From positions 1-64,000 of the forward strand of contig NZ_JADNBB010000024.1 of assembly GCF_015550595.1 (NCBI RefSeq): DNA of 64,000 nucleotides. The letters run 5' to 3'. This DNA is from Parabacteroides goldsteinii (GTDB lineage: Bacteria > Bacteroidota > Bacteroidia > Bacteroidales > Tannerellaceae). The notes under the pieces are model-generated. The model ran no database searches, was not told where the DNA came from, and was given only the letters and a program-made list of their open reading frames with translations. Made by a program: the position numbers and the translations under genes. This document shows positions 1 to 64,000 of this stretch, piece by piece. The first letter of the stretch is position 1. Each line of letters starts with the position of its first letter.

Positions 1-76
1 CAGTTTTGAATGTTTCATTAATTTGACAGATATAAGCAATCATTGAAGCTATCCCCTTATCAAAGAGACTTCGCCA

Positions 77-250
77 TTACAGGTTCATTTGCCGTCAGTT
101 TTAACTGACGGATTACAAGTTGTTTCTCCTTTTTTGGCTTTAGCCACATTTCTCTGTAAATAAAGAGACTGTTTAAAATGGGACTAAAGTCCAGAGAAAT
201 AGATCATTTACTGATCCGTCTGTTAAAACTGACGGCAAATAAACCTGTAA
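77..250. repeat. Long imperfect inverted repeat, MITE/REP-like element
   Basis: Two 37-bp arms (77-113 and 214-250) are reverse complements with two mismatches. Each arm contains its own short dyad (GCCGTCAGTT/AACTGACGG). The roughly 100 bp between them hold two more small hairpins, TGGCT-TT-AGCCA near 134-145 and GGACT-AA-AGTCC near 181-192. The whole could fold into a multi-branched hairpin. No transposase is present and no target-site duplication is obvious. The remainder of 1-365 shows no gene. The family was not recognised; a non-autonomous element or an invertible segment are both possible. Confidence 0.6.
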
Positions 251-365
251 CTGGGTTTGTCTTATTTATGACTGATAGCTGATGGACAGACAGGGGCATT
301 TTCCTATATTATTGACTCAGTTATTTCTACATTTGACTCATATCTTTCTAACTTTGAACCCCAAC

Positions 366-1607
366 TCATTTACCCAAGGTCTCTATATAATCACAGAGAC
401 TTTTTATCCCTTTCTCGCTTTTTATCTTTTCAGCAATTGCCGCTGCATTCTTTTTATAATCAGGGTTATTTACAAGATCAGCCATCTTTTCTTCCAGTTC
501 ATCTTCCGAGACTTTAGCTATTTTCACTCTTGCCGGTCCCAATCCTAGGACTTGCACCCGATACGCCCAATAAGGCTGGTCGAGAAGCAAAGGAGTGATC
601 AGTTGAGGGACTCCTGCACGCGCTACACTATGCGTCGTCCCGCTTCCTCCGTGATGGATAACAGCATCGCAATGCGGGAAGATCAGATGATGAGGGATCG
701 GTTTATGCATCAGGAACAACTGCTCGTTTCCCTGTAAAGAAGCGCCGGTCTTTGCCCAACCGGAACCGACAACCAGCCGGTATTGCTTTCGTTCGCAGAT
801 CCGGGCCAACATTCCGCAAAAACGTTCGCGATCTTTTGTCGTACAGCTCCCCAAGGTGAAAAAGAGAACCGGAGTCTGGTCTTTATTGATAAATGCCATC
901 AGTTCACGATAGGCCTCTTCGTCATATTCGAAAGTATCATTAAAACAATACCCACCGATATTCCAACGGAAACGTTCATCCCAAACCGGATCGGTATGTC
1001 CCAGGTACTGACTGTACAACAAAAAATTATCACTGTTCTTTCCGGCATCCTGCCCGAAATTCCGGATCGGAGCCAGACCGTATTTTGCGCGGTTTTTATT
1101 GATCGTATCTTTCACCATATAGTTAGAGACACGGTTCATCATCAACCAAAGCAGTTTCGGGGTAAATATCGGATTAGGCTTCGGATACGGGAAAGCTGGA
1201 GGCGGCATTTTCTCACCGGGGAGGAAAGGAGCGAAAGCAGTCCGGACAAACGGTTTCTTACAATATTCCGCTATTCCTGTCGCGGCAAATTCGGTATTGG
1301 CAGCGACAAGGACATCGTTCTGTTCCAACAGCGGTATCACCTGTACAAACTGTTTGTCGATCGCATCGCGTGTCCATTCCACGATCCTTTTGAAACTTTG
1401 TTTATTCTCGGCTGCATCCGCCATCATCCCGCCGATATTATCGAAATCCTGTAAAACGACTTTTACAGGATATTTTTTAGCCATCTCCTCAAAAACATGG
1501 GGTAAATTCATTGTCACTTCATGCCCCCGTTCAACCAGTTCGCGGGCAATAGCCAGGTAGGGTAATACATCACCCTGTGATCCTCTTGTTACAAGCAGTA
1601 TTTTCAT
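366..1607 (-). CDS. GT1-like glycosyltransferase (UDP-glucosyl/sterol glucosyltransferase type)
   Basis: 413-aa GT-B fold glycosyltransferase, probably transferring a sugar from a nucleotide-sugar to a lipid or small-molecule acceptor; the acceptor cannot be told from sequence. The N-terminus (MKILLVTRGSQGDVLPYLAI) is the glycine-rich acceptor-side Rossmann start typical of the MGT/sterol-glucosyltransferase group. The donor-site signature HHGGSGTTHSVARAGVPQL lies near residue 320 and is followed by a D-Q pair (LLLDQPYW) that contacts the sugar in this family. There is no signal peptide and no membrane segment, so it is cytosolic. It stands alone: the next gene upstream on this strand is a small membrane ORF, and downstream is a non-coding inverted repeat. 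Confidence 0.85.
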   Translation of the reverse strand: MKILLVTRGSQGDVLPYLAIARELVERGHEVTMNLPHVFEEMAKKYPVKVVLQDFDNIGGMMADAAENKQSFKRIVEWTRDAIDKQFVQVIPLLEQNDVLVAANTEFAATGIAEYCKKPFVRTAFAPFLPGEKMPPPAFPYPKPNPIFTPKLLWLMMNRVSNYMVKDTINKNRAKYGLAPIRNFGQDAGKNSDNFLLYSQYLGHTDPVWDERFRWNIGGYCFNDTFEYDEEAYRELMAFINKDQTPVLFFTLGSCTTKDRERFCGMLARICERKQYRLVVGSGWAKTGASLQGNEQLFLMHKPIPHHLIFPHCDAVIHHGGSGTTHSVARAGVPQLITPLLLDQPYWAYRVQVLGLGPARVKIAKVSEDELEEKMADLVNNPDYKKNAAAIAEKIKSEKGIKSLCDYIETLGK

Positions 1608-1645
1608 CGATTCAATATTTTATCACGTAGTTTTTCCACAGCAGT

Positions 1646-1819
1646 TCAGATCTCCCTGTCTTCACTGTCATTCAGGACACACTGTTCTTCGACTTCATAT
1701 CCTTCTTCCGCCTTTTTACTTTCTGCTTTCCGTTTAAAAAGCATCCGCACCAAAAAGGCTAAAAAACCTAATAATAGACTCATTAACATAATGAGAACAA
1801 AGAACGTACATATAAACAT
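1646..1819 (-). CDS. Small single-pass membrane protein, unknown function
   Basis: A possible 57-aa protein. The ATG at 1817-1819 is chosen over an upstream in-frame TTG at 1826-1828. Residues 2-28 are strongly hydrophobic (one membrane helix), followed by RMLFKRK and a highly charged acidic tail, which would place the tail in the cytoplasm by the positive-inside rule. It ends 38 bp before the glycosyltransferase on the same strand and could be co-transcribed with it. No family was recognised. The ORF is short, so it may be spurious. Confidence 0.4.
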   Translation of the reverse strand: MFICTFFVLIMLMSLLLGFLAFLVRMLFKRKAESKKAEEGYEVEEQCVLNDSEDREI

Positions 1820-1959
1820 ATCCGTCAATGTCTATTTTTCACATTCGATATTCCATTATTAATAATATCACATTGCCGCACATTAATTCACAGTAAGTTA
1901 TACATCCTAAAACATTCAATTCTTAAGAATAGAATATTGATTCTGAAATATAGCTATTG

Positions 1960-1987
1960 TTTGGTATAAAGTTATATCGGTACTTTG
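1960..1987 (+). promoter_or_regulatory. Bacteroidota-type promoter for the DUF4925/TonB receptor pair
   Basis: TTTG at 1960-1963 and TACTTTG at 1981-1987 resemble the -33 TTG and -7 TAnnTTTG elements of the primary Bacteroidota sigma factor, with the -7 element one base short. The predicted start lies about 30 nt before the ATG at 2022. Confidence 0.5.
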
Positions 1988-2021
1988 TAACATCATAATT
2001 AAACAATAAAAAGAAAAGTAA

Positions 2022-3200
2022 ATGAACAAGTATTTATTGCGCAACTTTCTTTATGCCATCTGCATGGTCGCTTTACTGACCGCCTGCGATGATAATGATG
2101 ATGATGCCGGTTTCGAAATGAACGGAACCTATTCCAACAAGTTGAGCGCACCCGAGGGTGGCGACGCACTGATCCTGACTTACAGTGGACGAGAGTTTAT
2201 CGGTAAGGATGTCGCTTTCAAGATGATTAACGACAATACAGCAAACATTACCCTACAAGGCGTTCTTCCCGGAGAAACCGCCACTCCACTGGAAAATGTA
2301 ATCCTGACCACTGAAACCAACGGTTATTCTTTTGCCGGAAACGGAACCGGAACCAACGGAACCACCTTCGCTTATACCGGAAAAGTTGAAAAAGGGAAAA
2401 TGACTCTGGCCCTGACCGATGTGAAGATCCCATCTAACCAACTGACATCGAATAAAACATGGTATCCGGTACAAACCGGAACCACCGAAGAAAAAGATCC
2501 GGTACAAGGCAATTACACATTAAGACATTATTCCTTCCACCTGGTAACAGACAACCTGATACTGGCACAGGCCGCCCCCATGCTCGAAGGTATGGTTGGA
2601 AATCTGATCACCTGGTTCATACACAATGTAACATTCAATCCGGACGGCAATATTACAGCCAGCTACGGAACCATGCCCGAAGGCAAAGCACTTGCCGACC
2701 TGCTGAATGCTGTTCCCGACAGAAAAGAAAGCGACTGGATCTCTTCCCCTATCAACCTGGCATCCTATTATGTAAAAGACGATTCTGAACTTTACATCGT
2801 GCCTAACGTTGACATGATCCTTTACCAGATCCAGCAAAATAAAACCAAAGCAGACAATAGCCTGGACCCGGCAGTTCTTGCAGCCGTTTATCAACAACTC
2901 AACAAATGGAGCACCACAGGAATTAAAATGACTATCCGTAAAAACTCGGAAGTTCCTTATAATAATATGGGCAGCCTGATCGCTTACAAAGGTGATATTT
3001 TTATGTTCCTCGACAAGGAAGAAATAGCTGCATTCATTCCCCTCCTTTCTTTAGTAAAAGGACTTCTTCCCGAAGATATCCTGAACGGACCGATGGGCCC
3101 GATGATCGGAACCATACTCGACATGTTGAGCGGAAGCCTGCAACAGACACAAACACTCGAACTGGGTATGATGCTGACCAAAGAAAAACAGACACTATAA
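2022..3200 (+). CDS. DUF4925-type surface lipoprotein
   Basis: 392-aa lipoprotein. The signal peptide ends in a lipobox (LLTAC) with the lipidated Cys at residue 22. The mature protein begins Cys-Asp-Asp-Asn-Asp-Asp-Asp. An acidic stretch right after the Cys is the known lipoprotein export signal of Bacteroidota, so surface exposure is likely. The rest matches the Bacteroidota DUF4925 type, with repeated beta-rich stretches such as NGTYSNKL, and has no catalytic motif. It lies 9 bp upstream of a TonB-dependent receptor, so the two probably form an uptake pair like other lipoprotein/TonB-receptor couples. The ligand is unknown. The family name is from memory of its conserved start; the lipoprotein call is firm. 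Confidence 0.75.
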   Translation: MNKYLLRNFLYAICMVALLTACDDNDDDAGFEMNGTYSNKLSAPEGGDALILTYSGREFIGKDVAFKMINDNTANITLQGVLPGETATPLENVILTTETNGYSFAGNGTGTNGTTFAYTGKVEKGKMTLALTDVKIPSNQLTSNKTWYPVQTGTTEEKDPVQGNYTLRHYSFHLVTDNLILAQAAPMLEGMVGNLITWFIHNVTFNPDGNITASYGTMPEGKALADLLNAVPDRKESDWISSPINLASYYVKDDSELYIVPNVDMILYQIQQNKTKADNSLDPAVLAAVYQQLNKWSTTGIKMTIRKNSEVPYNNMGSLIAYKGDIFMFLDKEEIAAFIPLLSLVKGLLPEDILNGPMGPMIGTILDMLSGSLQQTQTLELGMMLTKEKQTL

Positions 3201-3209
3201 CAAATAAAA

Positions 3210-6035
3210 ATGATAGAAATGAAAAAGTTATATGTAATAGCATTCTTACTAACCTTTTTGACGGGGCCTGCGTTCGGGCAAATAATGAAAGGGTACATTT
3301 ACGATCAGGAAACGAACGAACCGCTGGCCGGTGTCAATATTACTTATAAAAGACTGAGCGGAGAAACAGACGGAACAGTCTCAAATGCCGACGGTTTTTA
3401 TCAGATCAGCCTGCCGGAAGGTGGTGTAGATTTACTATTCAGCTATATAGGATACGAAAACGAAATGGTCCCGGTAGTAATCAACCGGAACGAGACTAAG
3501 ACCCGCGACATACGGATGCGTATCAAAGCAAACTTGCTGGGTGACGTAGTTGTCAGTGCCGGACGTTTCGAACAGAAACTGAGTAACGTAACAGTCTCGA
3601 TGGATCTGCTGAAAGCAGACGATATAGCCAAACAGGCCCCTACCGACCTGAGCTCTACGCTAAACACAATGCCCGGAGTCGATATCAACGACAAACAGCC
3701 TTCGATTCGTGGAGGTAACGGCTGGACCTATGGAGTAGGTTCCCGAAGCCTCGTACTGATAGACGGAATGAGTGCCCTGACTTCCGGGACAGGTATTATC
3801 AACTGGAACATCGTTCCTCTTGAAAACATCGAACAGGTGGAAGTGATGAAAGGTGCTTCGTCAGTACTTTACGGTTCGTCGGCTTTAAACGGGGTAATCA
3901 ATATCCGTACCAAACGTCCCAGCCTCACTCCGGTAAGTACCTTGCGTACATATATAGGTATATATGGCAATCCGGCCAATGAAGACTATCAATGGAGTGA
4001 CAAATCATTCTGGAAAGAAGGTAAATATGAAGTAGAGCCTTTCCTTCGTAAAAATGTATTTTCAGGGATCAGAAACCCGATGTATGAAGGGATAGACTTT
4101 TCACATGCCCGTCGTATCGGCAACTTCGATGTGTCGGCCGGATTAAACATGTTCACCGATGAAGGTTATAAAGAACAAGGTTACAACAAACGTTTCCGGG
4201 CCGGCGGTAATCTGACTTACCATCAGCCGATGACAGACGGCAATCTGGTAAATTACGGTTTCAACGTAAACTATATGAGCGACAAATACGCCGACTTCTT
4301 CCTGTGGCGCTCTCCGAAGGAGGCTTACCAGCCCTCTCCTATCGCAAACATGGGACGCGAAGCCAATACATTCTATATCGACCCGTTCTTTAACTTCACA
4401 AACCCGTCCAACAACACATCGCATAAGATAAAAGGACGTTTTTATTATCGTGGAGATAATATTGCAGACGGATCGAACAACGGCAAGTCGATCACCGATA
4501 TCCTGGGTAATATGGGAACAGACGCCAATGCCATCGCCGGGATCGTCCAGAATGTACAGAACGGTGATTACAGCATGTTCTACCCCTTGATACAGCCGGC
4601 TCTTCAAGGTGATATCAACGGACTGGTGAACGGTACGACCAATCTATTGAACGGAATCTTCCCGACAGCAACCACCGCCGATTACTGCGACCTGCTTTCA
4701 TGGGTGATGAAACGCGGTATCCCCAATAGCACATCCGACCTGGTGCCCTGGTTATCGAACGCAATCGATCCGAAGTCAGATCCGGTCAGCATCGACAAAA
4801 ACTATACTTATTATCTGGATTACCAATTCAATAAGAAATGGGATAACGGTACGCAAATCACGGCCGGTGCTACTTACGAACATATGCGCAGTACGTCAGT
4901 TACCACCGGTAACCATGACAGCGACAATGCCGCTCTGTTCTTCCAGTATGACCAACGCTTTTTCGATCGTCTGAGCGTATCGGCCGGCATGCGTGCGGAA
5001 TACTATCGCGTCGATGACTTTCTGCGTGAAGCCGACACAAAGATATTCGGAGCCAAAGTACCTGTAAAACCGATCTTCCGTGCCGGACTGAATTATCAGC
5101 TGGCAGACTACAGTTTCATCCGCGCCAGCTTCGGACAAGGCTACCGTTATCCGTCCCTGACAGAGAAATATGCCCGTAAAGACATCGGTGGTGTCGGCGT
5201 ATTCCCGAATAATGAAGTAAAAGCGGAAAAGGGAGTAAACGCCGAACTGGGTATCAAACAAGGATATAAATTCGGCAACCTGATGGGATTCTTCGACGTA
5301 GCCGGCTTCTATACGCAATATACGGACATGATTGAATTCCGTTTCGGATTCTTTGACCCTAATTCATTTGCATACGCCAACAGTACAAAGGATATACTCG
5401 GAATCCTTGCACAGGGACAGATACCGGGTATCGGAGCACAGTTCTATAACGTATCGAAAGCCCGTATCTACGGAGCCGAGATCAGCACCAACGGTTTCTA
5501 TGACTTCAACCCGGATACCCGCCTTTCTTATAACCTCGGTTACGTATACATCGAACCGGAAGATGCAGACTATAAGGAGAAGAACGAACTCGAAGCACAG
5601 TATAACGATCCGCTCCGGGCCAAGGAAAAATCTAACGACTCCAAATATCTGAAATACCGCCAGAAACATACTGTTAAAGGAGTGCTTGATTTCCAGTGGA
5701 AACGCCTGAATCTCGGTATGAATGTAACCTGGAAGAGTAAAATGCTGGCCGTGGATTACCTGATGGTCGACGAACGCGAAAAGGATCAACCGGATGTAAT
5801 GGAATATATCCGCCAGCTTCTTTACGGTAACGTAGACGGCCAGACGCTTAATTCTTACTGGAAAGAAAAGAATACCGACTATTGCGTAGTCGACCTGCGT
5901 GCTGGTGTGAAGATCACGAAAGATGTTTCTTTCCAGTTCATGATCAACAACCTGTTCAATAAAGAATACTGCACACGCCCGATGCTGGTATCTGCACCGC
6001 GTACGTATGTAATGCAACTAAATATGAATTTTTGA
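3210..6035 (+). CDS. TonB-dependent outer membrane receptor
   Basis: 941-aa outer membrane active transporter. In order: signal peptide (cleavage after AFG near residue 23), a carboxypeptidase-regulatory-like beta-sandwich (about 25-110, KGYIYDQETNEPLAGVNI), a plug domain (about 120-235, containing SIRGGNGW and VEVMKGASSVLYGSSALNGVINI), then a barrel of about 700 residues ending in aromatic Phe (LNMNF), typical for BAM-dependent insertion. An in-frame ATG three codons later (3219) gives a more conventional signal peptide and may be the true start. It is co-transcribed with the DUF4925 lipoprotein. It is shorter than SusC proteins and closer to the siderophore/cobalamin receptor size class, but the substrate cannot be assigned. 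Confidence 0.9.
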   Translation: MIEMKKLYVIAFLLTFLTGPAFGQIMKGYIYDQETNEPLAGVNITYKRLSGETDGTVSNADGFYQISLPEGGVDLLFSYIGYENEMVPVVINRNETKTRDIRMRIKANLLGDVVVSAGRFEQKLSNVTVSMDLLKADDIAKQAPTDLSSTLNTMPGVDINDKQPSIRGGNGWTYGVGSRSLVLIDGMSALTSGTGIINWNIVPLENIEQVEVMKGASSVLYGSSALNGVINIRTKRPSLTPVSTLRTYIGIYGNPANEDYQWSDKSFWKEGKYEVEPFLRKNVFSGIRNPMYEGIDFSHARRIGNFDVSAGLNMFTDEGYKEQGYNKRFRAGGNLTYHQPMTDGNLVNYGFNVNYMSDKYADFFLWRSPKEAYQPSPIANMGREANTFYIDPFFNFTNPSNNTSHKIKGRFYYRGDNIADGSNNGKSITDILGNMGTDANAIAGIVQNVQNGDYSMFYPLIQPALQGDINGLVNGTTNLLNGIFPTATTADYCDLLSWVMKRGIPNSTSDLVPWLSNAIDPKSDPVSIDKNYTYYLDYQFNKKWDNGTQITAGATYEHMRSTSVTTGNHDSDNAALFFQYDQRFFDRLSVSAGMRAEYYRVDDFLREADTKIFGAKVPVKPIFRAGLNYQLADYSFIRASFGQGYRYPSLTEKYARKDIGGVGVFPNNEVKAEKGVNAELGIKQGYKFGNLMGFFDVAGFYTQYTDMIEFRFGFFDPNSFAYANSTKDILGILAQGQIPGIGAQFYNVSKARIYGAEISTNGFYDFNPDTRLSYNLGYVYIEPEDADYKEKNELEAQYNDPLRAKEKSNDSKYLKYRQKHTVKGVLDFQWKRLNLGMNVTWKSKMLAVDYLMVDEREKDQPDVMEYIRQLLYGNVDGQTLNSYWKEKNTDYCVVDLRAGVKITKDVSFQFMINNLFNKEYCTRPMLVSAPRTYVMQLNMNF

Positions 6036-6055
6036 CCAAACCACAATGAATCGAA

Positions 6056-6098
6056 AAGCCCTACTGACACAGTGTTCAGTAGGGCTTAATTTTTTAAA
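6056..6098. terminator. Bidirectional intrinsic terminator
   Basis: A perfect 12-bp stem (AAGCCCTACTGA at 6056-6067, complement at 6076-6087) with an 8-nt loop is followed by a T-rich run on the + strand and preceded by A residues. It lies between the convergent TonB receptor and purN and can serve both. Confidence 0.85.
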
Positions 6099-6109
6099 TT
6101 CTTTTCCTA

Positions 6110-6673
6110 CTATTTTAATATATCCTCTATCACATGCGGATAATGTGCATATTCCAACGCATGCACTTTCGTAGCCACTTCTTCGGGAGTATCGGTAGGC
6201 AACACTTCACATTTAGCCTGGAAAATAATATCCCCCTCATCATAATTCTCATTAATATAATGTATGGTGATACCCGACTCTTTGTCACCTTCTGCCACTA
6301 CAGCTTCATGCACATGCATACCGTACATACCTTTTCCCCCATGTTTCGGCAACAGGGCAGGATGTATATTGATGATCTTTCCCGGATAGACTTTCAATAA
6401 GGCATCCGATATCTTGTTCATAAAACCGGCTAAAACGATCAGGTCGATCTGATATTCCGCCAGTTTCGCCAGAATCGGAGAACCTTCCACAAACTCCTCA
6501 CGGGAGAATACGAAAGAGGGTATTCCGAGATTATTTACACGGGTATGAACACCCACATTTTTGTTATTCGACAAAACAACCGCCACTTTAACGGTTTCAC
6601 TTTTAGAGAAATATCGGGCGATATTCTCGGCATTTGTACCCGAGCCGGAGGCAAAAATTGCTACGTTTTTCAT
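6110..6673 (-). CDS. purN: Phosphoribosylglycinamide formyltransferase (GART), folate-dependent
   Basis: 187-aa enzyme of de novo purine synthesis that transfers a formyl group from 10-formyl-THF to GAR. The N-terminal phosphate-binding loop reads FASGSGTN (residues 8-15). The catalytic segment NIHPALLP holds Asn102 and His104, and Asp145 in DEGDI matches the catalytic Asp of E. coli PurN. Length is normal for the family. It stands alone and diverges from acpP across a 154-bp spacer, with a terminator downstream shared with the TonB receptor. Confidence 0.95.
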   Translation of the reverse strand: MKNVAIFASGSGTNAENIARYFSKSETVKVAVVLSNNKNVGVHTRVNNLGIPSFVFSREEFVEGSPILAKLAEYQIDLIVLAGFMNKISDALLKVYPGKIINIHPALLPKHGGKGMYGMHVHEAVVAEGDKESGITIHYINENYDEGDIIFQAKCEVLPTDTPEEVATKVHALEYAHYPHVIEDILK

Positions 6674-6746
6674 ATTTTCCTATGTTTTAGTGCACACGAA
6701 AAGAAAAAATGTGCAGTTTTCCGCATTTTTAGTGCATTAAATTTGT

Positions 6747-6774
6747 TTTGTAACATAAAAAATTCTTTTCTTTG
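6747..6774 (+). promoter_or_regulatory. Promoter for acpP-fabF-rnc
   Basis: TTTG at 6747-6750 (another TTTG at 6742-6745) precedes TTTCTTTG at 6767-6774, a 7 of 8 match to TAnnTTTG. The predicted start is about 45-50 nt before the acpP ATG. Confidence 0.5.
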
Positions 6775-6827
6775 CACTGCAAATTTAAAAAGTATATTCG
6801 TATTTATTAATCTAAATTGAAAAAGTT

Positions 6828-7064
6828 ATGTCTGAAGTTGCATCTAGAGTAAAGGCTATCATCGTTGATAAATTAAGTGTTGAAGAAACAGAAGTTACAA
6901 ACGAAGCAAGCTTTACTAATGATTTAGGAGCAGACTCTCTTGACACTGTAGAGTTGATTATGGAATTCGAAAAGGAATTCGGTATTTCAATTCCTGATGA
7001 TCAGGCAGAAAAGATTACAACAGTAGGCGACGCAGTTGCTTATATCGAAGCTAACGCGAAGTAA
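6828..7064 (+). CDS. acpP: Acyl carrier protein
   Basis: 78-aa acidic carrier protein of type II fatty acid synthesis. The phosphopantetheine attachment motif GADSLD is intact with Ser37 as the modified residue, and the surrounding helix-II acidic surface ([13 protein letters not shown]) is canonical. It is followed 21 bp later by fabF, the usual order in Bacteroidota and many other bacteria. Confidence 0.97.
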
Positions 7065-7085
7065 TCAATCCTTTTAATTAAAGGT

Positions 7086-8351
7086 ATGGAATTAAAAAGA
7101 GTTGTAGTAACAGGCCTTGGTGCCATTACTCCTCTTGGTAATACCCTCGCAGAAACATGGGAGGGTATTATCAATGGGAAGAGTGGAGCCGGTCCTATTA
7201 CGCAGTTTGATGCATCCAAATTCAAGACACAATTTGCATGCGAAGTTAAAGGCTTCGATCCGTTATCTGTAATGGATCGTAAGGAAGCCCGTAAATGTGA
7301 CCGTTATAGTTTATTTGCAATAAGTGCCGCAAAACAAGCAATCGAAGATGCTGCTATGGACCTGGACAAAGAGGACAAGGACCGTATCGGCGTTATTTTT
7401 GCTTCCGGTATCGGCGGTATCAAGACATTTGACGAAGAAGTATTAGGATATGCGAAGACAAAAGATACAATCGGACCGAAATTCAATCCGTTCTTCATCC
7501 CAAAGATGATTTCGGATATCGCAGCCGGACATATCTCCATGCTTTATGGATTCCGTGGTCCTAACTTTGCAACAGTGTCGGCTTGTGCCTCTTCTACCAA
7601 TGCAATCAGCGATGCATACAACTATATCCGTTTAGGTAAAGCAAATGTAATCGTGACAGGTGGTGCGGAAGCAGCTATTGCTGATTCTGGTGTCGGCGGG
7701 TTCAACTCTATGAATGCGCTGTCAACCCGTAACGATTCACCCGAAACAGCTTCTCGTCCATTCAGCGCAAGTCGCGACGGTTTCGTCATGGGAGAAGGTG
7801 GAGCATGTTTGATCTTGGAAGAGATGGAACACGCTTTGGCACGTGGAGCTAAAATATATGCTGAAATCGCCGGAACAGGAATGTCTGCCGATGCATATCA
7901 TCTGACAGCCTCTCATCCTGATGGATTAGGAGCAAAGTTAGTGATGCGCAATGCACTGGAAGATGCAGAAATGACTCCGGAAGATATCGATTATATCAAT
8001 GTTCACGGAACATCTACTCCGGTAGGAGATATATCAGAAGTAAAAGCGATCAAAGACGTGTTCGGAGATCATGCTTACAATCTGAATATCAGTTCAACGA
8101 AGTCAATGACCGGCCATCTATTAGGTGCTGCAGGAGCTATCGAAGCGATGTTATGCATCATGGCAATAAAAGACGGTATCATTCCTCCGACGATCAACCA
8201 CGCTGATGGCGACGATGATCCTGAAATAGACTATAAACTGAATTTCACATTCAATAAAGCTCAAAAAAGAGAAATACGGGCTGCATTATCCAATACATTT
8301 GGGTTCGGTGGCCACAATGCTTGTGCTATTGTTAAAAAATTTGTGAAGTAA
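7086..8351 (+). CDS. fabF: Beta-ketoacyl-ACP synthase II
   Basis: 421-aa condensing enzyme that elongates acyl-ACP with malonyl-ACP. The Cys-His-His catalytic triad is visible: Cys167 in VSACASSTNA, His308 in HGTSTPVGD, and His344 in KSMTGHLLGAAG. Length fits FabF and not the chain-initiating FabH. It lies between acpP and rnc. Its stop codon is one base from the rnc start, so the genes are translationally close and share a transcript. Confidence 0.96.
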   Translation: MELKRVVVTGLGAITPLGNTLAETWEGIINGKSGAGPITQFDASKFKTQFACEVKGFDPLSVMDRKEARKCDRYSLFAISAAKQAIEDAAMDLDKEDKDRIGVIFASGIGGIKTFDEEVLGYAKTKDTIGPKFNPFFIPKMISDIAAGHISMLYGFRGPNFATVSACASSTNAISDAYNYIRLGKANVIVTGGAEAAIADSGVGGFNSMNALSTRNDSPETASRPFSASRDGFVMGEGGACLILEEMEHALARGAKIYAEIAGTGMSADAYHLTASHPDGLGAKLVMRNALEDAEMTPEDIDYINVHGTSTPVGDISEVKAIKDVFGDHAYNLNISSTKSMTGHLLGAAGAIEAMLCIMAIKDGIIPPTINHADGDDDPEIDYKLNFTFNKAQKREIRAALSNTFGFGGHNACAIVKKFVK

Positions 8352-8352
8352 C

Positions 8353-9261
8353 GTGTTTACACAATTATACAAAAAGATAAGGCTCCTAAAACATAAGAAT
8401 AAGGAGCCTTATTCTTCTTTATATAAGATACTGGGATTTTACCCCGACAACATCCACGTCTATGAGCAAGCCTTCCTGCATAAATCTTCCTCTATCGAAG
8501 ACAGCGACGGCAAATGGCTGAATAACGAACGTCTGGAGTTCTTGGGTGATGCCATATTGGATGCCATCGTAGCAGACATTGTATATAAACATTTTCAAAA
8601 CAAACGGGAAGGTTTCCTAACCAATACCCGTTCAAAGATCGTACAACGCGAGACACTCAACCGCGTGGCTGTCGAGCTGGGTCTCGACAAAATGGTCGTC
8701 TATTCGGCTAAACTAAGTTCACACAACAATCACATGTATGGTAACGCATTGGAAGCACTGATCGGAGCCATTTACCTGGATCAGGGATATCGCGCCTGCT
8801 ACCGGTTTATCGACCATGTGATCATCAAACGATACATCGATCTGGATAATATCGCCCGCAAAGAGGTGAACTTCAAATCGAGCCTGATAGAATGGAGCCA
8901 GAAGAATAAACTGGAGGTAACATTCGACCTGATAGAATCGTTTTCCGACAATGACGGTAACCCCGTATTCCAGACAGGCGTAACCTTATCCGACATGCAG
9001 ATCGGCGTCGGTATCGGTTATTCCAAAAAAGAGTCGCAGCAGAATGCCGCCAAGATGGCCATCAAGAAACTGCGTACCGATAAAGCCTTTCAACAGTTCA
9101 TCTCCGAACTGAAAAAGAAACAGACAGGGGAAAATACCGCTGAACATGAGTTTGAGGATCTACCGGAAGAAGAGCCTTCATCCGAGCAAAACTCCATAGA
9201 ACTGACGACAAACAAAAGGACGGAATGCATTGATGCCACCATCAATGAAGAAGCCCGGTAA
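8353..9261 (+). CDS. rnc: Ribonuclease III
   Basis: 302-aa double-strand RNA endonuclease for rRNA and mRNA processing. The catalytic signature NERLEFLGDA is at residues 58-67, and a C-terminal dsRNA-binding domain (about 169-245) ends in the KKESQQNAAKMAIKKL helix. The start is GTG, one base after the fabF stop; no nearby ATG keeps the N-terminus. The C-terminal extension of about 55 residues past the dsRBD is rich in Glu and is not part of the core family, so it is probably disordered. It meets pfkA end to end with no spacer. Confidence 0.93.
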   Translation: MFTQLYKKIRLLKHKNKEPYSSLYKILGFYPDNIHVYEQAFLHKSSSIEDSDGKWLNNERLEFLGDAILDAIVADIVYKHFQNKREGFLTNTRSKIVQRETLNRVAVELGLDKMVVYSAKLSSHNNHMYGNALEALIGAIYLDQGYRACYRFIDHVIIKRYIDLDNIARKEVNFKSSLIEWSQKNKLEVTFDLIESFSDNDGNPVFQTGVTLSDMQIGVGIGYSKKESQQNAAKMAIKKLRTDKAFQQFISELKKKQTGENTAEHEFEDLPEEEPSSEQNSIELTTNKRTECIDATINEEAR

Positions 9262-10275
9262 TTACTTACCGAACGAAATCCCCATTCTTTCTCCCTGAAC
9301 AATCAGGTCATTTTCCGGAGTGACCAGTTTTAGCTTGCCTGCCACTTCCGACAAGGCAATCGACTCCACTTTGTCCCCCTTCATACATACCATACGTCCG
9401 AACTGGCGGTTTGCGATCAGTTCTGTAGCATGTCCACCCAGACGGGTAGCCAGGTTACGGTCGAACGGAGAGGGGTTGCCGCCGCGCTGGATATAGCCTA
9501 AAACCGTATCGCGGCATTCGATACCGGTTGCCGCTTCGATCGTACGGGTGATATAATCGGACGGGCGTTTCTTATCGGGCGTTTCTACCCCTTCGGCGAC
9601 AACAACGATAGAATAAGGTTTACCCCGATGGGCGCGGTCGAGGATCGTCTCGTTTACCTTGTCCATATCATATCCGAGTTCAGGAAGCAGGATCACATCC
9701 GCTCCCCCCGCCATCCCGGCATAGAGGGCGATCCATCCGGCATGATGTCCCATTACCTCTACCACCATTACACGCTTATGCGAACTGGCAGTCGAATGCA
9801 GGCGGTCGATCGCTTCCGTTGCAATATTAACAGCCGTATCGAAACCGAAAGTTATATCTGTTCCCCATACGTCATTATCGATCGTCTTGGGAACACCTAT
9901 TATATTCAGTCCCAGGGCTGACAACATTCCTGCTGTTTTCTGCGTACCGTTTCCACCGATACAGACAAGACAGTCTAATCCTAATTCTTCATAATTCTGT
10001 AGAATGATCTGAGGCTTTTCACTTTCTCCCGAAGCAAGCAGTTTACGGAATGGTTTCTCGCGGGAAGTACCCAGGATCGTCCCACCCAGATTCAGGATAC
10101 CGGAAAGACTACGTTCGTCGAACGATTGAATATCCTTGTTCAGCAACCCGACAAAACCACTATGTATACCTATTACTTCCATGCCGTAATGCATGATGGC
10201 AGTTTTACCTACACCGCGAATCGTAGCGTTTATACCGGGACAATCACCCCCGGAAGAAAGGATACCTATTTTCAT
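9262..10275 (-). CDS. pfkA: 6-phosphofructokinase
   Basis: 337-aa glycolytic kinase converting fructose 6-phosphate to the 1,6-bisphosphate. SGGDCPGIN (8-16) and the substrate loop PKTIDND (129-135) are clear. The phosphoryl-donor loop reads GGNGT (107-111). Gly110 sits at the position where Gly indicates ATP and Asp indicates pyrophosphate, but Asn109 replaces the usual Asp and Lys130 is a feature shared with PPi-type enzymes. ATP use is therefore likely but not certain. A perfect -7 element (minus-strand TATCTTTG, 10299-10306) lies 24 bp upstream. Confidence 0.92.
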   Translation of the reverse strand: MKIGILSSGGDCPGINATIRGVGKTAIMHYGMEVIGIHSGFVGLLNKDIQSFDERSLSGILNLGGTILGTSREKPFRKLLASGESEKPQIILQNYEELGLDCLVCIGGNGTQKTAGMLSALGLNIIGVPKTIDNDVWGTDITFGFDTAVNIATEAIDRLHSTASSHKRVMVVEVMGHHAGWIALYAGMAGGADVILLPELGYDMDKVNETILDRAHRGKPYSIVVVAEGVETPDKKRPSDYITRTIEAATGIECRDTVLGYIQRGGNPSPFDRNLATRLGGHATELIANRQFGRMVCMKGDKVESIALSEVAGKLKLVTPENDLIVQGERMGISFGK

Positions 10276-10298
10276 TGTTTTGTTAATTATGTATACGA

Positions 10299-10333
10299 CA
10301 AAGATATAAATAAAAAGAGAATGCCTACATTTG
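10299..10333. promoter_or_regulatory. Divergent -7 elements for pfkA and the GH3-family gene
   Basis: The minus strand carries TATCTTTG (10299-10306) pointing at pfkA. The plus strand carries TACATTTG (10326-10333) pointing at the GH3-family gene. Both match TAnnTTTG fully. No TTG is at the ideal -33 distance for either. The plus-strand element fixes the GH3 start at the ATG at 10357, since all earlier in-frame codons lie upstream of the transcript. Confidence 0.6.
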
Positions 10334-10356
10334 CAACCTATACAAATAAAAGGGGC

Positions 10357-11877
10357 ATGGATATTTTAACAAATACGATATCACTACTCTTCCGGCACCG
10401 GCAGAAAGAAATAGAGAAATACGGGCAAGACACCGACTTGCTCCAACGCAAGCAATTGCGTTCTCTGTTGTCGACCGCACGCAATACCGAATGGGGTCTG
10501 ACATACGATTACAAAAGTATCCGCAATTACAGCGATTTCTGCGAGCGTGTCCCGCTTCAGACCTACGATGATATCAAGCCTTATGTGACACGGATGATCA
10601 ATGGAGAAAGGAATATTCTCTGGCCTTCGGTCGTCAAGTGGTACGCGAAAAGCAGCGGTACCACGAACGATAAAAGTAAATTCCTACCCGTCACCCGCGA
10701 AGTGCTTCACAGTTGTCATTACCAAGGAGGTTTCGACACTGTTTCCCTCTATCTCCGGAATAATCCCGAAAGCCACTTCTTCTCTAAAAAAGGACTGATA
10801 CTAGGGGGAAGCCACAGCCCCTCCCCTCTCAATCAAAATTCTCATTGCGGCGACCTGTCGGCTGTTCTGTTACAGAACCTGAACCCGCTGGTCAACCTGA
10901 TGCGTGTTCCGGCCAAGCGGATCATCCTCATGGACGAATGGGAAAGCAAAATAAAAGCAATCGTCGACAGTACATGGAATAAAGATGTGAACAGTCTTTC
11001 CGGCGTTCCTTCCTGGATGCTGGTCCTGATTAAATCGGTCCTGCAAAAGACCGGACGGGAATACCTGAGTGATGTATGGCCCAACCTGGAAGTATTCTTT
11101 CATGGCGGCATCAGTTTCGAACCTTACCGGGAACAATATAAATCGTTGATCCCTTCGGATAAGATGCATTATATGGAGACTTACAATGCATCGGAAGGTT
11201 TCTTCGGCATACAGGATGACCCGGCAGACCAAAGTCTGTTGCTGATGCAGGACTACGGCGTTTTCTACGAATTCATACCGATGTCGGAAGTTGGGACTTC
11301 CAATCCGACCATCCTGCCGTTGGAAGCTGTAGAAACGGGGAAGAATTATGCAATGGTGATAACTACTTCCGGCGGATTATGGCGTTACCAGATCGGCGAT
11401 ACGGTTCGTTTTACCTCCCTTTCCCCGCATAAATTCGTTATTTCAGGAAGAACCAAGCATTATATCAATGCCTTCGGAGAAGAACTGATGGTGGATAATG
11501 CCGACAAAGCGATCAGCCGGGTAAGTATCCGGACCGGAGCCAAAGTAAAAGAATATACCGCTGCTCCGCTCTTTATACTGGACAAAGCTAAAGGCCGTCA
11601 CCAGTGGTTTATCGAGTTTGAAACCATGCCGCCTTCGCTGGAAGAATTCGCATCACTGTTGGACAAGACCTTGCAAGAGCTGAATTCCGATTATGAAGCC
11701 AAGCGCTATAAAGAAATATCTCTTCAACCCCTCGAAATAACGGTAGCCCACGAAGGAGCCTTCTACGAATGGCTTAAACAGAAAGGTAAGTTGGGCGGTC
11801 AACACAAAATACCGCGCCTAAGCAACGACCGGACACACATAGAGGAGTTATTGGCTATTAACGAGCAGCTATCTTAA
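10357..11877 (+). CDS. GH3 (auxin-responsive promoter) family acyl-adenylating enzyme
   Basis: 506-aa member of the GH3 branch of the ANL adenylating superfamily. Plant GH3 enzymes ligate amino acids to hormone carboxylates, while bacterial members have no assigned substrate. The ATP-binding P-loop-like motif SSGTTNDKSKFLPVT is near residue 95. A YNASEGFFG motif (adenine side) and a WRYQIGDTVRF motif (ribose side, hinge Asp) follow. The reading frame stays open far upstream into pfkA, but ATG 10357 directly after a perfect -7 element is the plausible start. Its stop overlaps the stop of the convergent PAP2 gene by 4 bp. Confidence 0.82.
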   Translation: MDILTNTISLLFRHRQKEIEKYGQDTDLLQRKQLRSLLSTARNTEWGLTYDYKSIRNYSDFCERVPLQTYDDIKPYVTRMINGERNILWPSVVKWYAKSSGTTNDKSKFLPVTREVLHSCHYQGGFDTVSLYLRNNPESHFFSKKGLILGGSHSPSPLNQNSHCGDLSAVLLQNLNPLVNLMRVPAKRIILMDEWESKIKAIVDSTWNKDVNSLSGVPSWMLVLIKSVLQKTGREYLSDVWPNLEVFFHGGISFEPYREQYKSLIPSDKMHYMETYNASEGFFGIQDDPADQSLLLMQDYGVFYEFIPMSEVGTSNPTILPLEAVETGKNYAMVITTSGGLWRYQIGDTVRFTSLSPHKFVISGRTKHYINAFGEELMVDNADKAISRVSIRTGAKVKEYTAAPLFILDKAKGRHQWFIEFETMPPSLEEFASLLDKTLQELNSDYEAKRYKEISLQPLEITVAHEGAFYEWLKQKGKLGGQHKIPRLSNDRTHIEELLAINEQLS

Positions 11878-12632
11878 AACGAATAAGAGAAATAAAGTCC
11901 CCCGCCCCGTTCATTGAATGTTGGAGCAATAACCATGTTCTTAGCCGCTTTACGGTTTACTTTGCGGGCAATAGCATTACGGATGGGGAAATAAGTAAGA
12001 TAAGCCAATTCAACAGAAAGGATACCAAAACCGGCTCCTGCAACTACATCTGCCACCCAATGCCGGTTGTTATACAGCCGTGAGCCGGCTACGAACAACG
12101 CTATTGCATATCCTGAATAAGCCAGTACGGGACTACTGTCCTTAAACTCTTTATAAGCCATGTGAGCCCCCAGGAATGCATTGGCCGTATGGCCGGAAGG
12201 AAACGAATAGGGTCCTCCGTCAGGACGGGTTTCATTTACCGAATACTTCAGGGCACGGGTCATCACTGCATTCATTCCTTCAGCCATTGTCACCAGGAAG
12301 AGCTGATCTACCCAATTATGTTTCTCCTTTCCCATCAGGTCGCAAACGAAAACCCATCCCAGCATTCCCCACTCCAGATAATCGTCCACCCGGATTTTCT
12401 TCACATCGTTTTTCCGGGAGAAAAGGTGAAAATCATTCATTCCGTCGATGGCTGTCCCCACCACTCCGACAGTAATCAGAGACGCTGGAAGGATCAGATG
12501 CTTAGGGTTGAATTTGTACTCGATAACCGACATCTTCTGTGGCAGGCTATCGGATACCGCCTCGTTTTGTGCTTTCACAGGCGACAAACGGACGATCGTC
12601 AGAAGGGCGACGATAAGTATGGATATTCTCAT
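11874..12632 (-). CDS. PAP2-family membrane phosphatase
   Basis: 252-aa lipid phosphatase-like protein with a signal peptide (cleaved near VKA-Q, residue 22). All three acid-phosphatase motifs are present: KYSVNETRP, FPSGHT with the catalytic His, and SRLYNNRHWVADV with the nucleophilic His. Likely substrates are undecaprenyl pyrophosphate or phosphatidic/PG phosphate at the periplasmic face; the sequence does not decide between them. The C-terminus ends in Phe after alternating residues (GGLYFSYSF). It is convergent with the GH3 gene and divergent from the NlpE-like gene. Confidence 0.85.
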   Translation of the reverse strand: MRISILIVALLTIVRLSPVKAQNEAVSDSLPQKMSVIEYKFNPKHLILPASLITVGVVGTAIDGMNDFHLFSRKNDVKKIRVDDYLEWGMLGWVFVCDLMGKEKHNWVDQLFLVTMAEGMNAVMTRALKYSVNETRPDGGPYSFPSGHTANAFLGAHMAYKEFKDSSPVLAYSGYAIALFVAGSRLYNNRHWVADVVAGAGFGILSVELAYLTYFPIRNAIARKVNRKAAKNMVIAPTFNERGGGLYFSYSF

Positions 12633-12685
12633 TCCTTACAAGCTTAATCTTTTTTATTCAAACCACAAAGAAACAAAAAATAACT

Positions 12686-12693
12686 TACCTTTG
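12686..12693 (+). promoter_or_regulatory. -7 promoter element for the NlpE-like gene
   Basis: TACCTTTG is a full match to TAnnTTTG, 57 nt before the ATG at 12751. No good -33 TTG is seen. Confidence 0.45.
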
Positions 12694-12750
12694 TTTCATT
12701 ATAGATTGTATTGATCTCCGTTTATAAACAAATTAAAGACATTCATTCTG

Positions 12751-13590
12751 ATGAAAAGAGCAAACAACAGGCCCATGCTGGCTGCCTTTATTTTATGTGC
12801 AGGACTACTTTCCGCCTGCGGACAAAAGAAAACTCAACAAGAACCCCAGGAAGAACAGGTAACTGCCGAATTGGTAGGCAACGATAAAGATGAACACGGA
12901 TGCATTGGCTCAGCAGGTTATACATGGTCGGAAGTACAACAAAACTGCATCCGTCTTTTCGAGTCGGGTAAACGTTTGGAAGCAATCGACGGTAAATCGT
13001 CCGCTTACCTCGTATTCAGCCCGGACTCATTAAAAGCCGAACTGTTCTTTTCAACCGGAGAACCGAGCGAAGTACTCGACCGCCGTTCACTGCCTGCCGG
13101 AGGCTACGCCTGGAATGTAGAAGATGACGATACAAAGAATGTACGTTCCATCGATGGCGTATGGACTATCAGCCAACGCGGAACAGAAATCTACCGCCAG
13201 AATAAAACGGAAGCAGACAGCTCGTTAGGAGCCGTGCAAACTCTTACTTACGAAGGTTTACTTCCCTGTGCCGATTGTCCGGGTATCCGTTACGACCTGA
13301 CTATCCGTAGCAGAGAACATAGTGGCGACGGCACTTTCACCCTTTCGCAAACGTACCTGGAAGCGGAAGACGGTAAAGATGCCACATTTGTTACTAACGG
13401 CAAACGTCTTACTCTAAAAGGGATACCCGGTGACGATAATGCAACCGTATGGCAACTGGTCTCTGACAATGGGGATGAAGTGATGAACTTCCTTTGCGAA
13501 AACGATTCTACGCTAACGCTTCTGGGAGATGACTTTACGAAAGCCGAATCAGACCTGAATTACAGTCTCAAATTGGCCAAAAAGCAGTAA
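12751..13590 (+). CDS. NlpE-like envelope lipoprotein
   Basis: 279-aa lipoprotein with lipobox LLSAC (Cys23). The N-terminal half carries a conserved-looking Cys pair in CIGSAGYTWSEVQQNCIRLFE, seen in Bacteroidota lipoproteins of unknown role. The C-terminal half (about 165-275) is NlpE-like: the stretch YEGLLPCADCPGI includes the CxxC of NlpE, the E. coli outer membrane lipoprotein linked to copper tolerance and Cpx sensing. A copper or envelope-stress role is therefore possible, but no Cpx-like system is next to it. Monocistronic. Confidence 0.8.
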   Translation: MKRANNRPMLAAFILCAGLLSACGQKKTQQEPQEEQVTAELVGNDKDEHGCIGSAGYTWSEVQQNCIRLFESGKRLEAIDGKSSAYLVFSPDSLKAELFFSTGEPSEVLDRRSLPAGGYAWNVEDDDTKNVRSIDGVWTISQRGTEIYRQNKTEADSSLGAVQTLTYEGLLPCADCPGIRYDLTIRSREHSGDGTFTLSQTYLEAEDGKDATFVTNGKRLTLKGIPGDDNATVWQLVSDNGDEVMNFLCENDSTLTLLGDDFTKAESDLNYSLKLAKKQ

Positions 13591-13869
13591 GAAAGCAGGC
13601 TAAATTACAGATGCAGCCTCTACCAGATAAGCTTATAGTATTGGCCAACGAGAAAATGCACTCATATTATGGATAAGAATTGAGTCGGTTTTATAACCTT
13701 TCCATCTACATAGTAAAATAGCATTCAAACCATTCACCGTTCACCCTAAAGCTTATAACACACTGTAAAACAAATCATAATCATTTATTATTAAAGTGAA
13801 TGGTTGCTCAAAAAGGTGAATGGTGAAGGGGTTTTCTCTAAAAACCACAGGTAGAGATATCGCAAAATA
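13591..13869. repeat. Gap with short GGTGAATGGT repeats
   Basis: This 279-bp gap contains no credible ORF. ACCATTCACC occurs at 13729-13738, its complement GGTGAATGGT at 13815-13824, and a partial copy GTGAATGGT at 13796-13804. The arms could pair as a hairpin between the NlpE-like gene and the convergent GH110 gene, but there is no T-tract. Confidence 0.4.
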
Positions 13870-15696
13870 TCAATTTTCAGTTTTCACATCCCGTTTCTCA
13901 TCAAATCCACCATCAAACTGATTATCTTTGATTTCGGAGTTGATCACGCGCTGGAAGAAGAAACGATGTTTGTTCCAGTGGAAAGCCGGATACTGATTGT
14001 TCTGCCTGATCGTATTATTCCTGAAAATCAGTCCGTCTACCGACTTGGCATACAGGATCGGAGCATCGAATGTTTCAAATTCATTATTCTCGATCACGAT
14101 GTCGCTATGGAAATATTTCTTCTGGTCTTTCAGGTCTGGTATTTCGGGATAGATCGAGATAACGGCATTCGTAAACTGGAACATATTCGTCAATGAATTG
14201 ATAAACTTGTTGTTACGGATCAATACATCGTGGCAGGCACCTGTTTCAAACCAACCGTTGCAATCGCCACACAGTAGGATTGCCGTTCCGGAAGTATGAT
14301 CGAATACATTGTTCTCAACAACTGTCTTTTTCGGAGTACTGAACAGGGAACCACGGGCACGGTTATTACGGATCACGTTGTCGGCAAAGTACACTTCAGG
14401 TGTCCATTCCAGGTTCTCGATACCAAATGTTCCTGCTTCGCTGATTGCCGGATCGATACTTTCTTCAAAAACGATTTCAAACTGTTTTGCTCCATGCGCA
14501 CTCGGTTTATCGATTGCTTTAATAGAGGCCACTTTATTCCGGTTACCGATAATTTCCATTGTCTTGGAATCGATAAACTGTACGGCATCACCCGGGAAGC
14601 CCCATTCAAAGCCATAACTTTGCGAATGCATATATTCGCCAACTAACGTTTTGTCGTCCACACGCTTCTGGACTTTCAGATAGGTGCCATGTACGTTGAT
14701 CGCATCATCCATCATCCCCTCGTACAGACCACCAACAGAAATGATCTTTCCTTTACAACCGGAGAAGTGGGTAGCATCTGCCTGAGTGGTGAAGTAACGC
14801 GGATCACTGTCACCACGAAGACATACGGAGAATTTATTCAGCGTAATATTTTCGCTCATCTGAGCCAACAGTCCCATTCCTTCTGCATAGTGTACCTGGA
14901 TATTATCCAGCGTCGTATTCGTATCGTAAGAAACAAAAAGACCCGGCGTAGGACGACCGTAACCACGCATGGCAACAACAGTCCCGGGGATCAATTTCTT
15001 ATTTTTCCATTTAGTAGACTTGATTACACGGGGAGACAATTCTGTTACCCCCTGAGCTCCTACACCGATATCACTGGTGGTATAAACCAGACGTTTGGTA
15101 TCACCTTCAAAAGCAATTCCCCAACGGGGTGAGTGTTCCCAACCTTCACCCTTAGCTACGAATGCACTGTCGCGTATTTCATACTCCACCCAGGGAGCCA
15201 CTTCGTAAGTAATCGCTCCGGCTACCGTGTCGTTTTCCAGTACTTTCACCTGGCTGATATGCGGGTTCTCGAAGTCGATACTGAAGTTCTTCAATGTACA
15301 GTTTTCCGAACTTACCAGCGAAACAGGCAACATACGGCCATGGAATATCAATTCCGAACCTTGTCCGTCGAAGACAATATTCTTCATGTTCTCGAAAGGA
15401 AGTCCTACCAGTTTCGGATTATCCTGATCGTGGTTGGAGATAAAATATTCCTTTTGTGCAGCACCTTCCGGATAGAAATCATAACGTCCTTTGGGCAAAA
15501 CGATCCGGATAGTGTCATCCGATGTGTGGGAAGCGGCGATCTGTTCCAATGCTTTTGCCATAAGCGGGGAAGCATTCTCCTTAGTATCAGGAACAAGACC
15601 GAAATTGGATAAATCGTACGGATTCTTTGTCTGTGCACAAGAACACAACAACACAATACAAAGTAAAGTACTAAAAATAGCAATTGAGTTTTTCAT
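13870..15696 (-). CDS. GH110 alpha-1,3-galactosidase, lipoprotein
   Basis: 608-aa enzyme related to the Bacteroides GH110 exo-alpha-1,3-galactosidases, some of which remove the terminal galactose of blood group B antigen. It starts at the ATG in front of a lipoprotein signal (LCSC, Cys20); the reading frame opens 13 codons earlier with TTG. Repeated short strands (for example VIRNNRARGSLFSTPKKTVVENNVF) are typical of a right-handed beta-helix. MDDAINVHG with Asp330-Asp331 is the likely active-site segment. The lipid anchor places it in the envelope, consistent with host-glycan foraging. It stands alone, not in a Sus-type locus, and diverges from the metal ATPase. Whether it is B-specific (subfamily A) or accepts linear alpha-Gal (subfamily B) is not readable here. 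Confidence 0.85.
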   Translation of the reverse strand: MKNSIAIFSTLLCIVLLCSCAQTKNPYDLSNFGLVPDTKENASPLMAKALEQIAASHTSDDTIRIVLPKGRYDFYPEGAAQKEYFISNHDQDNPKLVGLPFENMKNIVFDGQGSELIFHGRMLPVSLVSSENCTLKNFSIDFENPHISQVKVLENDTVAGAITYEVAPWVEYEIRDSAFVAKGEGWEHSPRWGIAFEGDTKRLVYTTSDIGVGAQGVTELSPRVIKSTKWKNKKLIPGTVVAMRGYGRPTPGLFVSYDTNTTLDNIQVHYAEGMGLLAQMSENITLNKFSVCLRGDSDPRYFTTQADATHFSGCKGKIISVGGLYEGMMDDAINVHGTYLKVQKRVDDKTLVGEYMHSQSYGFEWGFPGDAVQFIDSKTMEIIGNRNKVASIKAIDKPSAHGAKQFEIVFEESIDPAISEAGTFGIENLEWTPEVYFADNVIRNNRARGSLFSTPKKTVVENNVFDHTSGTAILLCGDCNGWFETGACHDVLIRNNKFINSLTNMFQFTNAVISIYPEIPDLKDQKKYFHSDIVIENNEFETFDAPILYAKSVDGLIFRNNTIRQNNQYPAFHWNKHRFFFQRVINSEIKDNQFDGGFDEKRDVKTEN

Positions 15697-15724
15697 ATTA
15701 TTTATTATCGAGTTATTAACCGGA

Positions 15725-15732
15725 CAAATATA
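15725..15732 (-). promoter_or_regulatory. -7 promoter element for the GH110 gene
   Basis: Minus-strand TATATTTG fully matches TAnnTTTG and sits 29 bp before the ATG. No TTG lies at the ideal -33 distance. The element is 10 bp from a 15-bp palindrome that it may share with the divergent metal ATPase promoter. Confidence 0.5.
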
Positions 15733-15741
15733 CAAATTCTT

Positions 15742-15756
15742 TGCAACCTGGTTGCA
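15742..15756. promoter_or_regulatory. 15-bp perfect palindrome, candidate metal-regulator operator
   Basis: TGCAACC-T-GGTTGCA is an exact dyad. It is placed immediately upstream of the ATPase -7 element (TACCTTTG at 15769-15776) and beside the GH110 -7 element. The P-type ATPase operon encodes a Fur-family regulator, and Fur-family proteins bind palindromes of this size, so it is a good candidate autoregulatory operator. The assignment is inference. Confidence 0.55.
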
Positions 15757-15768
15757 CTCCTTTCTGTC

Positions 15769-15776
15769 TACCTTTG
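15769..15776 (+). promoter_or_regulatory. -7 promoter element for the metal ATPase operon
   Basis: TACCTTTG is a full match to TAnnTTTG, about 30 nt upstream of the ATG at 15807. TTG trimers occur upstream but at 14 and 25 nt, not at the usual 19-21, which fits a promoter that depends on a regulator. Confidence 0.5.
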
Positions 15777-15806
15777 CATCAGTAAACGTATAAAACAGGT
15801 AAAGAT

Positions 15807-17786
15807 ATGGGACATTCTTGTAGTTGTAATTGTCAGGGGCATTCCGAGAAGCAACACCACTTTCCGCCTTACATACTTCCAGCCGTTTCTTTCGTCATGC
15901 TACTGGCCGGACTTTATATGCAACAGACCGATGTAGAATTATTCAATAATGAGACTGCACGGTTCGCTTGGTATTTGTTGGCTTATCTGCCTGTCGGGCT
16001 TCCGGTGATCAGGGAAGCGATAGAAAGCATACGGAAGAAAGATATTTTCAGTGAATTCACACTTATGTGTATTGCCACACTCGGTGCTTTCTATATCGGT
16101 GAATATCCGGAAGGGGTTGCCGTGATGTTGTTCTATTCCATCGGTGAGATCTTCCAGGAGAATGCGGTAGCTAAAGCTCGCAAGAATATCAGTGCCCTGC
16201 TCGATGTAAGGCCTGAAACGGCAACGGTCATCCGCAATAACAAACAGATTACCCTCGCTCCTACAGATGTTCTTCCCGGAGAAATCATTGAAGTGAAAGC
16301 GGGAGAAAGAGTTCCCCTTGACGGGAAGTTATTAAGTGAGGTTGCCGCATTCAATACAGCCGCCCTTACCGGAGAAAGTATGCCACGTACTATTCACCGG
16401 GATGAAGAGGTTCTGGCTGGTATGATCGTAACCGACAAAGTGATTCGGATAGAAGTGACAAAACCGTATAACCAAAGTGCGTTGGCACGTATTCTCGAAC
16501 TGGTACAGAATGCATCGGAACGAAAAGCTCCGGCGGAACTGTTCATCCGAAAATTTGCACGTATTTATACGCCGATCGTAACCGGCCTGGCTTTCCTGAT
16601 CGTCCTACTTCCTTATTTATATTCACAGATACAACCGGATCTCCTTTTCATTTTCAACGACTGGTTGTACCGGGCACTTGTATTTTTGGTTATTTCCTGC
16701 CCTTGTGCGCTGGTTATCAGTATCCCTTTAGGCTACTTCGGAGGGATCGGGGCTGCTTCGCGGCAAGGAATCTTATTTAAAGGGGGCAACTATCTGGATG
16801 CCATCACCAAAATCAATACAGTCGTATTCGATAAGACCGGGACACTGACCAAAGGGATATTCGAGGTACAATCCTTATCTGCCGCCGATCATATTTCCGA
16901 AAAGGAACTGCTTCGCATCATTGCCTCTGTCGAAAGCCGGAGCAACCATCCTATTGCCAAGGCAATCGTGGCATACGCTCGGGAACAGCAGGTGGAAATC
17001 GACACAACCATCGATACGACCGAACTGGCAGGCTACGGATTAAAAGCAGTAGTCGATGGGAAAGAGGTATTGGTTGGCAACTCCCGCCTGTTGGACTCGG
17101 AAGGAATATTGTTTCACCATATTGAAACAACTGTTTCACCTAGGAGAAACAACTGTTTCAACGGCATGAAACAAAATTCAGATACCGTGGTTGTCTGTGC
17201 CATCGACCGTCAGTATGCCGGTCATATCCTGCTTGCCGATACGCCCAAAGAGGATGCGGTAGAAGCTATTAAACAATTAAAAGAATTAAATATTAATAAC
17301 CTGGAGATATTATCCGGAGATAAACAGATAATTGTTTCTAAATTAGCTAGCTGTTTAGGGATACCGCATGCATACGGCGATCTTCTGCCGGAAGGCAAAG
17401 TCGCTCGCCTGGAAGAACTGAAACGGAATCCGGAGAACCGGATAGCCTTTGTAGGCGACGGCATCAACGACGCTCCGGTGCTCGCCCTGAGCGACATAGG
17501 CATTGCGATGGGTGGATTGGGAAGCGATGCGGCAATTGAGACGGCAGACGTAGTGATACAAACCGACCAACCCGGCAAAGTGGCTACGGCGATCCGAATC
17601 GGTAAGTTTACACGTAAGATCGTATGGCAGAACATTGCGTTGGCATTCGGCGTCAAACTGATTGTATTGATCCTGGGAGCCGGAGGCATAGCAACCATGT
17701 GGGAGGCTGTTTTTGCAGATGTCGGTGTCGCTCTATTGGCCATCCTTAATGCCGTAAGAATTTTAAAGACTAATAAACAGGATTGA
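15807..17786 (+). CDS. P1B-type metal-exporting ATPase (Zn/Cd/Pb class)
   Basis: 659-aa heavy-metal pump. The N-terminus lacks a ferredoxin-like HMA domain and instead has a Cys/His-rich tail (Cys5, Cys7, Cys9, several His), a probable metal-loading arm. Core motifs: TGES 188-191, the intramembrane CPC 298-300, DKTGT with phosphorylated Asp342, SNHP around 379-382, and GDGINDAP 550-557. The C-terminal membrane pair has Lys (GVKLIVLI) and DVG (FADVGVALL), the P1B-2 signature for divalent Zn, Cd or Pb. Oddity: residues about 435-456, in the nucleotide-binding domain, are encoded by a 22-bp-period palindromic repeat (17111-17172) and look like an in-frame insertion. It is followed 1 bp later by a Fur-family gene. 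Confidence 0.93.
   Translation: MGHSCSCNCQGHSEKQHHFPPYILPAVSFVMLLAGLYMQQTDVELFNNETARFAWYLLAYLPVGLPVIREAIESIRKKDIFSEFTLMCIATLGAFYIGEYPEGVAVMLFYSIGEIFQENAVAKARKNISALLDVRPETATVIRNNKQITLAPTDVLPGEIIEVKAGERVPLDGKLLSEVAAFNTAALTGESMPRTIHRDEEVLAGMIVTDKVIRIEVTKPYNQSALARILELVQNASERKAPAELFIRKFARIYTPIVTGLAFLIVLLPYLYSQIQPDLLFIFNDWLYRALVFLVISCPCALVISIPLGYFGGIGAASRQGILFKGGNYLDAITKINTVVFDKTGTLTKGIFEVQSLSAADHISEKELLRIIASVESRSNHPIAKAIVAYAREQQVEIDTTIDTTELAGYGLKAVVDGKEVLVGNSRLLDSEGILFHHIETTVSPRRNNCFNGMKQNSDTVVVCAIDRQYAGHILLADTPKEDAVEAIKQLKELNINNLEILSGDKQIIVSKLASCLGIPHAYGDLLPEGKVARLEELKRNPENRIAFVGDGINDAPVLALSDIGIAMGGLGSDAAIETADVVIQTDQPGKVATAIRIGKFTRKIVWQNIALAFGVKLIVLILGAGGIATMWEAVFADVGVALLAILNAVRILKTNKQD
17111..17172. 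repeat. Tandem palindrome array, 22-bp period, inside the ATPase gene
   Basis: Three 18-bp units of the form GTTTCA-N6-(T/A)GAAAC start at 17111, 17133 and 17155, separated each time by AACT. Central hexamers are CCATAT, CCTAGG and ACGGCA. The reading frame runs through the array. A related array with the same 22-bp period and one identical unit (GTTTCACCTAGGAGAAAC) lies at 46308-46369. Confidence 0.85.
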
Positions 17787-17787
17787 T

Positions 17788-18198
17788 ATGGATGCTTATT
17801 TAGACATATTGAACAAGAGAGAGATCAAACCGACGGCTATCCGCCTGCTTGTATTAAAAGCAATGATGGAGTTTGAACGGGCCTTTAGCCTGCTCGATCT
17901 GGAGAATTATCTGGACACGGTAGATAAATCGACCGTGTCCAGGACTATCAATCTTTTTCTCGATCACCACCTGATCCATTGCATCGACGACGGATCGGGT
18001 TCGTTGAAATACTCGGTATGTGGCGAAGATTGTAATTGTTCGATAGAAGAGCTGCATGCGCACTTTTATTGCCAGAAATGTCACAGGACCTTCTGTCTGC
18101 GGAATATTCCCGTCCCGACCGTACAGCTACCACGTAATTTCACCCTGGAAAGTATCAACTACGTGTTAAAAGGTTGCTGCGAAGATTGCTCAAAATAG
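17788..18198 (+). CDS. Fur-family metalloregulator
   Basis: 136-aa Fur/Zur/PerR-type repressor. The N-terminal winged helix (about 1-80) contains [16 protein letters not shown] as recognition region. The C-terminal domain has [15 protein letters not shown], providing His and the structural-zinc CxxC, and a terminal CCEDC. It starts 1 bp after the ATPase stop, so the pump and its likely regulator are one operon. The sensed metal is probably the one exported, by context. The palindrome at 15742-15756 is its most likely binding site. Confidence 0.88.
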
Positions 18199-18216
18199 AC
18201 AAAGACATTATCTTTG
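18186..18216 (+). promoter_or_regulatory. Promoter for cysS
   Basis: TTG at 18186-18188 and TATCTTTG at 18209-18216, separated by 20 nt, match the Bacteroidota consensus fully. The -33 element overlaps the end of the Fur-family gene. The predicted 5' leader is about 65 nt. Confidence 0.75.
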
Positions 18217-18286
18217 CGGTCTGTCTTCCCGGATATTCAGGAAAATACAGGTGAAGGCAAAGCAACCATTAAAGTATAAAACAGAT

Positions 18287-19765
18287 ATGGAACATCCATT
18301 AAGTATTTACAACACGCTCACAAGAAAGAAGGAACAGTTTATTCCGTTGCATGAACCCCACGTAGGCATGTATGTCTGTGGACCGACGGTTTACGGAGAT
18401 GCGCATCTGGGACATGCCCGTCCGGCCATCACATTCGACCTGTTGTTCCGTTATCTTACTCATATAGGATATAAAGTACGCTATGTACGCAACATAACCG
18501 ACGTCGGCCACCTGGAACATGACTCCGATGATGGCGAAGACAAAGTGGCGAAAAAGGCCCGTCTGGAACAGTTGGAACCGATGGAGGTGGTACAGTTTTA
18601 CGTAAACCGTTACCACAAGGCGATGGAAGCCCTCAACGTGCTTCCTCCCAGTATCGAACCGCATGCTTCCGGTCATATCATCGAACAGATCGAACTGGTA
18701 AAGAAGATTCTCGACAACGGATATGCTTACGAAAGTGAAGGCTCGGTTTATTTCGATGTCGAGAAATATAATAAAGATCATAACTACGGTGTTCTTTCCG
18801 GCCGTAATATCGAGGATATGCTGAACACGACCCGTACATTGGACGGACAGGAAGAAAAGCGTAATCCGATCGATTTCGCCCTTTGGAAATGTGCACAACC
18901 GGAGCATATCATGCGCTGGCCTTCTCCGTGGAGTAATGGTTTCCCTGGATGGCATTGCGAATGTACAGCCATGGGTAAGAAATACCTCGGAGAGCATTTC
19001 GATATTCATGGAGGCGGTATGGACCTGATCTTCCCGCATCACGAATGCGAAATCGCGCAGGCGGTCGCTTCACAGGGTGACGATATGGTTCATTACTGGA
19101 TGCATAACAATATGATCACGATCAACGGCCAGAAGATGGGTAAATCGTTGGGAAACTTCATCACACTGGATGAATTCTTCTCAGGCAATCACAAGACGCT
19201 CAGCCAGGCTTATTCGGCCATGACGATCCGTTTCTTTATCCTGCAGGCCCACTACCGCAGCACGGTAGACTTCAGCAACGAAGCATTGCAAGCTGCAGAA
19301 AAAGGGTTGAGCCGTTTGATGGACGCTTATAATCATTTACAAAAACTGACCGCTTCGGAGACTTCGACAGTAGATGTAAAAGACCTTCGTAAGAAATGCT
19401 ACGATGCATTGAATGACGACCTGAACTCTCCGATCGTTATCTCCCATCTGTTTGATGCCGCCCGTGCTATCAACTCGGTAAAAGATGGTAAGGAGACTAT
19501 TTCTGCCGAAGACTTGAAAGAACTTCAGGAAGTATTCCATACGTTCCTTTTCGATATCTTAGGAATGAAGGATGAAGCAGCATCTGCCGGAGGCGATAGT
19601 TATGAAACATTCGGTAAAGCGGTAGACTTATTACTTACGATCCGCCAACAGGCTAAAGCGAACAAAGACTGGGCGACTTCCGATAAAATCCGTAATGAAT
19701 TAACAGCTATGGGATTCGAGATAAAGGATACCAAGGACGGAGCAGAATGGAAGTTAAGTAAATGA
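18287..19765 (+). CDS. cysS: Cysteinyl-tRNA synthetase
   Basis: 492-aa class I aminoacyl-tRNA synthetase charging tRNA-Cys. The start is the ATG at 18287; an in-frame GTG 12 codons earlier extends an unrelated basic stretch. Motifs: the zinc ligand Cys31 (CGPTVYG), the HIGH variant HLGH (40-43), further zinc ligands in WHCECTAMG and PHHECE, and the KMSKS variant KMGKS in [11 protein letters not shown]. Complete length for the family. It is followed closely by the DUF4160 gene. Confidence 0.96.
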
Positions 19766-19766
19766 T

Positions 19767-20018
19767 ATGAGTCCTATATTCAGAAGAGAAAATGGATATA
19801 TCTTCAAGATATACTCCAATGAAGAGGAGAGGAAGCATATTCATGTTATAAAAGCTGAAAACGAAGCCAAGTTTTGGCTGGAACCTGTTATTGAATTAGT
19901 AGAGAACTACGGATTTAATAGTAAAGAGATTAAAAATATAACTCAAATAGTAGAGCAATATGGAGACGAGTTTAAATGCAAATTCACGGAACACATCGGC
20001 AAGCGTCTTGATGATTAA
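19767..20018 (+). CDS. DUF4160 protein
   Basis: 83-aa protein matching the DUF4160 pattern: FKIYSNEEERKHIHV, then AKFWLEPV, then a C-terminal helix ending in the H-IG-R motif near EHIGKR. It starts one base after cysS and overlaps the next gene by 8 bp. DUF4160 genes are commonly paired with DUF2442 genes, as here, in arrangements resembling toxin-antitoxin operons; no activity is established. Confidence 0.75.
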   Translation: MSPIFRRENGYIFKIYSNEEERKHIHVIKAENEAKFWLEPVIELVENYGFNSKEIKNITQIVEQYGDEFKCKFTEHIGKRLDD

Positions 20019-20244
20019 TTCCCAGGGGATAATGCTATCCGTATTAGGAAATGATTATTTCCTCTCTTACAACCGGATACCCTGGCTGAGAGATGCACGC
20101 ATCAGTGATGTCTTGAATGTAGAGATATCAGGCCGTTCAGCAATTGCATGGCCGGCATTGGATGTGGATTTAGAAATAGAGAGCTTAAAGCATCCCGAAC
20201 GCTATCCGCTTCTGATAAAACGCTCACCACTTGATAATTTGTAA
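20011..20244 (+). CDS. DUF2442 protein
   Basis: 77-aa protein, started at the ATG at 20011 that overlaps the DUF4160 stop. The reading frame opens earlier (19960), but that part is the DUF4160 coding sequence read in another frame. The core WLRDARISDVLNVEISG...AIAWPALDVDLEIESL fits DUF2442, which ends in a conserved W-P-x-L-D-x-D motif. It is translationally coupled to DUF4160 and is probably its partner. Confidence 0.75.
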   Translation: MINSQGIMLSVLGNDYFLSYNRIPWLRDARISDVLNVEISGRSAIAWPALDVDLEIESLKHPERYPLLIKRSPLDNL

Positions 20245-20251
20245 GCAGGAT

Positions 20252-20659
20252 ATGACGATCAACGAATTTCTTCAGGGCGACAAATTTGCATTATTTGCCG
20301 GAGTTGAATTATTAGAAACGGGCAATGGCTATGCCAAAGCCCGTATGGAAATAAAGCCGATGCATCTGAACGGAGGCGGCGTCTGCCAGGGAGGAGCCCT
20401 CTTTACACTGGCCGACCTGGCTTTTGCTGCGGCTACTAACAGCCATGCACGCCTTACGTTATCCATCACCTCCAATATCAACTTCTTCAAAGCGGAAAGC
20501 AAAGGATTCCTCTATGCCGAAGCAAAAGAAGTGTTCAGCCACAAAAGGCTGGCCAATTGTGAGGTCAATATTAGGAATGAAGCAGGCGACCTGATCGCTA
20601 CATTCAGCGGCTCCGGATACCGGAAGGACACGGAGCTGCCGTTTGAGCCGATAGAATAA
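20252..20659 (+). CDS. PaaI-type hotdog thioesterase
   Basis: 135-aa hotdog-fold acyl-CoA thioesterase. The start is the ATG at 20252; the frame opens with TTG at 20231 inside the previous gene. The active-site pattern of the family is seen as HLNGGGVCQGGALFTLADLAFA, with the Asp of LAD as catalytic candidate and a Cys-Gln in place of the usual His-Gly before GG. The TLSITSNINFFK strand follows. Probably hydrolyses aromatic or short acyl-CoA esters; substrate unknown. Confidence 0.82.
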   Translation: MTINEFLQGDKFALFAGVELLETGNGYAKARMEIKPMHLNGGGVCQGGALFTLADLAFAAATNSHARLTLSITSNINFFKAESKGFLYAEAKEVFSHKRLANCEVNIRNEAGDLIATFSGSGYRKDTELPFEPIE

Positions 20660-20671
20660 ATTATATAATGA

Positions 20672-20710
20672 AAAGGCTTATACATGTTGCGTGTATAAGC
20701 CTTTCCTTAT
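20672..20710. terminator. Bidirectional intrinsic terminator
   Basis: A perfect 13-bp stem (AAAGGCTTATACA at 20672-20684, complement at 20692-20704) with a 7-nt loop lies between the convergent thioesterase and toxin genes, with T-rich sequence after it on the + strand. Confidence 0.85.
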
Positions 20711-21024
20711 TTCAGTCTATCCGATAATCGTAAAGGGTTCTGACGACAGTCCCATAACAATGCAATCTTCACTTTATTATCACGTATATAATAATATACC
20801 TTATAATCTCCACAAACAAGAAATCTATATTGTTGAGATCTCCCGACGAGCTTTTGCTCTTCTTTTCCTAAATAAGGATTATTCGACAACAATGACACGC
20901 TATCCACTATCTTCTTTATACGGTTATGCATAACTCTCTTTCCAGCATTATCCATATAATAAGTACGTATAGCCCGTAAGTCTTCCTGTGCTGTTGCCAA
21001 CCATTGAATTATCAGTCCATCCAT
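20707..21024 (-). CDS. RelE/ParE-family toxin
   Basis: 105-aa toxin of the RelE/ParE superfamily. It shows the family order: an N-terminal strand (IIQWLATAQEDL), two helices, then LVGRSQQYRFLVCGDYKVYYYIRDNKVKIALLWDCRQNP, where the R-x-L-V-x-G-x-Y-x-V-x-Y block and a C-terminal basic/aromatic cluster are typical. The Arg and Tyr residues could support ribosome-dependent mRNA cleavage (RelE) or gyrase inhibition (ParE). It overlaps the upstream antitoxin gene by 13 bp. Confidence 0.85.
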   Translation of the reverse strand: MDGLIIQWLATAQEDLRAIRTYYMDNAGKRVMHNRIKKIVDSVSLLSNNPYLGKEEQKLVGRSQQYRFLVCGDYKVYYYIRDNKVKIALLWDCRQNPLRLSDRLK

Positions 21025-21275
21025 GACTCTACTTCTTTCAACATATCCTCATGGCTTATGAAACGGCCTTCCTTATCAGCCTTCTCTGCCTCATCCAGGC
21101 GTTTATTCACCTCTTCCAAGGTATAAACACAAGGTCTTTGCTTTTCAGTCGAAGCAAGTTTCTTTATCTTTTTATAAGCGACTTCCAGACGGGAAAGCAA
21201 CTCGTCATTATCGACCGTGTTGATAATATCCTGTATGAGATTCAGTTTACGAGCCTGTAATTCTAGTTGTGTCAT
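21012..21275 (-). CDS. Antitoxin partner of the RelE/ParE toxin
   Basis: 87-aa acidic protein with an N-terminal helical region and a charged C-terminal half (VNKRLDEAEKADKEGRFISHEDMLKEVESWMD). The final motif is typical of addiction-module antitoxins that wrap the RelE/ParE toxin. Antitoxin first, overlapping the toxin, is the usual order. It is transcribed from a strong consensus promoter flanked by two ATGTACAT palindromes, as expected for autoregulation. Confidence 0.82.
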   Translation of the reverse strand: MTQLELQARKLNLIQDIINTVDNDELLSRLEVAYKKIKKLASTEKQRPCVYTLEEVNKRLDEAEKADKEGRFISHEDMLKEVESWMD

Positions 21276-21310
21276 AATCTATACCCTTCCTTTAGTATTT
21301 GAAACAGAAG

Positions 21311-21354
21311 CAAATGTACATCTTTGCTCCATAAAAAGCAAGAGATGTACATTT
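21311..21354 (-). promoter_or_regulatory. Toxin-antitoxin promoter and inverted-repeat operator
   Basis: On the minus strand, TTG (21339-21341) and TACATTTG (21311-21318) are separated by exactly 20 nt. A 12-bp inverted repeat, AAATGTACATCT (21312-21323) and AGATGTACATTT (21343-21354), covers the -7 element and the region just upstream of the -33 element. Each arm contains the palindrome ATGTACAT. Confidence 0.75.
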
Positions 21355-21361
21355 TTTATAA

Positions 21362-21379
21362 GACGGTTCGTGAACCGTC
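21362..21379. terminator. Hairpin at the end of the ABC export operon
   Basis: GACGGTTC-GT-GAACCGTC forms an 8-bp perfect stem with a 2-nt loop, 1 bp after the last permease stop. It lacks a clear T-tract in the direction of transcription, so termination is possible but not certain. Confidence 0.45.
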
Positions 21380-21380
21380 C

Positions 21381-23804
21381 CTATTCATACCGCAACGACC
21401 GTGCAGGTTTACTAAAAATTGTTTTAGCAGTCTGCCAGCTTATGGTCAACAAGGAAATCACACACAACAAAATTACCGGAATCAGGAAGAACCAGGCTTT
21501 CCAGTCGGTGCGGAAAGTGAAATGACTCAGCCAGCCATCCATTACCCACCACGACAAAGGAAGGGCGATGACTATCGCGATGCCGATCAGGATAAAGAAC
21601 TCACGCCCCAGCTCGTAGAACAGCTGTAATTTTGATGCACCCAACACTTTACGGATACCCATTTCACGGACACGGGTCGAGCAGGAGAACATCACCAATA
21701 CCCAAAGTCCCATGCAAGAGATAAAGATGGCCAGTATGGCAAAGAGGGCAACGATCAAACCGAACACTTCATCCTGACGATATTGCTGGTCGAAGAATTG
21801 GTCAAGGAAGAAGTAATCGTAACTGGAGTCGGGGAAATAACGGTTCCAGACAGACTCCGCCTGTTTTACCAATTCACGGGGATTACCGTTTTCCATTACC
21901 ACAGAAATGTAGCGCTGCTTCATCCAGCTCAACTTATCATGCAAGGCAAACAAGATAGGAGTGTAATCCTTATTCAGGGATTGCTGATGATAATCTTTCA
22001 CCACACCGATGATCTGCATCGGCTGGTCGACAGTCTCTACAGAGAGACGTTCCCCGATGGCAGCATCGGCAGAAGCAAAGCCCAACGTACGGACGGCTGC
22101 TTCATTCAAAACTATATTATAAACATCCCCTCCGAAGTCTTCTGCAAAACCACGGCCGGACACAAACTCCAGGTCGTATGCATCCAGATAATAGACATCA
22201 CAACTAAGCATCTCCAGCAGACGGGTCTGTTTGGTAGCATCGCTCAGGCGAACGATAGACAGGAAGTCGGCCACCTCTGTTCCAGGAACGGCTCCGGAAA
22301 CAGTGACATTCTTTACAGACGGCAGAGACTTCAGTTCTCTTTTCATTGCCTCCAACTTTGTAGATAACTCCTCACAATGGGCCGGAAACTTTAACACCAG
22401 TGTCTGATCCACACGAACCCCAAGTGATGCATCCCGCATAAATTGCAGTTGTGCATACACGATCAGCGTTCCGCAAAGTAAGGTCAATGAGGCTGTATAT
22501 TGCAGCACAACCAACACCTTACGTGTAATCGTTGCATTCTTCGTATGAGTAAACTTCCCTTTTAGCATGCGTATCGGCTTGATACCGGAAAGGATTGTGG
22601 CCGGATAGAAACCGGACAAAAATACGCCCAAAGCAAAAATAAGCAGCAGCATCCATCCCAACGAAGTCGTCACCCAAACGGAGAAGCCCAGATCGCGACC
22701 GGTCAGGTTGTTGAAGGCAGGCATCAAAGCCTCCATCAGCCCGATAGCCAGGATAAAAGCAATACTGTTCGTCACCAACGATTCGAAAAGGAATTGTGCC
22801 ACAATCTGCCGTCGTCCGGCTCCCGAAGCGCGGCGTATACCGATCTCCTTGGCACGTTCCATCGAACGGGCAACCGTCATATTGATATAATTGATCCAGG
22901 CAATGCACAGGATAGCCAGTGCCGTACAGATCAGCACCAGCATAGATGAAGTATTACCTTTCGTCTCCGGTTCATAAGCCTTCTGAGGAGTCAAGTGGAT
23001 ATCGCGCAGGTTGGTCAATTCGATTGCCCACGTTTTATTTTTCAACGCATCTTCTGTCTTATACTTCTCTGCCAAGGCGGGGAAAGCATCTTCCACTTGT
23101 TTCTTCAGATTAGCGGATTTCAACAAGACATACGAATATACTTCATGACGATACCAGTATTCATCCATCCACTTCGGGAGGGTTTCATACGAGATCATCA
23201 TGCTATAACGCACGTGCGAGTTGATTGGCATATCTTTCATAACACCGGTCACTTCGCAGACTTCTTCACCGATATTACTGCGGAAGATCAGTATCTTACC
23301 GATCGGATCGGCCTCTTTGAAATATTTGCGGGCGATGCGTTCGGTGATCACAACCTTATTCGGGCCGGCCAGACAGGTGTTTTTATCTCCCTTCAGCAAT
23401 TCAAAATCAAAGAAGTCGAAGTAGTTTTTTTCAGCATAGCCAATGCCTGTTTCGCGATACAGGAGTTCATTATATTTAACGATCTGTTCCGGATAATACT
23501 GGCTACCGACACGGGTATAATCCTCCACAGCGGCCAGGTTACGCTTCATGGCTGTGGCATAACCGGCGGAACTGGATGCCCAGTTATCTGTCAGTTCACC
23601 GTTCTCGTAGAAGCGGGCTTCCACCCGGAAGATACGGTCGGCACGGCTATGCATATCATCATAGCTATATTCGAAAGCCACATAAGTCAGGATCAACAGG
23701 GCGGCAGCCATACCGATTGCCAGGCCGATGATATTGAGCGCGCTGAAGCCTTTCTTCTTCGTTAGGCTTCGGAGCGCGCTATTCCAGTAATTAGATATAA
23801 TCAT
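21381..23804 (-). CDS. MacB/FtsX-type ABC transporter permease (last gene of the export operon)
   Basis: 807-aa permease. It has an N-terminal membrane helix (about 21-42), a long periplasmic MacB-type domain (about 50-280), three helices of a first FtsX domain (about 285-420), then a second helix plus periplasmic domain (about 430-670) and a second FtsX domain to the C-terminus. The FtsX motif REMGIRKVLGAS is near 720 and AKEIGIRRASGAG near 315. This two-FtsX architecture is common for Bacteroidota exporters. It is not fused to an ATPase, which is supplied by the gene 20 bp upstream. Related to the permease at 24511-26916 by clear shared blocks, so the two probably form a heterodimer. Confidence 0.9.
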   Translation of the reverse strand: MIISNYWNSALRSLTKKKGFSALNIIGLAIGMAAALLILTYVAFEYSYDDMHSRADRIFRVEARFYENGELTDNWASSSAGYATAMKRNLAAVEDYTRVGSQYYPEQIVKYNELLYRETGIGYAEKNYFDFFDFELLKGDKNTCLAGPNKVVITERIARKYFKEADPIGKILIFRSNIGEEVCEVTGVMKDMPINSHVRYSMMISYETLPKWMDEYWYRHEVYSYVLLKSANLKKQVEDAFPALAEKYKTEDALKNKTWAIELTNLRDIHLTPQKAYEPETKGNTSSMLVLICTALAILCIAWINYINMTVARSMERAKEIGIRRASGAGRRQIVAQFLFESLVTNSIAFILAIGLMEALMPAFNNLTGRDLGFSVWVTTSLGWMLLLIFALGVFLSGFYPATILSGIKPIRMLKGKFTHTKNATITRKVLVVLQYTASLTLLCGTLIVYAQLQFMRDASLGVRVDQTLVLKFPAHCEELSTKLEAMKRELKSLPSVKNVTVSGAVPGTEVADFLSIVRLSDATKQTRLLEMLSCDVYYLDAYDLEFVSGRGFAEDFGGDVYNIVLNEAAVRTLGFASADAAIGERLSVETVDQPMQIIGVVKDYHQQSLNKDYTPILFALHDKLSWMKQRYISVVMENGNPRELVKQAESVWNRYFPDSSYDYFFLDQFFDQQYRQDEVFGLIVALFAILAIFISCMGLWVLVMFSCSTRVREMGIRKVLGASKLQLFYELGREFFILIGIAIVIALPLSWWVMDGWLSHFTFRTDWKAWFFLIPVILLCVISLLTISWQTAKTIFSKPARSLRYE

Positions 23805-23824
23805 AATGTTTGTTTTATTGTTTG

Positions 23825-24490
23825 TTACTTGGATACGATCCGTCCGTCCAGCAAATGAATTACACGATGTGCATAAGTAGCATCACGCTGGGAATGAGTA
23901 ACAATCACGATGGTCGTGCCCTGATTATTCAGTTCACGCAGCAATTCCATGACTTCGACACCGTTGGTCGAATCCAGGTTACCGGTCGGCTCATCGGCCA
24001 GGATCAACGGACAGTCGGTTACCACAGCACGGGCAATAGCCACACGCTGCTGCTGACCACCCGACAACTGCTGCGGGAAATGACCGGCACGATGGGCGAT
24101 ATTCATGCGTTCCAACACTTCCATCACTTTCTTTTTACGCTCGCTCTTCTTTCCGTTCAGATAAACTAGCGGTAGCTCCACATTCTCGAAAACACTCAGT
24201 TCATCTATCAGATTAAAATTCTGGAAGACAAAGCCGATATTCCCCTTGCGGAAAGAAGTAAGCTGGCTTTCGCCCATCTTATCGATCTCCTTATCATTGA
24301 AGTAATATTTACCGGAGGTGGGCGAGTCTAATGTTCCCAGGATATTCAGCAAGGTGGATTTACCACACCCCGAAGGTCCCATGATAGCTACAAATTCGCC
24401 TTGCTTTATCTCGAGGCTGACTTCATTCAATGCTTTGGTCTGTACATCTTCAGTTGTGAAGAGCATAGACAGGTTCTCTGTTCTAATCAT
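23825..24490 (-). CDS. MacB/LolD-type ABC transporter ATP-binding protein
   Basis: 221-aa ATPase. Walker A is GPSGCGKST (38-46), the Q-loop is VFQNFNL, the ABC signature is [14 protein letters not shown], and Walker B is [12 protein letters not shown]. This is the mechanotransmission class (LolD, MacB, FtsE). It sits between the two permease genes in a five-gene operon with an adaptor and TolC, so it most likely powers a tripartite exporter. Confidence 0.93.
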
Positions 24491-24510
24491 ATAGTTTTCT
24501 GTTTTATAAA

Positions 24511-26916
24511 TTATTCACTCCTTAATATATACATCGGTTTCAGGCGAATGATACGCCACACCTGGCGAACCACCGTCAGGAAAGCAATAAACATCAGTAA
24601 AGCGAAAGCAACGGCATACACCCACCAGGGCTGCAAGATATGAAACGCATAACCTTCCAGCCAACTGTTCATTAAAAACGCGGAAACAGGGATACCAATC
24701 ACGGAGGCCAGTACCGTAAGGAGTAATAATTCACGCGTCAAAACTACAAAAAGATTTGCTTTCCCGGCTCCCAATACTTTCCGGATACCGATTTCTTTCA
24801 CCCTCGCCATTGTGGAGAAGAACGTCACTACCCATAATCCCAAACAAGCTACAAAAACAGCCAGCAGGGCGGAACAGGCAAACATCCAACCAAAGTTCCT
24901 GTCATCTTTATACTGGTAATTGTTAAAATCATCGAGGAAGAAATAAGAGAACAACGAAGTCGGGAAAAAATCACGATATGTTTGTTCGATCTCCGCCAAT
25001 CGTGTGGCATCGATCTTCCCATCCATCTGAAGAGAGATATAAGGTGTCCCGATAAACGGTACCCGTTCTTTAATAAAGAAGATGATCGGTTTATAAGGAA
25101 CTGCCAGTGATTGCTGGTGATAATTTTTTGCCACCCCAATTATCTGAAGCGGATCTTCCACCACTTCCATAGTGAGTTGTTTCCCCAAAGCAGCTTCGCC
25201 GGAAGGGAATCCAAGCAGACGGACAGCTTCTTCATTCAGGACGACTTTATTAAGTTCATCTCCGTATTCTTCAGAGAAACCTCTTCCACAAACCATTTCA
25301 GGCGAATAGGTCGACAGATAATCGTAATCGACGGCAAACATCTGAATAAGCTTCACATCGGTCGGATCGCTCCCATACGGGCGGTTTGTGAAGTAATTGG
25401 CCACCTCCACACCCGGTACAGCACCCGAAACGGTCACCTGTCGCATATAAGGTTTCTGTTTCAGTTGCTTCTTAAAACTCTCCATCTTGGCCGACATTTC
25501 ATCGGTAAAAGAGGGATATTTCAATACCAATATCTGTTTAAAAGAAGCAGATGCTGTTTCTTTTTCCATATAACGTACCTGGCTGACAACTACAAACGTT
25601 CCCGTTATCAAAATAAACGAAGCTACGAACTGTACAACGATCAGTGCTTTCCGTATCGTATTTCCTTTCCGGCTATGCAGCAATTTACCACGCATAATAT
25701 CCGAAGGGCGAATACCCATCAACAGACAAGACGGATATATCCCGATAAATAATGTTCCTGCCGCAACCACCGTCCCCACAATGCCCCAGAAACTCGGTTG
25801 CGACAAGGTATTCGCTCCAAAGTCCTGTCCGGCCCATGTATAAACGAAAGGAAGCAGCACCTCCAACCATCCCAGGGAGATCAGAGCTGCCAGCAAATTC
25901 ACAATTCCGGCTTCTATCAATCCCTGGAAAAGCATCTGTTTGCGGGAAGCACCGAACGCTTTTCGGACACCGAACTCTTTTCCACGTTCAAGAAAACGGG
26001 CAACCATCAGATTCAGCGCATTCACCCAACCGATCAAAAGCAAGGCCACAGCCATTACAGAAAGGATATATACAGCTGTACGACTGCCTTTCGCCTCTTT
26101 CTCATACGACTTCTGCGGAGTCAGGTGGATATCTTTCAACGGGATCAACTCGACCCGCCAGTTCTTATGTTTCAATGCAGCAGTCTTATACTTCTCGGAG
26201 ATCGCACGGAAAGCGGTTTCAATTTCTTCCGGACTTTTTCCCGGTTCCAGGCGGACATACGTATAAACGCCATGAATATACCAGATATCCTGTCGTTCCT
26301 TAGGAATGGTAGCGTACGAAAGCAGAAAATCATAATGCAGATGCGAATTGGCGGGCATATCTTCAATTATGCCTGTAACCTCAAAGTTCTGCTCTGCCGT
26401 AGCTGTACGGAAAGTCAGAATCTTACCCAATGGTTCCGCCCCTCCGAAATAACGATGGGCGGCACTCGTTGTCAAGACAACCGTGTTGGGACGTTCCAGT
26501 TGGCCTTCCTTCTCCCCTTTTATCACCGGGAAATTGAATAGTTCAAAGAAAGAAGGTTCGGCATAACAATACCGGTCCTCAGCAAACTGTTTATCCTGAT
26601 AAGTGACTACTTGTTCCCGGTCTTGTGCCGTCAACCGTACAAACTTCTCAATGCCTGGAATTTCCCGGCTCATAGCCGGAGCATGCCCGAAGGAGGTCGT
26701 CGCCCAGTTGTCGGTCAGTGTTTCCCCATCGTACAGGCGACTTTCCACCCGGTAGATACGATCCCCGTCATGAAAGGTATCATAGCTCAGCTCAAAACGG
26801 ACATAGAGCAGAATCAACAGGGCAGCGGAGATACAAACGGATAAGCCCAATATGTTAACCACAGAAAGTGACTTTCGGGCCCGCTGGCTTTTTATGACTT
26901 GTGACAGGTAATCCAT
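24511..26916 (-). CDS. MacB/FtsX-type ABC transporter permease (third gene of the export operon)
   Basis: 801-aa paralogue of the permease at 21381-23804 with the same layout: N-terminal helix, MacB-type periplasmic domain, FtsX helices (GKEFGVRKAFGASRKQM), second periplasmic domain, and second FtsX (VKEIGIRKVLGAGKANL). It starts 15 bp after the adaptor gene. MacB-class permeases act by a mechanical cycle that pushes periplasmic substrates through TolC; toxins, peptides, lipoproteins and antibiotics are known cargo for the class. The substrate here is unknown. Confidence 0.9.
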   Translation of the reverse strand: MDYLSQVIKSQRARKSLSVVNILGLSVCISAALLILLYVRFELSYDTFHDGDRIYRVESRLYDGETLTDNWATTSFGHAPAMSREIPGIEKFVRLTAQDREQVVTYQDKQFAEDRYCYAEPSFFELFNFPVIKGEKEGQLERPNTVVLTTSAAHRYFGGAEPLGKILTFRTATAEQNFEVTGIIEDMPANSHLHYDFLLSYATIPKERQDIWYIHGVYTYVRLEPGKSPEEIETAFRAISEKYKTAALKHKNWRVELIPLKDIHLTPQKSYEKEAKGSRTAVYILSVMAVALLLIGWVNALNLMVARFLERGKEFGVRKAFGASRKQMLFQGLIEAGIVNLLAALISLGWLEVLLPFVYTWAGQDFGANTLSQPSFWGIVGTVVAAGTLFIGIYPSCLLMGIRPSDIMRGKLLHSRKGNTIRKALIVVQFVASFILITGTFVVVSQVRYMEKETASASFKQILVLKYPSFTDEMSAKMESFKKQLKQKPYMRQVTVSGAVPGVEVANYFTNRPYGSDPTDVKLIQMFAVDYDYLSTYSPEMVCGRGFSEEYGDELNKVVLNEEAVRLLGFPSGEAALGKQLTMEVVEDPLQIIGVAKNYHQQSLAVPYKPIIFFIKERVPFIGTPYISLQMDGKIDATRLAEIEQTYRDFFPTSLFSYFFLDDFNNYQYKDDRNFGWMFACSALLAVFVACLGLWVVTFFSTMARVKEIGIRKVLGAGKANLFVVLTRELLLLTVLASVIGIPVSAFLMNSWLEGYAFHILQPWWVYAVAFALLMFIAFLTVVRQVWRIIRLKPMYILRSE

Positions 26917-26931
26917 ACTTTTATCTCTTTA

Positions 26932-28191
26932 TTATCTGATTATCAAACGTTCATTCTCACCGAACAATTCATAGCCGGAAATAATCACCTTCTCACCAGG
27001 CCTCAGCCCTTCGGTTACTTCATAATACTGCGGGTTCTGACGGCCGATCTTCACCGGACGGCGACGGGCAGTCGTTTCATCTTCATCCACCACATACACA
27101 TACTGGCCACCGCTTGCCTGGTAAAAACTACCACGGGGAACCAAGATAGCCTGTACTGGATCACCCAGTTGCAGATTGAGGTGATAGGTCTGTCCGGCAC
27201 GTATGTTTTCAGGACGGTCTGCAGTAAAATGCAGGTCTGTACGGAACTGGCCCTCGCGCACTTCCGGGTATACTTTAGTCACTTCCATATTGAACAGTTT
27301 CCCTTCGCGTTCAAAGCTGGCAGGCAGGCCCGGCATGACACGTTCCACATAATGTTCATCTATCTTGGCTTCCACTTTCAGTTCCGGAGTAATGACCTGA
27401 CCGATCCGTTCGCCCTGGGCGATAGACTGTCCGATCTGGGCTTCCAGGTTTCCTAACTGACCGCTCACCGGAGCTTTCACTTTCAGGTTTTCCAAACGTT
27501 CACGAACCAATGCCAGGCTACGTTTCATATTACGGATATTCTCATCCAGACTTTCCAGCTGGCTACTACGGAACAGGTCGTCCTGTTTGATGCGTTGGTC
27601 TACTACATCCAGCTGGTCACGGGCTGCATCATAATCCTCTTTCGCCTGCAGATAATCTTCACGGGCTAACAGTTGTTTGTTGTAAAGACGCTCGTACTGC
27701 TTATAGCGACGTTCCTTCTGGACCAATTCCTTACTAAGACCGATTCGGTCCTGTTTCAGACGAAGATGTTCCTGTTCCATACTCAGGCGGGTATTGCGAA
27801 GTTCGTTTTCCTGATAGGCCAGGTCGGCTTCACTTTGCAGGATACCGATATTCAATAATGGATTACTCAGTCGGAGAATTACATCTCCGGCTTTCACCTG
27901 TGCACCTTCTTCAATCAGGCGCTCTTCTACGCGTCCTCCCTCGATGGCATCCAGATAAATGATACGATCAGGAATCACCTGGCCGATTACGCGAATATAG
28001 TCATTAAATTCTCCTAAAGTGACAGAAGAAATGGTCAACCGCTCTTTATCCACCTTCATGGAAGAAGAGGTATCGCGAAAGATAAAATAAAGAATACAGA
28101 TAACCAGGAATATTCCTCCTGTCATTGCGTAAATATGTTTCTTCTTCAAACGGGATTTCCGTTCGACCGGGGTATCCATGCTGTTGTTCAT
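26932..28191 (-). CDS. Periplasmic adaptor (membrane fusion protein) of the tripartite ABC exporter
   Basis: 419-aa HlyD/MacA-type adaptor. A membrane anchor (about 22-41) follows a basic cytoplasmic N-terminus. The lipoyl half VEERLIEEGAQVKAGDVILRLSNP is near 95, a long coiled-coil hairpin spans about 120-235 (rich in Glu, Gln, Arg heptads), and the second lipoyl half (LKVKAPVSGQLGNLEAQIGQSI) and beta-barrel domains follow. It joins the TolC protein encoded 15 bp upstream to the permeases encoded downstream. Confidence 0.92.
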   Translation of the reverse strand: MNNSMDTPVERKSRLKKKHIYAMTGGIFLVICILYFIFRDTSSSMKVDKERLTISSVTLGEFNDYIRVIGQVIPDRIIYLDAIEGGRVEERLIEEGAQVKAGDVILRLSNPLLNIGILQSEADLAYQENELRNTRLSMEQEHLRLKQDRIGLSKELVQKERRYKQYERLYNKQLLAREDYLQAKEDYDAARDQLDVVDQRIKQDDLFRSSQLESLDENIRNMKRSLALVRERLENLKVKAPVSGQLGNLEAQIGQSIAQGERIGQVITPELKVEAKIDEHYVERVMPGLPASFEREGKLFNMEVTKVYPEVREGQFRTDLHFTADRPENIRAGQTYHLNLQLGDPVQAILVPRGSFYQASGGQYVYVVDEDETTARRRPVKIGRQNPQYYEVTEGLRPGEKVIISGYELFGENERLIIR

Positions 28192-28206
28192 AGTATATTA
28201 TTGTGT

Positions 28207-29574
28207 TTATTTTATTCCTAAAAATGATCCGGACTGATAGAACCGCACCATCCGGTCTTTCAGGTCATATTGCAATTGTGTCCGCATCAGCTCTGCTTTT
28301 GCCAAAATATAAAGATTTCGCTTTTCCATCAGTTCGAATACGGAGATCAGGCCTTCCTCCCATCGTTCCTCATTCTCCTTCAAGGTAGTGGTGGCGGTAC
28401 GAAGTTGCAATTCTGCCTGCCAGTGTTCCTGTGCAGCAGCCTGTAAGGACAGACAGGCATCTTCTATTTCCTTATATAAGGAGATACGTTGCCGGTCGTT
28501 ATCGTTCCTTATTTTACGAAGACGGAAACGTTCTTTCCGTACTGAAGTGAGACGCGACAGTCCGCTGAATATCGGAATAGAAACACGGACTCCAATATAT
28601 TTATTCAGATTATTCTTCATCTGATCGCCGAAAGAGGTGATATGCCCTTGCGCATCCCTCTCAGTATCATAATAGCCGGAATAAAGGCTGAACTCGGCCC
28701 GGATAGAAGGAGAAAAAGCTCCCGAAGCAATTGCCAACGACTTACGGGATGCCTTTTCCCGTAAATCCATAATCCGGAACTGGGGCAAAGCCTCCTCCGA
28801 TTGCAAATAAACATCTTCTGCCGAAAAATCCTGTATAAGGGGGATTTCCCGGGCAATAATTTCATCCCCACCGATCGCCAGCGTGTCCGTCCCTCTCATC
28901 TGCAACAACTCTTTAAGGGCCAGTAACGATAAACGACAGCTATTCTCTTTCACCGTTTCCTGATAGATATCAGACTGCAACCGGGCTTTCACCTCTTGCA
29001 AATCGGATGGGGCACGTAGACCCAATTCTACAAACTCCTGCATCTGCTCATGATATCGCTCACTCAGTTTACGCTGTTCGGAGGCCAGTTCATACATCTT
29101 CTTTTCAAAAAGAAGGAGATAATAGGCATCCATCACTTCAAACGCGATCCGGTTTTCTTCCACTTTCTCCGTCAGGCCGCTGATCTGTTGGTTCAGGCGG
29201 GTAAACTGTGCACGGTTCACACGGGTGAAACCATCGAATACCGGCAAAGAGATATCCAGTCCCATCGTACTTTCAAGAAAAGAGGAAGAGGTATACATAT
29301 TTGTCTTAGGATCGACTGAACGTCCCAAACGTTTTCCTAAAGCACCCGTCGTACTCACTGAAGGCAGAAAGTCGCCAATGGCAGCAGCAAAATCTTCACG
29401 GGCAATACGGGTGTCGAGCCTGCAGTTTTTCAGGCTGACATTCCTCTCCACGGCATACTGCATACAGGAATCGACCGACCAGGCAGTCTGTGCATGTATT
29501 TCCGATAGACAACCTGCAAGCAGCAAGCAGGCAAGCCTTAATCCATATTTTGTTGTTATTTGTGTTTTCATCAT
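28207..29574 (-). CDS. TolC-family outer membrane efflux protein, first gene of the export operon
   Basis: 455-aa outer membrane channel. The signal peptide ends near SEIHA-Q (residue 29). Two OEP repeats follow, each beginning with a long helix (SLKNCRLDTRIAREDFAAAIGDFLPSVSTTGAL is the first). There are two adjacent ATGs (29574, 29571). A sigma-54 promoter lies only 13 bp upstream, so the transcript would start about 2 nt before the first ATG and be nearly leaderless. The five genes from here to 21381 have gaps of only 15-20 bp and form one operon. Confidence 0.92.
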   Translation of the reverse strand: MMKTQITTKYGLRLACLLLAGCLSEIHAQTAWSVDSCMQYAVERNVSLKNCRLDTRIAREDFAAAIGDFLPSVSTTGALGKRLGRSVDPKTNMYTSSSFLESTMGLDISLPVFDGFTRVNRAQFTRLNQQISGLTEKVEENRIAFEVMDAYYLLLFEKKMYELASEQRKLSERYHEQMQEFVELGLRAPSDLQEVKARLQSDIYQETVKENSCRLSLLALKELLQMRGTDTLAIGGDEIIAREIPLIQDFSAEDVYLQSEEALPQFRIMDLREKASRKSLAIASGAFSPSIRAEFSLYSGYYDTERDAQGHITSFGDQMKNNLNKYIGVRVSIPIFSGLSRLTSVRKERFRLRKIRNDNDRQRISLYKEIEDACLSLQAAAQEHWQAELQLRTATTTLKENEERWEEGLISVFELMEKRNLYILAKAELMRTQLQYDLKDRMVRFYQSGSFLGIK

Positions 29575-29587
29575 GTAAATGAAGGGG

Positions 29588-29602
29588 GCAAAAGGCGTGC
29601 CA
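29588..29602 (-). promoter_or_regulatory. Sigma-54 promoter of the export operon
   Basis: The minus strand reads TGGCACGCCTTTTGC, which has GG at -24, GC at -12 and matches the TGGCAC-N5-TTGC consensus at every fixed position. It directly precedes tolC, and an NtrC-type activator is encoded 0.9 kb away. Confidence 0.85.
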
Positions 29603-29655
29603 CATTTACAACAGACAGATTATCAATGGATATAAAAAGAAAAGGATTATCAAGT

Positions 29656-29693
29656 GTAAAAATATTTGACGCCTGATTGTCAAATATTTTTAC
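29656..29693. promoter_or_regulatory. Paired upstream activator sites for the NtrC-type regulator
   Basis: GTAAAAATATTTGAC (29656-29670) and GTCAAATATTTTTAC (29679-29693) are exact reverse complements. Each is also a one-mismatch copy of the dyad GTCAAA-N3-TTTGAC. Their centres are 23 bp apart and about 87 and 110 bp upstream of the predicted sigma-54 start, the usual place for enhancer sites. A perfect copy of the dyad lies at 30467-30481. Confidence 0.75.
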
Positions 29694-29723
29694 GGTCTGC
29701 TAGAAAGACATAAGAAAAGACTT

Positions 29724-29995
29724 AGTTCGTTCAGAACTCGGTTATTTACGGCGGTAAAGGTAATAAATATTGGTAATTAAAAACAATCTAACATCAGTGT
29801 TATCAAAGAATAGAGTAAAATAAAACGTTTTAAGAAGTTCATTTTAGTCCTCAGAAGGGTACCGTACTGGTATATCATCACAAAAGTATTCAAAAGAGAA
29901 TACATACGATAAGGAGTAAACCGCCAGAGCCCCAAATAGATTGAAGCTATACGTAGCTTAATAATCAACAAGGGTACTGGAGTTCTGAACGAACT
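29724..29995. repeat. 272-bp segment bounded by 16-bp perfect inverted repeats
   Basis: AGTTCGTTCAGAACTC (29724-29739) and its exact complement (29980-29995) face each other. Each arm is itself a dyad, AGTTC-N5-GAACT, like the core of a site-specific recombinase site. No target duplication is visible. The segment holds a weak minus-strand ORF and a -7 type element (minus TACTTTTG at 29881-29888). Confidence 0.55.
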
Positions 29996-29998
29996 CAT
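29777..29998 (-). CDS. Doubtful 73-aa ORF with hydrophobic C-terminus
   Basis: A 73-codon ATG-started ORF whose first codons lie in the right arm of the inverted repeat. A consensus promoter (TTG-21-TATCTTTG, minus strand, 30063-30094) points at it, giving a leader of about 58 nt. The C-terminal 21 residues, which also start with Met (MNFLKRFILLYSLITLMLDCF has 21, with a hydrophobic core), resemble a small membrane peptide. No family recognised; it may equally be a non-coding transcript. Confidence 0.25.
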   Translation of the reverse strand: MSSFRTPVPLLIIKLRIASIYLGLWRFTPYRMYSLLNTFVMIYQYGTLLRTKMNFLKRFILLYSLITLMLDCF

Positions 29999-30062
29999 TT
30001 AAATTGATAGGACATACTCCAAAAGCCTCCTGAGATACACAGGAGGATATATTATCCAATAG

Positions 30063-30094
30063 CAAAGATAGTATACTCCGTATAATACGTTCAA
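30063..30094 (-). promoter_or_regulatory. Leftward promoter between the HU gene and the inverted-repeat segment
   Basis: Minus-strand TTG (30092-30094) and TATCTTTG (30063-30070) with 21-nt spacing match the Bacteroidota consensus. Just downstream a 7-bp hairpin (CCTCCTG at 30026-30032, CAGGAGG at 30040-30046) would form at the start of the transcript. There is no established gene for it to serve. Confidence 0.5.
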
Positions 30095-30188
30095 TTTTAG
30101 GTTCTTTACATACCAAAATTACACTCTGCTTCTACCGTAAAAAAGATAGAAGTTTATTAGTAAAATATACATTAAAAAAAACGAGAAC

Positions 30189-30464
30189 ATGAATAAAAAC
30201 GAGTTGATCCAATATGTAACGGAAGATACAGGATTAAAGAAAAAAGACGTGAAGGCTGTATTGCAATCGATACTTCAAGCATCTACAAATGCACTACAAC
30301 AAGGCGAGCCTGTCACAATGATCGGTTTCGGAACATTTCACCCCTGGCAGCAAACCGCTCGTCCGGCCAGAAATCCCAAAACCGGAGAACCAGTTATGAT
30401 AGCACCTCGCAAATCTGTGAAGTTCCGTGCCGGAATAAAGCTACTCGAAGATCTGAATAAATAA
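30189..30464 (+). CDS. HU-family DNA-bending protein
   Basis: 91-aa HU/IHF-type protein. The DNA-binding arm RPARNPKTGEP is intact and the N-terminal dimerisation helices (ELIQYVTEDTGLKKKDVKAVLQSILQ) are canonical. A second, different HU gene lies at 41385-41660. This one sits between the enhancer sites of the sigma-54 operon and the gene of its activator; since sigma-54 activation needs DNA looping, a local architectural role is plausible but unproven. Confidence 0.9.
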   Translation: MNKNELIQYVTEDTGLKKKDVKAVLQSILQASTNALQQGEPVTMIGFGTFHPWQQTARPARNPKTGEPVMIAPRKSVKFRAGIKLLEDLNK

Positions 30465-30466
30465 GT

Positions 30467-30518
30467 GTCAAATATTTTGACGCTCGCTTGCAAAGTATTC
30501 CGGAAGCAGATACCTTTA
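30467..30518 (+). promoter_or_regulatory. Response-regulator gene promoter with activator binding site
   Basis: A consensus promoter, TTG (30488-30490), 20 nt, TACCTTTA (30511-30518, 7 of 8 to TAnnTTTG), lies 16 nt before the ATG at 30535. Directly upstream is a perfect dyad GTCAAA-TAT-TTTGAC (30467-30481), the same motif as the paired sites in front of tolC. This suggests autoregulation by the response regulator. Confidence 0.75.
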
Positions 30519-30534
30519 CGAAAAAATAGATCGT

Positions 30535-31860
30535 ATGCAAGCAGGGACAGTTCTTATAGTAGATGATAATAAAAGTGTACTGACGTCACTCGAATTATTG
30601 CTGGAAGACGAATTCGAACGGGTCGAAACCGCATCAAACCCCAATAAGATACTTTCAGTACTTGATACTATGCCTGTCGATCTCGTTATCCTCGACATGA
30701 ATTTCTCAGCAGGTGTCAACACCGGCAACGAAGGCCTGTTCTGGCTTCGCCGCATACAGGAGATCGTACCCGGTCTGCCTGTTATCATGCTTACTGCTTA
30801 CGGGGATGTGGAGCTAGCAGTAAAAGCACTTAAAAGCGGTGCGACAGACTTTGTTCTCAAACCGTGGGACAATGACGTACTACAGGAAAAGATACATACG
30901 GCATTGCAGGCAGCTTCCCTTCCTCCCCGTACCTCCCGGCCATCCGAACCGGCCATGATCATCGGTCACTCTCCCATTATGATGAAACTGATCAAAGTAG
31001 TGACCAAAGTCGCCAAAACGGATGCCAACGTACTTATTACCGGCGAAAATGGAACGGGAAAAGAAATGCTGGCTCGCGAAATACATCGTCTGTCTCTCCG
31101 TAGCCGCCGGGAGATGATCAATGTCGATATGGGTGCTGTTAGCGAATCACTGTTTGAAAGCGAGTTGTTCGGACATGAGAAAGGCGCCTTTACGGATGCC
31201 CGGGAAAGTCGTCCGGGAAAATTTGAAGCAGCCAACGGCAGTACTTTGTTTCTGGATGAAATAGGTAACCTGCCGATCGGCTTACAGGCTAAATTACTGG
31301 CAGTCCTCCAGAACAGGGAAATCACCCGTCTGGGAAGTAACCGGAAAATACCTGTCGACATTCGTCTGATAGCAGCCACCAACCGGAATTTATCGGAAAT
31401 GGTTGAACAATCTTCCTTTCGCGAAGATCTGTTTTACCGTATCAACACCATACAGATAGAAATTCCTCCTCTCCGAAATCGCCGGGAAGACATTCCCCTT
31501 TTTATCGATTATTTCCTGAAAAAATATACCGTTCTTTATAAACGAACCGGACTGACTCTTCATCCACAAGCGGTAAGCAAGCTCGAAGCATACGACTGGC
31601 CGGGAAACATCCGCGAATTACAACATACGATCGAAAAAGCCGTTATCCTGGCTGAAAAAAACATAATCCGTGCCAGCGACCTGTTTATCCGTCCCGGAAA
31701 AGCAGTGTCTTTTACTGAAGTTCCGAATCTCAGTGAGGTAGAACGCAAAGCGATCGAAACCGCCATTACCCAGAATGACGGCAATCTGACTGCGGCAGCC
31801 GAACAACTGGGAGTAAGCCGGCAAACCCTCTACAACAAACTGAAACGATTTAACCTGTGA
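30535..31860 (+). CDS. Sigma-54-dependent response regulator (NtrC/AtoC family)
   Basis: 441-aa enhancer-binding protein in three domains. The receiver (1-120) has phospho-acceptor Asp54 (VILDMNFSAG) with Asp10/Asp11 and Lys109. The AAA+ domain (about 142-370) has Walker A GENGTGKE 170-177, the sigma-54-contacting GAFTDA loop 217-222, and Walker B LFLDEIG 238-244. The C-terminal Fis-type HTH reads NLTAAAEQLGVSRQTLYNKLKRF. GAFTDA is one residue from the classic GAFTGA; this form occurs in the family. It overlaps the kinase gene by 4 bp. The tolC-to-permease operon has a sigma-54 promoter and matching palindromes, so it is the likely target. Confidence 0.95.
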   Translation: MQAGTVLIVDDNKSVLTSLELLLEDEFERVETASNPNKILSVLDTMPVDLVILDMNFSAGVNTGNEGLFWLRRIQEIVPGLPVIMLTAYGDVELAVKALKSGATDFVLKPWDNDVLQEKIHTALQAASLPPRTSRPSEPAMIIGHSPIMMKLIKVVTKVAKTDANVLITGENGTGKEMLAREIHRLSLRSRREMINVDMGAVSESLFESELFGHEKGAFTDARESRPGKFEAANGSTLFLDEIGNLPIGLQAKLLAVLQNREITRLGSNRKIPVDIRLIAATNRNLSEMVEQSSFREDLFYRINTIQIEIPPLRNRREDIPLFIDYFLKKYTVLYKRTGLTLHPQAVSKLEAYDWPGNIRELQHTIEKAVILAEKNIIRASDLFIRPGKAVSFTEVPNLSEVERKAIETAITQNDGNLTAAAEQLGVSRQTLYNKLKRFNL

Positions 31861-32933
31861 AACGCATGTTCAGCATACGTATTTATATACGCATTATCCT
31901 ACAGGTTACACTCATCCTCATCGTGGCCGGAATAGGTGTTGCAGGTATCATCAGTGGAAAAGCGATCATCCTGGGTACGATAGCAATATTTATTGCTGCA
32001 TGGCTGGCAGGATTACTCGTCTATTTTCTCAACGCCTCCAACCGTCGGATACAACTCTTTCTGGATGCCATTGAAGACAATGAATCGATGCTTTATTTTC
32101 CCGAGAATACCGGTAGCGAAGAGCAACGCCGTCTTCACGCAGCCTTCAACCGGATCCACGGCCTAATGACAGAAAACAAACAACGGGAATTCGACCGCGA
32201 ACTCTACCGGAAAGAATACGAGTCATACGACAAGCTGATGCACGTACTGACACATGAGATCATGAACTCGATCGCCCCGATCGTATCCCTTTCCGGTACG
32301 CTTCTCTCCTATTTCCAAACGAAAGGAAATGCCAAAAACAGCGATGAGATCAGCGACGCAACCATCCGCAAGACCATCCGCGGACTGGATACGATCAAAA
32401 GCCAGGGACAGAGCCTGATGAACTTTACCGACTCGTACAGGCAACTTGCCCGGCTGCAACAACCCAAACCCAAACCTTTCTCGCTACCTCACCTGATAAG
32501 AAACATCGAAATGTTGTTTCATTCGGACCTGCACCGCTTGCAGATACAATTCTCGATCGATCTTTTCCAGGAAGAAATTGAGATCAACGCCGATGAAGAA
32601 CTACTTTCACAGGTACTCATAAATCTGTTGAAGAATGCCATGCAGGCCTTGGAAGGACAAGAAAACGGAGAGATATCATTGAGCGTGAAACAACTACGAA
32701 CAACGACCTATATTGAAGTAAAAGACAACGGCCCGGGTATTCCCCACGACATATTGGAAGATATTTTCGTTCCTTTCTTTACTACCAAAGATACAGGAAC
32801 AGGCATCGGTCTCAGTCTCTCACGGCAGATCATACGGATGCATGGCGGCGAACTTCAGGTAAGTTCCCGCCCCTATTTCGAAACACTGTTCACGATTTCC
32901 CTGCCACTAACGCCTGGGAATTTCCACACGTGA
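31857..32933 (+). CDS. Sensor histidine kinase, partner of the NtrC-type regulator
   Basis: 358-aa kinase with two membrane helices (about 8-30 and 35-58) separated by only a few residues, so almost no periplasmic sensor. This suggests sensing within the membrane. A linker of about 65 residues leads to the H-box LTHEIMNSIAP with His133, then the ATPase domain with N-box INLLKNAMQAL, G1 DNGPGIP and G2 TGTGIGLSLS. The start GTG overlaps the regulator stop (GTGA); an ATG three codons on is possible. Membrane-embedded kinases of this kind often respond to envelope-active drugs, which would suit control of an exporter; inference only. Confidence 0.92.
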   Translation: MKRMFSIRIYIRIILQVTLILIVAGIGVAGIISGKAIILGTIAIFIAAWLAGLLVYFLNASNRRIQLFLDAIEDNESMLYFPENTGSEEQRRLHAAFNRIHGLMTENKQREFDRELYRKEYESYDKLMHVLTHEIMNSIAPIVSLSGTLLSYFQTKGNAKNSDEISDATIRKTIRGLDTIKSQGQSLMNFTDSYRQLARLQQPKPKPFSLPHLIRNIEMLFHSDLHRLQIQFSIDLFQEEIEINADEELLSQVLINLLKNAMQALEGQENGEISLSVKQLRTTTYIEVKDNGPGIPHDILEDIFVPFFTTKDTGTGIGLSLSRQIIRMHGGELQVSSRPYFETLFTISLPLTPGNFHT

Positions 32934-33791
32934 AGTAAGCGGATAGCGCAACCCCTTGGAGGATTTATAATAGACCTCAGCAGCACCGATCTTTAGTTTA
33001 GCCCGTATCTTCACAGGGATATGGTTTTCGTCATCACCGACCCACAACTCGGCAGCCGCTTTACTTTGGGTAAATGCATCATCATAGATATCTATAAAAA
33101 AATGACGGGTACGATATTTCAAAGTTTCATTCCGTTCCACAATCGCTTGTCCGGTATACCGGAAACTGATGTTAATACGGTCGCGCCCGATCGCCACATG
33201 AAACGGGAATTCGTCCCCCTGCTTCATCTTTTCCCAATCCAGCGAACGAAGATACATGGTAGCTCCCAACATATCAAACATATACTGTTCGGAGACAAGC
33301 ATCGTATCGATCTTGGTCCGGCTGGGTGTATACCGGTGGGAATGGACAGATGTCCGTCCGTTATCGTATGAAAACTTCAGATCATCTATCAGATAATAAT
33401 CATTCTCATTCACACGTTTCTCGCTCCTGAGCAACACCATTTCGGGAGAGAAATAACAATCGATCGTATCACGCATCGGAAACACCTTTTCAAACATACC
33501 CGATGTACGGAACAGCAGGTTATAATGATAAGCCTTCTTCCCTTCATAGCGGGCATCATGAATCGACAGAGTAGCCTGTCCGGCACGGGGCATCAATAAC
33601 CCCCATTTGAAATACAACTCATATTGTACCTCTTCTCCGGCTTTGAACCGTTCTTTTACCGGAATCACCTGTGCGTCGACTATTTCCGGAAGCAACAGCA
33701 ATAAGGTGACCACCAACAGGCCGATCAACCTAGAACGGCATACTACTACGGCCGCTATTGCTGCTCGAAGATGATTTCTGCTGTGTTTCAT
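32907..33791 (-). CDS. DUF3108 periplasmic/envelope protein
   Basis: 294-aa protein with a long signal sequence (hydrophobic core about 23-36, cleavage near VDA-Q) and a beta-rich DUF3108 domain (RFKAGEEVQYELYFKWGLLMPRAGQATLSI onward). It overlaps the preceding Ig-like lipoprotein gene by 62 bp if the ATG is used; a TTG at 33728, just after that stop, would remove the overlap and still leave a signal peptide. It also overlaps the convergent kinase gene by 27 bp. DUF3108 proteins are structurally related to outer-envelope lipid- or polysaccharide-handling proteins, but no function is established. Confidence 0.82.
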   Translation of the reverse strand: MKHSRNHLRAAIAAVVVCRSRLIGLLVVTLLLLLPEIVDAQVIPVKERFKAGEEVQYELYFKWGLLMPRAGQATLSIHDARYEGKKAYHYNLLFRTSGMFEKVFPMRDTIDCYFSPEMVLLRSEKRVNENDYYLIDDLKFSYDNGRTSVHSHRYTPSRTKIDTMLVSEQYMFDMLGATMYLRSLDWEKMKQGDEFPFHVAIGRDRINISFRYTGQAIVERNETLKYRTRHFFIDIYDDAFTQSKAAAELWVGDDENHIPVKIRAKLKIGAAEVYYKSSKGLRYPLTSRVEIPRR

Positions 33792-35643
33792 CTTTATAAT
33801 TTCTTTTCTTCTTGGTTGCCTCTTTGGGCTTATTCTTTGTAATCTCGAGCGGTTTCTGTTTAGCCCATGGAGTCCCTTTCACATTCCATGTTTCTTCGAC
33901 TCTCCAGTTCTGCATCACCTCATATTTTTTAGGTGAATAATAAACCTCTTCCGGCTGACGCTTTTCTGCATAATTACCGGTATCCCATTTGCCGTTCCCA
34001 TTGAGGTCGACTACCAGGCGGGCATAATACTTATCCGGCTTCAGGTCCATAAAGAGGGCGCCACCGTTTTTCACCTTCGATTTACGTATAGGGGCATCAC
34101 TACTGTTCAATAGTTCGACATAAGCAGTAGTATCGACACCTACTATATTGATATATAGATGCCCGTATTCATCTTCTTTCTTGATCTTAAATTCACCGGA
34201 GAAAGGTTCGTTCCATTTATCGTAAATACTAAAGATCGTCGCCGAATCTATTTCCAGACGATATTCCTCCCCGTATTTCCACGGACGACGGATAAAGTAA
34301 TTCAAACTATTCGTCGAGTCCGGGAACAATTGGAACTCAACCGGAGTCCATACCGTGTCGACCTTCTGATCCAGGTAGAACAACTCTTTCGACAAATCCA
34401 TGACCGGCTCGCTAAAAGTAACGGATATCGTATCAAACAGATCCATCGACGTCGGTGCATCGACCTGCATACCCAGGAAGACGATCGGTTCGGGTTCATC
34501 ATCTTTCTTCTTTTTCTTCTTTTCCGGACGACGACGCATCACAAACTGGAGCGTATCGGTTTGCGGACGCAGTATATTCAGCGAGTCGCTCTTCGGATAA
34601 GACAGTTCGACCTTCAATGTATCCTGTTGCCAGACAAGCGAATCAGTCAGCCAGTAATTAACAGCCGTTCCGCCTTCTGTCTCCTGCATAAAATACCAGG
34701 AGGAATCCGCTGGAGTAAAATTAAGCGGCCTCGGCTGGGGAATCGTATCCAGCGGAGAGTTAAAACGCACCGTCAACAAATTTTCCTGCTGACGTTCCGG
34801 TTTCAACAGATACTGGCGGACAAAATCTTCCTTAAACAGACGCAATTCGATATCATCCGGGAAATAACGGGTATAAGCCACTGTCTTGATCGTATCGATC
34901 GTCAGACTATCCTTCCAAAGCGTATCCTGACGGCTGGTCAGTTCGAAGGAAGGAATAATGATCGAATCGTTGAAAGCTATTTCTTCGCCCGGCTGGTCGA
35001 ACTTATAGTCACGGTTCACATCATTCAAACCGAATATACGGTAACTGCCGGGAGAGATATTACGGATCGTGAACTCTCCCTTGTCATTCGTACGTGAAGT
35101 ACGGTCGAACGGCAATTTCACAAAGGCTGAATCTTCCAGGTTCCGGTGCAGACCGATCGTGATACCGGGCATCGGTTCCAGGTTCTCTGCATTCAACAGA
35201 ATACCCGACACCTCCAATGTATCGATCTTATCTCCCGTCGAGAACGCAAAAGAGAAATTCTCGAATACATTCTTCTCATTGTTATCGGAGATCGAATTGG
35301 TAAAGTCGACCGTATAAGTCGTATTATCTTTCAATGTATCTTTCAATTCGACAATCACCTTTTTCCCTGCGGCACGGATGACCGGCAACTGCATCTGCGG
35401 CGGAGTGATGATCACATTCTCGGAGGGTTTATCCAACTGCACCAGTTCATCAAACAGTATCTCGATCCGTTTTCCCTTATAATTCGTTTGGTTCGGTGCT
35501 GGAAGGCTGCTGACATATTTAGGTGGGGTCTCGTCGTAAGGACCTCCGTTCGGAGATGCCATATTCGCGCACGAATACATCGTGACCAACAGGAATATCC
35601 CACAAGCAGCCAGCAGTAAATCTCTTATATATCTATTTCCCAT
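33730..35643 (-). CDS. Ig-like (Big_5) domain lipoprotein
   Basis: 637-aa lipoprotein; lipobox TMYSC with Cys25. The first domain (PKYVSSLPAPNQTNYKGKRIEILFDELVQL, about 38-135) is a bacterial Ig-like Big_5 type fold. A carboxypeptidase-regulatory-like segment follows (about 145-225, VSGILLNAENLEPMPGITIGLHR), with later Ig-like strands and a C-terminal tail rich in Lys and Ser. The DUF3108 gene follows, an arrangement conserved in Bacteroidota as far as I recall. Probable envelope structural role; no enzymatic motif. Confidence 0.8.
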   Translation of the reverse strand: MGNRYIRDLLLAACGIFLLVTMYSCANMASPNGGPYDETPPKYVSSLPAPNQTNYKGKRIEILFDELVQLDKPSENVIITPPQMQLPVIRAAGKKVIVELKDTLKDNTTYTVDFTNSISDNNEKNVFENFSFAFSTGDKIDTLEVSGILLNAENLEPMPGITIGLHRNLEDSAFVKLPFDRTSRTNDKGEFTIRNISPGSYRIFGLNDVNRDYKFDQPGEEIAFNDSIIIPSFELTSRQDTLWKDSLTIDTIKTVAYTRYFPDDIELRLFKEDFVRQYLLKPERQQENLLTVRFNSPLDTIPQPRPLNFTPADSSWYFMQETEGGTAVNYWLTDSLVWQQDTLKVELSYPKSDSLNILRPQTDTLQFVMRRRPEKKKKKKDDEPEPIVFLGMQVDAPTSMDLFDTISVTFSEPVMDLSKELFYLDQKVDTVWTPVEFQLFPDSTNSLNYFIRRPWKYGEEYRLEIDSATIFSIYDKWNEPFSGEFKIKKEDEYGHLYINIVGVDTTAYVELLNSSDAPIRKSKVKNGGALFMDLKPDKYYARLVVDLNGNGKWDTGNYAEKRQPEEVYYSPKKYEVMQNWRVEETWNVKGTPWAKQKPLEITKNKPKEATKKKRNYKDETQQKSSSSSNSGRSSMPF

Positions 35644-35756
35644 TCAATTGCTTTTTAATCAGATGGCAAAAATAGGGAAAAATCCCGTGACTAATCGTGA
35701 TATTACGCTAAATAAGAATACTTAACAGCTGTGAACGGTAAAACGTAACTATTACG

Positions 35757-36206
35757 TTATTTCTCGCCAGATGCTTTTTGTGTAATAACCAGATTCTCTG
35801 TCAGACTCAAAAAGCCCCCGACATCAATGGTAAGTGTCCGCTCATAAGGGAATTCGTTTTTCGCAATATCGATCTGAAGGTTACCCTCCTTATTCTTTAG
35901 AATTTTAAACCAGTCTCCTTCCAACGTATCTCTATAACGAACGACATCTTTCATCCATTCATCTGAATATTTATAAGTAGTATTATTGAATATCGAGTTT
36001 TCGCCATTGATCTTCGCCTGGCTCCGTAATACATACCAAGTTATCTTATCTGCTCCCACGCCGACAGTAACACTATTGCTTGGGGAAGCCACCGTCATAT
36101 CATGCTTTTCCAAATTGATTTCCATCAATCTTCCGGGGACTTCTATCGTATCGTCACAACTTATCAGGCAAAAAATGCAGATAAGATAAAGAGCAATCTG
36201 TTTCAT
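35757..36206 (-). CDS. Small lipoprotein with BACON-like domain
   Basis: 149-aa lipoprotein; signal ends LISC with Cys17, followed by Asp-Asp, so surface display is possible. The remainder is a single beta-sandwich, and the closing pattern YERTLTIDVGGFLSLTENLVITQKA resembles the BACON/Ig-like repeat of Bacteroidota (R-x-x-x-I-x-V ... I-x-Q). Ligand and partner unknown. It is monocistronic, 113 bp upstream of the Ig-like lipoprotein on the same strand. Confidence 0.7.
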   Translation of the reverse strand: MKQIALYLICIFCLISCDDTIEVPGRLMEINLEKHDMTVASPSNSVTVGVGADKITWYVLRSQAKINGENSIFNNTTYKYSDEWMKDVVRYRDTLEGDWFKILKNKEGNLQIDIAKNEFPYERTLTIDVGGFLSLTENLVITQKASGEK

Positions 36207-36339
36207 AATGCGACATTTATCAGATTAAACAAATATACGCCACTACTTGAATGACTTGTGGCGAATATAGCAAATTAATCTCATTATACAAGCCCAAAAA
36301 CATCATTATTAATCAGAAAGTTCGTGTATTTTCATATGT

Positions 36340-37602
36340 TTAATGTTTCAGATAACGAAACCCGATCCGGCAATACAAACATTTCTTTTTTTCGCAATAT
36401 TCCCGCTTCAACTGGATAAGTGCCTGGCTATCGCCGGCATGGCAGACTTTGATCCCTGCCGAGACGAATCCGGTTACGACCGTATTCTTTTCCGGCGGAA
36501 GAGTTTCCAGGATACGAATGGCACGCTCGCAATATTCCGGACGTTTGTTTCTCACTCCGTAAGCAAACATCACCGGAACAACTGTATTTATCAAGAGGAT
36601 ACATAAAGAATTCTCTCCTACCGGCTTATCCTTCTTTGCCGAAACGCTCCGGAAATGGTAATGCGTCTCCCAGTAACCGGCAGGACGAACCCGGAAACAC
36701 TGCTTGATCTGTCCGACATTTCCGGCATCCAGGATCACAGAGAACAGCGTATCATATTGTACCCAAATGGAAGCCAGCTGTGCCAGTTTCAGATACGGGA
36801 AATTGACCGGACGGGTACGTAGACTTTTAAACTGCGAACTGTCTAAAGGTGTCAGTCCGAACTTATGCCGCAAGAACCGGTATTCCCGCTGAAGCAACCG
36901 GTAATAATGACAATCTCCCGGCTCTTCCAACATACCGGCCTGCCCGAACAACAACGCTTCAATCTGCGAATGGCTGCTACGCTGCTTTTGTATATACCGG
37001 AACGGTAGACTTTTGGCCAGACGCTCGAAAATATCGTTATTCACTCCAAAGCCGAAATTACGGGTTAAAGTAATATAAAAAACTTCGTTCCAGTCATTCT
37101 CATACTGATCCAGCAAACGAAATATATCGGCCGTTTTCCGTTCCAGTCGTTCACTCAGCAGGGCGCCCAGCCAGGAAGTTATATGAAAAGACTCTATCTG
37201 AGGAATATAGCCTGCACAAGGTAAAGACACATCACGATATAACAACCAGTCGATATTTTGTATAACCAACTCCGGCACTGCCAGTTGCATTTGCGGAATA
37301 AGCTCCCCGTTCGTCCGGAAGACTGTGCAGTCGGAGACCTCCACTATATGAAGTATAACAGCATCATAGGCTTTGTCTTTATCATGGCGATGAAGTAGCC
37401 AGTCGGAAGCTTTTGTATGGATTTCAATACCTCCGACCCATAATGTATCATCTATTTTAACTTTTGCATTGAAGAAGTCCGGACCGGCATCGGTGTTAGG
37501 TATTCCCGGATCGATTACGGATACTGAATAACCGTCAGTGGTAAGAAGCGGAGTTGTCGGATACAGTCTGTATTTCCAAACATAATGTAATAAACGTTCC
37601 AT
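36340..37602 (-). CDS. DUF2851 protein
   Basis: 420-aa protein recognised as DUF2851 from its start (MERLLHYVWKYRLY) and the block DAGPDFFNAKVKIDDTLWVGGIEIHTKASDWLLHRHDKDKAYDAVILHIV. Several conserved His, Asp and Glu residues in that block suggest a metal-dependent, nuclease-like active site, but this is a guess from residue pattern. Four Cys near the C-terminus (CEKKKCLYC and CHAGD) may bind metal. Cytosolic. A full TAnnTTTG -7 element (minus TAGATTTG, 37631-37638) lies upstream, and the gene diverges from dapB. Confidence 0.8.
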   Translation of the reverse strand: MERLLHYVWKYRLYPTTPLLTTDGYSVSVIDPGIPNTDAGPDFFNAKVKIDDTLWVGGIEIHTKASDWLLHRHDKDKAYDAVILHIVEVSDCTVFRTNGELIPQMQLAVPELVIQNIDWLLYRDVSLPCAGYIPQIESFHITSWLGALLSERLERKTADIFRLLDQYENDWNEVFYITLTRNFGFGVNNDIFERLAKSLPFRYIQKQRSSHSQIEALLFGQAGMLEEPGDCHYYRLLQREYRFLRHKFGLTPLDSSQFKSLRTRPVNFPYLKLAQLASIWVQYDTLFSVILDAGNVGQIKQCFRVRPAGYWETHYHFRSVSAKKDKPVGENSLCILLINTVVPVMFAYGVRNKRPEYCERAIRILETLPPEKNTVVTGFVSAGIKVCHAGDSQALIQLKREYCEKKKCLYCRIGFRYLKH

Positions 37603-37630
37603 ATTATTTTCAGAGTTAAGATTTATGCCA

Positions 37631-37658
37631 CAAATCTAATTCATTTTCTTTATATTTG
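37631..37658. promoter_or_regulatory. Divergent -7 elements for DUF2851 and dapB
   Basis: Minus-strand TAGATTTG (37631-37638) points at the DUF2851 gene and plus-strand TATATTTG (37651-37658) points at dapB; both match TAnnTTTG fully. No TTG is at the ideal -33 distance. Confidence 0.5.
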
Positions 37659-37712
37659 CACCTTTGACGGCTAAGTTATTAGCCCTATTTATTCATTTTA
37701 TTCTGAAAAGAT

Positions 37713-38429
37713 ATGAAGATTGCACTTATCGGCTACGGCAAGATGGGAAAAACCATCGAACAGATCGCATTAAATAGAGGGCACCAGATCGTCTCTATCG
37801 TAGATATAAACAACCCGGAAGAATTTCAGTCAGACAATTTCAAGAGCGCAGACGTAGCCATCGAGTTTACCACTCCGGCAACTGCTTTCGACAATTACAT
37901 GAAGAGTTTTGCAGCAGGCGTCCCGGTCGTTTCCGGTACCACCGGCTGGCTCGACCGTATCGGCGAAATAAAAGAAAAATGTGCAAAGGAAGGCAAAACA
38001 TTCTTTTATGCATCCAATTTCAGCATCGGCGTAAATATCTTTTTCGCCCTCAACAAACACCTGGCAAAAATCATGAACAATTTTCCTTCATACGCAATCA
38101 GTATGACGGAAACACACCATATTCACAAATTGGATGCCCCCAGCGGAACAGCTATCACGCTGGCAGAAGGTATCATTGAAAACGTTGACCGGAAAGAACG
38201 CTGGACACTGGAAACAGCCGAACAACCTACCGATCTGCCTATCCATGCTATCCGTGAAGGAGAAGTTCCGGGTATACATGAAGTCACTTACGAATCGGAC
38301 GTCGACTATATCAGCATTAAACATGATGCGAAGAGCCGTGCCGGTTTCGCCCTCGGAGCAGTGGTTGCAGCCGAGTTTACTGCCGGGAAGAAAGGCTTCC
38401 TCGGTATGGATGATATGCTTAAATTTTAA
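37713..38429 (+). CDS. dapB: 4-hydroxy-tetrahydrodipicolinate reductase
   Basis: 238-aa enzyme of the diaminopimelate/lysine pathway, using NAD(P)H. The N-terminal Rossmann motif is GYGKMGKTIE. The catalytic signature ETHHIHKLDAPSGTA holds the proton-donating His pair and Lys. It is slightly shorter than E. coli DapB (273 aa), typical for Bacteroidota. First gene of an operon with two signal peptidases and a WbqC-like gene. Confidence 0.95.
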   Translation: MKIALIGYGKMGKTIEQIALNRGHQIVSIVDINNPEEFQSDNFKSADVAIEFTTPATAFDNYMKSFAAGVPVVSGTTGWLDRIGEIKEKCAKEGKTFFYASNFSIGVNIFFALNKHLAKIMNNFPSYAISMTETHHIHKLDAPSGTAITLAEGIIENVDRKERWTLETAEQPTDLPIHAIREGEVPGIHEVTYESDVDYISIKHDAKSRAGFALGAVVAAEFTAGKKGFLGMDDMLKF

Positions 38430-38447
38430 TTCCACAGAAGTTTACAA

Positions 38448-39845
38448 ATGAAAAAGTTTTCCAAGAAACAATGGATCAAGTTCGGCATTTCTGCCGTATT
38501 GTATATACTCTTTTCGATCTGGATGCAGAACCTTTGGTTGCTGCTGGGGTTGATCGTTCTGGTAGATATTTTCCTGACACAATACATTCCCTGGGGAGCA
38601 TGGAAACGGTCGAAGAACCCGGCTGTGCGCAATGCATTGGAATGGGTGGACGATATCCTGTTCGCTTTGATCGCTGTCTATTTCATTAACCTGTTCATTT
38701 TCCAGAACTATCAGATACCGAGTTCTTCGCTTGAAAAGTCATTGTTGGTGGGCGATTATCTGTTCGTAAGCAAACTGAGCTACGGCCCGCGTGTTCCGAA
38801 CACCCCGCTGTCGTTCCCGCTGGTACAAAACACCTTGCCGTTCTTCAACTGTAAATCTTATCTGGACTGGCCTGAATGGGGATACAAACGCGTAAAAGGT
38901 TTCGGTCATGTAAAACGCAACGATATCGTAGTGTTCAACTTCCCTGCAGGCGACACAGTTGCCCTGAAAGTGCAAAACCCGAGTTACGATGAACTGGTCG
39001 CCATGTCGGGACGCGACCGTATCTGGCTGGATAAAAATACATTCGGTGATGTGATATATCGTCCGGTAGACAAACGCGAAAATTATGTAAAACGTTGTAT
39101 CGGTATGCCCGGTGATACAATCGAGATTCGTAACAACCAGGTTTATATCGATGGGAAAGCCCTCAAAAACCCTGAAAACATCCAGTTCAACTACTATGTT
39201 GAAACTGACGGCTCACCGCTAACAGAAGAACAATTCCGCCTGCTGGACGTAAGCAAAGACGACCGGATGATCGCAAACAATAGCGGATATTATCAGGATT
39301 ACCTGTCTTTCCTGGGTTTCACCCCGAATGCCAACGGGCAATACAATATGGTTTACCGGATGCCTCTAACTCCGAAAGCCCTAGCCATCGCAGAGAAGCT
39401 GCCTTCCGTAAAGAAGATCGTTATCGAGCCGGATGCACTGGGTGGAACCACTTATCCAGCCTGGTATGAAACAGGTTGGACACGTGATAATTTCGGTCCG
39501 TTGTGGATACCGAAAAAAGGAGCGACCATTCCTCTCACTGAACGTAACCTGGCTTTATATGGCCGTTGCATCAAAAACTACGAGAACAATACACTGGAAG
39601 TCAAAGACGGCAAAGTCTATATCAACGGCCAGCCGGAAACAGAATATACCTTCAAATACGACTATTACTGGATGATGGGCGATAACCGCCATAACAGTGC
39701 CGACAGCCGTTCGTGGGGATTTGTTCCGGAAGATCATATCGTAGGAAAACCGATCCTGATCTGGTTGTCGCTGGATAAGGACCGCAGCCTGTTCGACGGT
39801 GGTATCCGCTGGAACCGTTTGTTCCGGATGGTGCACCCCGATTAA
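38448..39845 (+). CDS. lepB: Signal peptidase I (active paralogue)
   Basis: 465-aa membrane serine protease that removes signal peptides at the periplasmic face. Three hydrophobic stretches lie before residue 88. The catalytic Ser94 is in IPSSSL (the E. coli PSGSM position) and the general base Lys215 is in YVKRCIGMPGD. Box E is MGDNRHNSADSRSWGFVPE. It is much longer than E. coli LepB because of an inserted region (about 225-370), which is common in Bacteroidota. Confidence 0.94.
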   Translation: MKKFSKKQWIKFGISAVLYILFSIWMQNLWLLLGLIVLVDIFLTQYIPWGAWKRSKNPAVRNALEWVDDILFALIAVYFINLFIFQNYQIPSSSLEKSLLVGDYLFVSKLSYGPRVPNTPLSFPLVQNTLPFFNCKSYLDWPEWGYKRVKGFGHVKRNDIVVFNFPAGDTVALKVQNPSYDELVAMSGRDRIWLDKNTFGDVIYRPVDKRENYVKRCIGMPGDTIEIRNNQVYIDGKALKNPENIQFNYYVETDGSPLTEEQFRLLDVSKDDRMIANNSGYYQDYLSFLGFTPNANGQYNMVYRMPLTPKALAIAEKLPSVKKIVIEPDALGGTTYPAWYETGWTRDNFGPLWIPKKGATIPLTERNLALYGRCIKNYENNTLEVKDGKVYINGQPETEYTFKYDYYWMMGDNRHNSADSRSWGFVPEDHIVGKPILIWLSLDKDRSLFDGGIRWNRLFRMVHPD

Positions 39846-39895
39846 TTCGAAGTTCAACTGTCATTTGTCGACTGTCATCTGTCAACTTGAATAAT

Positions 39896-40753
39896 ATGGC
39901 AAAACGTTCCTTCATATCTGTAATGGGATGGCTGGCAACAATAGTGTTGCTGGTGGGGATCGTAATGGCAGTCCGGCATTTCTGCATGGAATCTTTCCAT
40001 GTATCTACCGACTCTATGGAAGTGGCTTTGCACAAAGGAGACTATATCCTCGTCAATAAACTTCCCCTAAAAGATAATCCGGGACGTAACCGGGTAGCGT
40101 TGTTCTACAGCCCATTGCTGAAAGACACGGTATTGAAACCATTGTTCCTCAGTCGTTGTATCGGAATGCCCGGCGATACGATCCGGATCAGTAATGACGG
40201 ATACCGGGTAAACGGGAAGCTGATTCCCCATTCTCCCCGGTCACTCAATACATATATCGTAACGCAGGAGGCAATGGATGAAGTTCTGACTACACAAAAA
40301 AAACTAAATATCCCACTCAGAAACCTGAAAGAAGAGCCATTCGGTATTTCCTTCAGTCTGACCTCTTTCGAAGAATATCAGTTACGTGAAGAATTGTCGG
40401 AAAATGCAAGTATCCGTTTCCTTAAGAAGCCGATGGAAAGCTACGAACTGATCGTTCCGCAAAAAGGAAGAGCCCACCGTCTGGATGACGCTGCTCTCAC
40501 CGCCTGCCGCGAAGCGATCCAGACAGAAGCCGGTGAAAAAGCCGTCTTCCGTGACAGTAAACTATTCCTCGACGGACGTGAAGCTGCTTTCTTTTTCTTC
40601 GATCAGGATTATTACTGGATGCTTTCAGACAATGCCAATGAAGCAGTGGATTCCCGTCATCTCGGATTTATTCCCCGTGACCATATCATAGGAAACGCAT
40701 GGCTCTGCTGGTACAGCAAAGACCGGCAACGAATTTTTAAACCTATAAACTAA
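39896..40753 (+). CDS. Signal peptidase I paralogue lacking the catalytic lysine
   Basis: 285-aa S26-family protein. The start is the ATG at 39896; a TTG three codons earlier is also in frame. There is one membrane helix (about 8-28). The Ser is kept at residue 40 (VSTDSM), but the position of the general-base Lys is Ser86 (FLSRCIGMPGD instead of KRCIGMPGD), and box E is altered (LSDNANEAVDSRHLGF, with Gly to Ser and lost Asn/Ser). By the known Ser-Lys mechanism it should be inactive or use another base. It is co-transcribed with the intact paralogue 50 bp upstream, so a regulatory or scaffolding role is possible. Confidence 0.85.
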   Translation: MAKRSFISVMGWLATIVLLVGIVMAVRHFCMESFHVSTDSMEVALHKGDYILVNKLPLKDNPGRNRVALFYSPLLKDTVLKPLFLSRCIGMPGDTIRISNDGYRVNGKLIPHSPRSLNTYIVTQEAMDEVLTTQKKLNIPLRNLKEEPFGISFSLTSFEEYQLREELSENASIRFLKKPMESYELIVPQKGRAHRLDDAALTACREAIQTEAGEKAVFRDSKLFLDGREAAFFFFDQDYYWMLSDNANEAVDSRHLGFIPRDHIIGNAWLCWYSKDRQRIFKPIN

Positions 40754-40754
40754 C

Positions 40755-41384
40755 ATGCAACCAGTATATATTTCTTCGGCCTATCTGGGCCCCGTACAAC
40801 AATATTGTAAGCTCCTCCAATTCAAAGAAGTCCGGATCGAAACGGGCGAAAACTATCTGAAGCAAACGTATCGCAATCGGTGTACGATAGCTGCAGCCAA
40901 CGGGCCTTTATCATTGTCCGTTCCTATCGTTAAGCCCGATACCTTGAAATGCCTCACGAAGGACATTCGTATATCCGATCATGGCAACTGGCGCCATCTG
41001 CACTGGAACGCATTGGTATCGGCCTATAATATGAGCCCGTTCTTTGAATATTATGAAGAAGACTTTGCTCCGTTCTACGAAAAGAAATTTGAATACCTCT
41101 TCGACTTTAATGAGGAATTAAGAGAAATGGTTTGCCGCCTGTTGGATCTGCAGGCAGATATTGTATATACGGAAGAATATAAGCCGGAAGTGCCTAACGA
41201 TTATCGTGAGATCATCCGCCCGAAACACGAAGGGGAAGATCCCGCCTTTCTCCCGAAACCCTATTACCAGGTATTCCGGGAGAAATTCGGATTCCTCCCC
41301 AACTTAAGTATCGTAGACTTACTTTTCAATATGGGACCGGAAGGAATTCTGATCTTACGCGATTCCATCCGCCATCCACAGTAA
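40755..41384 (+). CDS. WbqC-family protein
   Basis: 209-aa WbqC-like protein (Pfam type), named after an O-antigen cluster gene but of unproven activity. It shows the family's start (YISSAYLGPVQQYCKLLQF), the middle block YRNRCTIAAANGPLSLSVPI, and WRHLHWNALVSAYNMSPFFEYY. No membrane segment. It begins 1 bp after the second signal peptidase gene and is the last gene of the dapB operon. Its stop abuts the stop of the convergent HU gene. Confidence 0.85.
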   Translation: MQPVYISSAYLGPVQQYCKLLQFKEVRIETGENYLKQTYRNRCTIAAANGPLSLSVPIVKPDTLKCLTKDIRISDHGNWRHLHWNALVSAYNMSPFFEYYEEDFAPFYEKKFEYLFDFNEELREMVCRLLDLQADIVYTEEYKPEVPNDYREIIRPKHEGEDPAFLPKPYYQVFREKFGFLPNLSIVDLLFNMGPEGILILRDSIRHPQ

Positions 41385-41660
41385 TTACTTGTTCAAGTCT
41401 TCAAACAGGAACTTACCAACACTGAATTTCACACTCAGACGTTTTGGTATTACAACCACTTCACCTGTCTTCGGATTACGTGCCGGACGGCTGTTCTGTT
41501 CTCTTGGAGAAAGAGTTCCAAAGCCCTTCAGCACTATCGGATCTCTCTGGCGAAGAGCTTCAGTGGCCACTGAACAAAAGGCATCCAACATAGCGTTAAC
41601 ATCTTTCTTGTTACAACCACTTTCTGCAGCTATGGCAGAAATTAAATCTGATCGTTTCAT
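41385..41660 (-). CDS. HU-family DNA-binding protein (second copy)
   Basis: 91-aa HU/IHF-type protein with an intact RPARNPKTGEV arm. It differs clearly from the HU at 30189-30464 and is probably not redundant with it. A full -7 element (minus TACGTTTG, 41747-41754) lies about 87 bp upstream of the ATG, implying a leader of around 80 nt. The 257 bp between this gene and phnW hold nothing else that I can identify; they are A/T-rich. Confidence 0.92.
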   Translation of the reverse strand: MKRSDLISAIAAESGCNKKDVNAMLDAFCSVATEALRQRDPIVLKGFGTLSPREQNSRPARNPKTGEVVVIPKRLSVKFSVGKFLFEDLNK

Positions 41661-41917
41661 TTGCTTTTATAAATTAAAGTATAACCTTTTTTAAGAAAAC
41701 TATTTCTTTAGTAAAAAAACCAGGATTAGTTGAATATTAATGGATACAAACGTAATCAAAAAATATCAGGTATACATTGTTTTTTCAGATTTATTTTTCT
41801 GTCAGGCCATAAAAAGCAATATTACTCAACAAAATACAATAGAAAACGCCCGAATCCGATCAAAATGATAGCCAGATAAACGAGTTGCGCACATTACATG
41901 ATATGAAGGTGATCCTG

Positions 41918-43009
41918 TCAGCTGATCGGTGTCAACCTGATCACTTCCAATAATTTCTCCATATCCTGAGGGAAAACATCCCCGATATTACCGATACGGA
42001 AGGTGTCGGCATCCGATATCTTTCCGGGATAGATAACAAAACCTTTCTGTTTCAGGGATTCATAGAATGCTTTAAAGTCGAAATCGGCATGGGGATATAG
42101 GAAAGAGGTAATGATAGGACCTTGTGAGGCATCCGGCAATAACGTCTTAAATCCGAGGACACGCATGCCATCCACCAAAGTACGGTGATTTTTCTTGTAA
42201 CGTTCATAACGGGCTGTAATACCTCCTTCTTCATTCAGCTCTTTCATGGCTTGGAAGAAAGCATGAACCACATGTGTAGGAGAGGTAAAACGCCATTTGC
42301 CTCCACCTTTCTCCATAGCTTCCCATTGTGCATAAATATCGAGAGAAAGCGAACGGGCCACTCCTTTGCAAGCCATCAGTTTTTCTTTCTTTGCAATGAT
42401 AAAGCCAAAGCCGGGAACACCCTGGATACATTTATTGGCACTGCTCACCAGGAAATCGACATCCAGTTTTTTCATATCGATAGGAACACCGCCGAAGCTA
42501 CTCATAGCATCTACAATAAATGTAATACCCTTATCACGAATCACTTCTGCAACTTCTTCGATCGGATTCAATAAACCGGTAGTCGTTTCGCTATGCACCA
42601 TCGACAGATGCGTAACACCTGGATTTTCTTCTAATGCACGGCGGGCTACTTCACCCGTTATCAACTCTGTTTCATGTAAAGATACCAATACATGATCAAT
42701 ATGATAATACTCTGCAATCTGCGCCATACGTTTGCCATAAGCACCGTTGGCCAGGATTAGTAATTTATCGGTGGATTTCACTGCCGCTCCAATGGTTGCT
42801 TCTACACAATATGTTCCGCTTCCCTGCAAAAGCACTGTTGTATATTCATTTTCATCCAGTCCGGCGATAGCCAATAGACCTTTACGGATCGGGGTTACAA
42901 TTCCTTCGTTGTAATCTTTATCCCAGGTACACCAATCCTGCAACATGGCTTCGCGTACGGTTTGTGAAGTACTTAACGGGCCGGGTGTCAATAAAAGATA
43001 GTTTCTCAT
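41918..43009 (-). CDS. phnW: 2-aminoethylphosphonate-pyruvate transaminase
   Basis: 363-aa PLP enzyme that transfers the amino group of 2-aminoethylphosphonate to pyruvate, giving phosphonoacetaldehyde and alanine. Start LLLTPGPLSTSQTVREAML is characteristic. The PLP lysine is Lys193 in SSANKCIQGVPGFGFI (Lys194 in Salmonella PhnW). It follows phnX by 27 bp in the same operon, forming the complete two-step phosphonatase route. Confidence 0.95.
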   Translation of the reverse strand: MRNYLLLTPGPLSTSQTVREAMLQDWCTWDKDYNEGIVTPIRKGLLAIAGLDENEYTTVLLQGSGTYCVEATIGAAVKSTDKLLILANGAYGKRMAQIAEYYHIDHVLVSLHETELITGEVARRALEENPGVTHLSMVHSETTTGLLNPIEEVAEVIRDKGITFIVDAMSSFGGVPIDMKKLDVDFLVSSANKCIQGVPGFGFIIAKKEKLMACKGVARSLSLDIYAQWEAMEKGGGKWRFTSPTHVVHAFFQAMKELNEEGGITARYERYKKNHRTLVDGMRVLGFKTLLPDASQGPIITSFLYPHADFDFKAFYESLKQKGFVIYPGKISDADTFRIGNIGDVFPQDMEKLLEVIRLTPIS

Positions 43010-43036
43010 TTTCAGTAAATATATTATGTCTTTATT

Positions 43037-43819
43037 TTATCGGTTAATTTTCTCTATGCAAGCCGGGAGTTCGGTGATATTATCGAGTACGAAATGGGCA
43101 CCGGCAGCCATCATCCGTTCACGGACTTCGTGTTTCAGCGCAGCCAGTTCATCGGGGGTACGACGGTTATATTCTTCTTCCGTAATTCCCATCTCATTAC
43201 TTCCGGTGATGACACCGATACTCCATACCTTGGCATTGATACCTTCTTTGATATCGGCGATCGTATCCCCTACTTTAACGATGTTATCGACAGAAGGGAT
43301 GGCAAGATCGATCATATTCTTATAGATCATATAAGGAGCAGGACGGCCGGCAGGAAGATTGTCGGGAGTGACCAGATTGTCTACCACATAGCCTTTGGCT
43401 GCGGCACCGGGACGTACAACGTCCATCATCGCTTGCGTATAACCGGTAGTCGAACCGATCTTTATACCGTTTTCACGCAATTCTTTTATCGTATCCAATA
43501 CGCCCGGTATCGGAGTCGTGAAGTTCGTCAGCGAAGCAAACAGGTGCTTTTCGAAGCTCTGGTACATCTCATTCACATCATCCATATTCCAGTCGCGGCC
43601 ATAACGCCCACGGAATTTGTCGTTCACCTCCGGCATATTCAAAATAGCTTTGATGTGATCGATCTTAAGAAGTCCCATCGGCTCACGTGCCTGACGATAG
43701 GTAATATCTATTCCTTTTTCTTCGGAAAACACCTTCAGGAAAGCATTCAACGGGGCGAAACATCCAAAATCGACAGCCGTTCCGGCCCAGTCCATAATAA
43801 CACACGAAATCTTCTTCAT
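43037..43819 (-). CDS. phnX: Phosphonoacetaldehyde hydrolase (phosphonatase)
   Basis: 260-aa HAD-superfamily enzyme that cleaves the C-P bond of phosphonoacetaldehyde to acetaldehyde and phosphate. The nucleophile is Asp10 in MDWAGTAVD and the Schiff-base Lys is Lys52 in REPMGLLKIDH; both are defining for PhnX. The Mg-binding motif KVGDTIADI is present. With phnW it lets the cell use 2-aminoethylphosphonate as a phosphorus source. Confidence 0.95.
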   Translation of the reverse strand: MKKISCVIMDWAGTAVDFGCFAPLNAFLKVFSEEKGIDITYRQAREPMGLLKIDHIKAILNMPEVNDKFRGRYGRDWNMDDVNEMYQSFEKHLFASLTNFTTPIPGVLDTIKELRENGIKIGSTTGYTQAMMDVVRPGAAAKGYVVDNLVTPDNLPAGRPAPYMIYKNMIDLAIPSVDNIVKVGDTIADIKEGINAKVWSIGVITGSNEMGITEEEYNRRTPDELAALKHEVRERMMAAGAHFVLDNITELPACIEKINR

Positions 43820-43864
43820 AACTACTTATATATTTACATTATTATATTACTACTAGTCTATCTG

Positions 43865-45211
43865 TCAGGCAACAGTGATAGCATTCTGCGGAGTGGCTTC
43901 GAGCGTCTCTTCCCGGGCGGCTGTCACACCTGTTTCCTTCCGGAAACGCTGGTGCAAATATACAAAGGAACAGATAAATGTGACACAGCAAAAGATTCCT
44001 ACATAACCCGCCAACCGGTTATAAAATACAGCCCAGTCGACATCCGGGTTACAGAATTCTTTCAGGACAAGCACCAATACCGTTCCGGTATATCCAAGGA
44101 AATCTGTTGTCACGATAAAGAAACCGACATTGCCACGAATCCTGAAGCAAGCGATGAACCGATCGAAAAAGATAGTCTGGAAAGTCAGGTAGGCAATATA
44201 CAGGCATAAACTCTGAACAAACAACCACACGACGGGCGAAAGCTGCAACTGCTGCTGTCCAAAAGAGACGACCGCCATCACGATCATTCCCGTTATGATC
44301 AAACCAAACAATACCGAGAGAGCCTTCAGGTTATCTTTCACCAATACCATCAGACCGAATATTCCGAGGATAATCAAGGTAACCACACTGTCAATCTGGG
44401 CGAAAAGCCAGGGAGAATAGGCTGAGACATCGATGATATTCACCAGAAAGTCTTCCTTTATATCCCGCAAAACTACAATCGCGATATTAGCCACAAAAAG
44501 CATACTCAGGAATGGCATAAAACTTTTGAACAGTTCCCAGCGCTGTTTGCCGTTGAGGGTTTCACGCTCAGACTTCATCGCTATATCTTCTTTGTTCGGT
44601 TCCGGTAACTTGTTCAATGCCCAGCCGAGCAACAACAGAAGAGGAAGTGCCACCGTACCGATCAGCGCCGGCATCCAGAATTCACTCACCTGAAAATGGT
44701 TCATGACATACAATCCGACAGACTTGGCCGTACCCGAACTGATAACCATGCTGACTCCCAGCAGGCTTGCCAGGATATCCGTCACCCGCCGTCCTTCAAT
44801 AAAACTGAATATCACTCCCCACATACAACCTAGCGACAAACCGTTGAGGAACATCGCCGCTACATTAAACGGAGTAGAAAGTAAGCCGAACAAGATCAGA
44901 GAGGCCTCTGCCAGTAAAACAGAAGTCAGGATAAACTTGAAACGCTCTTCCGGTTTCAACTCGGAGATCAGCTTGATGCCGATAAACTTGGAGATCACAT
45001 AACCCAGGATCTGGGAGATCGTCACCACTACCTTATAATCCATATCGAAAAACTCCGCGTTCTCAAAAGAAGCCGCAGTAAAAGGTTTGCGAAGGGCATA
45101 AACCAGTGAATAGGATAATAAAGCGGCTCCTCCGGCCCAAAGAATGAACAGGAAATCGGAAAGACGCTTCCGGGTAGTTTCGTTTATCTGCAAAAAGTTG
45201 TTCATATTCAT
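43865..45211 (-). CDS. DUF5690 MFS-like transporter, candidate 2-aminoethylphosphonate importer
   Basis: 448-aa inner membrane protein with about 12 hydrophobic helices. The N-terminal half resembles the GlpT/UhpT organophosphate antiporter branch of MFS (YSLVYALRKPFTAASFEN resembles the YxxRK motif of that branch), and it matches the Bacteroidota DUF5690 type. It is first in an operon with phnX and phnW, so 2-aminoethylphosphonate or a related phosphonate is the likely cargo. No other phosphonate transporter (PhnCDE-like) is encoded here. The function is inferred from context. Confidence 0.8.
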   Translation of the reverse strand: MNMNNFLQINETTRKRLSDFLFILWAGGAALLSYSLVYALRKPFTAASFENAEFFDMDYKVVVTISQILGYVISKFIGIKLISELKPEERFKFILTSVLLAEASLILFGLLSTPFNVAAMFLNGLSLGCMWGVIFSFIEGRRVTDILASLLGVSMVISSGTAKSVGLYVMNHFQVSEFWMPALIGTVALPLLLLLGWALNKLPEPNKEDIAMKSERETLNGKQRWELFKSFMPFLSMLFVANIAIVVLRDIKEDFLVNIIDVSAYSPWLFAQIDSVVTLIILGIFGLMVLVKDNLKALSVLFGLIITGMIVMAVVSFGQQQLQLSPVVWLFVQSLCLYIAYLTFQTIFFDRFIACFRIRGNVGFFIVTTDFLGYTGTVLVLVLKEFCNPDVDWAVFYNRLAGYVGIFCCVTFICSFVYLHQRFRKETGVTAAREETLEATPQNAITVA

Positions 45212-45233
45212 GCTGTCATTTTGTTTTCGGCAG

Positions 45234-45268
45234 CAAAAGTATCCCTCCCATATTACAGGAGTATTACT
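45234..45268 (-). promoter_or_regulatory. Pho-box-like promoter of the phn operon
   Basis: On the minus strand, AGTAATA (45262-45268) and TGTAATA (45251-45257) are direct repeats with 11-bp period, then 9 nt, then TACTTTTG (45234-45241), a full TAnnTTTG element. No TTG occurs at -33, which fits an activator-dependent promoter. Confidence 0.6.
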
Positions 45269-45331
45269 GAATACATGAATCTATATTATTAATATATAAC
45301 GGGATATCAATAAATTATAAAGAAATATTTA

Positions 45332-45377
45332 TGTAACATTCATGTAACGGGAACGCAACACACAAGACGTTATTTTG
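45332..45377 (+). promoter_or_regulatory. Pho-box-like promoter of the HTH gene
   Basis: TGTAACA, TGTAACG and CGCAACA start at 45332, 45343 and 45354, an exact 11-bp period. Nine nt after the last repeat is TTATTTTG (45370-45377), a 7 of 8 match to TAnnTTTG. The predicted start is about 21 nt before the ATG at 45405. Confidence 0.7.
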
Positions 45378-45404
45378 CAGAAAATAACAGATGACAGTAT
45401 AAAT

Positions 45405-46283
45405 ATGAACGACTTTTCCGAACTCTATAAACGGATTGAATATCTAAGGAACAGCGGCGTAAAAATGAAAGAAATAGCCGATTGGGTCGGCATGGCCCCC
45501 AGCGTACTTTCGTCACTTTACACAACCGTCTTACCTGCCTATTTCGATGCGGCTAAGACAATGCCGCAAAACGAAGCGCTCGACCAGGCACTATCACTAG
45601 TCAATAATGTATCTAAAAGACGTTTGCTTACCGGACTGGAAGAAACCTTGGCCCGTCTGGACGAGTTGGAACCGAACCAGCAACAGACACAAAAGGGAAA
45701 TTCCTTTATCGAATCGTTGAATGAAGAACTATCGCTTTCCGCACGGAGGTTATCCAATATATGCGGACTGTACAACAGTTACAGCCTGTCTTCTTCTTCC
45801 GATTGTTTAAAATGCGAACCGTTCATCATCGCACTATCCGAAGATAAAGAGTATATCCGTATAGGCCGGCTCAATGCATACGGGGAAGTACAATGGGGAA
45901 TCGGTGTAAATGGCGATCCCCAGAACTTTTACTGCCTGTTCAGCGAAAGCCCCGTTCCGCCGTTGATTCTGGTCACCGTCTACCTGCAAATCCCTATGTT
46001 CAGGAATCCCGGGCAATTACGAGGATTATACCTCGGACTGGATTATAACCGGAATCCGGTAGCCCGCCGCATCGTCCTGATAAAGGAATCGGAAAGCACA
46101 TCCACCGAAGATTTCCTGACGATGAAAGGCTGTCTGATCGCAAAAGAGGATTTCACGCCCGAACAACAGGCCTATTACGACTACACATGCCAGACAGGTG
46201 ATTACATAAAAATGTGTACCGTCCCTTCCCTCCGCATGGATGAAAGCGACCTGATAAAAGAAAAAAAGATGCTGGCACTCTAA
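45405..46283 (+). CDS. HTH-containing protein of unknown function, candidate phosphonate regulator
   Basis: 292-aa protein. It starts at the ATG at 45405; an in-frame TTG at 45375 overlaps the predicted -7 element and is rejected. The N-terminus (MNDFSELYKRIEYLRNSGVKMKEIADWVGMAPSVLSSLY) looks like a helix-turn-helix, with KMKEIADWVGMAPSVLSSL as the two helices. Residues 90-130 are helical, and the rest is a mixed alpha/beta domain without a recognised family. It diverges from the phn operon across a shared control region with Pho-box-like repeats on both sides. Local regulation of the phn genes is plausible but inferred. Confidence 0.65.
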   Translation: MNDFSELYKRIEYLRNSGVKMKEIADWVGMAPSVLSSLYTTVLPAYFDAAKTMPQNEALDQALSLVNNVSKRRLLTGLEETLARLDELEPNQQQTQKGNSFIESLNEELSLSARRLSNICGLYNSYSLSSSSDCLKCEPFIIALSEDKEYIRIGRLNAYGEVQWGIGVNGDPQNFYCLFSESPVPPLILVTVYLQIPMFRNPGQLRGLYLGLDYNRNPVARRIVLIKESESTSTEDFLTMKGCLIAKEDFTPEQQAYYDYTCQTGDYIKMCTVPSLRMDESDLIKEKKMLAL

Positions 46284-46307
46284 CCGGCATCTTCTTCTCC
46301 AAAATCA

Positions 46308-46380
46308 GTTTCACCTAGGAGAAACTTTCGTTTCATGCTTGAGAAACTTTTGTTCCTTCTAGGGGAAACTTTTATTTCGC
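46308..46380. repeat. Tandem palindrome array, 22-bp period, intergenic copy
   Basis: Three 18-bp units, GTTTCACCTAGGAGAAAC, GTTTCATGCTTGAGAAAC and GTTCCTTCTAGGGGAAAC, start at 46308, 46330 and 46352, separated by TTTC and TTTT, and a truncated fourth (ATTTCGCC) begins at 46374. The first unit is identical to the middle unit of the array inside the metal ATPase gene. It lies between the convergent HTH and PiT genes. Confidence 0.85.
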
Positions 46381-46384
46381 CTAA

Positions 46385-48640
46385 TTATTCTTTCTGGAAC
46401 TTGCGACTCACCTTAATCAGGTTAGCAGTAAACGAAACCACATTCTGCGCTTCCTGCACCATATTCAAATAGACCATACTGACCTTCGTGCTGCCACTTT
46501 GCCCCTGGATACGTTTCAATTCACCTTTCTTCAAGGCTGTAAGCTGGGCAGTCAGTGCCACAGATTCGGCCACCACATCGTCCAGGCGATGATAATCGTT
46601 CTTTTCGATCATAGAAGCACAACGGTTGAGGTAAGCCACGATACTTGTCGTCATCTTGCCGAAATCTTCTTTCTGCACATCACTCAACGGACTGAAATTG
46701 TTGTCGACATGCTCCTTGCTCGGTTCTGTCAGACGGCGGATACTGAATATAATCTCGCTGGCGAAATCGTTACCCTGATAATAATACAATCCCTTTTCTA
46801 CCGCAATATCATGTTCCAAGTGAGTAACACCCAATGTTCCGACACGTTTTACCTGCTTCAGATGGATCTTCTTCTCCTCTACTTCATTCAGTACTTTGCG
46901 CAATTCACGAAGGTTTTCATCCATAAAACCGTGTACCGACCTGTTCAAGGCATCGGAGGCAAACTCCAATACAGAACTCAACTCCTCACGACTGTGTTCG
47001 CGGAACAATGAGAGTGCTTCGTGGCTGTCGGTCGTATCGCGCAGTTTGGCCACAGTGGTGTTCACTTCTTCCTTCAAGGCCTCTTTTTTCATTTTCTTCT
47101 TATAAGCCACCTGACTACGAATTAACATATAGACTGCCAATCCAACCATAGCAGCCATAGCTGCTATGCCACCGAAATAAATAATCATAGCAACCAGAAA
47201 ACAAATCGTGAAAGCAGCACCAGCAGTAATAAACCATCCACCGATAACCGACAAGACACCAGTAATACGGTAAACTGCACTTTCACGTCCCCAGGCACGG
47301 TCGGCCAATGAACTACCCATTGCCACCATGAATGCCACATACGTAGTGGAAAGTGGCAATTTCAATGAAGTACCAAGTGCAATCAACAGACCCGAAAGAA
47401 CCACATTGACCGAAGCACGTACCAGGTCGAAACTTGCTCTATCTTCAAGTATAATCTCATCATTATTAAAACGACTGTCGATCCAATCCTTTACCCGAGG
47501 AGGAACTACACTCAGAATTGTACTGGATGCATTGTTGCAGGTACGTACCAACATACGTGCTACCGGAGAAGTTCCGAAATTCTCATTCCCATCCGACTGA
47601 CGCGACAGGTCCAGTGAAGTTTTCACTACGCTATGAGCCTTCTTGGAAGTAGCTAATGCTATTACCATCACCAACCCGGACCCTACAAGGAAATACCAGG
47701 GTGTCTGCGCCGGAGATAACAACGATCCCATCAGGAAAGTATCCGTCGTTGTTGTTCCACCCTGTGCCATCAAATCTATATAAGAGGAATAACCTACGAG
47801 TGGCACACCGATAAAGTTCACGAGGTCGTTACCGGCAAAGGCCAAAGCCAGGGCAAACGTACCCATCAGGACAATTACTTTAAAGACATTCACCTTCAAC
47901 CAGTGAAGTACCTGCATCAGGATCGTGAAAAAGATAAATGCACCCCATACCACTTTATCAGTATTACTATATATAAGCGTTTTCAGTTCGCCGTCCATAA
48001 AGGAACTTTCTTTCAACCCTTTTATCAACATAAAATAAATGATTGAAGTAGCCGCAAGACCACCGAACAATGCAATAAAGTATTTCGTATGTTTCTTATA
48101 ATTAAAGGTAAAGATCAAACGCGACATGTACTGCACCACCGATCCGAAGAAAAAGGCAATGGCCACCGAAAGGAATATAGCCAGGATCACGGTAAATGCT
48201 TTATCTGTATTCAACAAGTCTCCCAATTGTAAAGCTCCGTCGGAATGAGCTATCTTAACCAGTGCAATAGCGACTGTCCCTCCCAGTAATTCAAAGACCA
48301 ATGATACCGTAGTGGATGTCGGCATCCCCAGTGAATTGAATATATCCAATAATACGACATCCGTTAGCATAACGGCCAGCAGGATACACATGATCTCGGA
48401 GAAAAAGAAATGTTGCGGTTGATAAATCCCATGTCGGGCAATATCCATCATACCGTTTGACAAGGAGGCGCCGACAAATATACCTATCGCGGCGATGACC
48501 ATAATAACTTTGAAAGATGCGGCCTTTGAACCGATTGCAGAATTAAGAAAGTTTACTGCGTCATTACTGACTCCCACTGACAGGTCAAACACCGCCAGTA
48601 CAAAGAGGAAAATTACGAGGAACAGATAGAATGTTTCCAT
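46385..48640 (-). CDS. PiT-family phosphate transporter with PhoU-like C-terminal domain
   Basis: 751-aa low-affinity inorganic phosphate transporter. The ATG at 48640 is chosen; the frame opens two codons earlier with TTG. The N-terminal part has about ten or more membrane helices. The duplicated PiT signatures are VGVSNDAVNFLNSAIGSKAA (with GMPTSTTVSLVFEL) and, in the second half, LPLSTTYVAFMVAMGSSLADRAWGRE. The last 220 or so residues are cytosolic and helical (HSREELSSVLEFASDALNRSVHGFMDEN onward) and resemble PhoU/DUF47, which in other bacteria regulates Pit. The fusion is longer than E. coli PitA (499 aa). Upstream is a four-unit Pho-box-like array. Confidence 0.92.
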   Translation of the reverse strand: METFYLFLVIFLFVLAVFDLSVGVSNDAVNFLNSAIGSKAASFKVIMVIAAIGIFVGASLSNGMMDIARHGIYQPQHFFFSEIMCILLAVMLTDVVLLDIFNSLGMPTSTTVSLVFELLGGTVAIALVKIAHSDGALQLGDLLNTDKAFTVILAIFLSVAIAFFFGSVVQYMSRLIFTFNYKKHTKYFIALFGGLAATSIIYFMLIKGLKESSFMDGELKTLIYSNTDKVVWGAFIFFTILMQVLHWLKVNVFKVIVLMGTFALALAFAGNDLVNFIGVPLVGYSSYIDLMAQGGTTTTDTFLMGSLLSPAQTPWYFLVGSGLVMVIALATSKKAHSVVKTSLDLSRQSDGNENFGTSPVARMLVRTCNNASSTILSVVPPRVKDWIDSRFNNDEIILEDRASFDLVRASVNVVLSGLLIALGTSLKLPLSTTYVAFMVAMGSSLADRAWGRESAVYRITGVLSVIGGWFITAGAAFTICFLVAMIIYFGGIAAMAAMVGLAVYMLIRSQVAYKKKMKKEALKEEVNTTVAKLRDTTDSHEALSLFREHSREELSSVLEFASDALNRSVHGFMDENLRELRKVLNEVEEKKIHLKQVKRVGTLGVTHLEHDIAVEKGLYYYQGNDFASEIIFSIRRLTEPSKEHVDNNFSPLSDVQKEDFGKMTTSIVAYLNRCASMIEKNDYHRLDDVVAESVALTAQLTALKKGELKRIQGQSGSTKVSMVYLNMVQEAQNVVSFTANLIKVSRKFQKE

Positions 48641-48665
48641 AAACAATTGTTAGAGATTCGACAAC

Positions 48666-48722
48666 AAAGGTCTGAAACAAATATTTCACATGTGTTACAC
48701 GGATGTTACAAACATGTTACAA
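48666..48722 (-). promoter_or_regulatory. Pho-box-like promoter of the PiT transporter
   Basis: On the minus strand, TGTAACA occurs three times (48716-48722, 48705-48711, 48694-48700) and TGAAATA once (48683-48689), all at exact 11-bp period. Nine nt later is GACCTTTG (48666-48673), 7 of 8 to TAnnTTTG. The predicted start is about 19 nt before the ATG. Confidence 0.78.
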
Positions 48723-48955
48723 CTATTAAATCGCCCTTAATATTAAAACAAGCTTAGGAAAATAAAGTTATCGCACTAAGGGTTTTTCCTATTTCGCAAC
48801 ACACCGGTCCCCCGTGTTACTTATTTCATAACTATAACCCAAACATTACATTTCTGTATCGCTCAAAGAGCAATACAGAAAATATGGAATGAAATTTGCC
48901 CGGTTATTAACAAAAATATAACCGTTTATGAAACAAATCATACTACCAGATAATA

Positions 48956-49055
48956 TATATTTGTTTCTGAAAACTTATTGGGAAATAAGGGGGTCGGTTA
49001 AGTAAGAGAGGGAAATGCCCGGAGTCAAATCCGGACTTTCCCTTTCGTTGTTTTT
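48956..49055 (+). ncRNA. Candidate small RNA with its own promoter and terminator
   Basis: A full TAnnTTTG element (TATATTTG, 48956-48963) is followed, about 45 nt later, by a strong hairpin (AGGGAAA 49009-49015 with TTTCCCT 49037-49043, and inner CCGGA/TCCGG at 49019-49023/49030-49034) and a T-rich run (49048-49055). No ORF lies between, and no plus-strand gene upstream needs a terminator. A transcript of about 85 nt is predicted. No -33 TTG is present, so it may be activator-dependent; it could also be an attenuated leader of the porin. The rest of this 590-bp gap holds the Pho box on its left and the porin hairpin on its right. Confidence 0.4.
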
Positions 49056-49153
49056 ATATCCTCCATAAAGTGATCTTTTTTTCTTCCTGCCAGTAGGGGG
49101 ATTTACAGATTTTCTGTCTTATTAATAGAGATGCAACTTAAATTTCTAACCAA

Positions 49154-49161
49154 TATCTTTA
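49154..49161 (+). promoter_or_regulatory. Possible -7 element of the porin gene
   Basis: TATCTTTA is a 7 of 8 match to TAnnTTTG, 73 nt before the ATG. If it is used, the palindrome at 49192-49223 lies in the leader. No clear Pho-box repeats are at the expected distance. Confidence 0.35.
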
Positions 49162-49191
49162 CAATATCACTTCGATTTTTCCATTTTTTTC

Positions 49192-49223
49192 GTTCCTTTA
49201 CAGTGTTAACACTGTAAAGGAAC
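49192..49223. promoter_or_regulatory. Perfect 32-bp palindrome plus T8 abutting the porin start codon
   Basis: The 16-nt half GTTCCTTTACAGTGTT is followed at once by its exact complement, then A and eight T residues (49225-49232), then C and the ATG at 49234. Structurally it is an intrinsic terminator with no loop, placed so that the RNA hairpin would end 10 nt before the start codon. Confidence 0.8.
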
Positions 49224-49233
49224 ATTTTTTTTC

Positions 49234-50364
49234 ATGAAACACATTACAATTCTACTTTTGGCAATACTCTACACTTTTCCTCTTTTTGCTTCTCCCGACT
49301 CATCGCCAGTCGACTGGAAACTGTCCGGCCGCTTATTCCTGGATGGAGGCGTTTATATTCACTCTCCCAAATCATTACATGCAGGAGCTCATATCTCTGA
49401 TGTACGGTTAGCTGCGAAAGTACGTATCTATTCGAACTGGTATACAAAGATTGATATCGGTTTTGCCAACAATAAAGTAACGATGAAAGATGCTTTCATC
49501 GAATATGGAAAAGATGGCAATTATTTCCGGGCCGGATACATGCTCGGTTATTATAGCATAGACCAGTCTACCAGTACAAACGACCTTGTTTTCAATACGG
49601 CATCAAATGTAGCCGAAACATTCTATCCGGATCGCCGGATCGGTTTGTCTTATACCCGTTCGCTTCCCTCCTATTACTTTTCGGCCGGTGCATTTTGCGG
49701 TGACGGGCTTAGCTTTTCCGAAACGACCAAACCGGGTTACAACTTTTCCGGACGTATCGTTTGGCGTCCGCTTAATTCTTCCGGACAATTATTCCATATT
49801 GGAACCGGTGCTTTATTCAGAGTCCCTGATAAAGACACCGAAGCAAAGACTCAACAAATCCGATTAAAGAGCAAAGGGGTTACTTATATTCCTTCTCCAC
49901 GCACCTTAGATATGACCGTTGAAGATGCTGAAAACCAGATTCAATCTAACGTGGAATGCCTGTTCTTTCAGCATAAATGGCTGCTCCAGACGGAGTTCCT
50001 ATATACCAATATCAACCGTAAAGATCATAAGCCATCCTACTCGGCTCATGGCGGCTATATTATGGGAGGCTTCCTGTTAAAAGGGACAAAGTATGCATAT
50101 GATGCTCTCGATGCCATACCGGTCATGCCGGAAGAGCCTCATTCTATTTTACTCGCCTGCCGGTATAATTACACCAACCTGAATGATTTAAGCAGTAATA
50201 CGACAGGAGGAAGCCAACACGACTTATCAATCGGTATCAATTACTATTTCAACAAATATATTTCCTCCCGTCTGAATTATGCACATCTTTGGATGGATAA
50301 ATATTCGGCATTAGGCAAATGTGGGATCAATATGATGCAACTGCGGCTACAGGTTCGGTTCTGA
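49234..50364 (+). CDS. OprP/OprO-type phosphate-selective porin
   Basis: 376-aa outer membrane barrel protein of the O/P porin type. The signal peptide is cleaved near LFASP (residue 20). It then has the family's opening (KLSGRLFLDGGVYIH... RLAAKVRIYSNWYTKIDIGFANNKVTMKDAFIEY), alternating beta-strands, and a terminal Phe (QLRLQVRF). Located divergently from the PiT transporter, so phosphate uptake across the outer membrane is the likely role. Expression may be controlled by the palindrome in front of the start codon, and a strong hairpin terminator follows. Confidence 0.88.
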   Translation: MKHITILLLAILYTFPLFASPDSSPVDWKLSGRLFLDGGVYIHSPKSLHAGAHISDVRLAAKVRIYSNWYTKIDIGFANNKVTMKDAFIEYGKDGNYFRAGYMLGYYSIDQSTSTNDLVFNTASNVAETFYPDRRIGLSYTRSLPSYYFSAGAFCGDGLSFSETTKPGYNFSGRIVWRPLNSSGQLFHIGTGALFRVPDKDTEAKTQQIRLKSKGVTYIPSPRTLDMTVEDAENQIQSNVECLFFQHKWLLQTEFLYTNINRKDHKPSYSAHGGYIMGGFLLKGTKYAYDALDAIPVMPEEPHSILLACRYNYTNLNDLSSNTTGGSQHDLSIGINYYFNKYISSRLNYAHLWMDKYSALGKCGINMMQLRLQVRF

Positions 50365-50435
50365 TTGATGATTATTTATAAAACAGAAAAGTCATATCAG
50401 GTAAAAACAGATTTGTACCAAACATATAGGATTGG

Positions 50436-50464
50436 GATGGAAAAAGGTTTCACCTTTTTCCATC
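50436..50464. terminator. Bidirectional intrinsic terminator
   Basis: A perfect 13-bp stem, GATGGAAAAAGGT with its complement, and a 3-nt loop (TTC) lie between the convergent porin and GH20 genes. Poly-A and poly-T stretches are inside the stem. Confidence 0.8.
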
Positions 50465-50470
50465 TATTAT

Positions 50471-52435
50471 CTATTTGCAGTAGTTCAATACTTCCACATT
50501 CTTTACCGTACTTTTAAAATCACCCGTTGTTTCCAGTGGGAATACTAAGGTACGGACATAACTCATTGAGTCTTTTCCACCGTTGAAGAAGCGTTTCTGG
50601 ATATTCAGTTCCTCTTGCAGTTTACCGTTGATGTATAAACGGGTAGACTTTTCATCGCCACTGATGGCTACAGAAGTTTCCTCTTCGGGATAGAACTGAT
50701 AGTTGAATGTATTCAGATAGCCGTCACGGGCAAACCCCAATTTACCGCTGACCGGATCGGACAGATAGAAAACGGCATCCGGCGAACGAAATAATTCTGT
50801 TCCGGGAGTTTCCTTTACCGACTGAACATCAAACGATACCGTATAATGATAGCCGATCTCTTTCAGTCCGGTCTTTGTATTCGGTTTTAAAATATCCTGA
50901 TTATAGATGGCACGCGGTTTGTTCCCCATATAGCCAGCCACATTTACGCCCGGGCCTTCGCTCAGTTCCATACGCTGTGTATTAAACGTTTCATAAGGAA
51001 CTTTACAATCCTTGCCTGTCCACATCTTTACTGCCAACGTCTGCAAAGCCGGGAAAACACGGTAATGGATATCCTTTGTACTGATACCATTGCCCGCATG
51101 GTCGTTCCATACAGCAAACATTCCTCCCTTGATCTGTTTATGCTTCTCCGGGAAAACCTCTTTTCCGATATGCGCCGGAGTCCACTCCTTATACAACATT
51201 TCCGTATTCAGATAATCGTAATAATAACCGGCAGCCGGTACGATATACAGATAGCCATCGGGTACACTGACCAGATCATACCCCTGTTTGATCATTTCTT
51301 TCGGGTCGGCATAACCGTTATACCAGGCACTCATCAGTACATTTTTCGATTTAACGGGTGTATCGCCCTTGGCATGGCTCAAAGCTCCCCAGACACAAGC
51401 CTGTTTGCCGAAGCCTTCTACAAAACGGATGTAATGATCGGTGAATTCGCGGAATTTCTCTACTACGTCCTGCTTCTTATTCGAATACTCGTCTGTACCG
51501 ATATGCACACGTTTGCCGATAAAGACAGGATTACGACCTTCCAGGTATTCACGGAAAAGACTGTCCACAAACTGGTAGGTTTCCGGTTTGAACAAATCCA
51601 GATGATCCATTCCATATTCCTCGCTGCCTACTTCGGGACGGTAATGCGTCAGTGCCAGCGAATGGGCGGGAACGTCTATTTCCGGAATGATCTCTACGCC
51701 GAGGCTATCCGCCATCAATTGGAAATCGATAAATTCTTTTTTCGTATAATAACCGTCGCGAGCTGTCAGTCCCGGAAAGAACTCACTTTCCAGACGGAAC
51801 GCGGCATAGGTCTTGTTCCAGTCGTGCTCGAAATATTGTTTGAAAGCGTTATCATTCAGGTGGACCTGTAAAGTATTCATCTTATAATAAGCCATCATCT
51901 TTACATAATCACGCAGGAAGTTCATCGGGATAAACTTACGGCCGCAATCCATCATAAAACCACGGATCGCATAGTCGGGATAATCGCGCATCGAACCTTT
52001 AGGCAATGCCTGGTTATTGTCTTGCTCGGTCATCTGAAGGATTGTACGGGTTGCCCAATATAAACCTTTAGCCTTTGGGGCCGATACAGTCACACGGTCT
52101 GCTATTTTCACAGCATACCCTTCTTCACCCAACTGTTTGTCACCAGACAAAGAGAAAACAAAGTCTCCGGCGGAAGCTCTTCCCTCTACAACAGCCAACT
52201 TACGACCAAACATTGTTTCGTAGTCTTCGGCAAACTGATTGGCAATTTTGTTAATGGCAGGATCTTTTCCTACACAAACAATACGAGAAGTAGGAGATGG
52301 AATAAACAAACCTTGTCCCCCTCTCCATTCCTGCAATTCGGGTATGACAAACGGTTTTTCGTTATTGGCAGCATAACTTTTACCTACGAAAAGCGTGCAT
52401 GCCACAATCAACATTAAATAGCGTTTTATATTCAT
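50471..52435 (-). CDS. GH20 beta-N-acetylhexosaminidase
   Basis: 654-aa secreted glycosidase that removes terminal beta-GlcNAc or GalNAc from glycans. Signal peptide cleaved at SYA-A (residue 22). An N-terminal GH20b domain (about 28-145) precedes the TIM-barrel, with the catalytic Asp315-Glu316 in HIGTDEYS and the expected RGFMMDCGRKF and HLNDN blocks. A C-terminal LamG-like sandwich (about 520-650, SVAISGDEKSTRLYINGKLQEEL) may bind sugar. Substrates are probably host mucin or other N-acetylhexosamine glycans. Monocistronic, not part of a Sus cluster. Confidence 0.92.
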   Translation of the reverse strand: MNIKRYLMLIVACTLFVGKSYAANNEKPFVIPELQEWRGGQGLFIPSPTSRIVCVGKDPAINKIANQFAEDYETMFGRKLAVVEGRASAGDFVFSLSGDKQLGEEGYAVKIADRVTVSAPKAKGLYWATRTILQMTEQDNNQALPKGSMRDYPDYAIRGFMMDCGRKFIPMNFLRDYVKMMAYYKMNTLQVHLNDNAFKQYFEHDWNKTYAAFRLESEFFPGLTARDGYYTKKEFIDFQLMADSLGVEIIPEIDVPAHSLALTHYRPEVGSEEYGMDHLDLFKPETYQFVDSLFREYLEGRNPVFIGKRVHIGTDEYSNKKQDVVEKFREFTDHYIRFVEGFGKQACVWGALSHAKGDTPVKSKNVLMSAWYNGYADPKEMIKQGYDLVSVPDGYLYIVPAAGYYYDYLNTEMLYKEWTPAHIGKEVFPEKHKQIKGGMFAVWNDHAGNGISTKDIHYRVFPALQTLAVKMWTGKDCKVPYETFNTQRMELSEGPGVNVAGYMGNKPRAIYNQDILKPNTKTGLKEIGYHYTVSFDVQSVKETPGTELFRSPDAVFYLSDPVSGKLGFARDGYLNTFNYQFYPEEETSVAISGDEKSTRLYINGKLQEELNIQKRFFNGGKDSMSYVRTLVFPLETTGDFKSTVKNVEVLNYCK

Positions 52436-52548
52436 TGTATTTTAAATTTAAGCGCACAATATTACTGCTTTTTAATCATCCGGACAAGCTTAAAATGAAG
52501 GAATAGTTAAAAGATGACTAATTAAAAGGCGGTTTCTGAATGATTTAT

Positions 52549-52556
52549 TACTTTTG
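52549..52556 (+). promoter_or_regulatory. -7 promoter element for tcdA-lolD
   Basis: TACTTTTG is a full TAnnTTTG match 17 nt before the ATG at 52574. It shows that an in-frame GTG at 52556 cannot be the start. No -33 TTG is evident. Confidence 0.5.
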
Positions 52557-52573
52557 TGTTCAAAAACATATTA

Positions 52574-53287
52574 ATGAGTTACAATTGGAACACACGGACG
52601 GAACTTTTACTGGGGGCCGAACGGATGGAGTACTTGTCACATTGCCATGTACTGGTTGTAGGACTTGGAGGTGTGGGAGCTTATGCTGCCGAACAGATCT
52701 GCCGTGCCGGGATAGGACATATGACCATTGTTGATGCAGATACGGTAAACGACAGTAATATCAACCGCCAGTTGCCTGCTTTACACTCTACGTTAGGGAT
52801 GCAGAAAGCCGAGGTTGTAGGACAACGTTTACTTGACATCAACCCACGGTTGAAGCTGAAGATACTCAATGAATTCCTGCGTGACGAGCGGACAGAAGAG
52901 GTTCTTTCTACCCAAAAATACGATTTCATCGTGGATGCGATAGATTCACTCAGCCCGAAAGTATACCTTTTGTATCATGCTCACAGGCGTGAAATTCCTA
53001 TTGTATCCTCTATGGGAGCTGGTGCCAAGATCGACCCTTCGCAGGTAAAACTGGCCGATATCTCCAAAACCTGCAACTGTGCACTGGCTAAAGCCGTACG
53101 CAAACGCCTCAGGGGAATGGGATTGAATAAAGGTATTCCGGTTGTTTTCTCTACAGAAATAGCCAATCCGGAGGCCGTAGTGGAAGTAGAAAACGAACAA
53201 TGCAAACGGACAACTACCGGAACGGTTTCTTATATGCCCGCTATATTCGGCTGTTACCTTGCATCGTATGTAATAAGAAATATATAA
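52574..53287 (+). CDS. tcdA: tRNA threonylcarbamoyladenosine dehydratase
   Basis: 237-aa E1-like enzyme that converts t6A to cyclic t6A in tRNA, using ATP. The ATG at 52574 is used (see the -7 element). The adenylation motif VVGLGGVGAYAAEQICRAGIG is followed by DADTVNDSNINRQ and the DAIDSL segment. A Cys pair (TCNCALAKAVRKRLR) is in the usual position. Forms an operon with lolD, 6 bp downstream. Confidence 0.92.
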   Translation: MSYNWNTRTELLLGAERMEYLSHCHVLVVGLGGVGAYAAEQICRAGIGHMTIVDADTVNDSNINRQLPALHSTLGMQKAEVVGQRLLDINPRLKLKILNEFLRDERTEEVLSTQKYDFIVDAIDSLSPKVYLLYHAHRREIPIVSSMGAGAKIDPSQVKLADISKTCNCALAKAVRKRLRGMGLNKGIPVVFSTEIANPEAVVEVENEQCKRTTTGTVSYMPAIFGCYLASYVIRNI

Positions 53288-53293
53288 CCAGGA

Positions 53294-53947
53294 ATGATAC
53301 AAACACAAGGAATTACCAAGAGTTTCGGAAACTTACAGGTATTGAAAGGCATTGACCTTACGATCAATAAAGGTGAAGTAGTAGCCATTGTCGGTCCCAG
53401 CGGAGCAGGGAAAACGACTTTATTACAGATCATCGGAACACTGGACACTCCGGATGCTGGTAAACTGTATATCAACGAGACTGAAACCGGTAAACTTTCC
53501 GAGAAGGAACTGGCCGCTTTCCGCAATAAAAATATCGGTTTTGTATTTCAATTCCACCAGCTACTGCCCGAATTTACCGCACTGGAAAATGTAATGATCC
53601 CGGCATTGATAGCGCGTGAGAAGGCTTCCGATGCGGAAAAGAGAGCAAAAGAAATACTCGATTTCCTGAGGTTATCGGATCGTATGACGCATAAGCCGGC
53701 GGAATTGTCGGGAGGCGAAAAACAGCGGGTTGCCGTTGCCCGCGCATTAATAAACAACCCGGCTGTGATCCTGGCAGATGAACCGTCAGGCAGTCTCGAC
53801 ACAAAGAACAAAGAAGAATTACACAGCCTCTTCTTCGAATTACGCGACCAGATGCACCAGACCTTCGTTATCGTAACTCATGACGAGCGGCTGGCCTCCG
53901 ACACTGATCGTGTGATCCATATCAAAGACGGGGTTGTTTTAGAATAA
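53294..53947 (+). CDS. lolD: LolD-type lipoprotein-releasing ABC ATPase
   Basis: 217-aa ATPase of the LolCDE class that powers release of lipoproteins from the inner membrane. Walker [10 protein letters not shown] (34-42), Q-loop [23 protein letters not shown] (the LolD/FtsE type), signature [14 protein letters not shown], and Walker [13 protein letters not shown]. No permease gene is next to it, as in other Bacteroidota where lolC/E lie elsewhere. Identification as LolD rather than another member of this ATPase class rests on overall likeness. Confidence 0.82.
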
Positions 53948-53970
53948 GTATAAACACAGTAGAATTATTT

Positions 53971-55341
53971 ATGGCAAACAAAGATAGAGTAACTTTCGGC
54001 AGTAAAATCGGAGTGATATTAGCCACAGTCGGTTGTGCCGTCGGCCTGGGCAGCATCTGGCGCTTCCCCTACATGGTAGGAGCTAATGGTGGAGCTGCTT
54101 TCCTGTTGGTATTTATGATATGTACGGTTCTGCTCGGTCTTCCGATTATGATCACGGAATTCTTCATCGGCCGTCATTCGCGCAGTAACGCTGCAGGAGC
54201 TTTTAAAACACTGGCTCCCGGAACTCAGTGGTCGCTGATCGGATATAACGGCGTTTTAGCCGCTTTTCTGATATTAGGTTTCTATTCCGTTGTTTCCGGA
54301 TGGACTTTAGAGTATATCTGGCAGGCTATGACTGGCTCGCTGGCTGGAAAAACAACAGCCGAATTTACAACTGCCTTCGAAACATTTTCATCCAGTACAT
54401 TCCGGCCAATAGGCTGGACAATCGCTTTCATAGCATTGACACACATCGTTATAGTATCCGGAGTAGAAAAAGGGATTGAAAGAGCTTCTAAAATTATGAT
54501 GCCGGCACTCTTTATCATACTTCTCGTGCTCTGTATTCGTTCTGTTACCCTTCCAGGCGTACAGGAAGGACTTTCTTTCCTGTTCAAACCAGACTTCGAT
54601 AAGATCACTTCTTCCGTTATCTTAAGTGCCATGGGACAGACATTCTTCTCATTAAGTATCGGTATGGGATGTCTGATCACCTATTCCTCTTATTTTGGGA
54701 AAGAAACGAACCTTCAATTAACGGCCGTACAGGTCACTGTCTTAAATACGCTGGTTGCATTACTGGCCGGTATTATGGTGTTCCCAGCCGTTTTCAGCTT
54801 CGGCATTGAACCGACGGCAGGTCCGGAACTGGTATTTATCACACTCCCGAATATTTTCGAGCAGTTGCCGTTCGGCAATATCTGGTCGTTCATATTCTTT
54901 ATCCTGCTGGCCTTGGCAGCACTGACATCTACCATTTCCTTGCATGAAGTGGCTACAGCTTACGTACACGAAGAATATCACATGACAAGGAAGAAAGCAG
55001 CCTGGATCGTTTCGGTCGGCGTAGCTGTTATCGGAGCCCTTTGTTCGCTCTCTTTCGGTTTACTGAAAGAATATACCATCGGCGGACTGATCATCTTTGA
55101 TGCCCTAGACTATCTGACGGCAAAGATTATGATGCCTCTCGGAGGTATGATGATTTGTGTTTTCGTAGGCTTACGTATCGAAAAAAAAGTACTGAAAGCC
55201 GAACTGACCAACAAGGGCACCATCACTTTCTACTTCTTCAACGCATATGCATTCTTCATAAAATACATCGCCCCTGCCGCTATCGGATTGATCTTCCTGA
55301 ACGAATTGGGACTGATCAAAAAGATAACCGGCTTGTTTTGA
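53971..55341 (+). CDS. Sodium-dependent neurotransmitter-type (NSS) amino acid transporter
   Basis: 456-aa inner membrane Na+ symporter of the LeuT/NSS fold. The unwound first helix has the family motif VGCAVGLGSIWRFPYMVGANGGAAFL, with GSIWRFPY binding Na+ and substrate. There are about 11 helices, as usual for bacterial NSS. Substrate is probably a neutral amino acid or tyrosine/tryptophan, not determined. It follows lolD by 23 bp and may be co-transcribed. Confidence 0.9.
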   Translation: MANKDRVTFGSKIGVILATVGCAVGLGSIWRFPYMVGANGGAAFLLVFMICTVLLGLPIMITEFFIGRHSRSNAAGAFKTLAPGTQWSLIGYNGVLAAFLILGFYSVVSGWTLEYIWQAMTGSLAGKTTAEFTTAFETFSSSTFRPIGWTIAFIALTHIVIVSGVEKGIERASKIMMPALFIILLVLCIRSVTLPGVQEGLSFLFKPDFDKITSSVILSAMGQTFFSLSIGMGCLITYSSYFGKETNLQLTAVQVTVLNTLVALLAGIMVFPAVFSFGIEPTAGPELVFITLPNIFEQLPFGNIWSFIFFILLALAALTSTISLHEVATAYVHEEYHMTRKKAAWIVSVGVAVIGALCSLSFGLLKEYTIGGLIIFDALDYLTAKIMMPLGGMMICVFVGLRIEKKVLKAELTNKGTITFYFFNAYAFFIKYIAPAAIGLIFLNELGLIKKITGLF

Positions 55342-55352
55342 AAAATAAAAAG

Positions 55353-55392
55353 TATAAGTTACTTGCTTATTTACAGGTAACTTATATCTTTG
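55353..55392 (+). promoter_or_regulatory. Promoter with a 10-bp inverted-repeat operator
   Basis: TTG (55363-55365), 19 nt, TATCTTTG (55385-55392) is a full consensus promoter. The perfect inverted repeat TATAAGTTAC (55353-55362) and GTAACTTATA (55377-55386) flanks the -33 element and touches the -7 element, as expected for a repressor site. Confidence 0.65.
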
Positions 55393-55424
55393 TAAAAGAA
55401 TATTTATCGTTTAATTATTACACA

Positions 55425-55526
55425 TATGGAAATCAAAACCGCCTCAAAGAAAAGAAAGTTGCTTCCCGGTCTCAACATGTCCCATGAAGAGCCTTACTTC
55501 CCACTCATTTTATTCTTTATCGAATA
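55425..55526 (+). CDS. Small ORF of 33 codons after a regulated promoter, doubtful
   Basis: ATG at 55425, stop TAG at 55524. It starts about 26 nt after the predicted start of the promoter with the inverted repeat. The peptide is basic at the N-terminus (KTASKKRK) and hydrophobic at the end. In the next frame, an open stretch from about 55495 to 55596 encodes a plausible continuation (RIEVLNILHQAVSITQA), so it may be a frameshifted gene or a leader peptide for the 55612 gene. No family recognised. Confidence 0.3.
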
Positions 55527-55611
55527 GAAGTTCTGAACATATTACATCAAGCTGTAAGTATTACCCAAGCAAAAAAAGCAAGAAACATCAAACCATAAAA
55601 AACTGACAACT

Positions 55612-56331
55612 ATGAACTGGCGTGATTTACTCTATTTTTCCAAAGGAGAACGCAGAGCCTTAACCCTCCTACTCTGTTTGATCTCTATTTCCTGGATCAT
55701 TTTATTATTGACAGACAATAAACCGGAACAAATCTCTAAAGAAAATAACCGGGTCATTGAATCTGTAAAAACATCTCAAACAATCGCTTCAAACAAGCCG
55801 GAGAAGGTCAAAACACCTGCATCCGAAAGAAAAAACAATTCCTTCCGGGAGAAAAAGAAATTTCACCCGAAAGAAACTCCCAACATACCCGGAAGAAAGA
55901 CTTTCCCAAAAACAGAGAAATATCCAATCGGAACAGTGGTTGAGTTAAATACTGCCGATACAACCACCTTAAAGAAAGTACCCGGAATAGGAAGCACCTT
56001 TGCCCGTCGTATCATCAAATACAGGGAACTATTGGGTGGATTTTACTCCGTCTCCCAACTTAGTGAAGTGTATGGAATCGATGAAGAACGATTTAATACG
56101 ATGAAATCGTGGTTTTCGGTAGATGTGAAAATTATTTGTAAATTATTTGTGAACCAGGCACCGGTCAAAAACCTTTACAGGCACCCTTATATAAACAAGC
56201 AACAGGCACGAATTATCGAACAGTTACTGAAACAGAAAAGGAAACTCTCCGGCTGGGAGAACCTTCAACTGCTGGAGGAATTCACCGAAGCTGATAAAGA
56301 AAGACTGACTCCATATCTGTCATTTGAATAA
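55612..56331 (+). CDS. ComEA-like helix-hairpin-helix membrane protein
   Basis: 239-aa protein. One membrane helix (about 17-34) near the N-terminus is followed by a basic, low-complexity linker (about 50-105) and then two helix-hairpin-helix units. The first is VVELNTADTTTLKKVPGIGSTFARRIIKYRELLGGFYSVSQL, closely like the DNA-binding HhH of ComEA; the second is more diverged (LYRHPYINKQQARIIEQLLKQKRKLSGWENLQ). Possibly envelope-anchored DNA binding or DNA uptake, but no competence genes are near. It overlaps the promoter of the AAA ATPase gene downstream. Confidence 0.82.
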   Translation: MNWRDLLYFSKGERRALTLLLCLISISWIILLLTDNKPEQISKENNRVIESVKTSQTIASNKPEKVKTPASERKNNSFREKKKFHPKETPNIPGRKTFPKTEKYPIGTVVELNTADTTTLKKVPGIGSTFARRIIKYRELLGGFYSVSQLSEVYGIDEERFNTMKSWFSVDVKIICKLFVNQAPVKNLYRHPYINKQQARIIEQLLKQKRKLSGWENLQLLEEFTEADKERLTPYLSFE

Positions 56332-56354
56332 AACAGGAAGTTTATCTACATTTG
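56324..56354 (+). promoter_or_regulatory. Promoter for the AAA ATPase gene
   Basis: TTG (56324-56326), 20 nt, TACATTTG (56347-56354) is a full consensus. It sets the start of the next gene at ATG 56369, not an earlier in-frame codon at 56324. Confidence 0.75.
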
Positions 56355-56368
56355 TAAAAAAGAAAGCT

Positions 56369-57136
56369 ATGATTTACCTCAAACAAGTTCAATTGATCAA
56401 TCCTGAAGAAGTAGAAGGGCCATTGGAAGATCTTAAATATCCGTTTAAGGCCGCAGCCGTACGATATATAGACTCGATTGTGTTCCGTAAGCCTGTCACT
56501 TTCCTGATTGGTGAAAACGGAGCCGGCAAATCGACTCTGCTGGAAGGAATCATGTTCAAATACGAGGAACGGGATGAGGACAAACAAGGCATGCTTTACG
56601 ACGGTGTAGAGGCATGGAAATCATATTCGAATGTCTTGCCACAGTGTATTCGCCTGGTAGAAGAACAAAAACCTTTCGATCATTTCTTCTTCCGTGCCGA
56701 GTCTTTCTTTGACCATGCAGCCGAAATCGATGCAAAATCGATGAAGGATATATTAAAATACGGACGTGATTATTCAATGGGAGCCTACGGAGGACACCGT
56801 CTACTGGAACAGTCGCATGGGGAAAGCTTTCTCAGTACTTTTCTGAATTATGCAGGAAGAAAAACACTCTTTATACTTGATGAACCGGAAGCAGCCCTCT
56901 CGCCTCAACGGCAACTGGCGCTATTAGTCAGGATCCATGAATTGGTGGCCCAAGGCTGCCAACTGATCATTTCCACCCATTCACCGATCATTATGGCTTA
57001 TCCGGATGCGGATATTTACTCCATAGAGGAAGATGGAGCACATATTACCCCGTATGAAGAAACACAACATTATCAGCTAACGAAGTATTTTCTGACTCAT
57101 ACGGAGCAAATGCTCAGGGAATTGGGAATAAAGTAG
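56369..57136 (+). CDS. Stand-alone AAA/ABC-type ATPase
   Basis: 255-aa ATPase related to the AAA_21/SMC-like group. Walker A is GENGAGKS (48-55), an ABC-type signature-like segment is EQSHGESFLSTF, Walker B is TLFILDEPEAALSPQ, and the H-loop is ISTHSPI. No membrane domain or partner gene is next to it; proteins of this type act in diverse roles, including defence and DNA repair. It is not obviously part of a defence operon: neighbours are the ComEA-like protein and a flavin reductase. Single gene with its own promoter. Confidence 0.82.
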   Translation: MIYLKQVQLINPEEVEGPLEDLKYPFKAAAVRYIDSIVFRKPVTFLIGENGAGKSTLLEGIMFKYEERDEDKQGMLYDGVEAWKSYSNVLPQCIRLVEEQKPFDHFFFRAESFFDHAAEIDAKSMKDILKYGRDYSMGAYGGHRLLEQSHGESFLSTFLNYAGRKTLFILDEPEAALSPQRQLALLVRIHELVAQGCQLIISTHSPIIMAYPDADIYSIEEDGAHITPYEETQHYQLTKYFLTHTEQMLRELGIK

Positions 57137-57138
57137 AA

Positions 57139-57645
57139 TCACTTTTCCCAAGCATTCAATATCTCTGCGACATAGACGTTATGCGGATTGCCAGCCATAG
57201 CGCTATACCATTTTTCAAACAATGCCGGATCGACAAAACTATCTTTATCCATCTTCGTCACATAGAGTGTTTTGCACTCAAGCGTCAGCCGTGACTGCTC
57301 AAAACAAGGGTTTCCTTGTTCGGTAAAACAGGGAGTCAGTCCGGTGGCAGCTACTTTGTCGATATCACGTCCGGATTTAGAACCACAGATCTTATGTGCC
57401 GCTTTGTGTTCCTCACCCAGAAAAGAGAGCGTAAAACATCCCTTTTCATCGACAAATCCACAGGTATATCGTTCCGGACGGATGAATACGAATACGACCG
57501 GTTTATTCCAAAGAAAACCTACGCCACCCCAACTGGCCGTCATCATGTTAAACTTCTCCTTGTCGCCGGCACTTACCAGCATCCACTCTTTACCGATAAT
57601 CTCAATAAAGTTGTCCTTGATCAGACTGGGTTCAATTGCTTTCAT
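57139..57645 (-). CDS. Flavin reductase-like (FMN-binding split barrel) protein
   Basis: 168-aa protein of the flavin reductase family. The FMN-binding block is FNMMTASWGGVGFLWNKPVVFVFIRPERYTCGFVDEKGCFTLSFL. Three Cys (ICGSKSG, PCFTEQ, PCFEQ) lie in the second half. Probably uses NAD(P)H to reduce flavin or acts as a flavoprotein; partner unknown. Convergent with the ATPase gene, separated by 2 bp. Confidence 0.85.
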   Translation of the reverse strand: MKAIEPSLIKDNFIEIIGKEWMLVSAGDKEKFNMMTASWGGVGFLWNKPVVFVFIRPERYTCGFVDEKGCFTLSFLGEEHKAAHKICGSKSGRDIDKVAATGLTPCFTEQGNPCFEQSRLTLECKTLYVTKMDKDSFVDPALFEKWYSAMAGNPHNVYVAEILNAWEK

Positions 57646-57685
57646 ACTTTATACGCTTTAATTTTTTTCAAAGGTACAAAGAATA

Positions 57686-60013
57686 TCATTTACCCGTACT
57701 CATTACGCCCGAGTCGTTATCTGCATTGTTCAGACGTTTCTGACCTGCCTTATAAGTACGACCGAATGAGAAATTGTAAGTCAATGAAACAACGAACAAA
57801 CGAGAGCTTTCTTTGATATACATAGCTTTCTTATAAGAAGCATACTGGTTCCAGTTTTCCGACTTCACCTTATAATTATCAGAGAACGGGTTGATTGCTC
57901 CTACTCCAACCGATAAATTCTTATGATTGTAGCGCACCATCGCCATCTGAATATTTTCGCCACCTTCCAACGTTTCACCCCAGAACCAGTTCCAGTTCGT
58001 ATTCATCTGATACATTAGCATGAACTTCTTCCAGGTGAGAGATGCCTGTGCTTCACAATACCAGTTCGTATAACGGTGGGAATAGGTATTTCCATTGCTG
58101 ATATAATGATTTACACCGCCAGTAAACGAGAACTGCAAAATGTCTTTGATCGGCCCGATACGGAACATAGCCGAACCGGTCAGGCGTTGCCAGTTCTTTT
58201 GGTTGTTCCAGGTCTGGATGATCTTGTTGCCTTCCTGATATTTCTCATCCATAATAGGATTGGGAAGATATTCATAAGCACCGTCTAAATTGGTATAAAA
58301 GATACCTTTCTGATATTCATAGGTTAGCGCCAGGCGATAGCGCATATATGCCTCCAGTTGCGGGTTACCGCGTTGCAGCTGCAAAGAATCGATCACTTGC
58401 TCAATAGCACTCAAATTACCCAATGAAGGAGAAGAATTACCGACATAACCTCTCAAACGGATAAACGATTGCCCGGGTAAAGCATATTGCAATGTAAAAC
58501 GTGGATTGAACGTATAATATTGGTAAGAATCATCTGTCCCATCCTGTTTGTAATAGGAACGCGACACACCGACTCCCAGCGTATAATCCAGTTTCCGGGC
58601 TTTTCCTTTAAACTCGCCATAAAGAAAGCTTTCCGACTGATTCATACGGGTATTATAATCGTGCCCGTTGCGATATTCATTATTGGAAAACGACTGTGTA
58701 TGACGGATACCGGTACTCAAACGATTTCCATTCTCCAGCTTTTTCTCATAAATACCTTCACCGATCACTGAATATTTATTTCCCGAAACACGGTTATTGA
58801 TATCCGTCAGTACATCCTCACCACGACTTTCCTGATAAAAACGATCGGAAGAAGTACGGTTATAAGTTCCAACCACATTAAAGACCAGCGTCTGATCATT
58901 TTTCAAATTACGCTGATAATATAAGTCTAATGCAGGAACCTGATTGTCTGAACTATTCAGGTCTACCATATTTACATAGTCCGACAAATTTTCCTGGTTG
59001 GATAAAACACCGCGGTAATCCCAATGCGGTTGATGGTTATTCCAATAGCGGAACGTAGCATTAAACAAATACTTCTCGGGATCCTGTACACTATAATTCA
59101 GGTTCAGATTATGCATGAACATACGACCATGAGCCGGTTCACCATCTTCTTTCCGATGCAAGACCGTTCCATCACCCAAATGAAAGATTTCTTCATTATC
59201 CCTGGAAAGTCCATAAAAATCGCGCGGACCGATCCGATAGGAAGCACCGAACTCTGATTTCTTATGATTGATCTTCCCGGAAACCCGATGTTCTCCCCAT
59301 AGGGCATTTACGCCCTGACTCATATCCACGCTGAAACTTCCCCCCGTTTCCGGGCGACGAACGATATAATCAAGTACCACTTCCGCATTACCGTAACGTA
59401 ATCCGGGATTATCATGATATTCAATACGGATGATATCGGAAGGCAACAACGATTTGATTTCATCCAGTTCCACTTTCACCCCGTTTATGCGAAGTTGAAC
59501 TTCACCGTTTCCCGGCACTTTAATTTCGCTTGACAACGGATTCACCTGTATCTTCGGCAGCATCAGTTGTTGCAACAGATCCATACCGTTTGTTGAAGCC
59601 TTTACCTGCCGATCGGACGGGAAAACCAGCTTCCGGTCGGAACGGCTGCTCGTATTGGACGCACTGACTGTAACGCCATCCAAAGAGACTGAAGCATTTT
59701 CCATCGATATATCCCCCAAAGTCAAACTCTTGTTGAAGTCCTTCAAAGCAACATATTGCGTCGAATACCCTAGACTGGAGATAGCCAGCAGGTAATCACC
59801 GGATTTCACTTTATCTAAAACAAAATTACCCTTTCCATCGGTTGTTGTTCCAGTAATAAATGTAGAATCCATTGTTTGCAGAACGACATTGGCAAACTCA
59901 ATAGGTTCTTTGTTCCGACCATCTTTCACCAAACCTTTTATCCCTAAATTTTGAGCAAAAACTCCCTGTATCATGCAGCCAAGCAGCATGACCCCGAATA
60001 TTATCCGTTTCAT
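57686..60013 (-). CDS. Outer membrane beta-barrel protein with carboxypeptidase-regulatory domain
   Basis: 775-aa outer membrane protein with signal peptide (GVFA-Q, residue 21), an N-terminal carboxypeptidase-regulatory-like domain (about 22-105, GLVKDGRNKEPIEFANVVLQTMDSTFITGTTTDGKGNFVL), a plug-like domain containing LRINGVKVELDEIKSLLPSDIIRIEYHDNPGLRYGNAEVVLDYIVRR, and a barrel of about 530 residues (OMP barrel type 3). This resembles TonB-dependent transporters but has no clear TonB box. It ends in VMSTGK instead of an aromatic residue, unusual for a barrel. Transport substrate unknown; monocistronic. Confidence 0.87.
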   Translation of the reverse strand: MKRIIFGVMLLGCMIQGVFAQNLGIKGLVKDGRNKEPIEFANVVLQTMDSTFITGTTTDGKGNFVLDKVKSGDYLLAISSLGYSTQYVALKDFNKSLTLGDISMENASVSLDGVTVSASNTSSRSDRKLVFPSDRQVKASTNGMDLLQQLMLPKIQVNPLSSEIKVPGNGEVQLRINGVKVELDEIKSLLPSDIIRIEYHDNPGLRYGNAEVVLDYIVRRPETGGSFSVDMSQGVNALWGEHRVSGKINHKKSEFGASYRIGPRDFYGLSRDNEEIFHLGDGTVLHRKEDGEPAHGRMFMHNLNLNYSVQDPEKYLFNATFRYWNNHQPHWDYRGVLSNQENLSDYVNMVDLNSSDNQVPALDLYYQRNLKNDQTLVFNVVGTYNRTSSDRFYQESRGEDVLTDINNRVSGNKYSVIGEGIYEKKLENGNRLSTGIRHTQSFSNNEYRNGHDYNTRMNQSESFLYGEFKGKARKLDYTLGVGVSRSYYKQDGTDDSYQYYTFNPRFTLQYALPGQSFIRLRGYVGNSSPSLGNLSAIEQVIDSLQLQRGNPQLEAYMRYRLALTYEYQKGIFYTNLDGAYEYLPNPIMDEKYQEGNKIIQTWNNQKNWQRLTGSAMFRIGPIKDILQFSFTGGVNHYISNGNTYSHRYTNWYCEAQASLTWKKFMLMYQMNTNWNWFWGETLEGGENIQMAMVRYNHKNLSVGVGAINPFSDNYKVKSENWNQYASYKKAMYIKESSRLFVVSLTYNFSFGRTYKAGQKRLNNADNDSGVMSTGK

Positions 60014-60181
60014 AAGTCTATTGTTTATTTCAATTTGCAGGGTGGCCTTTCCTGCTTTCTTGTTTATTTCTGTTAGTAAGACGAAGCAACTCGAAAAAAG
60101 GTTACATCATTCAGCAGAAAAAATGAAACTATTTTTTTACACCTGTTTAACATCTTAGCTTACAGAATAAAAGAAAACCCG

Positions 60182-60189
60182 TATCTTTG
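60182..60189 (+). promoter_or_regulatory. -7 promoter element of the Na+:alanine symporter gene
   Basis: TATCTTTG fully matches TAnnTTTG, 20 nt before the ATG at 60210. No TTG at -33. Confidence 0.5.
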
Positions 60190-60209
60190 AAACAAAACGA
60201 ACAAAACAC

Positions 60210-61610
60210 ATGGATATATTAAACTCCTGGATCAGCGCCATCAACGATGTTTTATGGTCTTATATATTAATAATCATGCTATTGGGTTGTGCGATATGGT
60301 TTACCTTCAAAACCCGTTTCGTACAGTTCCGTATGATTAAAGAAATGATAAAATTGCTTGGAGACTCCACCGAAAAAACTAAAAACGGTGAAAAACATAT
60401 CTCTTCCTTTCAGGCTTTTGCCGTATCATTAGCCAGTCGCGTAGGGACAGGCAACCTGGCTGGAGTAGCTACTGCCATTGCAGTCGGTGGTCCGGGTGCT
60501 GTATTCTGGATGTGGATAATTGCTCTGCTGGGAGCTTCCAGTGCCTTTGTAGAATCGACATTGGCGCAATTATATAAAAGAAGAGGGAAAGACTCTTTTA
60601 TCGGCGGTCCTGCCTATTACATGGAACGTGGACTTGGATTACGGTGGATGGGGGTATTTTTTGCCGTATTGATCTCTATCACCTTCGGTTTTGCTTTCAA
60701 TTCCGTACAAAGTAATACGATTTGTGCTGCGTGGGAAGGGGCATTCGGATTCGATCACAGGATTATTGGCGGGATATTGACTGTATTGACCATTCTGATC
60801 ATTTTCGGAGGCATTCAACGGATTGCCAAAGTAAGTAGTATCATTGTTCCGGTCATGGCCCTCGGATATGTAACACTGGCATTGGGCATCGTACTTTTCA
60901 ATATCGGGAAACTACCTGCCGTACTGGAGTTGATCATTAATAATGCCTTCGGATGGGAACAAGCCATTGGCGGCAGTATCGGCGCAGCCCTGATGCAGGG
61001 TATTAAGCGAGGGTTGTTCAGCAATGAGGCCGGTATGGGTTCTGCTCCGAATGTAGCAGCCACAGCTGATGTTTCTCACCCGGTAAAACAAGGTTTGATC
61101 CAGACATTAGGCGTTTTCACCGATACTTTGATTATATGTACCTGTACAGCTTTCATTATCCTTTTTAGTGGTGCACCGCTCGACGGATCAGTTAACGGCG
61201 TACAGCTTACGCAACATGCACTGACCAATGAAGTAGGAAGCGTGGGGAGTATCTTTGTCGCCATAGCAATTCTGCTGTTTGCTTTCAGCAGTATCATCGG
61301 TAACTATTATTATGGCGAAGCAAACATACGGTTTGTTACTCAAAAGAGAAGCGTATTGTTTACATATCGCCTGTTAGTCGGTGGAATGGTGATGTTTGGT
61401 GCATTGGCTAGCCTTGACCTGGCATGGAGCCTGGCTGATATAACCATGGGACTGATGACTATTTGCAACCTGATTGCTATCTCCCTGCTCAGTCGCCAGG
61501 CATTCCTTTTACTGAAGGATTATATTGCCCAGAAGCAAAAAGGAATAATAAGTCCGGTTTTCGACAAGAACAGTATCCCGGAACTTACCGACAAAGCGGA
61601 GTGTTGGTAA
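60210..61610 (+). CDS. Sodium:alanine/glycine symporter (AGCS family)
   Basis: 466-aa inner membrane symporter of the LeuT-fold AGCS family. The characteristic conserved block SLASRVGTGNLAGVATAIAVGGPGAVFWMW is followed by IGGPAYYMERGL and NEAGMGSAPNVAATADVSHPVKQG. About 11 helices. Imports alanine or glycine with Na+. Single gene, convergent with the M16 peptidase gene 22 bp away. Confidence 0.93.
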   Translation: MDILNSWISAINDVLWSYILIIMLLGCAIWFTFKTRFVQFRMIKEMIKLLGDSTEKTKNGEKHISSFQAFAVSLASRVGTGNLAGVATAIAVGGPGAVFWMWIIALLGASSAFVESTLAQLYKRRGKDSFIGGPAYYMERGLGLRWMGVFFAVLISITFGFAFNSVQSNTICAAWEGAFGFDHRIIGGILTVLTILIIFGGIQRIAKVSSIIVPVMALGYVTLALGIVLFNIGKLPAVLELIINNAFGWEQAIGGSIGAALMQGIKRGLFSNEAGMGSAPNVAATADVSHPVKQGLIQTLGVFTDTLIICTCTAFIILFSGAPLDGSVNGVQLTQHALTNEVGSVGSIFVAIAILLFAFSSIIGNYYYGEANIRFVTQKRSVLFTYRLLVGGMVMFGALASLDLAWSLADITMGLMTICNLIAISLLSRQAFLLLKDYIAQKQKGIISPVFDKNSIPELTDKAECW

Positions 61611-61632
61611 AAGCATCATAGACCGAAAGCTG

Positions 61633-62853
61633 TTACTGGTAAATCAAGCTAAACAAACGTTCCGGAGCAAAAACCTCGTTTGCTACTTCCTGAATATCCT
61701 TTATGGTAAGGGCTTCAATACGGGCAAAAACCTCCGGAAGCGTATCATAACGGTTATAATGCAGGAAGCTTTTCCCCAATCCCAGGAAAAGTCCTTCCTT
61801 ATTATCACCGGAAACACCTAACTGCCCGATCACTTGTTTCTTGGCTGCAGCCAGCTGCGTTGCAGATAAACTATTATTCCGCAATTTATCCAGCTCTTTA
61901 TTAACCAGGCGTAAAGCTTTCTCCATATTCTTCGGATCCGTACCAAAATAGATACTGGCTAATCCGGTATCGGTATAGGAAGTGACATTCGATTCTACAT
62001 TATATACTAACCCATGTTTCTCCCGGAGCGAGACATTCAAGCGGTTATTCATACCCGGTCCGCCCAACATATTATTAAGCAGGAACAAAGGTATTCGTTT
62101 TTCATCGTGCATGCTATAAGCACGGCTACCGATCAAGACATGTGTCTGATGCGTATCTTTATGAACTTTCCTCACACAAGGTTCAATTGCACCGGGAACA
62201 ATACGGTTACGCGGAGCTACCGGAAAAGCAATATCAGACAAAAAGCCTTCGGCCATTTTCACGATCTTATTGAAATCAATCCGTCCCATCGAAAAGAATA
62301 CCATATTCTCCGGTGCATAAAAACGACGCATAAAAGAACGGCCGGATTCAGAGTTAAATGTCAGAAGAGACGCTTCATCCCCCAGGATATTATGCCCCAA
62401 AGCATGTCCGTCATAAAGCAAATTCTCGAATTCATCGAAGATAAGTTCAGATGGACTATCCTCATACGAATTGATTTCATCCAGAATGACATCCACTTCT
62501 TTCTCTATTTCCTGCTGCGGGAACTGAGAATGGAAGATCAGGTCAGTCAGCAGTTCCAGGGCACGCTGATAGTGCTCTTCCATGAAGATGGAATAAACAA
62601 AAGTCTCTTCTTTGGTCGTATAGGCATTCAACTCGCCACCTACATTCTCCATCCGGTTCAATATATGCCAAGCTTTCCGCTTTTCTGTACCTTTAAACAT
62701 CATGTGCTCCACGAAATGAGCCAGGCCGAATTCATTCGCCTCTTCATCACGTGTTCCGGCATTCACCGCAAAACCACAGTACGAAACCGGTGATTCCATC
62801 GGCAAATGTACCATACGAAGACCATTAGATAAAATATGTGAGAAGTAATGCAT
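61633..62853 (-). CDS. M16-family zinc peptidase (processing-peptidase type)
   Basis: 406-aa metallopeptidase of the pitrilysin/processing-peptidase family. The start is ATG 62853; the frame opens 28 codons earlier with no coding signs, and a -7 element at 62879-62886 supports the later start. The inverted zinc motif HFVEH (46-50) has both His and the catalytic Glu49, and the third ligand Glu is in EIEKEVDVILDEI. No signal peptide, so it is probably cytosolic. Length fits a single two-domain half, which usually works as a homodimer or with a paired subunit. Confidence 0.92.
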   Translation of the reverse strand: MHYFSHILSNGLRMVHLPMESPVSYCGFAVNAGTRDEEANEFGLAHFVEHMMFKGTEKRKAWHILNRMENVGGELNAYTTKEETFVYSIFMEEHYQRALELLTDLIFHSQFPQQEIEKEVDVILDEINSYEDSPSELIFDEFENLLYDGHALGHNILGDEASLLTFNSESGRSFMRRFYAPENMVFFSMGRIDFNKIVKMAEGFLSDIAFPVAPRNRIVPGAIEPCVRKVHKDTHQTHVLIGSRAYSMHDEKRIPLFLLNNMLGGPGMNNRLNVSLREKHGLVYNVESNVTSYTDTGLASIYFGTDPKNMEKALRLVNKELDKLRNNSLSATQLAAAKKQVIGQLGVSGDNKEGLFLGLGKSFLHYNRYDTLPEVFARIEALTIKDIQEVANEVFAPERLFSLIYQ

Positions 62854-62878
62854 TGTATCTTTTTGCTTTAATGACCCG

Positions 62879-62886
62879 CAAAAGTA
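62879..62886 (-). promoter_or_regulatory. -7 promoter element of the M16 peptidase gene
   Basis: Minus-strand TACTTTTG fully matches TAnnTTTG, 25 bp before the ATG at 62853. No TTG at -33. Confidence 0.5.
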
Positions 62887-62978
62887 CAACAAATAAGGAC
62901 GATAACACAGTAAACGGTAAAAAAATCCGGGAAACAACCTGTTCCCCGGATACCAATATATAAACTTTATAATCGGTC

Positions 62979-64000
62979 TTATCTTGTTATGTTAGATTCA
63001 TCCCATGTATAATATCCTGAAATGGGAGGATACCCTGAATCCTTAATCTCATTGACATATCTGACACAGTCACTTTCCCCTTTTACCAATATTTTCTTGT
63101 AATTAACTGTTTGGCTACCCAACTTTATATTAAACCATTTTGAGAATGAATAAACTTTCCCCGTTGCATTATCTTTTAAATCAAAGGAAACAACAGCTTT
63201 GAAACTTCCATGATAAAACTCAGTAGGTGCTACATGCCTTATTTCCTCGGAAGTCTGATAATTTTTAACAAAGACAGAACCATACAAAGCACTTACAGCA
63301 GAACTGGCTCCGGAAGGTCTTCCGATAAGAATTTTAGAATAATACTTTTTATTTCCAATCAATCCGAATGGCTCCGGTTCGTAACTACCATATTCACCTT
63401 TTTCCGATGATCCAAATATATAAGGGGCCCTTTCTTCTGCTGCAATCTGCACATCAAAACCACTGATCGTTACTTTATTTTTAATCTCACTATTTAAGAT
63501 CAAATCTTTTTGGGTACAATCCAGATAATATCTAAAATTATAAACACCTTTATAAAAGTGCTGTGTATCTGTATAAAAATCATGCGCAATTCCTTCTATA
63601 ATTAGAGTCGGGGTCTTATTAAGATTCCATGTACCAAGTGGTTTATTATAGATCGGCATGTCACTAGTATTGGTAGAACAGCCCGGTACCGGAAACTGAG
63701 AAACAGTTCCCCACCCAGGTAACGTTCTCTCTGCCTCAAATTTAAATGTAGTATTAGAAGCTAAACGTAAATCTACTTTACCAACAGAAGGTTTACTACC
63801 ACCTATTCCCAAGATCGAACTAACAGCCCCTGTTAATGCTTTTGCTGCAACAGAACCTCCGGAAGTAAATATAGCCTGTAGTCCGTTTTTAACACCATCT
63901 CCAATACCAGACATTGCTTTCTTCTTTATATTACCCCATAACCCTTTAAAGAAAGAATCATTTTTACTTATCCCCTCTTCAATCTGGCTGCCCAATCCCT
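62979..64000 (-). CDS. Hypothetical protein, 5' end beyond the window
   Basis: The C-terminal about 340 residues of a longer protein. The reading frame continues to the window edge; the TTG at 63993-63995 is not a convincing start. Near the beginning of the visible part is an Ala/Gly-rich hydrophobic stretch (GLQAIFTSGGSVAAKALTGAVSSILGIGG), then a beta-rich region with few features. It ends WDESNITR. No family was recognised. It lies on the same strand as, and upstream of, the M16 gene, with a spacer of 125 bp that carries the M16 promoter. Confidence 0.6.
   Translation of the reverse strand, partial: GLGSQIEEGISKNDSFFKGLWGNIKKKAMSGIGDGVKNGLQAIFTSGGSVAAKALTGAVSSILGIGGSKPSVGKVDLRLASNTTFKFEAERTLPGWGTVSQFPVPGCSTNTSDMPIYNKPLGTWNLNKTPTLIIEGIAHDFYTDTQHFYKGVYNFRYYLDCTQKDLILNSEIKNKVTISGFDVQIAAEERAPYIFGSSEKGEYGSYEPEPFGLIGNKKYYSKILIGRPSGASSAVSALYGSVFVKNYQTSEEIRHVAPTEFYHGSFKAVVSFDLKDNATGKVYSFSKWFNIKLGSQTVNYKKILVKGESDCVRYVNEIKDSGYPPISGYYTWDESNITR

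Follow-up and report, generated by a model that had tools for sequence, protein, structure and literature searches.

Why does a gene for a metal-efflux pump in Parabacteroides goldsteinii carry three palindromic units, in frame and at a strict 22-bp spacing? The window, by which we mean the whole stretch of 64,000 nucleotides that was analysed, contains the pump gene as an ORF with an intact reading frame and with the SCPC, DKTGT, HP, and GDGxND motifs present (Table 1). In a profile search the product matches TIGR01525 (7.3e-164) and TIGR01512 (2.5e-146), both above the cut-off, and its top match among solved structures is ZntA (4umv). The catalytic motifs fall in invariant alignment columns and are intact.

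The array consists of three copies of GTTTC-N8-GAAAC that start exactly 22 bases apart, with AACT as both linkers, and it codes in frame for residues ~435-456 of the ATPase. These residues follow the invariant H381-P382 and G424-N425 and precede the strand at 460-466, which places the array within the nucleotide-binding domain. In an AlphaFold2 model (mean pLDDT 76.8), a helix and a strand of that domain are joined by a low-confidence loop, residues 437-458, which is the domain's sole run of at least three residues with pLDDT below 50. The three units, their spacing and coordinates, and their location in the nucleotide-binding domain had been described in a first-pass annotation of this DNA, and motif scan, ORF, and alignment bear the description out.

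Table 1. Coordinates of the pump gene, the palindromic units, and related features in the window
Feature	Coordinates	Strand	Basis
P1B-type (Zn/Cd/Pb family) metal-efflux ATPase, 659 aa	15807..17786	+	ORF, TIGR01525, TIGR01512, motifs
Palindromic unit 1, GTTTCACCATATTGAAAC, core ACCATATT	17111..17128		motif scan
Palindromic unit 2, GTTTCACCTAGGAGAAAC, core ACCTAGGA; apical loop of predicted hairpin	17133..17150		motif scan, fold
Palindromic unit 3, GTTTCAACGGCATGAAAC, core AACGGCAT; partner of unit 1 in predicted hairpin	17155..17172		motif scan, fold
Fur-like regulator gene, directly 3' of the ATPase gene	17788..18198	+	PF01475, 23.1 bits, equal to cut-off
Second family array, three units, between convergent genes	46308..46369		motif scan, flanks
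Decayed three-unit array in ComEA/helix-hairpin-helix-like gene (55612-56331), in the linker before the HhH part	55816..55877		8/30 stem mismatches

All 30 stem positions of the ATPase array match the motif, and the best three-unit register found in 100 shuffles of the gene had at least 11 mismatches in 30. Across the window, units with at most one mismatch number 16, against 2.74 expected and a maximum of 8 in 100 shuffles. An arrangement of three exact units in register goes far beyond what chance would produce.

We aligned 30 ATPase loci, some of them duplicates of one genome, with the window protein. The extra residues are present in five species only, namely in the window genome, P. gordonii, G022, P. 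faecis, and the metagenome-assembled genome BH.2_3. The remaining ATPases, including those of Bacteroides fragilis (66% identity), Butyricimonas, and other members of the genus as well as the paralogue L082 in the window genome, are gapped by 14-16 residues at the site. The P. gordonii gene has an intact three-unit array without a stem mismatch (0/30) and with cores different from those of the window. The arrays of G022, P. faecis, and BH.2_3 are decayed, with 6, 7, and 8 stem mismatches of 30, respectively, and three insert-less ATPases that were scanned have 14-15. The explanation that residues 435-456 are native codons with an accidentally palindromic look might draw on a unit in murE that overlaps native residues (see below). 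Against it stand the absence of mismatches here and in P. gordonii, compared with the counts in insert-less genes and in shuffles, and the spread of the motif through the genome; we consider this explanation refuted and leave it practically no probability.

The first-pass annotation had taken the array for a mobile palindromic repeat inserted into a gene. This view has held up, in that the family is dispersed and relatives lack ~14 residues at the site, and the alignment supports the insertion of a palindromic array into the ATPase gene. The net gain in the gene is ~42 bp, not the 62 or 66 of the array, and therefore either there was no simple clean insertion or a deletion followed it.

The same annotation had suggested a phase-variable switch, in which slippage of one 22-bp unit would turn the pump off. 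It is true that a unit of 22 bp is not divisible by 3, while three units with their linkers (66) are, and that unit number varies between species at two other loci, L037 (5 versus 2) and L040 (7 versus 5). However, the segment from GN.RLL to T(V/I)V(V/A)CA is 42 residues long in all five insert-bearing species (one genome per species), and P. gordonii also has exactly three units. Slippage between identical units is unlikely because the three ATPase cores differ from each other. These comparisons do not support the switch, and we regard it as very improbable. Given one segment length in the ATPase and differing unit numbers elsewhere, the coding copy looks held in frame.

Arrays were also found in two other genes. 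In MurE (L039, recognized by its Pfam Mur ligase domains) the array occupies L039:2459-2520 in the N-terminal domain and has 3 of 30 stem mismatches. It is recognizable (at most 9/30 mismatches) in three of 11 genomes, the window genome with 3, G022 with 4, and G012 with 8. The MurE segment has the same length in G000 (the window genome), G019, G022, G004, G012, and G013, and is shorter by 7 residues in G016, G069, and G064, by 5 in G018, and by 2 in G060. One unit overlaps the conserved native residues FIRVKDS, and therefore only part of this array is extra sequence. The gene that we take, from its sequence, to be ComEA/helix-hairpin-helix-like contains the decayed array listed in Table 1. 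Its relatives have 6 (G012), 9 (G019 and G022), and 10 (G004) stem mismatches of 30, and counts of 11 to 14 were obtained for the remaining six; the minimum in 300 shuffles was 11. Insertion is less clear here because the linker length varies. A frameshift through unit loss in the G004 gene was considered and rejected, as the break looks like small indels, one of them near an A run (490-contig assembly). The peptides encoded by the arrays in the ATPase, MurE, and ComEA-like genes differ.

The units belong to a family dispersed through the genome. Exact GTTTCA-N6-WGAAAC occurs 34 times per strand, compared with 2 and 1 occurrences of the reversed control, and a looser pattern gave 90 and 89 matches compared with 17 and 10. 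The window's genome has at least 25 array loci. Under a longest-ORF rule, three of these 25 (L037, L039, and L045) fall inside an ORF and the other 22 between genes. The L037 array is in the first part of a 546-aa ORF, and we do not claim it as intragenic, since the true start may be downstream of it. Two flavours can be told apart: in GTTTCA-type arrays three units are the usual number and the linkers are oriented (AACT/AAGT, for example), and GTTTCC-type arrays run to as many as seven units. At L040:2388-2537 there are seven GTTTCC-type units, three with identical cores; the corresponding array has five units in G022, and G019 has a GTTTCA-type array. When the second array of the window is compared with the same site in G022, 13 of 24 core bases and 1 of 30 stem bases are changed, and a GTTCC stem variant is shared.

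A double unit (at most one mismatch) is present in 24 of 98 genomes: 22 of 38 in the genus, two of 20 in other genera of the family, and none of 40 in other families of the order. The reversed controls gave none in all 98 genomes. A longer pattern was matched in four of 395 sampled genomes of the phylum: the window's own, a second one in the genus, and one each from the same order and the same class. Loci L198-L201, in G327 (another family of the same order) and G378 (the same class), have the same 22-bp architecture, mostly with TTTT linkers. The core vocabulary at L202-L241 seems to differ between species, an example being ATGCCGGT/ATCCCGAT in G012; however, likeness of cores within a genome topped its row only in G022, G012, and G016 (with a tie in G004), and not in G000, G019, or G060.

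Carriage of the family by viruses was considered and set aside, the exact three-unit pattern having no match in viral_contigs. In the 20 of 25 loci searched, no Rfam 15 family lay over an array at its gathering score, and a search of the window region gave two matches, both far below their gathering scores. At L055:2773-2953, a Bacteroidales small SRP RNA adjoins a tRNA gene, ~200 bases from an array. Among the matches listed in the open-licence literature there was no account of this hairpin family in Parabacteroides, and passages of PMC4596501, PMC10969869, PMC12306157, PMC3733652, and PMC5771137 do not describe it.

To follow arrays between species, we searched 14 flank pieces in G022 and G019. 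For the L051 piece neither genome had a match among those listed, and 13 loci were compared, with one flank missing at L044 in G022 and at L058 in both relatives. A run of at least two units occurs at five of the 13 loci in G022 (L047, L041, L040, L037, and L046) and at three in G019 (L044, L050, and L040, the last in the other flavour). Neither relative has an array at five loci, L038, L049, L061, L042, and L060; at two of these, L038 and L061, the relatives have a largely different intergenic region. Besides the two loci with differing unit number, L046, L044, and L050 have three units in both genomes compared and L047 has five in both. At L041, G000 and G022 each have four units, of which one in G022 carries a stem mismatch, and G019 has no two-unit run. 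Sites lacking an array displayed ragged junctions, with no target duplication or clean empty site, and no transposase was found for the family.

Nine orthologous pairs with intact arrays allowed the parts of the unit to be compared. Changes amount to 3/310 stem, 56/248 core, and 15/88 linker positions, and to 327/3400 in the flanks (200 bases). A pair could be counted only if the array was intact in both genomes and unit number was equal, so that the conservation of the skeleton is partly due to this selection. The pooled sums omit two decayed ATPase pairs, L045/L064 (stem 6/30, core 15/24) and L045/L087 (stem 7/30, core 15/24). L043, L052, L057, and L059 were found by the stem pattern in both genomes and L045/L085 by its genes; the four pairs found by their flanks (L044, L050, L046, and L047) have changes in 1/140 stem, 21/112 core, and 120/1600 flank positions. 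Cores changed faster than flanks at P<0.05 in six of the nine pairs, L043 (0.043) and L059 (0.049) being marginal, and did not in L052, L050, and L047. If read inverted (3/24), L043 would join the pairs without fast cores.

Core changes tend to fall together in the same unit (P=0.0002 for clustering over 30 units in nine pairs, with L047 out and L057 versus G022 added). At L057, comparison with G019 (L057/L134) shows the arms TTCCGGGT/ATCCGGAA replaced by TTCGGCAT/ATGCCGAA around an unchanged middle unit, and comparison with G022 shows arms that differ by one base and a middle unit that differs at 7 of 8. L043 versus G019 (L043/L124) reads best inverted, with 0 linker differences instead of 4 and 3 core differences instead of 5, an apparent inversion of the whole element. 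Passages of PMC8604942 give arm homogenization and spacer inversion as marks of template switching, and template switching has been proposed as a source of compensatory changes (PMC8794818, in the part that treats them). Selection for compensatory changes in a hairpin could also produce the arm change at L057. The idea that distant arrays copy core words from one another was considered as well and has no support, as words common to different arrays are no more frequent than under a Markov null (P=0.43 and 0.12). Our larger finding is a genus-wide hairpin family whose skeleton is fixed and whose cores often change by whole units.

Each of the seven elements folded as RNA is predicted to form a single long hairpin, with unit 1 pairing to unit 3 and the apical loop holding the core of unit 2 (z -4.3 to -11.0). 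For the ATPase array the predicted hairpin has -22.3 kcal/mol and z -5.4, and the cores of its units 1 and 3 are complementary at only 3 of 8 positions in the window. Complementarity of these two cores at 7 or 8 of 8 positions was found in eight of 23 three-unit elements (null mean 1.84); none of 5000 permutations reached eight such elements, the largest number being seven. Mean complementarity of units 1 and 3 is 4.65 compared with 3.93 (P=0.0125); for units 1 and 2 it falls below the null. These 23 elements come from G000 and G019, four orthologous pairs being counted twice. In 106 arrays from ten genomes, with the seven-unit array L040 left out, units i and i+2 are complementary at 7 or more positions in 17 of 184 cases (null 6.2). 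Taking six genomes singly, the mean is raised in G000, G019, and G004 and not in G060, G012, or G016, and the pool also shows an elevated direct likeness between units i and i+2 (3.71 versus 3.26). Self-palindromic cores were considered and rejected, since the inner core pairs with itself no more than in a column-shuffle null (1.10 versus 1.19 pairs, P=0.84).

Most codirectional intergenic arrays (18 of 23) are nearer a stop than a start, with median distances of 21 and 90 bases (P=0.011). This set, which differs from the 23 elements used for pairing, is likewise from G000 and G019, with longest-ORF gene calls and four orthologous pairs counted twice. Nearness to stops is REP-like. It also agrees with a reading in which an RNA hairpin is selected at gene ends as an mRNA 3'-end stabilizer or terminator, the arms co-varying by compensation and the coding copy being a stray; the strong fold (z down to -11) and the complementary arms fit such a role as well. 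The same reading leaves the fast change of the unpaired loop core unexplained, five of the 13 compared loci have no array in either relative, and a simple scan found no consensus terminator near the second array of the window. We view it as possible and rather doubtful.

A tandem operator would be another way to account for an exact 22-bp period, with conserved half-sites and a variable centre, at many loci: dyad sites two helical turns apart would bind a dimeric regulator or nucleoid protein, and the cores would be unspecific spacers. However, the cores of units 1 and 3 are complementary in this clade and cores often change faster than flanks, neither of which spacers would require. Because codirectional arrays are nearer to stops than to starts and copies occur inside coding sequences, an operator seems improbable.

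Among the closest known systems are the REPs and REPINs. According to passages of PMC3733652 they are short palindromes present many times in a genome, singly or in clusters, most of them between genes and downstream of a gene, and sometimes inside genes. Like the GTAG and CGTC families of these, the Parabacteroides arrays are short, palindromic, multi-copy, and mostly extragenic. They differ in that units lack a terminal GTAG or CGTC, the arrays listed having GTTTC/GAAAC or something close to it at the unit ends, in their exact 22-bp tandem period, and in cores that vary from copy to copy within the common skeleton. A RAYT (Y1_Tnp, PF01797) was found in four of ten genomes, G019, G022, G060, and G018, the last of which had no array in the survey by double units. 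The same search found none in the array-rich genomes G000, G004, G016, and G012, and a RAYT-driven REP was rejected, as the window genome has no RAYT match. This absence counts against the GTAG kind only, because CGTC REPs seem to have no dedicated transposase (PMC3733652, same passages).

The first-pass annotation had compared the array in concept to the palindromic elements of Rickettsia, and the comparison is apt, as a dispersed palindromic repeat is found in frame in coding sequence. According to passages of PMC10969869, a Rickettsia palindromic element is a repeat of ~150 bp that lies in frame in unrelated protein genes and encodes a conserved peptide. The Parabacteroides family resembles it in the in-frame insertion into unrelated genes (the ATPase, MurE in part, and less clearly the ComEA-like gene). 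Unlike the element as portrayed there, ours is 62 bp long, belongs to another phylum, is mostly intergenic, and has no common peptide that we could see.

Porphyromonas gingivalis belongs to the same order as Parabacteroides. Its BrickBuilt MITEs, like our arrays, combine a tandem repeat of short period with a MITE-like element; their repeat is 23 nt long, with the consensus AGAYCATARTATCCTCTCRTRTG, and their TIRs resemble those of IS5-family ISPg elements (passages of PMC4596501). The Parabacteroides period is 22 and its unit is palindromic, whereas the BrickBuilt repeat, as given in those passages, lacks the GTTTC/GAAAC palindrome. Our arrays also differ from a MITE in having no TIRs common to copies; the inverted repeats formed by units 1 and 3 occur in a third of the elements and differ between elements, and the GTTTC/GAAAC ends that are common to copies are only 5 bp long. 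Arm homogenization, spacer inversion, and multi-nucleotide changes recall quasipalindrome template switching, which was reported for yeast coding DNA and for RNA genes (PMC8604942 and PMC8794818, in part); here the setting is a bacterial repeat family and the mechanism would be deduced from the pattern of change.

We consider it likely that the array is a hairpin repeat of REP/MITE-like kind, which template switching during replication or compensatory selection has reshaped and which the protein tolerates as a loop. A typical element of the clade has three 22-bp units in the order X-Y-X', 62 bp in all, predicted to form one long hairpin in RNA, and the same hairpin could form in single-stranded DNA. 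At orthologous sites an element may be there in one species and missing in another, and its unit number can change; most elements lie just behind stop codons and probably act or are tolerated as 3'-end hairpins. The common position and length in five species suggest a single ancestral entry, in which one copy would have come to lie in frame in the P1B ATPase gene of the ancestor of the five sampled species, in a loop of the nucleotide-binding domain. Afterwards the skeleton would have been kept, with cores changing, in two species, and the array would have decayed in the other three. Core change may stem mainly from replication template switching between units, through arm homogenization and spacer inversion, with a possible contribution of selection for the hairpin, and the ATPase insert was probably tolerated rather than regulatory. 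More tentatively, the family might be a natural template-switch engine, in which a fixed skeleton makes the units interchangeable as hairpin partners, so that replication rewrites entire 8-base cores, re-matches arms, and inverts spacers, and which yields a fast-changing, frame-locked loop when it lies in a gene.

Multi-residue differences in such loops need not be the product of adaptive evolution. The ATPase copy is an instance of how a mostly intergenic repeat enters coding sequence and persists there as a length-locked loop. The combination of a constant skeleton, unit-wise core change, and complementary arms would make the family a convenient natural setting in which to measure how template switching proceeds in wild bacteria.
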